Part shown: positions 1 through 33,366 of the stretch, in pieces
Layout of the letters: each line of letters begins with the position of its first letter
How positions within the stretch are numbered: the stretch's first letter is position 1
The notes under the pieces: model-generated
The model's database searches: none
What the model saw: the letters and a program-made list of their open reading frames with translations, nothing else
What the model was told of the DNA's origin: nothing
Assembly: GCA_902781315.1 (NCBI GenBank)
Contig: CACZIT010000034.1
Location: forward strand, 1 to 33,366
From: an uncultured Prevotellaceae bacterium
GTDB taxonomy: Bacteria > Bacteroidota > Bacteroidia > Bacteroidales > Bacteroidaceae
Direction of reading: 5' to 3'
Length of the DNA stretch: 33,366 nt
Translations under genes and position numbers: made by a program

Positions 1-311
1 GACTGATGATGAACTATATCAAGATACTTTCAAATGTTGTTTCTCATCTGACCAAGAAAGTTCGCATGCTCTCCATGAGTGTACGAGAAAAGGTGATACA
101 TTATCTCGAGGAGCAAATCAGGCTTCAACAGTCGAAAGATGTTCTTCTGCCTTTCTCCCGACAGGAACTGGCTGACCATTTCGGTATCCAGAAATATTCG
201 TTGCAACGGTGTCTGAATGAGCTGAAACAGGAGGGCGCTATCCTCGTTGAAGGGAGACATGTCAAAGTCTTATCTTTTCATCCCAGTGGGGGAACCGCTG
301 GACACACTTAG
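1..311 (+). CDS. Crp/Fnr-family transcriptional regulator, C-terminal part (cut by window edge)
   Basis: The reading frame is open to the left edge, so the visible protein is only the C-terminal third of a regulator. The segment from SVREKVIHYLEEQ to the end has the winged helix-turn-helix pattern of Crp/Fnr proteins: the recognition region SRQELADHFGIQKYSLQRCL (about residues 50-70 of the visible frame) is followed by LNELKQEGAI and a short wing strand. The cyclic-nucleotide-binding-like sensor domain expected upstream is outside the window, so the ligand cannot be judged. The first in-frame ATG at position 6 is unlikely to be the real start. The tail after KVLSF looks non-homologous and overlaps a small ORF on the other strand. 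Family call is firm; target genes are unknown. Confidence 0.8.
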   Translation, partial: LMMNYIKILSNVVSHLTKKVRMLSMSVREKVIHYLEEQIRLQQSKDVLLPFSRQELADHFGIQKYSLQRCLNELKQEGAILVEGRHVKVLSFHPSGGTAGHT

Positions 312-494
312 GGGGGCTTTGACCGCAAAAAGCCTTTGACCTTGGTCTTCCACCCGTATCTCAAACAGGCCGGGTATGAGCTTGCCTCTCTCTCCGCAAC
401 CCATCAAATCAAAATTCGCTTGTCCATTACGGATTAGCGACTTTTTTTTCTTGTCCCTGCTTCTGCCAAGTTCGTCTTTAAAAGGTTTCATCAT
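270..494 (-). CDS. Small ORF of unknown function, third in the DUF4250 micro-operon (doubtful)
   Basis: A 74-codon frame whose ATG overlaps the stop of the upstream gene as TAATG, which would suit translational coupling. The product is basic near the N-terminus (RSRDKKKKS) and contains NFDLMGCGERGKLIPGLFEIRVEDQG. I recognise no domain. It overlaps the 3' end of the convergent Crp/Fnr gene by about 40 bases, which argues against it. It could be a real small protein, a degraded gene or chance. The overlapping start is the only positive evidence. Confidence 0.3.
   Translation of the reverse strand: MMKPFKDELGRSRDKKKKSLIRNGQANFDLMGCGERGKLIPGLFEIRVEDQGQRLFAVKAPLSVSSGSPTGMKR
315..334 (+). terminator. 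Possible weak terminator after the Crp/Fnr gene
   Basis: GGCTTT and AAAGCC form a 6-bp stem with an 8-base loop just after the TAG stop. There is only a short TTT after the stem, so this is a weak candidate. Confidence 0.25.
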
Positions 495-751
495 TATAGC
501 AATTTCTCTAATTGCTCTACAGCTTGGGTAATATCCTCTTGAAAGCGCGTGTGGTCTTTCAGAAAGTCTGGGATGCCTCCTGAAATTGAATCATAGAGCT
601 GCGCATTCATCTCGTCGACGTATGACGCAATGGCATACTCGATATCATCTTTCTGCCAGTCGAGGGCGGAATGGATATAGATGTTCCGTTTCTGGTGCAG
701 AAAACTGTAGGCGGTCTCTATGACATCTCTTGTTATCATTCTTTTATTCAT
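494..751 (-). CDS. Small conserved-looking protein of unknown function, coupled to the DUF4250 gene
   Basis: About 85 residues starting at MNKRMITRDV. This start was chosen because its ATG overlaps the stop of the upstream DUF4250 gene in the 8-base string ATGAATAA, a typical coupled arrangement. A longer frame beginning at 787 would run deep into the upstream gene and is not favoured; M5 (start 739) is an alternative. The sequence is helical and acidic (HSALDWQKDDIEYAIASYVDEM, then FQEDITQAVEQLEKLL) with no signal peptide or membrane segment. I do not recognise the family. The context suggests a cytosolic partner of the DUF4250 protein. Confidence 0.6.
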   Translation of the reverse strand: MNKRMITRDVIETAYSFLHQKRNIYIHSALDWQKDDIEYAIASYVDEMNAQLYDSISGGIPDFLKDHTRFQEDITQAVEQLEKLL

Positions 752-944
752 CGTATCCGATAGGACGGAATTGCTTTTGCTGAACACTATAGACGAATCC
801 GTGTCCGTACAGGTAGTTCTTTATGTCTTTCGGTTCCGTCCCGTAGTTATAGCACAAGGATTCCAAAGTGTCAAACTCTTCGTCCCTCAAAAGCATGTTG
901 ACGCTCGAAACCAATATGGCAGGGTCTTTCGGAAGATGGTCCAT
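744..944 (-). CDS. DUF4250 domain protein
   Basis: About 66 residues from MDHLPKDPAILVSSVNMLLR. The opening LPKDP followed by a helix with VNMLLRDEEFDTLESLC, and the C-terminal pattern YLYGHGFVYSVQQKQF, match my memory of the small DUF4250 family. The function of that family is not known to me. The length is typical. The ATG at 944 was chosen over the upstream 983 start because family similarity begins at MDHLPKDP and a TATCTTTG promoter box lies between the two. It is first in a two- or three-gene set with overlapping stop and start codons, and is divergent from the flavin-reductase gene. Confidence 0.75.
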   Translation of the reverse strand: MDHLPKDPAILVSSVNMLLRDEEFDTLESLCYNYGTEPKDIKNYLYGHGFVYSVQQKQFRPIGYDE

Positions 945-970
945 TTCACAAATCTTATTAAATATTTCTG

Positions 971-978
971 CAAAGATA
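971..978 (-). promoter_or_regulatory. Candidate -7 box for the DUF4250 micro-operon
   Basis: TATCTTTG on the minus strand matches the Bacteroidota TAnnTTTG box and lies about 27 bases upstream of the ATG at 944. No well-spaced -33 TTTG is visible. Confidence 0.5.
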
Positions 979-1000
979 CACAAAAGTGCGCTTTTTTACG

Positions 1001-1008
1001 TAATTTTG
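1001..1008 (+). promoter_or_regulatory. Candidate -7 box for the flavin-reductase gene set
   Basis: TAATTTTG matches TAnnTTTG and lies 22 bases before the ATG at 1031. It is only 22 bases from the oppositely oriented box at 971-978, so the divergent genes probably share a compact intergenic control region. Confidence 0.55.
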
Positions 1009-1030
1009 CTCCAAAATAATTTATATATTT

Positions 1031-1621
1031 ATGAAGAAAGTTACATTTGTCAGTTTCGTTTCTGCCATATTATTGTTTGTGGCAGTGGTTCCTGCATCAG
1101 CTCAGGAGGAGAACGGATTTAAGAAATTTCAGGTTGAAGAAGGTTTTGAGGACAATGGTTTCCAGTGGTTTCGTGATGCAGAATTGCTATGTGCCGGTGA
1201 CAAGGAGAAAAGCAATGCCATGACGATTGGCTGGGGAGGCATCGGCACCCTATGGGGACGTACGGCCTTGACGGTATATGTGGCAGAAAAACGTTACACC
1301 AAGGAATTCATGGATAAGGCTGAGTACTTCACCGTGATGGTTTTCGATGTGGAGCATAGTAAGGTGCTCAGATACATGGGAGCGAAAAGCGGGCGTGACG
1401 AAGACAAGGCAGCGGCTCTTGGACTGCATACGGCCTATACTGCCAATGGAACGCCGTACTACACGGAGGCAGAAATGGTGATAGAGTGCAAGATCATGTA
1501 TGCTGCACCTTTCGAGCCTCAGTATTTCAAGAGTGATGTGCCCGAGAGGATGTACGACCATTTCCCCGCTGGCATTCACTCCATGTATATTGGCGAAGTC
1601 GTAAATGCCTGGAAAAAATGA
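1031..1621 (+). CDS. Exported flavin-reductase-like (FMN-binding split barrel) protein
   Basis: 196 residues. Residues 1-25 are a clear Sec signal peptide (MKK, a hydrophobic core, then PASA before QEENG). The mature part resembles the flavin-reductase-like FMN-binding domain: AMTIGWGGIGTLWGRTALTVYV is the usual N-SMTIGWG-G-LW strand-turn pattern, followed by FTVMVFD and, near the C-terminus, MYIGEVVNAW. Family members are normally cytoplasmic flavoredoxin or flavin reductase proteins, so the export signal is unusual. The protein probably binds FMN or a related cofactor outside the cytoplasm; electron donor and acceptor cannot be read. Its stop overlaps the next start as ATGA, implying coupled translation with the YjbQ gene. 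Confidence 0.8.
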   Translation: MKKVTFVSFVSAILLFVAVVPASAQEENGFKKFQVEEGFEDNGFQWFRDAELLCAGDKEKSNAMTIGWGGIGTLWGRTALTVYVAEKRYTKEFMDKAEYFTVMVFDVEHSKVLRYMGAKSGRDEDKAAALGLHTAYTANGTPYYTEAEMVIECKIMYAAPFEPQYFKSDVPERMYDHFPAGIHSMYIGEVVNAWKK

Positions 1622-2031
1622 TTCAGCAGATTGAGATAACACTTACCCCCAAGTCGAGAGGCTTCCATTTGGTGACGGGCGAGCTCATGCGCCAGCTGCC
1701 CAAGTTGCCAAAGACCGGCATCATCAACATATTCTGCAAGCATACGAGTTGCGGACTGAGCATCAATGAGAATGCCGACCCAGACGTGAGGACCGACATG
1801 GAGACCATCTTCAATCGCCTCGTCCCAGAGAACCGTCCAGAGTATGAGCATACATTGGAAGGAGCCGACGACATGCCTGCCCATGCAAAGTCTACGTTGA
1901 GTGGCGTCAGCCTGACCATCCCCATCACCGACGGACGCCTGAACATGGGAATCTGGCAGGGCATTTACCTTTGTGAATACCGCAATCATGGCGGGGCAAG
2001 AAAGTTAGTAGTAACGATAATAGGAGAGTAA
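1618..2031 (+). CDS. YjbQ/UPF0047 family protein (secondary thiamine-phosphate synthase family)
   Basis: 137 residues, full length for the family. Diagnostic segments are HTSCGLSINENADPDVRTD (about residues 42-60), HAKSTLSG, and the C-terminal WQGIYLCEYRNHGG. The conserved histidines and the ENAD/ADD acidic residues form the presumed metal-binding site of the trimeric YjbQ fold. Some members complement thiamine-phosphate synthase defects weakly, which gave the family its name; the physiological reaction is not settled. The ATG overlaps the stop of the flavin-reductase gene by 4 bases, and the nitroreductase gene starts 2 bases after the TAA. Confidence 0.92.
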   Translation: MIQQIEITLTPKSRGFHLVTGELMRQLPKLPKTGIINIFCKHTSCGLSINENADPDVRTDMETIFNRLVPENRPEYEHTLEGADDMPAHAKSTLSGVSLTIPITDGRLNMGIWQGIYLCEYRNHGGARKLVVTIIGE

Positions 2032-2032
2032 T

Positions 2033-2530
2033 ATGAACTTTTTAGAACTTGTCAAGCAGAGATACAGCTGCAGGGCTTACAAGCCTCTCGGCGTGGAGAA
2101 AGAGAAACTCGAGTATATCCTGGAGTGTGTGCGCCTTGCACCTTCAGCAGTGAACAAACAACCCTGGTGTTTCCGCATCGTCAGCAAGGAAGAGGACAAA
2201 GTCAGGCTGCAGCAATGCTACAACCGAGACTGGTTTAAGACGGCTCCCATGTACGTCGTTGCCTCTGTGCTGCATGACGAGGAGTGGGTACGTTCTGACG
2301 GCAAGCATCATGGTGACATCGACATTGCTATTGCTGTAGAGCATCTTTGCCTGGCAGCCACAGAGCAAGGACTGGCTGCATGCTGGGTGTGCAACTTCGA
2401 TGCTGTGCTATGCAAAGAGCTCTTCAATCTGTCTGACAATGAAGAGCCTGCTGTCCTCATCCCTCTGGGCTATGCCGAAGATGAGGTGAAGCCTAAGAAT
2501 CGGAAGCCTATTGAAGCCATCGTGAGATAG
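2033..2530 (+). CDS. Nitroreductase family protein
   Basis: 165 residues. The N-terminal RYSCRAYKP and the APSAVNKQPWCF segment are the two FMN-contact regions typical of small nitroreductases. The central DIDIAIAVEHLCLAATEQGLAACWV helix and the GYAEDEVKPKNRKP tail also fit. Such enzymes are FMN-dependent NAD(P)H oxidoreductases that work as dimers; the natural substrate cannot be deduced. The gene starts 2 bases after the yjbQ stop, so it is almost certainly in the same transcript as the two upstream genes. Confidence 0.9.
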   Translation: MNFLELVKQRYSCRAYKPLGVEKEKLEYILECVRLAPSAVNKQPWCFRIVSKEEDKVRLQQCYNRDWFKTAPMYVVASVLHDEEWVRSDGKHHGDIDIAIAVEHLCLAATEQGLAACWVCNFDAVLCKELFNLSDNEEPAVLIPLGYAEDEVKPKNRKPIEAIVR

Positions 2531-2540
2531 CATGGCAAAT

Positions 2541-2555
2541 GCAGAGGACCTCTGC
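2541..2555 (+). other. Small stem-loop between nitroreductase and PPC-domain genes
   Basis: GCAGAGGACCTCTGC is a 6-bp perfect stem with a 3-base loop in the 63-base intergenic gap. No T-run follows, so it is not a classic terminator. Confidence 0.4.
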
Positions 2556-2593
2556 AATGACGTTACAACAAAGAACTACATCAGCGACTGATT

Positions 2594-3031
2594 ATGGATT
2601 ATAGAAAGATAGGCGATACATACTATATCAGAATGGATCGCGACGACGAGGTAATAGCAAATATCCTCGATGTCTGCCGAAATGAAGGTGTCCCTTCTGC
2701 TGTGTTCTCGGGCATAGGTGGTTGCAAGAGTGCCGAGTTGCAGGTGTTTATTCCTGAGACTGGCAAGTTTGAGACCGAGCAGTTTGAGGGAATGCTGGAA
2801 CTTGTCGCACTCAATGGCAATGTGGTTACGGGTGACGACGGTCAGCTTTTCCACCATACGCATGCTATGTTCTCTTTCAAGAAGGACGGTCAGCATGGAA
2901 TGGCAGGTGGGCATCTGAAATCTACAACGGTGCTCTATACGGCTGAGATAGAACTGCGTCCTACGCTTGGCTCAACTATTGGCCGGAAGTTCGACTCGGA
3001 GACTGGTACAGGATTCTGGAATTTCAAATAA
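2594..3031 (+). CDS. PPC/DUF296 domain DNA-binding-like protein
   Basis: 145 residues covering one complete PPC (DUF296) domain. The pattern includes an N-terminal strand with DDEVIANILDVCRNEGV, GIGGCKSAELQVF, the LVALNGNVV strand, the conserved histidines of HHTHAMFSF, and GGHLKSTTV. Plant members are fused to AT-hooks; bacterial stand-alone members such as this are trimers with a histidine-lined site whose role is unclear. No AT-hook is visible here. The 63-base gap from the nitroreductase contains a small hairpin, so the gene may still be in the same operon. Family is clear, function is not. Confidence 0.88.
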   Translation: MDYRKIGDTYYIRMDRDDEVIANILDVCRNEGVPSAVFSGIGGCKSAELQVFIPETGKFETEQFEGMLELVALNGNVVTGDDGQLFHHTHAMFSFKKDGQHGMAGGHLKSTTVLYTAEIELRPTLGSTIGRKFDSETGTGFWNFK

Positions 3032-3043
3032 ATCGTAATTTGC

Positions 3044-3395
3044 ATGATTAACACTTATATTACACTCCCAACCGTTTTTCCTTTTCTGACAGAAAAACCG
3101 TGGCAGGTTGTGGAGAACTTATGCGAGCAGGTCAGTCGCCTCATAGAGACGCTCGGCGATGAATATGAGGTGAAGGACTGAGTGGCTATCCATCAGTCGG
3201 CTGTCATCGGCCACAACGTGACCATCAAGGCTCCTGCGATTATCTCTGCCAATTGCTTTGTTGGCAGCAACTCCTATCTGCGTGGTGGAGTGTTTATGGC
3301 TCCCGGTGCAAAGGTGGGCATCAGTTGCGAGGTGAAGACCTCGGCCTTACGGTTAGAGCCGAGCACTATTGGTGTGGCTTTAGCCAATCCTGCAA
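3044..3395 (+). pseudogene. Broken left-handed beta-helix sugar transferase (UDP-GlcNAc pyrophosphorylase-like)
   Basis: From ATG at 3044 the frame encodes 45 residues (PTVFPFLTEKPWQVVENL ... GDEYEVKD), then TGA at 3179-3181, then continues in the same frame with VAIHQSAVIGHNVTIKAPA and IISANCFVGSNSYLRGGVF up to about GISCEVKTS. This is the N-terminal half of the GlmU-like LbH acyl/nucleotidyltransferase family, where a glycine normally sits at the stop, so GGA to TGA is a simple explanation. After KTS the hexapeptide-repeat pattern is lost and the expected C-terminal half is missing. The frame then runs into the palindromic array. It lies directly upstream of the kinase/RapZ gene, so a former sugar-activation partner is possible (inference). 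Confidence 0.75.
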
Positions 3396-3456
3396 GGTCG
3401 ACCAAGAGAGTACAGAAAATGGAGGAAAAAAGCAGAGTTCGGTTTACCAGTTTCTG

Positions 3457-3581
3457 TACCACGCGCTGGTAATACTTGTACCAGCGCGTGGTAATGTCTT
3501 TACCAAGGCGTGGTAAACCGTTTACCAGGCCGTGGTAAAGGTATTACCAGGCCGTGGTAAAGACATGGTAAAGCCGCGGTA
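3457..3581 (+). repeat. Palindromic repeat array A1 (22-bp period, 6 units)
   Basis: Units of 15 bases, mostly TACCA-N5-TGGTA, start at 3457, 3479, 3501, 3523 and 3545, with 7-base spacers; a sixth unit at 3567 keeps only the right arm. Unit 1 (TACCACGCGCTGGTA) and unit 2 (TACCAGCGCGTGGTA) are exact reverse complements, so the transcript could fold into a 15-bp hairpin with a 7-base loop. Units 4 and 5 are identical (TACCAGGCCGTGGTA). Same architecture and period as the array at 17013-17247. Confidence 0.92.
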
Positions 3582-3836
3582 GACAGGAGAAACGGCATTT
3601 GTGCTGGCTCAATAGCTGGCACATGCTCCTTTTGGACAGAAATGATGGTAGGCAGTCAATGCACTGACTGTTAATGACTTTGCGTCTTGTGGGCAGGTGT
3701 ACCTACTTTACGCTATATTCGTGCCGGTTCCTTCATCAGCGTAAGCCGACAAGTCCGAATTCTTCATCTCGGCATGTTTTGAGTCACCTTGATGAAGGGA
3801 CAGGCATAAAACAGGTTTAAAAAAACGATTATTTCT
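3582..3836. other. Intergenic stretch without a recognisable gene
   Basis: About 250 bases with no convincing ORF. I see a small hairpin (CAGTCA-6-TGACTG near 3656-3673) and distant inverted arms CCTTCATC and GATGAAGG around 3730-3800. It may be remains of the broken gene or upstream control sequence. Confidence 0.4.
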
Positions 3837-3867
3837 TTTGTTCTGCCCTCGATTTTTCGTAACTTTG
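3837..3867 (+). promoter_or_regulatory. Promoter of the kinase/RapZ - FAD protein operon
   Basis: TTTG at 3837-3840 and TAACTTTG at 3860-3867, spaced by 19 bases, match the Bacteroidota -33/-7 consensus. The ATG follows only 4 bases after the -7 box, so the transcript would have almost no leader. Confidence 0.75.
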
Positions 3868-3871
3868 CAGC

Positions 3872-5407
3872 ATGGAAGCATTAAGAAGACTTTACGTGCA
3901 ATGGAAGGGGGAGGAACCTGCCGGCATGGAACGGCTGGAAGGAGCAGGCAGTAACAGGGTTTATTGCCGCATGACCGACGGCAAGGGGCACAGCGTGATA
4001 GGATGCGTGGGCACCAGTCGCGACGAGAACCATGCCTTTGTCTATCTGACGCGGCACTTCACGCAGAGGCAGTTGCCTGTGCCCCGGATACTGGCTGTGA
4101 GCGAGGACGAATTGCGCTACCTGCAGACTGACCTGGGGACGACATCGCTCTTCGATGCATTGCGCGGCGGACGCGAGGCAGGAGGTCGATATACGCAGGA
4201 GGAAAAGGCGCTTCTGGTGAAGACCATTCGCGAGCTGCCGAACATCCAGATGCGCGGTGCCCGCGGGCTGGAGTGGTCGAACTGTTATCCGCAGCCTGCA
4301 TTCGACCAGGACAGCGTGCTCTTCGACCTGAACTATTTCAAGTATTGCTTCCTGAAGGCTACGGGGCTTGACTTCCATGAACTGAAGCTGGAAGCCAACT
4401 TCCGAATGCTTGCCAAGGACCTGACGGCAGAGCAGCAGGATGCCTTCCTCTATCGCGATTTCCAGGCTCGCAACGTGATGATAGCTGCCGACGGCACTCC
4501 CTCGTTCATCGACTATCAGGGTGGGCGTCGCGGACCATATTATTATGACCTGGCATCGTTTCTCTGGCAGGCTTCTGCCCGCTATCCCGACAAGCTGCGT
4601 CGCGAGCTCATAGGCGAATACTACGACTCGCTGAAGAACTATACCGAGGTGCCCTCTGAACGTCACTTCCATGAACGGCTGATGCTGTTTGTGCTGTTCC
4701 GGCAGTTGCAGGTACTGGGTGCCTACGGTTTCCGCGGCTACTTCGAGCGCAAGCGCCATTTCATCGACAGCATACCGCCTGCCATGCAGAACCTGCGCGC
4801 GCTACTGAAAGACAGTACTGCTGCAGATGCCTGTCCTTATCTGAAGGAGGTGCTGCAGGCACTATGCGACCTGCCGCAGTTTGCTCCCGAGGAAGAACCG
4901 GCGGTGGCTCGTGCCGACGGCTATAGGACGGCAGAGAGGAATGTCTACACGGCTCATCCACAGGACGGACCTGCCACATTCTCGAAGTACGACGGGAAGG
5001 GGCCGCTGGTGGTACGCGTGTTCAGCTTCTCTTATCGTAAGGGCATTCCCGACGACGAGAGCGGCAACGGCGGAGGCTACGTATTCGACTGCCGTTCGAC
5101 CCACAATCCAGGCCGCTACGAGCCCTACAAGCAATTGACTGGACTGGACGAGCCCGTGATACGCTTCTTGGAAGACGATGGCGAGATAACGACGTTTCTG
5201 GAGAGCGTATACAAGTTGGCCGATGCCCATGTGGAACGCTATCTGCAGCGTGGCTTCACATCGCTCATGTTCTGTTTCGGCTGCACGGGCGGCCAGCATC
5301 GGTCGGTCTATTCGGCTCAGCATCTGGCTGAGCATATTCACGGGAAGTATGGCATTGAAGTGCGCGTGTGCCATCGTGAGCAAAACATAAAGCAAATACT
5401 GAAATGA
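3872..5407 (+). CDS. Aminoglycoside-phosphotransferase-like sugar kinase fused to a RapZ C-terminal domain
   Basis: 511 residues with two domains. Residues 1-340 are an APH/choline-kinase-like phosphotransferase: GAGSNRVYCRM is the glycine-rich start, LYRDFQARNVMI carries the catalytic aspartate (D196), and FIDYQGGRRGPYYYDLASFL the metal-binding aspartate (D214). This subfamily includes AmgK-type amino-sugar anomeric kinases. Residues about 370-511 match the C-terminal domain of RapZ, with GCTGGQHRSVYSAQHLAEHI at 470-489. RapZ in E. coli senses glucosamine-6-phosphate and binds RNA through this domain; its N-terminal ATPase is absent here and replaced by the kinase. A role in cell-wall amino-sugar salvage with built-in sensing is a reasonable inference. 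The stop overlaps the next start as ATGA. Confidence 0.85.
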   Translation: MEALRRLYVQWKGEEPAGMERLEGAGSNRVYCRMTDGKGHSVIGCVGTSRDENHAFVYLTRHFTQRQLPVPRILAVSEDELRYLQTDLGTTSLFDALRGGREAGGRYTQEEKALLVKTIRELPNIQMRGARGLEWSNCYPQPAFDQDSVLFDLNYFKYCFLKATGLDFHELKLEANFRMLAKDLTAEQQDAFLYRDFQARNVMIAADGTPSFIDYQGGRRGPYYYDLASFLWQASARYPDKLRRELIGEYYDSLKNYTEVPSERHFHERLMLFVLFRQLQVLGAYGFRGYFERKRHFIDSIPPAMQNLRALLKDSTAADACPYLKEVLQALCDLPQFAPEEEPAVARADGYRTAERNVYTAHPQDGPATFSKYDGKGPLVVRVFSFSYRKGIPDDESGNGGGYVFDCRSTHNPGRYEPYKQLTGLDEPVIRFLEDDGEITTFLESVYKLADAHVERYLQRGFTSLMFCFGCTGGQHRSVYSAQHLAEHIHGKYGIEVRVCHREQNIKQILK

Positions 5408-6972
5408 TTTTTGAATACCAACTCCGCGTTCTGCCCGAGCAGGCAGCTTCGGAACAGGCTATTGCCGACTACATCAGTCGTGAAAAAGGACTGCCGAGCA
5501 AGAGCATCACCCATGTGCGCGTGCTGAAACGCAGCATCGATGCACGCCAGCGAACCATCTTTATTAATCTGACCGTGCGTGTCTATCAGAACGAGATGCC
5601 ACAGGACGATGCCTATGTTCACACGCATTATCCCGACGTGAGCAATGGGCAGCAGGTCGTGGTGGTCGGGGCAGGTCCAGGCGGACTGTTTGCTGCCCTG
5701 AAGCTCGTGGAACTGGGCTGCAGACCTATCGTAGTAGAGCGAGGAAAGGACGTTCACGAACGAAAGAAAGACCTGGCACTCATCACGAAGACGCAGCAGG
5801 TGGACAGCGAGAGCAACTACTGCTTTGGCGAGGGTGGGGCTGGAGCCTATTCTGACGGTAAACTCTACACGCGCTCAAAGAAACGTGGCTCAGTAGAGAA
5901 AATCCTGAACGTGTTCTGCCAGCATGGGGCTTCGACGAGCATCCTCAGCGATGCCCATCCGCACATTGGCACAGACAAATTGCCAAAGGTGATTGAAGCA
6001 ATGCGCAATACCATTGTAAGATGTGGCGGCGAGGTGCATTTCCAGACGAAGATGACGCGCCTCTTGCTGGACGATGGGCGTGTTGTTGGCATTGAGGCCA
6101 CGAGGGCCGACGGCGGACAGCTGAAGATAGACGGTCCCGTGATTCTGGCCACCGGTCACTCAGCACGTGATGTGTACCGCTATCTGGCTGCTGAGAAGAT
6201 TGCCTTGGAGGCCAAGGGCATTGCCGTGGGCGTGCGACTTGAGCATCCCTCGCAACTCATTGACCAGATACAGTATCACCGGCGCGAGGGTAGGGGACGC
6301 TTCCTGCCTGCTGCCGAATATTCGTTTGTGCAGCAGGTGGACGGGCGAGGCGTCTATTCGTTCTGTATGTGTCCTGGTGGCTTCGTGATTCCTGCCGCAA
6401 CAGACAAGGAGCAAATCGTCGTCAACGGCATGAGTCCGGCAAGTCGCGGCACCCAGTGGTCGAATTCCGGCATGGTGGTGGAGCTGCGCCCTGAAGATGT
6501 TGAAGGCGAGGACGTGCTGAAGATGATGGACTTCCAGCAGCAGTTGGAACTAACTACATGGCAGCAAGGCAACCGCCGTCAGACGGCTCCTGCCCAGCGC
6601 ATGGCCGACTTCGTGAACGGCCGCCTGTCGTTCGACCTTCCGAAGAGTTCCTATGCACCTGGATTAATCAGTTCGCCGCTGCACTTCTGGTTGCCGCCTT
6701 TCATCGGCAAACGCCTGCAGGAAGGTTTCAAGGCCTTTGGAAAGAAAAGTCATGGATTTCTGACCAATGAAGCCGTGTTGATTGCCGTAGAGACACGCAC
6801 AAGCAGTCCCGTGCGCATCCTACGTTCTCCCGAAACCCTGCAACACGTCAGCATTGAGGGACTCTTCCCCTGTGGAGAAGGAGCCGGCTATGCAGGAGGC
6901 ATCGTTTCGGCAGGCGTCGATGGCGAGCGCTGTGCTGAAATGGCGGCAGCGTACATCGCGAGTGCTGTATAA
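5404..6972 (+). CDS. NAD(P)/FAD-dependent oxidoreductase (COG2509-like)
   Basis: 522 residues. A short N-terminal domain of about 75 residues (YQLRVLPEQAAS ... KSITHVRVLKRSIDAR) precedes the Rossmann motif VVVVGAGPGGLFAALKL (about 84-100). The segments YCFGEGGAGAYSDGKLYTRSK and, near the C-terminus, GLFPCGEGAGYAGGIVSAGVDG are typical of the uncharacterised FAD-dependent dehydrogenase family COG2509. The substrate is unknown. It overlaps the kinase/RapZ gene by 4 bases and is therefore probably co-translated with it. It ends 20 bases from the convergent kdsB stop, with no strong hairpin between them. Confidence 0.88.
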   Translation: MIFEYQLRVLPEQAASEQAIADYISREKGLPSKSITHVRVLKRSIDARQRTIFINLTVRVYQNEMPQDDAYVHTHYPDVSNGQQVVVVGAGPGGLFAALKLVELGCRPIVVERGKDVHERKKDLALITKTQQVDSESNYCFGEGGAGAYSDGKLYTRSKKRGSVEKILNVFCQHGASTSILSDAHPHIGTDKLPKVIEAMRNTIVRCGGEVHFQTKMTRLLLDDGRVVGIEATRADGGQLKIDGPVILATGHSARDVYRYLAAEKIALEAKGIAVGVRLEHPSQLIDQIQYHRREGRGRFLPAAEYSFVQQVDGRGVYSFCMCPGGFVIPAATDKEQIVVNGMSPASRGTQWSNSGMVVELRPEDVEGEDVLKMMDFQQQLELTTWQQGNRRQTAPAQRMADFVNGRLSFDLPKSSYAPGLISSPLHFWLPPFIGKRLQEGFKAFGKKSHGFLTNEAVLIAVETRTSSPVRILRSPETLQHVSIEGLFPCGEGAGYAGGIVSAGVDGERCAEMAAAYIASAV

Positions 6973-6992
6973 GTTTTAGAAAGACAAAGTTT

Positions 6993-7736
6993 TTATTCCC
7001 TTCCCTTAAGAAATTCTTCGGCCCGTGCAAGGTCGTCAGGGGTGTCGATGCCTACGGTCTCGATATCGGTCTGGGCGACACGAATGCGGTAGCCGTTCTG
7101 CAGCCAGCGCAACTGCTCGAGACTCTCGGCCACTTCAAGCGACGAAGGAGGCAACTGAGTGACCTCGGCCAGCACTTCGCGCCTATAGGCATAGAGGCCA
7201 AGATGCTTGAGGAAAGGATAGTGGGTGAGCCACTGGTCAGACTCTACACCGCGTACAAAAGGAATAACGCTGCGCGAGAAGTAGAGGGCAAACCCCTGAT
7301 TGTCGACTACAATCTTCGGCGAATTAGGATTCTTCACTGATTCCATATCGGCAAAAGGCTTGCCGAGTGTGGCAATCTGGGTGGCAGGATTATCGAAACA
7401 CGCACATAGTGAGCGAATCTGCGAAGGATGGACGAAGGGCTCGTCGCCCTGTACGTTGATGACCACGTCGGCATCAGAGCAAAGCTTGCTCACGGCTTCT
7501 TGCAGGCGGTCGGTGCCACTTCGATGGTCGGCAGATGTCATCACAGCCTTACCACCGAAGGCTTCAACGGCTTGTCGGATGCGCTCGTCGTCAGTAGCCA
7601 CATAGACTTCGTTGATGACGGACGACACTTGTTCGTAGACTCTTTGTATGACGGGCTTTCCTCCCAGAATGGCTAATGGCTTTCCGGGAAAGCGCGTAGA
7701 CGCATAGCGTGCGGGGATAATGGCTATATACTTCAT
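6993..7736 (-). CDS. kdsB: 3-deoxy-manno-octulosonate cytidylyltransferase (CMP-Kdo synthetase)
   Basis: 247 residues, normal length. It activates Kdo with CTP for lipopolysaccharide inner-core synthesis in the cytoplasm. The N-terminal nucleotide-binding motif PARYASTRFPGKPLA (residues 8-22), DDERIRQAVEAFGG, SADHRSGTDRLQEA and NVQGDEPFV (residues 94-102) are all present, including the metal-binding aspartate of QGDEP. The C-terminal ESLEQLRWLQNGYRIRV matches the family. The gene is last in the ftsK-lolA-DUF5687-kdsB run, 25 bases after the DUF5687 stop. Confidence 0.97.
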   Translation of the reverse strand: MKYIAIIPARYASTRFPGKPLAILGGKPVIQRVYEQVSSVINEVYVATDDERIRQAVEAFGGKAVMTSADHRSGTDRLQEAVSKLCSDADVVINVQGDEPFVHPSQIRSLCACFDNPATQIATLGKPFADMESVKNPNSPKIVVDNQGFALYFSRSVIPFVRGVESDQWLTHYPFLKHLGLYAYRREVLAEVTQLPPSSLEVAESLEQLRWLQNGYRIRVAQTDIETVGIDTPDDLARAEEFLKGRE

Positions 7737-7761
7737 GGATAATGGGTTTGTTCAGAGGGGG

Positions 7762-9297
7762 TCAGCGCGAACTGCGGAAGCCTTCCAGCAGGATGTACTT
7801 GCGCTTCATCATACGATTGTAGATGTTGCGCAACCAAAGCTTGTGGGTGAAGATGAAGGCCAGGCCGATGGCCATCATGATGGAGTAGGCCACGTTGTCT
7901 GGAAGGAAAGCCTGCAGCAGGCTGATGAGCATAAGCGGGAAGAAGAACTCGACGAGCTGCACCACCACCTGGTAGTAGTTGTTTTCCATGCCGTTCTTGC
8001 TTGTGAACTTGGTGTTGAGAGGTACGGTCTGCTTGTTATAGACCGCCATCTGAAAGCAGATGAAATACTGGAAGCCTGCCGTGAAGAGACCGTAAGAAAT
8101 GAGCATGAACAGCGACCACTTGCCTGAGAAAACCGTGGGCAACATCAGCAGCAACGGCAACAGCAAGAGCAGACAATAGAAGATGTATTTGGCGTGCAGA
8201 AGCTTCAGAATATTCTCACGACGCACCATCAGGCAGTCTATATAGTTGCCCTCGTTGCACATCACGCGGATAAGCATCATGGCACCGTAGACAACAAAGT
8301 TGTAGATGCACCAGAAATTGGTCATGAACTGCCCGTCGTAGACATCGGTGAGCGCTATGAGCAAACTGAGTAGGAAGACGAAGAACGTGGCAAAGATAAA
8401 GCCCTTGCGCGGGTTCTTGTTGCGCAGGATGGTTTTTATCTCCAATTTCAGATATTGCCCGATTCCACCGTAGCGGTCGAGGAACGCAAAACGGCTCACA
8501 CTATGGAGAGTGGTCTTCTCGGCCTTCGTCACTTCCGCCATGATGCTCTTTGTCTGCACTACTCTGTTAATGGCAACCATGATGCCGAGCAGCAGTAAGG
8601 CGCCCAGGTAGGGGAGCAGACTGCCGGCACTGATGGCAGTGCCGATTCTTGAGAAAAGGTCAAAAAAGTCTTCAAATCCTTTTTCGCTAAATCCCTTGAG
8701 AATGATGGGGAGAGCCATCAGTGCATAGACGCCTATGGGCAGTATCCACCAGACGAGGGAGCGGTTGATGAGTGTGCGCACAATGGCGTACCACTGGCTG
8801 TTGGCCAGAATGATCAGATAGAAGAAGAGTAGGAATCCTATCGTAATCCAAACGCCTTCGCTGAACACCACCGACATCAACGCATAGGGCAGCAGCATGG
8901 CAAACCAAATGACGTTGCCCCAGGTGAAAAGCGATGTCGAGATGAACGTATCGATGCAAAGCAAGCGCGGAATAGGCAGCAGCAGGTAGGGCTTGATGAT
9001 CTGCGAAGGTGTCTGCTGAGCAAGGAATCGGAAGAGGAAGTCGACGAGCAGGATGAACGGTGCGGCCGCCGTCATGAACTCTATGGCGGTGATGGTGCTG
9101 CTGCTGTTGGCAATGAGTGCAAACATCACGGCAAAGAACATCAGGTAGGCTATCATGAAGCCGCTGAGCACGTAGATTAGTACTTTGGCAGTCTTGTTTT
9201 GTTCGTAGTTGACGGCCCGCTTCTCAGCCAGTTTGCGGTGCTGGCGCAAAGTCTTGTAAATACCGTAGATGTGTTTGTCGAAATGCAGGTTTGCCAT
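7762..9297 (-). CDS. DUF5687 family multi-pass membrane protein (ABC-permease-like)
   Basis: 511 residues with about a dozen hydrophobic segments, beginning near residue 37 (VLIYVLSGFMIAYLMFFAVMF). A long cytoplasmic loop lies in the middle (KSIMAEVTKAEKTTLHSVSRF ... KTILRNKNPRKG). The general pattern, including LLVDFLFRFLAQQTPSQIIKPYLLLPI, fits the Bacteroidota DUF5687 family, often encoded beside an ABC ATPase. Here no ATPase gene is adjacent: neighbours are a LolA-like gene (26-base gap) and kdsB. It may use an ATPase encoded elsewhere. Function of the family is not established; transport or export of an envelope component is inference. Confidence 0.8.
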   Translation of the reverse strand: MANLHFDKHIYGIYKTLRQHRKLAEKRAVNYEQNKTAKVLIYVLSGFMIAYLMFFAVMFALIANSSSTITAIEFMTAAAPFILLVDFLFRFLAQQTPSQIIKPYLLLPIPRLLCIDTFISTSLFTWGNVIWFAMLLPYALMSVVFSEGVWITIGFLLFFYLIILANSQWYAIVRTLINRSLVWWILPIGVYALMALPIILKGFSEKGFEDFFDLFSRIGTAISAGSLLPYLGALLLLGIMVAINRVVQTKSIMAEVTKAEKTTLHSVSRFAFLDRYGGIGQYLKLEIKTILRNKNPRKGFIFATFFVFLLSLLIALTDVYDGQFMTNFWCIYNFVVYGAMMLIRVMCNEGNYIDCLMVRRENILKLLHAKYIFYCLLLLLPLLLMLPTVFSGKWSLFMLISYGLFTAGFQYFICFQMAVYNKQTVPLNTKFTSKNGMENNYYQVVVQLVEFFFPLMLISLLQAFLPDNVAYSIMMAIGLAFIFTHKLWLRNIYNRMMKRKYILLEGFRSSR

Positions 9298-9323
9298 AGG
9301 ATTCCTTTCTTGGGTAGGAGTAT

Positions 9324-9995
9324 TTATCTCAGGTCGATGACTTCAGCCGAAGGGAAGTCCTTTGAATTGAATACGAATGTGGCATCGCTCTGGTTCTTGG
9401 CCTTGAAGCCGGTGATGCTGATGGTGGTCCATGTGGCACCTTCGCGCATTTTCACTTGTGATGGGCTGAATGTCTTCTTGTTGACGGTGATGATCATCTC
9501 TTGCACGCTGCGGCCTTTGTTCTGAGCCACCATACGCACGTTGTAGTTGTTGCCACTGGCCGTCATTGAGAGCGAGTAACCCGACTTGTACATGTTGATG
9601 AACTTATACGGGTTCATGGCCATCTGCTGGGCTTCCGTTGGTGTTGAGACGTTTACCTCGTCGGTAGATTTCATATAGCTCCATTGCGTCTTGCCGTTGA
9701 ACCAAACGATGGCCTGCGGTGTGCGTGCATGGAATTTGTTGCCCTTGATGGCAATTGTGCCAGAGGTAGAGCCAATCTTTGCACTCGAAATCTTAAACGA
9801 AGCGCTGGCACCGCCTTTGCGCCCGATGACTGCTGCTGTTTTATCGAGTACTTTGCGTGCTTGGGCGGCGTTGGCTGAAACACTCTTCGTTGGTGTGGCA
9901 GCAGTTTTTTTCTTTGTTGCCACGCGAGCTGTTGTCTGTGCCGTGATGCCAAGTGTGAAGACACTCAGCAAGGCTGCTATGATGATTTTCTTCAT
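9324..9995 (-). CDS. LolA-like outer-membrane lipoprotein carrier
   Basis: 223 residues. A signal peptide (MKKIIIAALLSVFTLGITAQ) is followed by a low-complexity Thr/Lys/Ala linker (about 21-45), then a LolA-like domain: VLDKTAAVIGRKGGASASFKI, GTIAIKGNKFHA, AIVWFNGKTQWSYM (the typical WFDGKTQWSY pattern), and VNVSTPTEAQQMAMNPYKFI. LolA proteins chaperone lipoproteins across the periplasm. The position downstream of ftsK is a common Bacteroidota arrangement. The linker makes it slightly longer than proteobacterial LolA. The 192-base gap to ftsK suggests its own promoter or processing, but I see no clear TAnnTTTG box. Confidence 0.85.
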   Translation of the reverse strand: MKKIIIAALLSVFTLGITAQTTARVATKKKTAATPTKSVSANAAQARKVLDKTAAVIGRKGGASASFKISSAKIGSTSGTIAIKGNKFHARTPQAIVWFNGKTQWSYMKSTDEVNVSTPTEAQQMAMNPYKFINMYKSGYSLSMTASGNNYNVRMVAQNKGRSVQEMIITVNKKTFSPSQVKMREGATWTTISITGFKAKNQSDATFVFNSKDFPSAEVIDLR

Positions 9996-10134
9996 ATATT
10001 CTTGTTTTTGTTTATCTCAAATGATGCAGGGACGTTACATGCAGCGTAACTGCTGCCAGCGGATGGCCTCCCTAAGAACGCGGCACGTCGTGCGCCCCCT
10101 GCATTATTTCTGACGTTTAAACACATTAAAAGTT

Positions 10135-10169
10135 AGCCTGCTTTTCGTTTCTTTAACTTATAGCAGGCT
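10135..10169 (-). terminator. Possible hairpin after ftsK
   Basis: AGCCTGC and GCAGGCT form a 7-bp stem with a 21-base loop, 18 bases after the ftsK stop. The loop is long and no clear T-run follows on the minus strand, so it may be a weak terminator or processing site. Confidence 0.35.
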
Positions 10170-10187
10170 TCCTATATAATATTTTTG

Positions 10188-12647
10188 CTAACCGCGAAGG
10201 CGCGTAAACAGTTCGTTCAGTGAGTTCTCGTCTGCAATCAGCACATCGCGCGGTTTGCTGCCAAATGCTTCACCCACGATGCCAGCCTCGTGTAACTGGT
10301 CCATGAGTCGACCGGCACGGTTGTAGCCGATGGAGAAGCGGCGCTGTATCATGCTGGTTGATCCCTGTTGGGTCATCACAATGGCGCGGGCTGCATCTTC
10401 GAAGAGGGGATCGAGCGGACCGCTGGCGCTTCCTCCACCGCCTGCAGCACCACCTCCGTCGCCACCTTCCGTGGCGGGTTCGGGCAGTTCGAGCGGTTCT
10501 ACTGGGCCTGGCTGGGCTTCTACGTACTTGTTGATGCGTTCCACCTCGGGTGTGTCAACGAATGCGCATTGTACGCGGACAGGCTCGCTGCCAATCAAAA
10601 TCAGCATGTCGCCACGGCCTACAAGCTGGTCGGCTCCCTTTTGGTCAAGAATGGTGCGCGAGTCAATCTGCGACATCACGCGGAAGGCCATACGGCCAGG
10701 GAAGTTGGCCTTAATGGTACCAGTGATGATATTGGTTGTCGGGCGCTGCGTGGCAATAATCATATGGATACCCACGGCACGAGCCAGTTGGGCAATACGG
10801 GCTATTGGCAGCTCAATCTCCTTACCTGCCGTCATGATCAGGTCGCCAAACTCATCGATAATGACTACGATGTATGGCATGTAATCATGACCCTTCGTCA
10901 AGTCGAGTTCGTGGTTGATGAACTTCTCGTTGTACTCCTTCACATTGCGGGCACGGGCCATTTTCAGCAGGTCGTAACGCGTGTCCATGAGTTTGCAGAG
11001 AGAGTTGAGCGTTCGCACCACCTTCGTCACGTCGGTGATGATGGGCTCTTCTTCGTTCTCGGGCAGCGTGGCCATGAAGTGGCTGGCCAGTGGAGCATAG
11101 ACGCTGAACTCCACTTTCTTCGGGTCTACGAGCACGAACTTCAGTTCGTTAGGATGCTTCTTATATAATAAAGAGGTGATAATGGCGTTCAGACCGACCG
11201 ACTTACCCTGACCCGTTGCACCAGCCACAAGCAGGTGGGGAATCTTCGCCAGGTCAGCCATATAGACTTCGTTCGTAATAGTTTTACCGAGAGCAATGGG
11301 CAGTTCCATCTTCGCCTCCTGAAACTTCTTCGAGTTCAGTATGCTTTCCATCGATACGATGTTGGCCTTCTTGTTTGGCACTTCAATACCGATGGTGCCC
11401 TTACCTGGCATCGGTGCAATGATACGGATGCCCAAGGCAGCGAGGTTCAGCGCTATATCGGCCTCCAGGTTCTTGATCTTCGAGATGCGCACGCCTTCGG
11501 CAGGAGTAATCTCGTAGAGCGTAATCGTCGGGCCGACCGTGGCTTTGATTTCCTTGATGGCTACACCAAACGAGTTCAGCACTTCCACAATGCGTTGGTT
11601 GTTGGCCCTGATTTCCTCCATGTCAACCTCTGGCTTGCCCGAGTTGTCGTATTTCTTTAGCAGGTCGAGCGTCGGGAATTTATAGTTCAGGAAGGGCTCT
11701 CGCGGGTTGATGGGCGTCTTTCTGATTTCCTCTATGGTCAGCGTCTTGCCTTTGGCCTTATCTTCGTCTTTACCCACTTCTACGGTAAGCCCGCTTTCCT
11801 CGTCTGCCTTCGCTGGGGTTTTCTCCTTGCTTCCAACTTCTTTCTTTCCTGTGGGCAGGTCGACGACCACAGGTGCTTCTGCCTCGTCGTCATGAGGCAG
11901 TGGGGTGGTGTCTATAACGCCTTCATAGACGGGCTCCATCTTGTAGCCCAAATCCTCAGAAATAGACGCTTCAGCATCTTTCGCCTGATTGTTGGTGACG
12001 GTGAACTTAATCTTAGAAGTGAGGTATTTCACTGGATTCAGCGCCTTTCGGATGACCTCTATCGTCTCAGCACTCAGATAGGTGAGAAATGCCAAAGCCA
12101 CGAGCAGCAGAATGGCAGTCAGTCCTGGTGGGCCAACGATGTTCTCCAACTGCTGCACACAGAACAAGCCGTGATTGCCACCGGCATTGAACACCTGATC
12201 GCCCATAAGAGGAGTTAGGAATTTAGCCATGGTTACCGAACTCCAAATCATGACGAGTGCCAAACCGAAGAACCATTTCAGCAGATTCACTTTGTAGGCT
12301 CGCATGAGCTGTAGGCCAACAAGCACGATGAAAACGGGAATGAGGAAGGCTGCCAGACCAAAGTTGACGGTGATGAGCGTGTAAGCCATGATAGCACCAA
12401 TGCTACCGCAATAGTTGGCAAATTGATGTTCAGAATTCATCCATTCGCCTGGCCGCAGGTCTTCCAGCAGACTTTGGTCGGCCTGACCGGTAGTGAAATA
12501 TGATACCATTGCAATCGTCAGATAGATTGCCAGACCTACTAATATCAGTCCGAGGATAAAGTCGGTTTTCTCGTTGCTGAGAATATTCTGAAATCCGACC
12601 GCTTGCCCAACGTTTTTAGGCTTGCGTTCAGTCTTTTTCTTTGCCAT
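10188..12647 (-). CDS. ftsK: DNA translocase FtsK
   Basis: 819 residues from MAKKKTERKPKNVGQAVGF. ATP-driven septal DNA pump that clears the chromosome during division. There are four N-terminal membrane segments (about residues 28-52, 88-112, 120-142, 168-190), a charged linker rich in Glu, Lys and Pro, then the motor: Walker A GATGQGKSVGLNA near 475, Walker B VVIIDEFGDLIM near 593, and a C-terminal winged-helix gamma domain (SMIQRRFSIGYNRAGRLMDQL) that reads polar sequences. The frame stays open 160 codons further upstream, but that part is antisense to the divergent exonuclease gene and unlike FtsK. The start at 12647 is supported by a TATTTTTG box 28 bases upstream. Confidence 0.97.
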   Translation of the reverse strand: MAKKKTERKPKNVGQAVGFQNILSNEKTDFILGLILVGLAIYLTIAMVSYFTTGQADQSLLEDLRPGEWMNSEHQFANYCGSIGAIMAYTLITVNFGLAAFLIPVFIVLVGLQLMRAYKVNLLKWFFGLALVMIWSSVTMAKFLTPLMGDQVFNAGGNHGLFCVQQLENIVGPPGLTAILLLVALAFLTYLSAETIEVIRKALNPVKYLTSKIKFTVTNNQAKDAEASISEDLGYKMEPVYEGVIDTTPLPHDDEAEAPVVVDLPTGKKEVGSKEKTPAKADEESGLTVEVGKDEDKAKGKTLTIEEIRKTPINPREPFLNYKFPTLDLLKKYDNSGKPEVDMEEIRANNQRIVEVLNSFGVAIKEIKATVGPTITLYEITPAEGVRISKIKNLEADIALNLAALGIRIIAPMPGKGTIGIEVPNKKANIVSMESILNSKKFQEAKMELPIALGKTITNEVYMADLAKIPHLLVAGATGQGKSVGLNAIITSLLYKKHPNELKFVLVDPKKVEFSVYAPLASHFMATLPENEEEPIITDVTKVVRTLNSLCKLMDTRYDLLKMARARNVKEYNEKFINHELDLTKGHDYMPYIVVIIDEFGDLIMTAGKEIELPIARIAQLARAVGIHMIIATQRPTTNIITGTIKANFPGRMAFRVMSQIDSRTILDQKGADQLVGRGDMLILIGSEPVRVQCAFVDTPEVERINKYVEAQPGPVEPLELPEPATEGGDGGGAAGGGGSASGPLDPLFEDAARAIVMTQQGSTSMIQRRFSIGYNRAGRLMDQLHEAGIVGEAFGSKPRDVLIADENSLNELFTRLRG

Positions 12648-12674
12648 AATGTCCTTTTTTATCAAATTTAAGTG

Positions 12675-12682
12675 CAAAAATA
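12675..12682 (-). promoter_or_regulatory. Candidate -7 box for ftsK
   Basis: TATTTTTG on the minus strand matches TAnnTTTG and lies 27 bases before the ftsK ATG at 12647. No well-placed -33 TTTG is evident. Confidence 0.5.
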
Positions 12683-12725
12683 GTGGAAAAAACTCACATT
12701 CGTTCATATTTTCGCACTTTTTTTC

Positions 12726-12733
12726 TAATTTTG
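12726..12733 (+). promoter_or_regulatory. Candidate -7 box for the exonuclease-rlmI-tilS operon
   Basis: TAATTTTG matches TAnnTTTG and lies 22 bases before the ATG at 12756, divergent from the ftsK promoter. The -33 region is not a clear match. Confidence 0.5.
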
Positions 12734-12755
12734 CACATTGATAGCGATAAAAACG

Positions 12756-13421
12756 ATGAAAAAAGTCATTTTTAATAAGTTTCCTAAGCAAGAAATAGCG
12801 CAATTGCCTGTTGTCAGTTTTCCCGGTCGCATTGTTGTCATACTGTCGGCCGGCGAAGCCCAAAGAGCAGTTGACTATTTGCTCAGCCAGCCCATTCTCG
12901 GTGTCGATACTGAGACGCGGCCTTCTTTCCGCAGAGGCGATAAACATTTGGTCTCGCTGCTTCAGGTTTCGGCTGACAATATTTGCTTCCTCTTCCGACT
13001 GAATAGAACTGGTCTTACGCCTGCCATTGTCCGTCTGCTTGAAAACACCGACGTTCCTATGGTGGGGCTTTCTTGGCACGACGACATTCTCTCGCTGAAA
13101 AAGCGTGGAGAGTTCAAACCGGGCCATTTCATCGATCTTCAGGACATGGTGGGCCGTCTCGGCATTGAGGACCTGAGTCTACAGAAACTATATGCTAATC
13201 TCTTTGGCCAGAAAATCAGCAAGCGGCAGCAACTGTCCAACTGGGATGCCGACGCACTCAGCGACCGCCAAAAGCTCTATGCAGCCACTGATGCGTGGGC
13301 ATGCATACAGCTTTATCGAGAGTTGAAAAGGCTTGAAGAAACGGGCGACTTTGAATTGGTCAACGTCATTGAGCCTGCAGAAAACGATCATCAATCATCC
13401 AACAATACTGAACGCAAATGA
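12756..13421 (+). CDS. 3'-5' exonuclease domain protein (RNase D/DEDD-like)
   Basis: 221 residues from MKKVIFNKFPKQEIAQL. The Exo I motif is LGVDTETRP (D51, E53), Exo II lies around LSWHDDILSL (D109/D110), and Exo III is YAATDAWACIQLY (Y175, D179). These four acidic residues make up the DEDD two-metal site of RNase D-like or WRN-like nucleases. There is no HRDC domain, so it is a single-domain enzyme. Whether it acts on RNA or DNA is not clear. The ATG was chosen over a TTG 18 bases upstream. The stop overlaps the next start as ATGA. The C-terminal tail is polar and probably disordered. Confidence 0.9.
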   Translation: MKKVIFNKFPKQEIAQLPVVSFPGRIVVILSAGEAQRAVDYLLSQPILGVDTETRPSFRRGDKHLVSLLQVSADNICFLFRLNRTGLTPAIVRLLENTDVPMVGLSWHDDILSLKKRGEFKPGHFIDLQDMVGRLGIEDLSLQKLYANLFGQKISKRQQLSNWDADALSDRQKLYAATDAWACIQLYRELKRLEETGDFELVNVIEPAENDHQSSNNTERK

Positions 13422-14587
13422 ATTATAAGGCAGTTATCTTAAAACGTGGAAAGGAAGAGTCGCTTCGGCGTTTTCATCCTTGGGTGTTCTCTGGTGCCAT
13501 TCAGCGTGCCGATGATGGCATTGAAGAAGGAGAAAAGGTCAGGGTGTTGACGGAAAACGGCGATTTCATCGCTGTTGGTCATGCTCAGGCAGGCTCCATT
13601 GCCGTTCGTGTGCTCTCGTTTTCTGATGTAGCTATCGACGATGCTTTCTGGGAACAGCGTCTTCGTTCTGCCTTGCAGATGCGCGTAGCAATCGGCCATA
13701 ATGCCGACTCGGCCTTCCGTCTGGTTCATGGTGAGGGCGACAACCTGCCGGGACTCATCATCGATTGCTACGGCCAAACGGCTGTCATGCAGGCTCATAG
13801 CATCGGAATGCATCTGGATCGCTTCGATATCGCACGTGCCTTGGTGAATGTTTCCGAGGGAAAGATAGCCCACATCTATTATAAAAGCGAGACCACACTT
13901 CCTTTCATGGAACCCACCAACGGATTTCTCTATGGCGGAACCAGCGAGAATATAGCAACGGAGAACGGTCTGCGTTTCCGAATCGATTGGCTCAAAGGCC
14001 AGAAGACAGGCTTCTTCATCGATCAGCGCGACAATAGGCTGCTTCTCCAGCACTATGCACAAGGGCGTAGCGTGCTCAACATGTTCTGCTATACGGGCGG
14101 TTTTTCTGTCTACGCCATGCGAGGAGGAGCGAAGCTGGTTCATTCTGTTGACAGTAGTGCCAAGGCTATTGAGCTCACGCGGCAGAATGTTGAACTCAAT
14201 TTCCCCGGCGATGCCCGCCATGAAGCATTTTGCGAAGATGCTTTCAAGTACTTGGAGTCACAGCCAAAGGGCGCCTACGACCTTATCGTGCTCGACCCGC
14301 CTGCATTCGCCAAGCATCGCGGCGCTCTTCATAATGCGCTCAAGGGTTACACCCGTCTTAACATGAAAGGCTTCCAGGCCATTCGTCCTGGTGGCATTCT
14401 CTTTACGTTCAGCTGTTCTCAGGTTGTCACGAAGGATCATTTCCGCAATGCTGTCTTCACGGCAGCGGCACAGGCTCGCCGCAATGTGCGCATTTTGCAT
14501 CAACTCCACCAACCTGCCGATCATCCTATTAACATCTATCATCCCGAGGGCGAATACCTGAAGGGACTTGTTCTCTACGTGGAGTGA
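13418..14587 (+). CDS. RlmI-type 23S rRNA (cytosine-C5) methyltransferase
   Basis: 389 residues. An N-terminal PUA domain (RRFHPWVFSGAIQR, then GDFIAVGHAQAGSIAVRVLSF) is joined to a Rossmann-fold SAM methyltransferase. Motif I is NMFCYTGGFSVYA near 222, motif IV is VLDPPAFAK near 292, and FSCSQVVT near 331 carries the candidate catalytic cysteine. This is the RlmI architecture that makes m5C1962 in E. coli 23S rRNA. RlmI and the related RlmK-like enzymes are hard to separate by eye, so the exact target is inference. It overlaps the exonuclease gene by 4 bases and precedes tilS by 24 bases, forming a translation-related operon. Confidence 0.92.
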   Translation: MNYKAVILKRGKEESLRRFHPWVFSGAIQRADDGIEEGEKVRVLTENGDFIAVGHAQAGSIAVRVLSFSDVAIDDAFWEQRLRSALQMRVAIGHNADSAFRLVHGEGDNLPGLIIDCYGQTAVMQAHSIGMHLDRFDIARALVNVSEGKIAHIYYKSETTLPFMEPTNGFLYGGTSENIATENGLRFRIDWLKGQKTGFFIDQRDNRLLLQHYAQGRSVLNMFCYTGGFSVYAMRGGAKLVHSVDSSAKAIELTRQNVELNFPGDARHEAFCEDAFKYLESQPKGAYDLIVLDPPAFAKHRGALHNALKGYTRLNMKGFQAIRPGGILFTFSCSQVVTKDHFRNAVFTAAAQARRNVRILHQLHQPADHPINIYHPEGEYLKGLVLYVE

Positions 14588-14611
14588 TAGACGACATCGC
14601 CTCTTTGTCTT

Positions 14612-16018
14612 ATGAAAGGATTTATTGCAAAAATCAGCGGTTTCATCGCTCACCACCAGCTGTTAGACCCAGACAAGCGCTATCTTGTTGCGCTTTCGGG
14701 TGGTGCCGATAGCGTGTGCTTGCTGCTGGTGTTGCAACAACTGGGCTATAGGCTTGAGGCTGTTCATTGTAATTTTCATCTTCGTGGCGATGAAAGCGAC
14801 CGCGACGAACAGTTTTGCGAAGCGCTATGTAAGGATAAGAACATCCCGTTTCATCGGGTTCACTTCGACACTCATTCCTATGCAGAGGTGCATGGTGTGA
14901 GCATCGAAATGGCTGCCCGAGAACTGCGCTATCATTACTTTTACCAACTTTTGCAATCCATTGATGCAGAGGCTGTTTGTGTGGCTCATCATCGTGACGA
15001 CATCGTAGAAACCGTACTTATTAATTTACTTCGCGGAACAGGCCTTCGGGGGCTCACAGGCATAGCAGCAAGTGCTGCACTTCCTACCCCTTCCGCCGAC
15101 CAGAAGCCTCGCCAGTTGCTGCGTCCGCTGCTTGCCGTCGGCAGGGAGGACATTCTGCACTATCTCGATTCCGTTGGGCAAGACTACGTGACCGACAGCA
15201 CGAACCTGCAAGACGACGTATTGCGAAACAAAATCCGCCTTCATGCCTTGCCGCTATTGCGTGAGATTTCTCCTGCTGCCAGCATGAATATAGCCCGTAC
15301 GGCCCAGTATCTGGCGCTTGCCGAACCGCTTTTCGACGAAGCCATCGAGCGGCGTCGAGCAGAAGCATTAGTAGTCGATAAAACCGGCGATTTTGTTGTG
15401 TTCAGTCTTGAAAAGCTGCTCGACAACGAGTATTTCCTCTATGAGTGCCTACGGCCCTATGGCTTTACGTCGGCTCAGGTAGAGTCCATCAGCTGCTCCG
15501 CGTTCTCTCCTGGCCAGCAATGGTTGAGTCCTACTCATACAGCGGCTGCCGATCGTGGCACACTTGTCGTTTTCCGTAACGACCATCCGCGTCTGGGCAG
15601 CCGGCTTCAGCCTCGCAAAATGCCCATTGAGGGTACCTACGACCTTGGCCACATGGGGCGTTATTCCGTGGTAATTACAGAGCAGAAATCCTCCATTTCA
15701 TCGGACCTGAAATCCGCCTTTCCGATTGACAAATCTCCCTCTGTTGCTTGTCTTGACGCTGATAAAGTAAGCTTTCCACTCACGTTGCGCCCCATTGCCG
15801 AGGGCGACCGTTTTCTGCCTTTCGGCATGCGTGGCAGCAAACTGGTCAGCGACTACCTCACCGACCTTCATTGCTCGCTCTTTGAAAAGCGTTGCCAGCT
15901 AGCATTGACCGATGAAACGGGCGAAATTCTTTGGCTGGTAGGACGTCGTACCTGCCAACAGGCGTCCGTGACAAGCGAGACTCGAAGGCTGCTGAAAGTG
16001 AGCCTTCTGGAGTGTTAA
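14612..16018 (+). CDS. tilS: tRNA(Ile)-lysidine synthase
   Basis: 468 residues. It converts the CAU anticodon C34 of tRNA-Ile2 to lysidine using ATP, so the tRNA reads AUA. The N-terminal N-type ATPase has the PP-loop SGGADS (residues 29-34) followed by AVHCNFHLRGDESDRDEQFC and the AHHRDDIVETVLINLLRGTGLRGLTG block, which are diagnostic for TilS. The C-terminal substrate-binding domain is present (LRPIAEGDRFLPFGMRGSKLVSDYL). Length is typical. It ends just before the rnpB promoter. This gene is normally essential. Confidence 0.97.
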   Translation: MKGFIAKISGFIAHHQLLDPDKRYLVALSGGADSVCLLLVLQQLGYRLEAVHCNFHLRGDESDRDEQFCEALCKDKNIPFHRVHFDTHSYAEVHGVSIEMAARELRYHYFYQLLQSIDAEAVCVAHHRDDIVETVLINLLRGTGLRGLTGIAASAALPTPSADQKPRQLLRPLLAVGREDILHYLDSVGQDYVTDSTNLQDDVLRNKIRLHALPLLREISPAASMNIARTAQYLALAEPLFDEAIERRRAEALVVDKTGDFVVFSLEKLLDNEYFLYECLRPYGFTSAQVESISCSAFSPGQQWLSPTHTAAADRGTLVVFRNDHPRLGSRLQPRKMPIEGTYDLGHMGRYSVVITEQKSSISSDLKSAFPIDKSPSVACLDADKVSFPLTLRPIAEGDRFLPFGMRGSKLVSDYLTDLHCSLFEKRCQLALTDETGEILWLVGRRTCQQASVTSETRRLLKVSLLEC

Positions 16019-16074
16019 TCCCCTCTTTTTAAGTTTTTTAACCCCTGCATGTAGCGAGTTTTGATTTAAATTCG

Positions 16075-16082
16075 TAATTTTG
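16075..16082 (+). promoter_or_regulatory. Promoter -7 box for rnpB
   Basis: TAATTTTG matches TAnnTTTG, and the first base of the RNase P RNA P1 helix lies 7 bases downstream, where transcription would be expected to start. A TTTG at 16060-16063 is too close to act as the -33 element. Confidence 0.6.
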
Positions 16083-16088
16083 CCCCCA

Positions 16089-16508
16089 GAATGTAGTGCT
16101 TTGGCTCTGCCGCTGGCGCAGCACTTACCACTTTTCCCCGTGGAACTGTTGGTTCTGGTGCAGCGCGAGAGGAAAGTCCGGGCAGCATAGGACGCTCCAC
16201 TTCTGAAAGTAGAAGCTGTCTGCGAAGGCAGGTCAGGGTAGAAGAAAACAACCGCTCCGCTTAAGGGAGTAAGGGTGAGAAGGTGGTGTAAGAGACCACC
16301 AGCCGGCGGGTGATCGTCGGGCTGTGCCCACTGGAGGCTGCAAGTTCATGTAAACCATCGACCGAGGGTTGTCCGCCCGAGTGAAGCAATTCAGCGATGG
16401 AGGGTAGAACGCTAGAGCCGCAGGGCGACCTGCGGAGTAGATAAATGGCAGGCACCTGACAGCCTGTGGCGTCAGGAACAGAACCCGGCTTATAGAAGCA
16501 CTGCATTC
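16089..16508 (+). ncRNA. rnpB: RNase P RNA (bacterial type A-like)
   Basis: About 420 bases. The core signatures are present: GAGGAAAGTCCGGGC (5' half of P4, around 16168-16183), AGGGTAGAA, GAGGGTAGAACGCTAGAGCC in the middle, and ACAGAACCCGGCTTA (3' half of P4, around 16478-16492). The ends were set by P1: GAATGTAGTGCTT at 16089-16101 pairs with AAGCACTGCATTC at 16496-16508 over 13 bp, with one G-U pair. This RNA is the catalytic subunit that removes tRNA 5' leaders. A T-rich stretch follows the P1 stem and may end transcription. It sits alone between tilS and the YkvA gene. Confidence 0.97.
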
Positions 16509-16545
16509 TTCTTTTTAGGATAATAACTCATTAAAACGACTCAAT

Positions 16546-16962
16546 ATGGAAATGCCGAACCTTCCCGATTTTATGAAATACAAGGACAGATTCTCCAAAG
16601 GCGGATTTGTCGAGAAGATTTCCCGCATCGCCAAGCGGGCAGGTGTGAAGCTCGTCTATGCAGCACTCATCCTCTATTACACGTTGGAGAGCGACAAGGT
16701 GTCGCTGAAAGACAAGGCGACCATCATTGGAGCACTGGGTTATCTCATCAGCCCGCTCGATGTAGTACCCGATGCAATACCTATTGCAGGACTTTCTGAC
16801 GACCTGGCCGTGCTCATTTATGTGCTTAATCGCATTTGGGGCGACGTTTCAGATGACGTGAAGGCCAAAGCTAAGGCTAAACTCGCTCAGTGGTTCGACG
16901 ACGACGAGATTATGTCAGCCGACGATGTGTTTAACAGCGATCCCAACGACACGCCCGTCTGA
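16546..16962 (+). CDS. YkvA family protein (DUF1232)
   Basis: 138 residues. The DUF1232 core is KVSLKDKATIIGALGYLISPLDVVPDAIP followed by GLSDDLAVLIYVLNRI, with the characteristic I-PxDxxPD-IP motif. The segment KLVYAALILYYTLES may be a membrane or amphipathic helix. The tail is acidic (WFDDDEIMSADDVF). Function of the family is unknown. It starts 38 bases after rnpB and may be read through from its promoter. A hairpin made from the first two units of the palindromic array follows about 50 bases after the stop. Confidence 0.88.
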   Translation: MEMPNLPDFMKYKDRFSKGGFVEKISRIAKRAGVKLVYAALILYYTLESDKVSLKDKATIIGALGYLISPLDVVPDAIPIAGLSDDLAVLIYVLNRIWGDVSDDVKAKAKAKLAQWFDDDEIMSADDVFNSDPNDTPV

Positions 16963-17012
16963 ACAGTGATTTCCTCCGCACTTTAGAAGGCAAACCAACA
17001 TATTGATTGCAT

Positions 17013-17056
17013 TACCCCGTTTTGGTAAAAGTGTTACCAGAACGGGGTAATTTTTT
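17013..17056 (+). terminator. Terminator-like hairpin formed by units 1 and 2 of array A2
   Basis: TACCCCGTTTTGGTA (17013-17027) and TACCAGAACGGGGTA (17035-17049) are reverse complements except for one position, giving a 14-of-15 stem (the odd pair is G-T) with a 7-base loop. A run of seven T follows at 17051-17057. This has the form of an intrinsic terminator for the YkvA gene. Confidence 0.75.
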
Positions 17057-17247
17057 TACCATAGCTTGGTAATATCATTACCACGTGCTGGTAAACCTTG
17101 TACCACGTGCAGGTAAACCATGTACCACGTGCTGGTAAACCGTGTACCACGTGCTGGTAAACCATGTACCACGTGCTGGTAAACCATGTACCACGCGCTG
17201 GTAAACCATGTACCACGTGCTGGTAAACCGATTACCACGCGCTGGTA
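17013..17247 (+). repeat. Palindromic repeat array A2 (22-bp period, 11 units)
   Basis: Eleven 15-base units begin exactly every 22 bases (17013, 17035, 17057, then every 22 to 17233), separated by 7-base spacers. The common unit is TACCACGTGCTGGTA; spacers are mostly AACCATG or close variants. Arms TACC and GGTA are kept in every unit while the middle varies (CGTGC, CGCGC, GAACG, TAGCT). It fills most of the 312-base gap between the YkvA gene and the convergent miaA gene. Repetitive 60-codon frames on the minus strand are by-products of the repeat. Confidence 0.95.
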
Positions 17248-17274
17248 AAAAGTTGGTAATGTTCTTTTGTTTGA

Positions 17275-18192
17275 TTATTTGCTTAGTTCCGCTTTCACTA
17301 AGGCAACAATTTCGTCGGTTTCATCGGGCGTAAACCAGTGAATTTCAGGGTCTCGCTTAAACCACGTGAGCTGTTTCCGCATATAGCGACGTGTGTTCCC
17401 TTTGATTCTTTCCACGGCTTCCTCCAGCGACCAAGTGCCATCGAAGTAGAGGAATAGCTCCTTATAGCCGACGGTGTTGAGTGCATTCAGATGGCGCAGG
17501 GGATAGACGCTTCGGGCCTCGTCGAGCCAACCGTCTGCCATCATTTGATCGACGCGACGATTGATACGGTCGTAGAGCTCTTCGCGCGGGCGATTGAGTC
17601 CGATCTTCAAAATTCGGAAAGGACGTTCCTTCTTGCTGTTGGTACGGAAGGATGTGTAGGTCTTGCCTGTCATGTGGCATATCTCTAACGCATGGACAAC
17701 GCGTCGGGGATTTTGTTTGTCTACGACGGCATAGTGCTCGGGGTCAAGTTCTTTAAGTTCTTGAACCAGAGCGGGTAATCCTTCTTCGGCTAAGCGTCGC
17801 TTCATCCACGTTCTGGTTTTGTCGTCAACCGTCGGGATGTCGTCGATGCCATTGCAGACAGCATCGATGTACATCATGGAACCGCCACTCATGAGTGCGC
17901 AGGGATGAGACAAAAACTCATTTTGGATGATGTTTAGGGCGTCCTGTTCGAACATGGAGGCACTATAGTAGTCCTGCAGATGATGGGTGCCCACGAAGTA
18001 GTGCTTCACGCGTGCCAACTGCTCTTTCGTAGGAGCTGCCGTGCCGATTGGAATCTCAGCAAAAATCTGGCGCGAATCGGCGTTGATAATGGGAACATGA
18101 AAAGTGTCGGCAAGACGAATGCAGAGATCCGTCTTGCCGACACCTGTAGGACCGAGGAGTACGACGAGTAGGGGGTTACTTGATGATTCCAC
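17275..18192 (-). CDS. miaA: tRNA dimethylallyltransferase
   Basis: 305 residues. It adds a dimethylallyl group from DMAPP to N6 of A37 in tRNAs that read U-starting codons. The N-terminal P-loop GPTGVGKTD (14-22) and the INADSRQIF motif (36-44) with the catalytic aspartate are present, then [13 protein letters not shown] and [11 protein letters not shown]. Near the C-terminus, [13 protein letters not shown] and the [10 protein letters not shown] motif are typical. The start at 18192 lies inside the 3' end of lpxA (17-base overlap), so miaA is the last gene of the lpx operon. It ends beside array A2. Confidence 0.97.
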
Positions 18193-18949
18193 GTTGGGAG
18201 TTTTCTACGAAGTCGATGATGTACTGAATCTCGGGTGTCAGCGGCAATACTTCCTTGATTTGGCGGATAGCATCGGCACGCGTGAGATTGCCCTGATAGA
18301 TGATTCGATAAGCTTCGTGAATGTTCTGAATGGTTTCGGCCGAGAATCCACGACGGCGCAGGCCTATGAGGTTGATTCCTGCATAACGGATGGGTTCTTT
18401 GCCTGCAATGATGTAGGGCGGAATGTCCTGCGAGAAGCGGCTGCCTCCCTGAATCATCACGTAGGAACCGATGTGACAGAACTGGTGGCAGAGCACCACG
18501 GCAGAGATAATGGCAAAGTCGTCGACCACCACCTCGCCGGCAAACTTAGTGGAATTGCCGATGATGCAACCGTTGCCCACCACGCAGTCGTGGGCGATAT
18601 GCATGTTCTCCATTAAGAGATTGTTGGAGCCAACGATGGTGGTTCCCTTCGATGCCGTACCGCGCGAGATGGTGACGTTCTCACGAATGGAGTTGTTGTC
18701 GCCAATCTGACAGGTGGTCACTTCGCCCTTGAACTTCAGGTCTTGGGGCTTTGTGGACAGGCTGGCACCAGGAAAGACTTCGTTTCCATTGCCGATGCGG
18801 GCTCCCTGATTGATGGTGACGCTGTTCTGGAACACGTTGTTATCGCCTATGACGACATCGCGGTCGATGTAGCAGAAGGGGCCGATGAAATTGTTGTCGC
18901 CGAGTTGTGCCTCGGGATGTACGTATGCTAATGGATGAATCTGATTCAT
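18176..18949 (-). CDS. lpxA: Acyl-ACP--UDP-N-acetylglucosamine O-acyltransferase
   Basis: 257 residues. It makes the first committed transfer of lipid A synthesis, placing a 3-hydroxyacyl chain on UDP-GlcNAc. The protein is a left-handed beta-helix made of hexapeptide repeats from residue 1 to about 185, followed by the helical C-terminal domain ([20 protein letters not shown]). The catalytic histidine is in MHIAHDC (H120), and [12 protein letters not shown] is the conserved loop. It follows lpxC-fabZ by 6 bases and overlaps miaA by 17. Confidence 0.97.
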
Positions 18950-18955
18950 AGAAAA

Positions 18956-20347
18956 CTATTTGTTCTTTACGATTTGTGCGGTGAACTGAGCCTCGGAAAC
19001 CACGTTGTCGCCCACGAAGACATAGCCCTTCATGGTGCTGACGCCGTGACGAACGGGATGGAGAAGCTCTACGCGGAAGAGTAGGGTGTCGCCCGGAACT
19101 ACTTTCTGGCGGAACTTCACCTCGTCGATGCGCATGAAATAGGTCGACCAGCGCTCGGGTTCCTCTACTTGGCTAAGCACAAGCAGACCGCCACACTGAG
19201 CCATAGCCTCCACCTGCAGCACGCCAGGCATCACGGGCTCTTCGGGGAAGTGGCCAGTGAAGAAGGGTTCGTTGGCCGTGACGTTTTTCACGCCGACAAT
19301 ATGCATAGGTCCCATGGCGATAACCTTGTCGATGAGCTGCATGGGATAGCGGTGGGGCAGCAGCTGGCGAATGCGGATATTGTCCATGATAGGTGCCTGG
19401 TTCGGATCGTAGAGGGGAGCCTGCACCTCGTGTTTCTTGATTTCCTTGCGCATCAGACGGGCAAACTTATTGTTGATGGTATGCCCGGGGCGGGTAGCTA
19501 CGATGCGGCCCTTAATAGGACGGCCGATGAGCGCCATGTCGCCAATGATGTCGAGCAGCTTGTGACGAGTGCACTCGTTTTCCCACTGGAGGGGCTTCGG
19601 CTGGATGTAGCCAATCTTCGTGGCATCCATGTGAGGTACTTTCAGCAGATCGGCAAGATTGTCGAGTTGCTGCTGGCTGACCTGACGCTCATAGATGACG
19701 ATGGCGTTTTCGAGGTCGCCGCCCTTGATGAGGTTGGCGTCGAGCAGCGGCATGATGTCGCGTACGAAGACAAACGTACGGGCGGGAGCAATCTCCTTCG
19801 TATAGTCATGAATGTCGTCGAGCGTAGCGAACTGGCTGTTGATGAACTTCGACTGGAAGGAGCACATGGCCGTAACGGAGAATTCTTCGTCAGGCAAAAT
19901 GGTGATGCACGACCCGCTTTCTTCGTCCTTTACTTCAATTTTCTTGCGAATGATATAATAATCCTTCTGGGCATTCTGTTCTTCGATACCCACTTCCTCG
20001 ATTTTTTCCACATACATAATGGCAGAGCCATCGAGGATAGGGAACTCGGGACCATTGACTTGGATAAGGCAGTTGTCGATGCCAAGGGCATAGAGAGCCG
20101 AGAGACCGTGCTCAACGGTAGAGACGCGAACGTCGCCCTGGGCAAGGACGGTGCCACGCTGAGTGTCGACCACCTTTTCGGCAACGGCTGTAATAACGGG
20201 TTGTTCTTCGAGATCGACGCGCTGAATGCGGTAGCCGGTGTTCTCGGGTGCAGGATTGAACGTCACGGTGAGGTCCAAACCTGTGTGCAATCCTTTGCCT
20301 GAAAGCGAAAAACTGCTTTTGAGTGTCTTTTGCTTGCTTGTTTCCAT
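18956..20347 (-). CDS. lpxC/fabZ: Bifunctional UDP-3-O-acyl-GlcNAc deacetylase / 3-hydroxyacyl-ACP dehydratase
   Basis: 463 residues, a fusion typical of Bacteroidota. Residues 1-310 are LpxC, the zinc deacetylase that commits to lipid A: zinc ligands are visible as H80 (STVEHGLSA), H262 and D266 ([11 protein letters not shown]), and the catalytic H289 (GHTINNKFA). Residues 325-463 are FabZ, which dehydrates 3-hydroxyacyl-ACP in fatty acid synthesis: [10 protein letters not shown], catalytic H366 in [14 protein letters not shown], and E380 in VEAMAQCGG. Both active sites look intact. Joining them places two enzymes competing for the same acyl-ACP pool under one expression control. Gap to lpxD is 19 bases. 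Confidence 0.97.
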
Positions 20348-20366
20348 ATCGGGATAATAAGTTTTT

Positions 20367-21398
20367 TTACGATTTCTTGAGTTCTTCCACTTCTTTACGC
20401 AAAGCTTGTAACTCCTTGTACATTTCGGGCAGGCGCTGGAAGATGACCTGCGACTTGAAATAGGCTCGGGTGTTCATGGGCGGTGTACCGATGAGGGTCT
20501 GGTTTGACTCGATGCTGCTGGGCACGCCCGACTGGGCACCCAGGTTGACGTGGTCGCCAAGGGAAATGTGTCCGGCAATGCCCACCTGGCCGCCAAACAT
20601 GCACCACTGGCCAACCTTCGTAGAACCAGCGATACCCACTTGAGCAGACATCACGGTGTTCTCGCCGATGTCTGTATTGTGGGCAATCTGCACGAGGTTG
20701 TCGAGTTTCACACCCTTACGAACGTAGGTGCTGCCCATTGTCGAGCGGTCAACACATGTGTTGGCACCTATCTCAACATCATCCTCGATGGTGACGATGC
20801 CAATCTGAGGTATTTTGTCGTATCCATGAGGCGTAGGAGCAAAGCCGAATCCGTCGGCACCGATGACACTACCAGCATGCAGCGTCACACGAGAGCCAAG
20901 GCGGCAATCGTGGTAGACGACAGAGTTGGGGTAGAGGATGCAGCCATCACCCATAGTGACGTTTTCACATACGACGGCATGAGGATATATCTGGCAGCCC
21001 TTACCCACCTTTACGCCGTCACCTATGTAGGCAAATGCACCCACATAGCAATCTTCGCTAACGGTTGCCGACGGCGATATGAATGCTAAAGGATCAATGC
21101 CCTTTTTCTTCGGTTTCATCGACTCATAAGCCTGCAGCAGATGAGCAACGGCCTCGTATGCATTTTTTACTCGAATAAGGGTGGCGGGAACTTCACGCTC
21201 TAACTGAACACTTTCGTCGATGAGCACCACCGACGATTGAGTATCGTAGATGTAATGAGTGTACTTGGTATTAGAAAGGAATGAAATAGCACCAGGCTTT
21301 CCTTCCTCGATTTTTGCAAAAGTGCAGACGGTGGCATTCTCATCGCCTTCGACGCGTCCACCAATCATTTGCGCAATTTGTAGTGCTGTAAATTCCAT
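20367..21398 (-). CDS. lpxD: UDP-3-O-acylglucosamine N-acyltransferase
   Basis: 343 residues. It adds the second acyl chain in lipid A synthesis. The N-terminal uridine-binding domain (about 1-100, with ISFLSNTKY) is followed by hexapeptide repeats, and the catalytic histidine is H240 in [31 protein letters not shown] is the conserved family segment. The C-terminal helix ([19 protein letters not shown]) is normal. It is first in the lpxD-lpxC/fabZ-lpxA-miaA operon and has its own TAnnTTTG box. Confidence 0.97.
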
Positions 21399-21418
21399 AT
21401 GATGCGTTTAAAACTCTG

Positions 21419-21426
21419 CAAAGGTA
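21419..21426 (-). promoter_or_regulatory. Candidate -7 box for the lpx operon
   Basis: TACCTTTG on the minus strand matches TAnnTTTG and lies about 21 bases before the lpxD ATG. It lies between the HD-protein stop and lpxD and suggests the lpx genes can be transcribed separately from the upstream run. A TTTG further upstream is 27 bases away, longer than the usual spacing. Confidence 0.6.
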
Positions 21427-21437
21427 CATATTTTTCT

Positions 21438-22688
21438 TTAAATACGCTGATAACAAAGGTAATATTTACGGATTTTTTTGGAAAGTAAGGAAATATTGAA
21501 TAGTTCCGAGGCATTTGCTATGTCTTTCACGACGTAATTTGTGTCATTGCCTTCTTCATCGTTTTTGCCTTTGAAAAGGATGTCGATTTGGTCGTCGCTT
21601 GGGTCGTACATGTCCTTTTGGATGGTATTGACGCTGATGAGATAGGCAGCATCTTCAAAGGACACATGGAAGGCATCGGCAAGCTGTTGCTGGAGAGTGG
21701 ATACTTCGTTGTCGGCAAAAGGCTCCTCGCGCACTTCCACTCGGAAAATGCGTCGCTCGGCGAGGTCTTTGGCCAAGATGGAGAGCACTCGATCCGTATG
21801 ACTCATCCATGTCTTGACAGAAGCCCAGATGTCGTTGTCGTCGAGAAGTTCATAGTTGGCCAATGCTTGCGGGTCGCTTTCGAAGCGGCTGGCATCGACG
21901 TCGTTATAAAGGAAGAAGCGAAGGGCAGGCGTTGCAAACACCTCTTCACCCTTGTGAGCCAGATACTTGGCGCGACGAAGCAGGTTGACGAGTGTCTTCT
22001 CGTAGGCAACCGTGGTCTTGTGGAGATATACCTGCCAATACATGAGTCGGCGAGTGGTGAGATAGTTCTCGATAGAATAGATGCCTTTTTGCTCAACCAC
22101 GAGACGATCGTCGACAACGTTGAGCATCTTGATGATGCGTGCCGATCCGATGTTGCCCTCGGTGACGCCGGTGAAGAAAGAGTCGCGCCGGAGGTAGTCG
22201 AGTCGATCCATGTCGAGCTGCGAGGAAATGAGCTGATGAAGGAATCGCTTGGAATAGTCGTCTTTGAACATCTTGATGGCGAGGTTGAGTGCTCCGTTCA
22301 TCTCGTGGTTGATTTCTTCCATCATCATGATAGAAATCTCTTCGTGGGATATGTCGCGGATGAGCGTATGCTCAAGGACGTGAGAGAAAGGACCATGTCC
22401 GACGTCGTGAAGGAGAATAGCTGCCTTCAAGGCTTCGGCCTCGCTATCGAAAATAAAAATGCCTTTCTGAGAGAGAGACAAGATAGCCTCGCTCATCAGG
22501 TGGAAAGCACCTAATGAGTGTTGGAAACGGGTGTGCTGAGCACCTGGATAGACCACACTGGCCATGCCCAGCTGCTTGATGCGCGAAAGTCGCTGAAAGA
22601 GACGATGCTTAACGATGTTGAGCAGCAACCCGCGAGGCACCTTTATGAACCCAAACACTGGGTCGTTGATCACTTTGTATTCATTCAT
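21438..22688 (-). CDS. HD-domain phosphohydrolase (dGTPase/SAMHD1-like, COG1078)
   Basis: 416 residues. The metal-binding HD pattern is complete: H52/H57 in HTRFQHSLG, H94-D95 in LLHDVGHGPFSHVLE, and the later aspartate in SSQLDMDRLDYLRRDSF near 157. The N-terminal IKQLGMASVVYPGAQHTR is characteristic of the dNTP-hydrolase-like HD group shared with SAMHD1. Substrate is unproven; a nucleotide is likely. It is the last gene of the ten-gene minus-strand run, 29 bases after pyrF. Confidence 0.92.
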   Translation of the reverse strand: MNEYKVINDPVFGFIKVPRGLLLNIVKHRLFQRLSRIKQLGMASVVYPGAQHTRFQHSLGAFHLMSEAILSLSQKGIFIFDSEAEALKAAILLHDVGHGPFSHVLEHTLIRDISHEEISIMMMEEINHEMNGALNLAIKMFKDDYSKRFLHQLISSQLDMDRLDYLRRDSFFTGVTEGNIGSARIIKMLNVVDDRLVVEQKGIYSIENYLTTRRLMYWQVYLHKTTVAYEKTLVNLLRRAKYLAHKGEEVFATPALRFFLYNDVDASRFESDPQALANYELLDDNDIWASVKTWMSHTDRVLSILAKDLAERRIFRVEVREEPFADNEVSTLQQQLADAFHVSFEDAAYLISVNTIQKDMYDPSDDQIDILFKGKNDEEGNDTNYVVKDIANASELFNISLLSKKIRKYYLCYQRI

Positions 22689-22717
22689 TTATCATTTCCC
22701 ATGTATGGCCGAAAACA

Positions 22718-23542
22718 CTATCCGAGCTTTGCGAGTTCGGCTGCCATCTGTTGCTGTATTTCGCGGGCTTTGTTGGCGGCAATCTCCGCAAAGTGCTCGT
22801 CGCTGGAGGCGTAGATGATGCCACGTGAAGAATTGACGAGCAGTCCGCAATCCTTAGTCATGCCATAGCGGCACACCTCCTCGAGACTTCCGCCCTGAGC
22901 ACCCACACCAGGTACGAGCAGGAAGTGGTCGGGAGCCACGCGGCGCACGTCCTTGAACATCTCGCCACGCGTAGCGCCCACGACGAACATCATGTTCTGC
23001 GGCGTGCCCCATTCCTGCCCTTTGCGCATCACTTTCTCGAAGAGTCGCTCGCCATCGGCGTCCTGCATGAGTTGGAAGTCGAAGCTTCCCTTGTTGCTTG
23101 TGAGGGCAAGCATGACTACCCATCGGCCTTCATACTCGAGGAAAGGCGTCACCGAGTCTTCACCCATATAGGGGGCGATGGTGAGGGCGTCGACGTCGTA
23201 TTCTTCAAAAAAGGTACGCGCGTACATTTTACTTGTATTACCGATGTCGCCACGCTTGGCATCAGCGATGATGAAGTGGTGCGGATGGCGCTCACGGATG
23301 TACTCGATGGTCTTCTTGAAGGCTATCATTCCGTGAATGCCATGAGCCTCGTAGAAAGCGAGGTTGGGCTTATAGGCCACGCAATAAGGCGCGGTGGCAT
23401 CGATGATGGCCTTGTTGAACTCGACGATGGGGTCGTGCAGGTCGAGCAGATGGGCGGGTATCTTCTTGGCATCGGTGTCGAGGCCAACGCAGAGGAATGA
23501 CTTCTTCTGGAAGATTTGCTGGATGAGTTGTTCTCTGGTCAT
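22718..23542 (-). CDS. pyrF: Orotidine-5'-phosphate decarboxylase
   Basis: 274 residues, the longer subfamily common in Bacteroidota. It performs the last step of UMP synthesis. The catalytic [10 protein letters not shown] motif (residues 94-103) has the Asp-Lys-Asp charged network; FLCVGLDTD near the N-terminus and [10 protein letters not shown] near the C-terminus bind the substrate phosphate. The gene lies 47 bases after prfA and 29 before the HD gene. A repeat-family B hairpin fills the prfA-pyrF gap. Confidence 0.96.
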
Positions 23543-23559
23543 GGTTGTTTCTTTTATTT

Positions 23560-23588
23560 GTTGTTGTGATACAACAACATACGGGACG
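23560..23588 (-). repeat. Family B hairpin element, copy B1 (divergent)
   Basis: Plus-strand GTTGTTGT-GAT-ACAACAAC (23560-23578) is a perfect 8-bp stem with a 3-base loop followed by the tail ATACGGGACG, between the prfA stop and the pyrF start. It keeps the shape and tail of family B but a different stem sequence. Confidence 0.7.
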
Positions 23589-23589
23589 T

Positions 23590-24702
23590 TTAGAGTTCTG
23601 ATTCTTTCATGCGCTCGGCGTTCTCGGCTACGGTGAGAGCATCAATCATGGGCTGGATGTCGCCTCCCAGGAAGCCCTGCAGGTCGTGGGTGGTGAAGCC
23701 GATGCGATGGTCGGTGACGCGACCTTGCGGGAAGTTGTAGGTGCGAATCTTGGCCGAGCGGTCGCCGGTGGAGACGAGGCTCTTGCGGCGTGAGGCGATG
23801 TCGTCGACGTACTTCTGGTGCTCTTTGTCGTAGATGAACGTGTAGAGTCGCGAGAGGGCGCGCTCCTTGTTCTTAGGCTGGTCGCGCGTCTCGGTGCACT
23901 CGATGAGAATCTCCTCGGTTTCGCCCGTGTTGGGATTTTTCCACATATAGCGCAGGCGCACGCCCGATTCCACCTTGTTGACGTTCTGACCACCGGCTCC
24001 CGACGAGCGGAACGTGTCCCACTTGATTTCGCCTTCGTTGATGTGAACCTCAAACTTGTCGGCCTCGGGCAATACGGCCACGGTGGCGGCAGAGGTCTGC
24101 ATGCGGCCATTCGACTCGGTGACGGGCACGCGCTGGACGCGATGAACGCCCGACTCGTACTTCAACGTGCCGTAGACGTCGGCACCGGAAACGGCAAAGT
24201 CGATTTCCTTGAAGCCACCGACGGCTCCTTCGTTGAAGTCGGTGACGGAGAGCTGCCAGCCTTTCGACTCGCAGAAGCTCTTGTACATCTTGAAAAGGTC
24301 GCCGGCAAAGAGGCAAGCCTCGTCGCCACCCGTTCCGGCACGTATCTCCATCTGCACGTTCTTGGCATCTTCAGGGTCTTTCGGCACGAGGGCAATTTTG
24401 ATTTCCTCTTCGAGCTTGGGCTGAAGTTCTTCGTTCTCGGAAAGCTCCTCGCGTGCCATCTCCTTCATCTCAGGGTCGGTCTCGTTGGCAAGGATGTCCT
24501 TGGCCTCGGCGATGGAGTTCAGGCAGGCGATGTAGCGCTTGCGCACGTCCATAATGTCAGAGAGGTCCTTGTATTCCTTCGTGAGCTTCACGAAGCGTTG
24601 CTGATCGGTGATGACATCGGGGTCGGTGATGAGCGTAGAGACTTCCTCAAAGCGAGCTTCGAGGCCGTCGAGTTTTTGTAGTATTCGGTTGTTTTCTATC
24701 AT
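23590..24702 (-). CDS. prfA: Peptide chain release factor 1
   Basis: 370 residues. It recognises UAA and UAG and triggers peptidyl-tRNA hydrolysis. The catalytic GGQ is at 237-239 ([10 protein letters not shown]), and the PVT stop-codon-reading motif of RF1 is at 193-195 in [19 protein letters not shown], which separates it from RF2. RAGTGGDEA (121-129) and the C-terminal [22 protein letters not shown] are typical. It sits between purM (72-base gap) and pyrF (47-base gap). Confidence 0.97.
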
Positions 24703-24774
24703 ATCTGTTTCTTATTCCTTTCCTTTCTGCTGTTTGTAGTTGAAGTAAGTGAAGGCGGTTGATGGTTGCTAATC

Positions 24775-25989
24775 TTAATAATTGAACTCGCCGAACTCCG
24801 AACGGATGGTGAGCGAGCGAGGGCCTTCCTCGATGTGGCCAACGACTTGTGCATCGATGTTGAACGAACGGCTGATGGCGATGACCTGTTCGGCCACTTC
24901 GGGGCGTACGTAGATTTCCATGCGATGGCCCATGTTGAACACCTGATACATCTCGCGCCAGTCGGTGCCGGAACACTCGTGGATGGCTCGGAAGAGTGGG
25001 GGTACGGGGAACATGTTGTCCTTCACCACGCGGCAGTTGTCGGCTACGAAATGGAGCACCTTCGTCTGAGCACCTCCCGTGCAATGCACCATGCCGTGAA
25101 TCTCGGGGCGAAGCTCGTCGAGCAAGCGCTTGATGACGGGAGCATAGGTGCGGGTAGGCGAGAGAACGAGCTGGCCCATATCGGGGAGGGTGAGGGGTTG
25201 AGACTCGGTCGCGACAAACGGGACGGATTCCGTTGCGGCATACGGGACGTCGTCGGTGAGGCGATACTTGCCGCTATAGACGAGGTCGTCGGGCACGGCG
25301 TGGTCGAAGCTCTCGGGATACTTCTCAGCCAGATACTTGGCGAAGACGTCGTGGCGGGCCGAGGTGAGGCCGTTGGAACCCATGCCTCCGTTGTAGCGAT
25401 GCTCGTAGGTGGCCTGGCCCGTTGACGAAAGTCCGACGATGACGTCGCCCGGACGGATGTTGGCATTGTCGATGACATCCTCGCGACGCATGCGGCAGGT
25501 GACGGTAGAGTCGACGATGATGGTGCGCACGAGGTCGCCCACGTCGGCCGTCTCGCCTCCGGTAGGCCAAATGCCGATGCCCATAGCGCGGAGATCGGCA
25601 AGGAGCTCGTCGGTGCCATTGATGATGGCCGAGATGACTTCGCCCGGCACGAGCATCTTGTTGCGCCCGATGGTGGAGGAGACGAGGATGTTGTCGGTAG
25701 CACCCACGCAGAGCAGGTCGTCGGTGTTCATGACGATGGCATCCTGAGCGATGCCTTTCCAGACGGAGAGGTCGCCCGTTTCGCGCCAGTACATGTAGGC
25801 CAGCGAGGACTTGGTGCCGGCGCCGTCGGCATGCATGATGTTGCAATAGTCGGGATCGCCACCGAGGATGTCAGGAATAATCTTGCAGAAGGCCTGCGGA
25901 AAGAGGCCTTTGTCGATGTTCTTAATGGCAGCGTGGACGTCCTCCTTGGCGGCTGAGACACCACGTTGCATGTAGCGGTTGTTGGTCAT
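24775..25989 (-). CDS. purM: Phosphoribosylformylglycinamidine cyclo-ligase (AIR synthase), with in-frame repeat insertion
   Basis: 404 residues from MTNNRYMQRGVSAAKEDVHAA. It closes the imidazole ring in purine synthesis. DPDYCNIMHADGAGTKS (ATP and substrate region), MNTDDLLCVGATDN, PTGGETADVGD and the C-terminal CTGGAQTKVLHF mark the AIR-synthase family of Bacteroidota. The frame stays open upstream through the intergenic repeats, but the family begins at MTNN, so the start at 25989 was chosen. Residues 248-263 read VPYAATESVPFVATES, a tandem octapeptide whose DNA matches the intergenic family B element. It lies between LTDD and LTLPDMGQLVLSPT, probably in a surface loop. Confidence 0.93.
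   Translation of the reverse strand: MTNNRYMQRGVSAAKEDVHAAIKNIDKGLFPQAFCKIIPDILGGDPDYCNIMHADGAGTKSSLAYMYWRETGDLSVWKGIAQDAIVMNTDDLLCVGATDNILVSSTIGRNKMLVPGEVISAIINGTDELLADLRAMGIGIWPTGGETADVGDLVRTIIVDSTVTCRMRREDVIDNANIRPGDVIVGLSSTGQATYEHRYNGGMGSNGLTSARHDVFAKYLAEKYPESFDHAVPDDLVYSGKYRLTDDVPYAATESVPFVATESQPLTLPDMGQLVLSPTRTYAPVIKRLLDELRPEIHGMVHCTGGAQTKVLHFVADNCRVVKDNMFPVPPLFRAIHECSGTDWREMYQVFNMGHRMEIYVRPEVAEQVIAISRSFNIDAQVVGHIEEGPRSLTIRSEFGEFNY
25197..25248 (-). repeat. Family B element inside the purM coding sequence
   Basis: Plus strand reads GTTGAGAC-TCG-GTCGCGAC then AAACGGGAC (25197-25224), position by position the 8-3-8-9 layout of intergenic copy B3, with substitutions only. A second half copy (GTTGCGGC then ATACGGGAC) follows at 25232-25248. 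Translated, this gives two copies of VP(Y/F)(A/V)ATES. Confidence 0.85.
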
Positions 25990-26004
25990 TTGTCTTTTTT
26001 TTAG

Positions 26005-26098
26005 GTTGCGACGAGGTCGCAACAAACGTGACTTAGAGGGGGAGTTGCGACGGGGTCGCAACAGATGGGACTGAAGGGGAGTTGCGACGGGGGGCAAC
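26005..26098 (-). repeat. Family B hairpin elements B2, B3, B4 between lemA and purM
   Basis: Three copies fill most of the 118-base gap. B2 is GTTGCGAC-GAG-GTCGCAAC (26005-26023), B3 GTTGCGAC-GGG-GTCGCAAC (26044-26062), both perfect 8-bp stems; B4 (26081-26098) is degenerate. Tails AAACGTGACTTAG, AGATGGGACTGAAG and AAACGGGACTTAG follow. In B4 the CTTA of the tail overlaps the lemA stop codon. Confidence 0.9.
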
Positions 26099-26107
26099 AA
26101 ACGGGAC

Positions 26108-26692
26108 TTAGAACTTTACCTCGGGGGCTTTCTGAGCGGCGGCATCAGCCTCGAACTTGGCCATCTTGTCGAAGTTGAAGAGGCCGGCAAGGATGTTCTT
26201 CGGGAACGAGCGGATGACGAGGTTGTAGTTCTGCACGGCGGTGTTGAACTTGTTGCGAGCCTCGTTGATGCGGTTCTCGGTGCCTTCAAGTTGCACCTGC
26301 AACTCCTTGAAGTTCTCGTTGGCCTTCAGGTCGGGATAGTTCTCCTGAATAGCGATGAGCTTGCCGAGAGCAGAGCCGAGTTCGCCCTGAGCCTGCTGGA
26401 ACTCCTTCAGCTTCTCGGGAGTGAGGGTTTCGGCATCGAGGGTGACCTGCGTGGCCTTCGAGCGAGCGTTGATGACGTTTTCGAGCGTCTCCTGCTCGTG
26501 CTTGGCGTAGCCCTTGACGGTTTCGACGAGGTTGGGGATGAGGTCGGCACGACGCTGATAGGCCGACTGTACGTTGGCAAGTGCAGTAGTGGCTTCCTCC
26601 TGAACACCTACCATAGAGTTGTAAGCACTAGCAGCCCATGCACCTACGATGACGACGGCTGCGATGATTCCGATAATAAGACCTTTTTTCAT
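26108..26692 (-). CDS. LemA family protein
   Basis: 194 residues from MKKGLIIGIIAAVVIVGAWA, a single N-terminal membrane anchor, followed by the helical LemA domain: YNSMVGVQEEATTALANVQSAYQRRADLIPNLVETVKGYAKHE is the family signature, then NARSKATQV and the C-terminal YNLVIRSFPKNILAG. The bulk is predicted outside or facing the periplasm. Its role is unknown. It is preceded 56 bases upstream by a TPM-domain gene, a pairing seen in many bacteria. A longer upstream frame is antisense to repeats and to the Gly-rich end of the TPM gene, so it was rejected. Confidence 0.93.
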   Translation of the reverse strand: MKKGLIIGIIAAVVIVGAWAASAYNSMVGVQEEATTALANVQSAYQRRADLIPNLVETVKGYAKHEQETLENVINARSKATQVTLDAETLTPEKLKEFQQAQGELGSALGKLIAIQENYPDLKANENFKELQVQLEGTENRINEARNKFNTAVQNYNLVIRSFPKNILAGLFNFDKMAKFEADAAAQKAPEVKF

Positions 26693-26710
26693 AATGCTAT
26701 TTTTTTTTTG

Positions 26711-26740
26711 ATGTGAATTAATGGGAATTGATGGGAGTGA
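26711..26740 (-). repeat. Family C 10-base repeats between TPM gene and lemA
   Basis: Three near-copies of a 10-base unit stand in tandem on the plus strand: ATGTGAATTA, ATGGGAATTG, ATGGGAGTGA. They lie upstream of the lemA start and match the longer run before purC at 30698-30737. Confidence 0.75.
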
Positions 26741-26748
26741 TGAGGGCG

Positions 26749-28089
26749 CTACCAGCGAGAGGTGGCACCACCGCCGCCGAAGCTTCCTCCGCCATAGCCG
26801 CCTCCGAAGCCTCCGCCTCCACCGAAGCTGCCACCTCCGCCGAAGCCTCCGCGGGAGGAGCCGCCCAAGCCTCCTCCGCCTCCTGTGCTGACGAAGACGG
26901 GGGCTGCAACGAACGGGTTGGCCATGAGGGCCATCGTGCCATAGACGCCCAGCCACTCGAACTTGCGCTCGAGGAACATGACGAGCACGAGGAAGCCAAC
27001 GAGGAACCAGAAGTAGAGCCCCAAGGCCATCGACTCATCCTTGACGGGGCGGGAGATGTCCATATCGGGCAGCGGTTTTCCTTTCATCAAGGCATAGAGA
27101 CCTTCAGCCAGATAAATCATGGCAGAGTCGGGTTGTTCTACTTTCATGCCGGGTATGACATAGCGCTGTTGCAGACGATAGCACTCCGCATCGGTGAGGT
27201 CGGCTTCGAGCGAGCGACCCGGCGAGATGTTGATGGAATGGTCCTGATAGCCCACGACGATGACCAGTCCGCGGTCGTTTCGGCCTACGCCATAGCGGCT
27301 GCCAACGTCCTGAGCCAGCCGGAACGGGTCGTCGCCGGCGATGTGGTTGACCACGATGACGGCGGTCTCAATGCCCAGTTCGTTGTCGAGCTTGAGCATG
27401 GTTTCGTTGATGCGGCTGACGGTGTTCGGCGAGAGCACGCTATCAGGATTGGAAACGTATTGCGTGCCGTCAGTGAGGTGGGGCAGAGGGATGTTGTCGG
27501 CACTCCAGTAGGTGGGTTCGCTTTGAGATGTTTCGGGGCAATTGTCTACGGCCACGTCCATCGAGTAGGAGCAACTGAAGACGGCACCACAAAGCACGAT
27601 GACGAGAATCCATCCCCATATTTTGCCGAACAAGGCGTAGCGCTTATGGCTGTTCAGCCAGAACTCCACGAATTCCTTGTATTCCTTCAGGTATTCGACG
27701 CGCACGGCATCGTAGCGGGCGGAATAAGACTTGAGCAACGATTGCTTCTTGAACGTGCCGGCAAGCGTTAATGCCTGCTTCTCCTGGACGTATTGTTTTT
27801 CTAACTCCTTCACCTGCTTGTTGTATTTCGATGCGATGGCCGAAAGTCCCGACCGCTTCTCGCTGATGATCTGCTCGTCGTTGGGGTTCAGGAAGAGGTC
27901 GGCAAGCAGTCCCAAGCCCACTATCAAACTACTGATGATAAGAAACGTGCGGAAGACGGCTTCAGGATTAGGTCGTTCATGCGTATGATTGCCCAGGAAA
28001 ATGGGGAGCAGCCAAAGCACAAAAGAAACAATGGCAAAGCCGATGAAGAGCTTTGTCACGGAAGAGGATGGCTTGGAGTTGTTGGGCAT
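26749..28089 (-). CDS. TPM-domain membrane protein with Gly-rich tail (YgcG-like)
   Basis: 446 residues from MPNNSKPSSSVTKLF. Two N-terminal membrane segments (about 11-32 and 47-70) precede a charged helical stretch (KQVKELEKQYVQEKQAL), a third segment (WGWILVIVLCGAVFSCSYS), and the TPM domain (about 220-345: LSPNTVSRINETMLKLDNELGIETAVIVV ... RNDRGLVIVVGYQDHSINISPGRSLE). A further segment and a C-terminal glycine-rich tail follow. TPM domains in this family are linked to photosystem or membrane-protein upkeep in plants and are of unclear function in bacteria. The neighbour lemA suggests joint action at the membrane. The start at 28089 was chosen over 28125 because the N-terminal extension lies in the repeat-rich gap. 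Confidence 0.85.
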   Translation of the reverse strand: MPNNSKPSSSVTKLFIGFAIVSFVLWLLPIFLGNHTHERPNPEAVFRTFLIISSLIVGLGLLADLFLNPNDEQIISEKRSGLSAIASKYNKQVKELEKQYVQEKQALTLAGTFKKQSLLKSYSARYDAVRVEYLKEYKEFVEFWLNSHKRYALFGKIWGWILVIVLCGAVFSCSYSMDVAVDNCPETSQSEPTYWSADNIPLPHLTDGTQYVSNPDSVLSPNTVSRINETMLKLDNELGIETAVIVVNHIAGDDPFRLAQDVGSRYGVGRNDRGLVIVVGYQDHSINISPGRSLEADLTDAECYRLQQRYVIPGMKVEQPDSAMIYLAEGLYALMKGKPLPDMDISRPVKDESMALGLYFWFLVGFLVLVMFLERKFEWLGVYGTMALMANPFVAAPVFVSTGGGGGLGGSSRGGFGGGGSFGGGGGFGGGYGGGSFGGGGATSRW

Positions 28090-28109
28090 GGTAACTATTA
28101 TTTGTGAGA

Positions 28110-28128
28110 GTTGCGACGGGGTCACAAC
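28110..28128 (-). repeat. Family B hairpin element, copy B5
   Basis: GTTGCGAC-GGG-GTCACAAC, an 8-bp stem with one G-T pair, between aroE and the TPM gene. It is followed by ATACTAAACC, a weaker version of the family tail. Confidence 0.8.
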
Positions 28129-28183
28129 ATACTAAACCTAAAATCTTCTGAACATAATACCTTACGAAGAATCCCGGTGAGCC

Positions 28184-28930
28184 TTAATCCTCAGAGTTCC
28201 AGAACTCCCACGAGGCAAAGGCCTGCAGGAGAAGCATCTCGAGACCGTTCTTGACGGTAGCCCCATGCTCTCGTCCACGTTTCATGAAGAGCGTGTCGTC
28301 GGGGTTATAGATGAGGTCGTAGAGCAGCGTGTGGCTGTCCATGGCCTCATACGGCAGATTAGGGCAGGTTTCCACCTTGGGATACATCCCCAGGGGTGTA
28401 CAGTTGACGATGACATTATACTCGCGAATGTCGTCGGGGGTCAGTTTCTCGTACTGAATGGTACCTGGTCGTTCGAAGCGGCTTACGAACACTGTTTCCA
28501 GTCCAAGTGAGCGGAGTCCGTAGTCGATGGCTTTGGAAGCGCCGCCTGTGCCCAGGATGAGAGCCTTTTTGTGGTAGGGCTGTATCATGGGTTCGATGCT
28601 TTGCGTGAAGCCAATGACGTCGCTGTTGAAGCCTTTCAGATGAACGTTCCGCCCTTTGTGGCTGACGCGGATGACGTTGACGGCTCCGATGGCTCTTGCT
28701 TCGGTGCTCACCTCGTCGAGATAGGGGATGACCTTCTGCTTGTAGGGAATCGTAACATTGAGCCCACACAATTCCGGATTGGAATCGAGCACCTCATGCA
28801 GGTCGTCTATGGAGGGTATCTCAAAATTGATGTAGCATGCATCGATGCCTTCGTTCTGAAACTTCTCGTTGAAGTAGCCGATGGAGAACGAGTGGCCCAG
28901 TGGATAGCCGATGAGTCCGTATTTGTCCAT
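28184..28930 (-). CDS. aroE: Shikimate dehydrogenase
   Basis: 248 residues from MDKYGLIGYPLGHSFSIGYF. It reduces 3-dehydroshikimate with NADPH in aromatic amino acid synthesis. Catalytic Lys64 (NVTIPYKQ) and Asp104 (FNSDVIG) are present, with the nucleotide-binding GTGGASKAI at 127-135 and the NCTPLGMYP segment. Length is slightly shorter than the E. coli enzyme, as is usual in Bacteroidota. A frame extending upstream runs through a family B repeat and is not likely to be translated. Confidence 0.95.
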   Translation of the reverse strand: MDKYGLIGYPLGHSFSIGYFNEKFQNEGIDACYINFEIPSIDDLHEVLDSNPELCGLNVTIPYKQKVIPYLDEVSTEARAIGAVNVIRVSHKGRNVHLKGFNSDVIGFTQSIEPMIQPYHKKALILGTGGASKAIDYGLRSLGLETVFVSRFERPGTIQYEKLTPDDIREYNVIVNCTPLGMYPKVETCPNLPYEAMDSHTLLYDLIYNPDDTLFMKRGREHGATVKNGLEMLLLQAFASWEFWNSED

Positions 28931-28949
28931 GATTTTTCTTTCTTGTGGG

Positions 28950-28967
28950 GTTGCGACGGGTCGCAAC
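28950..28967 (-). repeat. Family B hairpin element, copy B6
   Basis: GTTGCGAC-GG-GTCGCAAC, a perfect 8-bp stem with a 2-base loop, in the 47-base gap between menG/ubiE and aroE. The tail AAACTAAAACTTA runs into the menG stop codon. Confidence 0.85.
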
Positions 28968-28977
28968 AAACTAAAAC

Positions 28978-29712
28978 TTATTTCTTAGCGAGATACATCG
29001 TGCAGATGCCGAAGGTGAGGCGACGGAAGGAGGCTTCGGCGAAGCCAGCCTTCTGAAGAATCTCCACCATTCGCTCGCCTTGCGGGAAGGCTTCGATGGT
29101 GGCCGTGAGGTAGTTGTAGGCGCTCTTGTCGTGTGAGATGAGACGTCCATAGAGTGGCAGGAAAGTGTGGCTATAGACGTGGAAAAGCTGCTTCATGGGA
29201 AAGGAGACTGGCTCTGTGAGTTCGACGATGCTCAGATGGCCTCCCTTTTTCAGCACGCGGCACATCTCAGCGAGTCCTCGGTCGAGGTCTTGGAAGTTGC
29301 GGATGCCGAAGGCAGCCGTGACGGCATCGAAGGTGGCGTCCGGGTAGGAGAGTGCCAGGCAGTCTTCGCGTTGGAACTTGATGACGTCAGAGAGCCCCAG
29401 CCGTTCCACTTTCTTCCGTCCCACGTCCATCATGCCCTCCGAAATGTCGGCCCCGATGAGCGCCTTCGGGTGTAGCATCTGAGCGGCAAGGATGGCGAAG
29501 TCGCCTGTACCGGTAGCGATGTCGAGCATCGTCTGCGGCTTGTGGGGTGCGAGTGCCTTGATGGCTTTCCGGCGCCAGCCTCGGTCGATGTTCCACGATA
29601 GGCGATGGTTCAGCTGGTCGTAGGTGGGAGCGATGTTGTCGAACATCTGCTCCACCTGCGATGCTTTGTCGCCTTGCTGGGCGTAGGGTTTGATGGTTTC
29701 CTGCTTGTACAT
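28978..29712 (-). CDS. menG: Demethylmenaquinone methyltransferase
   Basis: 244 residues. SAM-dependent methylation is the last step of menaquinone synthesis. The SAM motif is [17 protein letters not shown] (62-78), with [19 protein letters not shown] near the N-terminus and [14 protein letters not shown] (motif II), [17 protein letters not shown] as later motifs. The same family makes ubiquinone (ubiE) in other phyla; a Bacteroidota host is expected to use menaquinone, so MenG is the better name. It follows purC by 26 bases. Confidence 0.95.
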
Positions 29713-29738
29713 TATTTCTAGATGGACTATGAGAACTA

Positions 29739-30686
29739 TCAGCGCGTGGCGAGCCAGTCGGCTACGTTCTTTTCGATGCGCTGGGCGATGTCGCCTTCCT
29801 CAACGGCTTTGTCGAAGCGTTCGCCGGTGATGTGCTCGTAGAGCTCGATGTAGCGGTCGCTGACCGAGAGTGCATACTCGTCAGTAATCTCGGGCATCAC
29901 CTGACCTGGTTCGTTCATAAAGTTGTGCTCGATGAGCCACTGGCGCACGAACTCCTTCGAGAGCTGTCGCTGGGGCTCGCCCTTGAGGAACTTCTCCTCG
30001 TAGCCGTCGGCATAGAAGTAGCGGCTGGAATCGGGCGTGTGGATTTCGTCGATGAGATAGACTTTACCGTCGCGCTTGCCAAACTCATACTTCGTGTCGA
30101 CGAGGATGAGTCCCTGGCGGGCGGCAATCTCCTGACCGCGTGCGAAGAGGCGGCGCGTGTAGTCCTCCATCACGGCGTAGTCCTCAGCCGAGACGATGCC
30201 CTGGGCGATAATCTCCTCGCGCGAGATGTTCAGGTCGTGACCTTCGTCGGCTTTCGTGGTGGGCGTGATGATGGGCTCGGGGAATCGCTCGTTCTCGCGC
30301 ATGCCGTCGGGCAGACGCACGCCGCAAATCTCTCGCACACCTTTCTTATAGTCGCGCCAGGCCGATCCGGTGAGGATGCCACGGATAATCATCTCTACGC
30401 GGAAGCCCTCGCACTTCAGGCCTACGGTGACCATCGGGTCGGGCGTGGCCAACTTCCAGTTGGGGCAGATGTCGCTGGTGGCATCGAGGAACTTGGCGGC
30501 AATCTGGTTGAGCACCTGTCCTTTGAAGGGGATGCCCTTCGGGAGGATGACGTCGAAGGCCGAGATGCGGTCGGTGGCCACCATCACCATCAGGTCGTCG
30601 TTGATGTTATACACGTCGCGCACTTTGCCGTGGTACACGCTTTTCTGTCCATCGAAGTGGAAGTCGGTTGTTGTTAATGCTTTCAT
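29739..30686 (-). CDS. purC: Phosphoribosylaminoimidazole-succinocarboxamide synthase
   Basis: 315 residues, longer than the E. coli enzyme but typical of this phylum. It couples CAIR with aspartate in purine synthesis. The N-terminal [28 protein letters not shown] contains the ATP-binding glycine-rich turn, and [19 protein letters not shown] and [17 protein letters not shown] are the substrate motifs. It is in the same strand run as purM, with four genes between. The leader contains family C repeats. Confidence 0.96.
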
Positions 30687-30697
30687 TTTTTTCTTGA

Positions 30698-30745
30698 ATG
30701 GGAGTTTATGGGAATTAATGGGAATTGATGGGAATTATGGGGGAT
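30698..30745 (-). repeat. Family C 10-base repeats between phoH and purC
   Basis: Plus strand has tandem ATGGGAGTTT, ATGGGAATTA, ATGGGAATTG and ATGGGAATT, followed by looser ATGGGGG units reaching the phoH stop. Period is 10 bases. The same unit is found before lemA at 26711-26740. Confidence 0.8.
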
Positions 30746-30747
30746 TT

Positions 30748-31722
30748 TTATGGGGTGGGGGATTCGTACTGGCGGATGTCGCTTCTTTCGCGGTCGTAGC
30801 GCTCATAGGCGTTCACGATGCGGGTGACGAGCTTGTGGCGCACGATGTCCTTCTGGTTCATCTCGATGAACGAGATGCCCTCGATGCCGTTCAGCAGGTC
30901 ATAGGCCTCACGCAATCCGCTGCGTTGGCCCTTTGGCAAGTCCACCTGCGTCAGATCGCCCGTGACGATCATCTTCGTGTTCCATCCCATGCGCGTGAGG
31001 AACATGCGTATCTGCGCCGGAGTGGTGTTCTGCGCCTCGTCGAGGATGACCACCGCGTCGGAAAGCGTGCGTCCGCGCATGAAGGCCAGCGGCGCTATCT
31101 GGATGGTTTTCCGCTCCATCAGTTCCTGCAGTTTCACCTGCGGCAACATGTCTTCCAGGGCGTCGTAGAGCGGTTGCAGATAGGGGTCAATCTTGTCCTT
31201 CATGTCGCCCGGCAGGAATCCCAGCTTCTCGCCAGCTTCCACGGCTGGTCGACAGAGGATAATCTTGCGTGCCGACTTCTCCTTCAGAGCCTTCACGGCC
31301 AGGGCGATGGCGGTGTAGGTCTTGCCGGTTCCGGCTGGTCCGATGGCAAACACCATGTCGTTCTGCTCGTAGGCCTCCACCAGTCGCTGCTGGTTTTCCG
31401 AGCGGGCCTTGATGGGGCGTCCGGTTACGCTGTAGACGATGACTCCCTTCGTGCCCTCGGCCTTGGTCTTGTTGCCGTGGACAATGTCGATGATGTCCTC
31501 TTCGCCGATGGTGTTGAACTTCAGCACATGCTGCCGCATCAGCTCGATGCTGTGGTCAAAACGCTCCATTTCGTCATGGTCACCCAGCACGCGCAGGACA
31601 TTCCCACGTGCCACGATGCGCAGTTTGGGGTAGAGCGACTTGATGATTTGCAGATGTCCGTTAGCGGCTCCGTAGAGCATAACCGGGTCGATGTCCTCCA
31701 GGACGATATGCTTCTCTGTCAA
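30748..31722 (-). CDS. PhoH family ATPase
   Basis: 324 residues. The N-terminal KH-like part (about 1-90) is followed by the PhoH P-loop ATPase: Walker A GPAGTGKTYTAIA (128-140), ILCRPAVEAGEKLGFLPGD, and Walker B VVILDEAQNTTPAQIRMFLTR (224-244), then GDLTQVDLP. This is the PhoH/PhoL form related to the helicase-like ATPases and linked in several bacteria to ribosome or RNA upkeep. First gene of the ten-gene minus run, with a good promoter upstream. Confidence 0.93.
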   Translation of the reverse strand: MTEKHIVLEDIDPVMLYGAANGHLQIIKSLYPKLRIVARGNVLRVLGDHDEMERFDHSIELMRQHVLKFNTIGEEDIIDIVHGNKTKAEGTKGVIVYSVTGRPIKARSENQQRLVEAYEQNDMVFAIGPAGTGKTYTAIALAVKALKEKSARKIILCRPAVEAGEKLGFLPGDMKDKIDPYLQPLYDALEDMLPQVKLQELMERKTIQIAPLAFMRGRTLSDAVVILDEAQNTTPAQIRMFLTRMGWNTKMIVTGDLTQVDLPKGQRSGLREAYDLLNGIEGISFIEMNQKDIVRHKLVTRIVNAYERYDRERSDIRQYESPTP

Positions 31723-31775
31723 TGTTGTTTTGTCTTTAAAAGTACCTTATTTTTAATGTGTCTTTAATTCGTGTG

Positions 31776-31807
31776 CAAAATTACGAAATTTTTGTGAGAC
31801 TAGCAAA
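31776..31807 (-). promoter_or_regulatory. Promoter of the phoH-purC run
   Basis: On the minus strand TTTG (31807-31804) and TAATTTTG (31783-31776) are spaced by 20 bases, a full match to the Bacteroidota -33/-7 pattern. The phoH ATG is 53 bases downstream of the -7 box. Confidence 0.75.
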
Positions 31808-31933
31808 AGGACAAGGGGTTAGTAGTGCAAAAATCTGTTAACAAAACAAGATTTAATTCTTAAAAAATATAAAGCATTGCTATTCGTGGCAGAAACAGCA
31901 GCGTTCTTTGTCGGAAAGGTCGCATTTATTTTG

Positions 31934-31941
31934 TACTTTTG
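31934..31941 (+). promoter_or_regulatory. Candidate -7 box for the DUF5715 gene
   Basis: TACTTTTG matches TAnnTTTG; a TTTG at 31907-31910 lies 23 bases upstream, a little more than the usual spacing. The leader to the ATG at 32169 would be about 220 bases and contains array D. Confidence 0.5.
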
Positions 31942-31996
31942 CATCGGGCAAGTGCCTCCCCGTCGTCGAGCGCAGGGTGCTCCCGTAGCCCCGACG

Positions 31997-32084
31997 GACG
32001 GTGCTTCCGCGGGGTGCAGACGGTGCTTCCGCAGGGTGCAGACGGTGCTTCCGCAGGGTGCAGATGATGCTTCCGCGGTGTGCA
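31997..32084 (+). repeat. Tandem repeat array D (22-bp period, 4 units)
   Basis: Four 22-base units start at 31997, 32019, 32041 and 32063, each with GGTGCTTCCGC (third-to-fourth variants GATGATGCTTCC) followed by GGGTGCA. A partial fifth unit follows. Unlike family A the units are not palindromic. They lie in the leader of the DUF5715 gene. A reading frame through them exists on both strands but without any family match. Confidence 0.85.
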
Positions 32085-32168
32085 GATGATTTCTTCACGT
32101 GCGAAAAAGGGGGCAGTTGCGGGCGGGGGTGGTTTCTCCGCTGCATTCAAACAAACAGAAAAAGAACG

Positions 32169-33092
32169 ATGAAAATTAGCGAAAACAGATATCTTCAAGG
32201 CTTCTGCCTGGCCGTTGTCGTGCTGGGCATCGTGCGTGCTGCGGCTCCCCGGGTGGGCATGTCGGCCGACGAGCGGCGCCAGGCCGATTCGGTGGAATGG
32301 GTCAGCGACTCTATCCAGTGGGTGAACGACTCGATTTTGAGGGTGAACGACTCGCTGCAGCATGTGGAGGACTCCATCAGGGCTGTGCGCGACTCGCTGG
32401 AGAACGCTCAGCGCTTGAAGTTGGAGGCCGAACAGGAGGCCAGGGGAGCGCGCGAGAAGGCTGCCAAGGGAGGCGCTCGTGCCAGCCGTTTCTTCAATGC
32501 CGACGGCTCGGTGGCGCGTCATCGCATCGTGAGTGTGAGTAGCTACTCCGACGCCTTCCCCGACCTGCAGGAAGTGCAGATTGTGTCGGCTCAGAAGTGG
32601 GGTGTCTCGCCCGTCTGGAATCGACAGGAAGCCGAGGGGCGGAAGTCGGAACTGGTCTACGTGGGCAGCAATCCCAACTTCTTTATCGAACCTCTCTACT
32701 GGAGCATTCCCTACCTGGTTCCGCGTGCCGCAGTATTGCTTCAAGACATTGGCCGTAACTTCCTTGACAGCCTGCAGGTTAAGGGTTTACAGGCTCATAA
32801 GATTATCGTTACCTCCGTGATGCGCACGAAGGAGGAGGTGGAGCGCATGCGCCACTACAACGGCAACGTTTCTGAGAACAGCTGCCACATGTATGGTACC
32901 ACCGTCGATATTGCCTACAATCGCTTCCTGCGTGTGGAGGAGCAGGACCGCGAGTACTCGAAGCAGAACACCGTGGCCGACGTGCGCCTGAAGCAAGTGC
33001 TCTCGGAAGTGCTCGACGACCTTCGCCGCCAGGGTCGCTGCTGGGTGAAGTACGAAGTGAAGCAGGGGTGTTTCCACCTCACGGTGAGGTAG
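32169..33092 (+). CDS. DUF5715 family protein with zinc-peptidase-like motifs
   Basis: 307 residues from MKISENRYLQGFCLAVVVLG, an N-terminal membrane anchor or signal peptide. Residues about 35-85 form strict heptads (DSIQWVN, DSILRVN, DSLQHVE, DSIRAVR, DSLENAQ), a likely coiled coil. The rest resembles DUF5715. Within it, SCHMYGTTVD (S238, H240, D247) has the S-x-H-x6-D spacing of M15/LAS-type D-Ala-D-Ala peptidases, and a C-terminal CFHL (H303) matches the position of their last zinc histidine. A cell-wall peptidase role is therefore possible but is inference. The frame upstream of 32169 runs through array D and was excluded. Confidence 0.85.
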   Translation: MKISENRYLQGFCLAVVVLGIVRAAAPRVGMSADERRQADSVEWVSDSIQWVNDSILRVNDSLQHVEDSIRAVRDSLENAQRLKLEAEQEARGAREKAAKGGARASRFFNADGSVARHRIVSVSSYSDAFPDLQEVQIVSAQKWGVSPVWNRQEAEGRKSELVYVGSNPNFFIEPLYWSIPYLVPRAAVLLQDIGRNFLDSLQVKGLQAHKIIVTSVMRTKEEVERMRHYNGNVSENSCHMYGTTVDIAYNRFLRVEEQDREYSKQNTVADVRLKQVLSEVLDDLRRQGRCWVKYEVKQGCFHLTVR

Positions 33093-33124
33093 CTTTGTGG
33101 TCTTCCCATCGCTTTCGCCTTCAC

Positions 33125-33188
33125 GGCTATGGAGCATGCCTCTATAGCCGAAAGAGACCGTGTCTGTGTCCTATGGAGCATGCCTCCA
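33125..33188 (+). repeat. Family E hairpins after the DUF5715 gene
   Basis: Two hairpins share a CATGC loop. GGCTATGGAG-CATGC-CTCTATAGCC (33125-33149) has a 10-bp stem with one G-T pair; TGGAG-CATGC-CTCCA (33174-33188) is a perfect 5-bp stem. Remains of the unit follow near 33196-33210 (AGCATGTCTCT) and in reverse near 33232. Without a T-run they are not standard terminators. Confidence 0.8.
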
Positions 33189-33366
33189 GTCCGTCTAAAG
33201 CATGTCTCTGTAAGCAGTCGAACTATGCTCCACGCGGTGTGGTCGCGCTCGGTTGGGACATAGTCAAATGTCTTAGCCTGAAATACGTTGACTCCTGCCA
33301 AGCCTCTTAAGAGTTAAAAAAAGTTATGAGAAAAGGTCAACGTTTTGCACGCGCTTTCAAGCGTGC
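33189..33366. other. Intergenic end of the window
   Basis: No supported gene. There are small inverted repeats (GACAT-6-ATGTC near 33259, GCACGC-8-GCGTGC at 33347-33366). An ATG at 33326 opens a frame to the window edge but is too short to judge. Confidence 0.4.

Follow-up and report, generated by a model that had tools for sequence, protein, structure and literature searches.

The purM gene and its in-frame repeat

The window, by which we mean the whole 33,366-nucleotide stretch analysed, belongs to genome G000, a 3.52-Mb assembly of 60 contigs from an uncultured Prevotellaceae bacterium. On its minus strand, at 24775–25989 with the ATG at 25989, lies purM, which encodes a phosphoribosylformylglycinamidine cyclo-ligase of 404 aa that matches 3mdo_A over its full length (E 3.2e-200) and finds its best matches in Prevotella metagenome assemblies, ruminant for the most part. 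At 25197–25224, also on the minus strand, the gene contains a copy of a hairpin repeat with the leader GTCCCGTTT, a stem strand GTCGCGAC, the loop CGA and the opposing stem strand GTCTCAAC; the sense strand reads GTCCCGTTTGTCGCGACCGAGTCTCAAC and codes for VPFVATESQ. The adjoining minus-strand segment, 25225–25248, is a 24-nt duplicate of the leader and the start of the stem-loop and codes for VPYAATES. The whole segment 25197–25248 places VPYAATES at residues 248–255 and VPFVATES at residues 256–263, and the original prediction had both sequence and coordinates right. In the alignment to 3mdo_A the insert falls between LTD and GKMVLSP; an AlphaFold2 model of PurM had a mean pLDDT of 48.6 and was not used. 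The duplicate had been described as a half copy of the repeat. An extra unit is indeed present, but because the two nearest relatives on the tree (L258 and L263) carry VPYAATES just once, in a segment of 25 residues, it looks like, and is better called, a 24-nt tandem duplication.

The family to which the purM segment belongs has a 9-nt leader, GTYCCGTMT, followed by an 8-bp stem around a 3-nt loop (8-3-8). The foot is mostly GTAT, GTTT or GTCT, with GTAG in some copies (for example in the transposase gene on G059 contig C31), and the stem begins G-Y-T-G. Three minus-strand copies lie upstream of purM, at 26005–26029 (intact 8-3-8, 32.3 bits), 26044–26068 (intact 8-3-8, 27.6 bits, in a 39-nt period with its neighbours) and 26081–26104 (internal deletion, 18.0 bits). 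Further copies on this strand are found at 23560–23584 (intergenic, stem GTTGTTGT, 35.4 bits), 28110–28134 (one G-U pair, 26.4 bits) and 28950–28973 (2-nt loop, 21.9 bits). The copies at 23560, 26005, 26044, 28110 and 28950 have structure-model E values of at most 1.4e-3. An Rfam search of the window at the gathering score returned RNase P RNA (class A, 16097–16504) as its only match and none for the hairpin family. Other repeats in the window are two arrays of a 22-bp unit with TACCA/TGGTA half-sites, the arrays being inverted relative to each other and 13.6 kb apart, at 3433–3605 and 17011–17271, and a tandem array of four copies of the 22-bp GACGGTGCTTCCGCAGGGTGCA at 31997–32086.

As had been proposed, the purM segment is a member of this dispersed family. 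The best match to GTCCCGTTTGTCGCGACCGAGTCTCAAC elsewhere in G000, identical at 25 of 28 positions, is a copy at position 2224 of locus L128 on contig C11, where it follows a transposase gene at a distance of 18 nt, and 23 of 28 positions are identical to the window copy at 26005. When the window was scored on both strands in 28-nt stretches against 70 strings taken from copies in the rest of G000 (each site in both orientations), 11 stretches scored at least 20, 4 scored 19 and 42 scored 18, the last being about the background ceiling. The purM hairpin of the window is decayed, forming six of eight pairs, and a structure (covariance) model alone gives it 10.1 bits and an E value of 0.9 in the window, which by itself is not significant; the case is carried by identity to other copies and by the relatives. 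That low score is what could speak for a chance resemblance of unrelated loop codons to the family, a reading to which we give next to no probability, refuted as it is by the 25/28 identity and by relatives in which the hairpin at that codon is intact and follows the same leader.

To follow the family beyond the window, a pattern whose fixed positions were confined to the leader and one half of the stem was run on eight genomes and gave 181 matches, 150 of them listed. All four unfixed stem pairs were Watson-Crick in 71 of the 150 listed matches (chance, 1/256 per match) and in 18 of the 23 exact matches. Raw counts were above the reversed control in six of the eight genomes and no higher than it in G062 and G041. 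The stems were of 30 kinds among the matches listed, for example GCTGCGAC, GTTGCTGT, GTTGCGAT and GTTGCGGC, and covariation was 0.569 against 0.216 after shuffling in 66 family rows selected for pairing (9 mismatch-bearing strings of 75 dropped). The structure model built from these 66 copies had matches at E ≤ 1 in G000 (65), G059 (88), G028 (42), G032 (35), G055 (20) and G044 (9) and 0–3 in the other 17 of the 23 genomes, symmetric copies possibly counting on both strands.

The purM site across Prevotella

We compared 160 PurM sequences, which include duplicates and sequences picked for their long loops, from genomes that are drafts and in many cases metagenome-derived. The segment is exactly 17 residues long in 89 of the 160 (e.g. 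KYKLTDAVEGSPVDAGQ), among them most relatives that lack the insert, and longer in all others; the window has 33 residues there. Relatives with a shorter segment had been anticipated, and the alignment does not have the segment in all relatives with unrelated codons. The insert, labelled by peptide, occurs at the same codon in 39 distinct PurM genes, a number that is no measure of prevalence because the fetching favoured long PurM loops. Of 100 genomes including G000, 94 gave a match, and a PurM match of at least 1173 nt occurs in 15 genomes other than G000; loop readings cover genomes other than G044, G061 and G094.

Pairing in the 39 inserts was compared with 4000 draws of random synonymous codons for the same proteins. 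A perfect 8-pair stem was present in 18 of the 39 inserts against 0.05 expected (maximum 2), and 265 of 312 pairs were formed against 168.6 expected (maximum 189). The remaining 21 inserts have mismatches, some forming only four of the eight pairs. Two repeated strings among the 39 segments were dropped from the purM alignment (A2), which was given 37, 36 of them distinct. Covariation in the inserts was 0.477 against 0.187 shuffled and 0.04–0.09 slid, and cells changed on both sides numbered 65 against 26, in shuffles that ignore relatedness. Two of the five covariation measures gave ordinary values (12 pair types against 11.7; 7 double-change pairs against 5.5), and G-U mismatches showed no clear excess over A-C mismatches in the few cases available (9 against 6; 4 against 7 by a stricter count). 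Among the GTTGACAT-like stems (VPYVDI..CQ, VPYVDV..RQ, VPHVDV..HQ and VPYADV..RQ), one pair was exchanged via amino-acid changes on both sides, I being replaced by V and C by R (VDI..CQ, VDV..RQ). Pairing is thus kept in many inserts despite changes of the stem.

The stem in purM was also compared with those elsewhere in the same genomes, for genomes other than G067, G033, G323, G392, G151, G293, G072 and G384. Among the GTTG-type hairpins listed for the drafts G261 and G149 (61% and 54% complete), none outside purM has the PurM stem, and most have GTTGCTGT or GTTGCGAC; recent copying from the bulk family therefore does not by itself account for it. G162 has one related copy of its PurM stem elsewhere in the genome among the matches listed, whereas purM of G204 and of G312 has the same stem as the bulk copies.

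On a purM tree built without the loop, the insert is scattered over the genus and requires 26 changes, at least 11 of them by well supported branches; shuffled labels require 31.4, and 13 of 500 shuffles required no more than 26. The tree reduced the 160 sequences to 101 rows, 51 of loci L027–L080 and 8 duplicates being dropped; 40 rows were labelled VPY by peptide, and dropping L068 left 39. Recombination between species can also yield such scatter. The near sisters L257 (GTTGCGAC) and L270 (GTTGACAT) have different stems, and the ends of the inserts differ (LPDMGQ, PLPDAGQ, TVGQ).

The same loop holds other sequences in other species. In G360 it reads KYKLTEKLPSLGEGLGVGP, an unrelated palindrome, and CTCCCTTCCCTTGGGGAGGGG has 83 matches in that genome (at most three mismatches, both strands), the PurM loop DNA being one of them, against 0 for the reversed control. 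Other PurM loops look like simple or palindromic repeats: GGTCAATGG in L036, GTCCCCCGAGGGGGAC in L087, and SEYS in L011 and others. The purM site is therefore filled by different repeats in different species, which, together with the kept pairing, goes further than the original prediction. By eye, the native loop (V-D-G-x-P-V-D/N) of the insert-free L005, L015, L091, L100 and L109 is encoded by an 8-5-8 DNA palindrome, one example being GTTGACGG-TTCAC-CCGTCAAC.

A candidate transposase and copies in other genes

Several of the genes that carry the hairpin in frame belong to one protein family of about 360 residues, and it was through them that the candidate transposase was found. Four of its members matched NF047646 (REP_Tyr_transpos) with E values of 1.3e-6, 1.1e-9, 2e-9 and 3.5e-5, their scores of 28.4, 38.3, 37.5 and 23.7 bits not reaching the curated cut-off of 80 bits, and a Pfam search of the same four gave no match. 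When aligned, the four share DHxH (MPDHxHG) and Y-L-x-DNP motifs. About 150 additional residues at the C-terminus form a conserved extension at L196:1088–2158, L128:1088–2206, L238:907–1986 and L198:1067–2539; it has no Pfam match and a weak, non-significant resemblance to DprA (E 0.15).

Seventeen of 27 transposase genes scanned contain a family-type hairpin with 7 or 8 pairs. In 16 it sits between the HUH and Y motifs, and one further gene, whose Y motif was missed by the pattern, holds it inside. Thirteen of the 15 strongest transposase matches hold the hairpin; paralogues of G000 and G094 (L359, L360) and most weaker matches lack it. At the G062 gene a nearly identical stem occurs three times: 39 nt before it, within it and 15 nt past its end. 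G045 has a different repeat at three places of this kind. In G059, GTTGCTGT lies within one transposase gene and again at the gene end, and a paralogue carries GCTGCGGC five times in tandem, in antisense and with a GTAG foot.

The transposase and the repeat also occur together across genomes. A strong transposase match was present in 5 of 5 genomes with at least 20 copies against 3 of 18 others (Fisher 0.0017), and the transposase was present in 15 of 16 genomes with a PurM insert against 6 of 20 without an insert or unread (P 0.00013), these 36 genomes being partly selected for having the element. Exceptions are G016, G045 and G094, which carry a strong transposase yet 0–2 copies, and G044, which has 9 copies and only a trace match. 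Y1_Tnp (PF01797) genes, found in 12 of 16 genomes, were rejected as partner because the three in G000 lack the element in the stretches read, two of which end at contig ends, and some have other hairpins. Other Y1 transposase genes (L112, L113, L114, L143) have 8-3-8 hairpins of their own, such as GTGACCGC-GTT-GCGGTCAG and CCCAGGGC-ATC-GCCCTGGG, which suggests that several REP-like systems may coexist in the genus.

Copies were not confined to purM and the transposase. IleS of G000 reads WEPVEYVATKSQQDKPEI where 19 of 28 parsed loci (of 30) have 16 residues, e.g. FDPEAAQVAFEKRPEI. Over the 30 loci, copies in this same loop scored 24.5 bits in G000 (E 0.0009) and 23.5 bits in G035 (E 0.0017), and IleS of L308, L315 and L330 looked remnant-like by eye. 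A rule demanding at least 7 pairs, the leader and TG/CA in the stem collected 114 copies in 101 stretches, of which window 16282 at least looks false; the purM copy of the window falls below the rule. By codon usage, 34 of the 114 lie in frame with coding on both sides (26 sense, 7 antisense, 1 ambiguous), in a conservative classification that leaves 65 as "other" and 15 as "between"; a plain, noisier ORF table gave 58 sense, 28 antisense, 27 intergenic and 1 ambiguous. Fifteen of the 26 sense copies are in the frame giving (V/A)AT-x-SQ-like peptides. Other genes encode the peptide seen in PurM. The original prediction of an in-frame insert from a dispersed and probably mobile family is supported. 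By eye, 12 of 13 N-terminal sense copies read in another frame (S-V-CCGITAA-LTSC-like) and form the core of lipoprotein-like signal peptides; such copies are found at L142, L176, L179, L183, L187, L199, L206, L232, L234 and L240 (G000, G059, G032), and NCBIfam gave no match in L176.

With genes called by a simple ORF rule, the orientation of copies agreed with transcription in 41 of 49 cases (Fisher 8e-6), and 15 of 16 copies between same-direction genes followed the gene direction. Since intergenic copies also follow transcription, protein selection is not the only source of this bias; the coding strand may be targeted while single-stranded, or the copies may act in the mRNA. In the two contigs with at least three such copies, orientation followed the gene in 8 of 9 and the contig in 6 of 9, too few to decide.

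Known repeat systems and the origin of the purM insert

The family resembles REP/REPIN sequences with their TnpA_REP transposase (REPtron) in being a short hairpin with a 5' foot, in its many dispersed copies with species-specific stems, and in an HUH-tyrosine transposase gene that holds or adjoins the repeat (17 of the 27 genes scanned). Its 8-3-8 layout falls within the fully paired stem of 7–20 nt and loop of 2–5 nt expected of a REPtron, the window's purM copy having six of eight pairs. It differs in its foot, mostly GTAT, GTTT or GTCT with GTAG in some copies rather than GTAG/GTGG, in its 9-nt conserved leader and in the C-terminal extension of the transposase. PMC6006769 describes TnpA_REP subclass 2.4 (RAYT group 4) as common in Bacteroidetes, with REPs in frame in its own transposase between the HUH and Y motifs. 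The Bacteroidetes host, the position of the hairpin in 16 of 27 genes and, by eye, double-foot repeats in some copies recall this subclass, whereas the four aligned proteins have DHxH and not NHxH (NH[IFV]H), YLxDNP and not YIxNNP, no WQ motif visible by eye, and the long C-terminal extension. The likeness is one of described features.

According to PMC8266576, in Stenotrophomonas REP_Sm a stem mismatch impairs cleavage while some base exchanges do not, only one of the two strands is active, changes at the third and fourth positions of the GTAG foot abolished cleavage, and the loop needs G first. Our family shares the 8-bp perfect stem, the 3-nt loop and the strand specificity; its foot is not GTAG, its loop follows no G-first rule, and REP_Sm belongs to another subclass. 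By analogy, cleavage that suffers from mismatches and tolerates some exchanges would fit stems that vary yet remain paired. PMC3733652 reports REPs inside ORFs, including those of tRNA synthetases, and different REPs at about the same recB site in two Xanthomonas species. Intragenic REPs are thus known and a reused site has precedent; the presence of a REP within its own transposase gene has likewise been published. In the literature searched we found no recurrently filled, pairing-preserving purM site, and there was no Prevotella or purM case among the matches listed.

The original prediction likened the insert to Rickettsia palindromic elements. These are, as told in PMC3733652, in-frame, protein-coding palindromes, and CGTC repeats are reported there from Bacteroidetes, both of which would suit such an element here. 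They have, however, a CGTC tag, a loop of 4–5 nt, A-T pairs first and no known transposase, whereas our family has a GTMT foot, a 3-nt loop and stems that do not start with A-T pairs. A transposase that holds the hairpin and is present in all five repeat-rich genomes argues against a Rickettsia-type element without transposase, which we regard as highly improbable. The family looks instead like a REP of a TnpA_REP/RAYT transposase, so that the earlier interpretation as a whole is partly supported.

We consider it quite probable that the insert is a REP-like copy, spread in trans by a divergent TnpA_REP (RAYT) transposase, that has survived in frame in a tolerant loop of PurM. By analogy with known systems, the HUH-tyrosine transposase would recognise the folded strand by its foot and stem, and most likely cuts and rejoins the single-stranded hairpin, spreading copies in trans. 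Copies that land in frame in a tolerant loop would survive, the commonest frame giving (V/A)AT-x-SQ peptides, and the loop between LTD and GQLVLSPT would in this way have become occupied in many Prevotella species. The pairing may have been kept by recent or repeated insertion, by recombination between species or by selection on the hairpin. It is plausible, if tentative, that a single old purM insertion was spread through rumen Prevotella by recombination of genes or segments and not by repeated insertion. Most inserts share the codon, the VPY start and often an LP(D/N)MGQ end, and their scatter on the loop-free tree is what recombination would give, but the differing ends, the different stems of L257 and L270, the unrelated repeat in the G360 loop and the filled IleS loop of G000 and G035 speak against it.

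That the purM hairpin is functional, for example as a selected mRNA or DNA structure, and is paired for that reason, seems to us somewhat unlikely. The excess of pairs and of perfect stems over the codon draws, the covariation with pairs exchanged through double amino-acid changes, the PurM-only stems of G261 and G149 among the hairpins listed, and an orientation that follows transcription even between genes are all consistent with it. Against this stand the short segment in 89 of the 160 sequences, the mismatches in 21 of the 39 inserts, down to four of eight pairs, the two ordinary covariation measures and the unclear G-U excess. A further version, in which a REP transposase targets the exposed coding strand of transcribed genes and the loops of purM, ileS and the transposase are standing landing sites whose pairing is kept by selection on nucleic-acid structure at a cost in protein sequence, we hold to be unlikely.

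Whether an intragenic palindrome is a tolerated passenger or a functional element has been a standing question since the Rickettsia elements. Here dozens of related species show the same codon of a housekeeping gene either unoccupied or filled with an intact or a decayed hairpin, the stems change yet often remain paired, and the likely transposase has been identified, so that insertion, loss, recombination and selection become separable by comparison. The purM loop, in an essential enzyme of purine synthesis, is thus a natural archive of the tolerance, and perhaps the retention, of inserted hairpins by bacterial genes.
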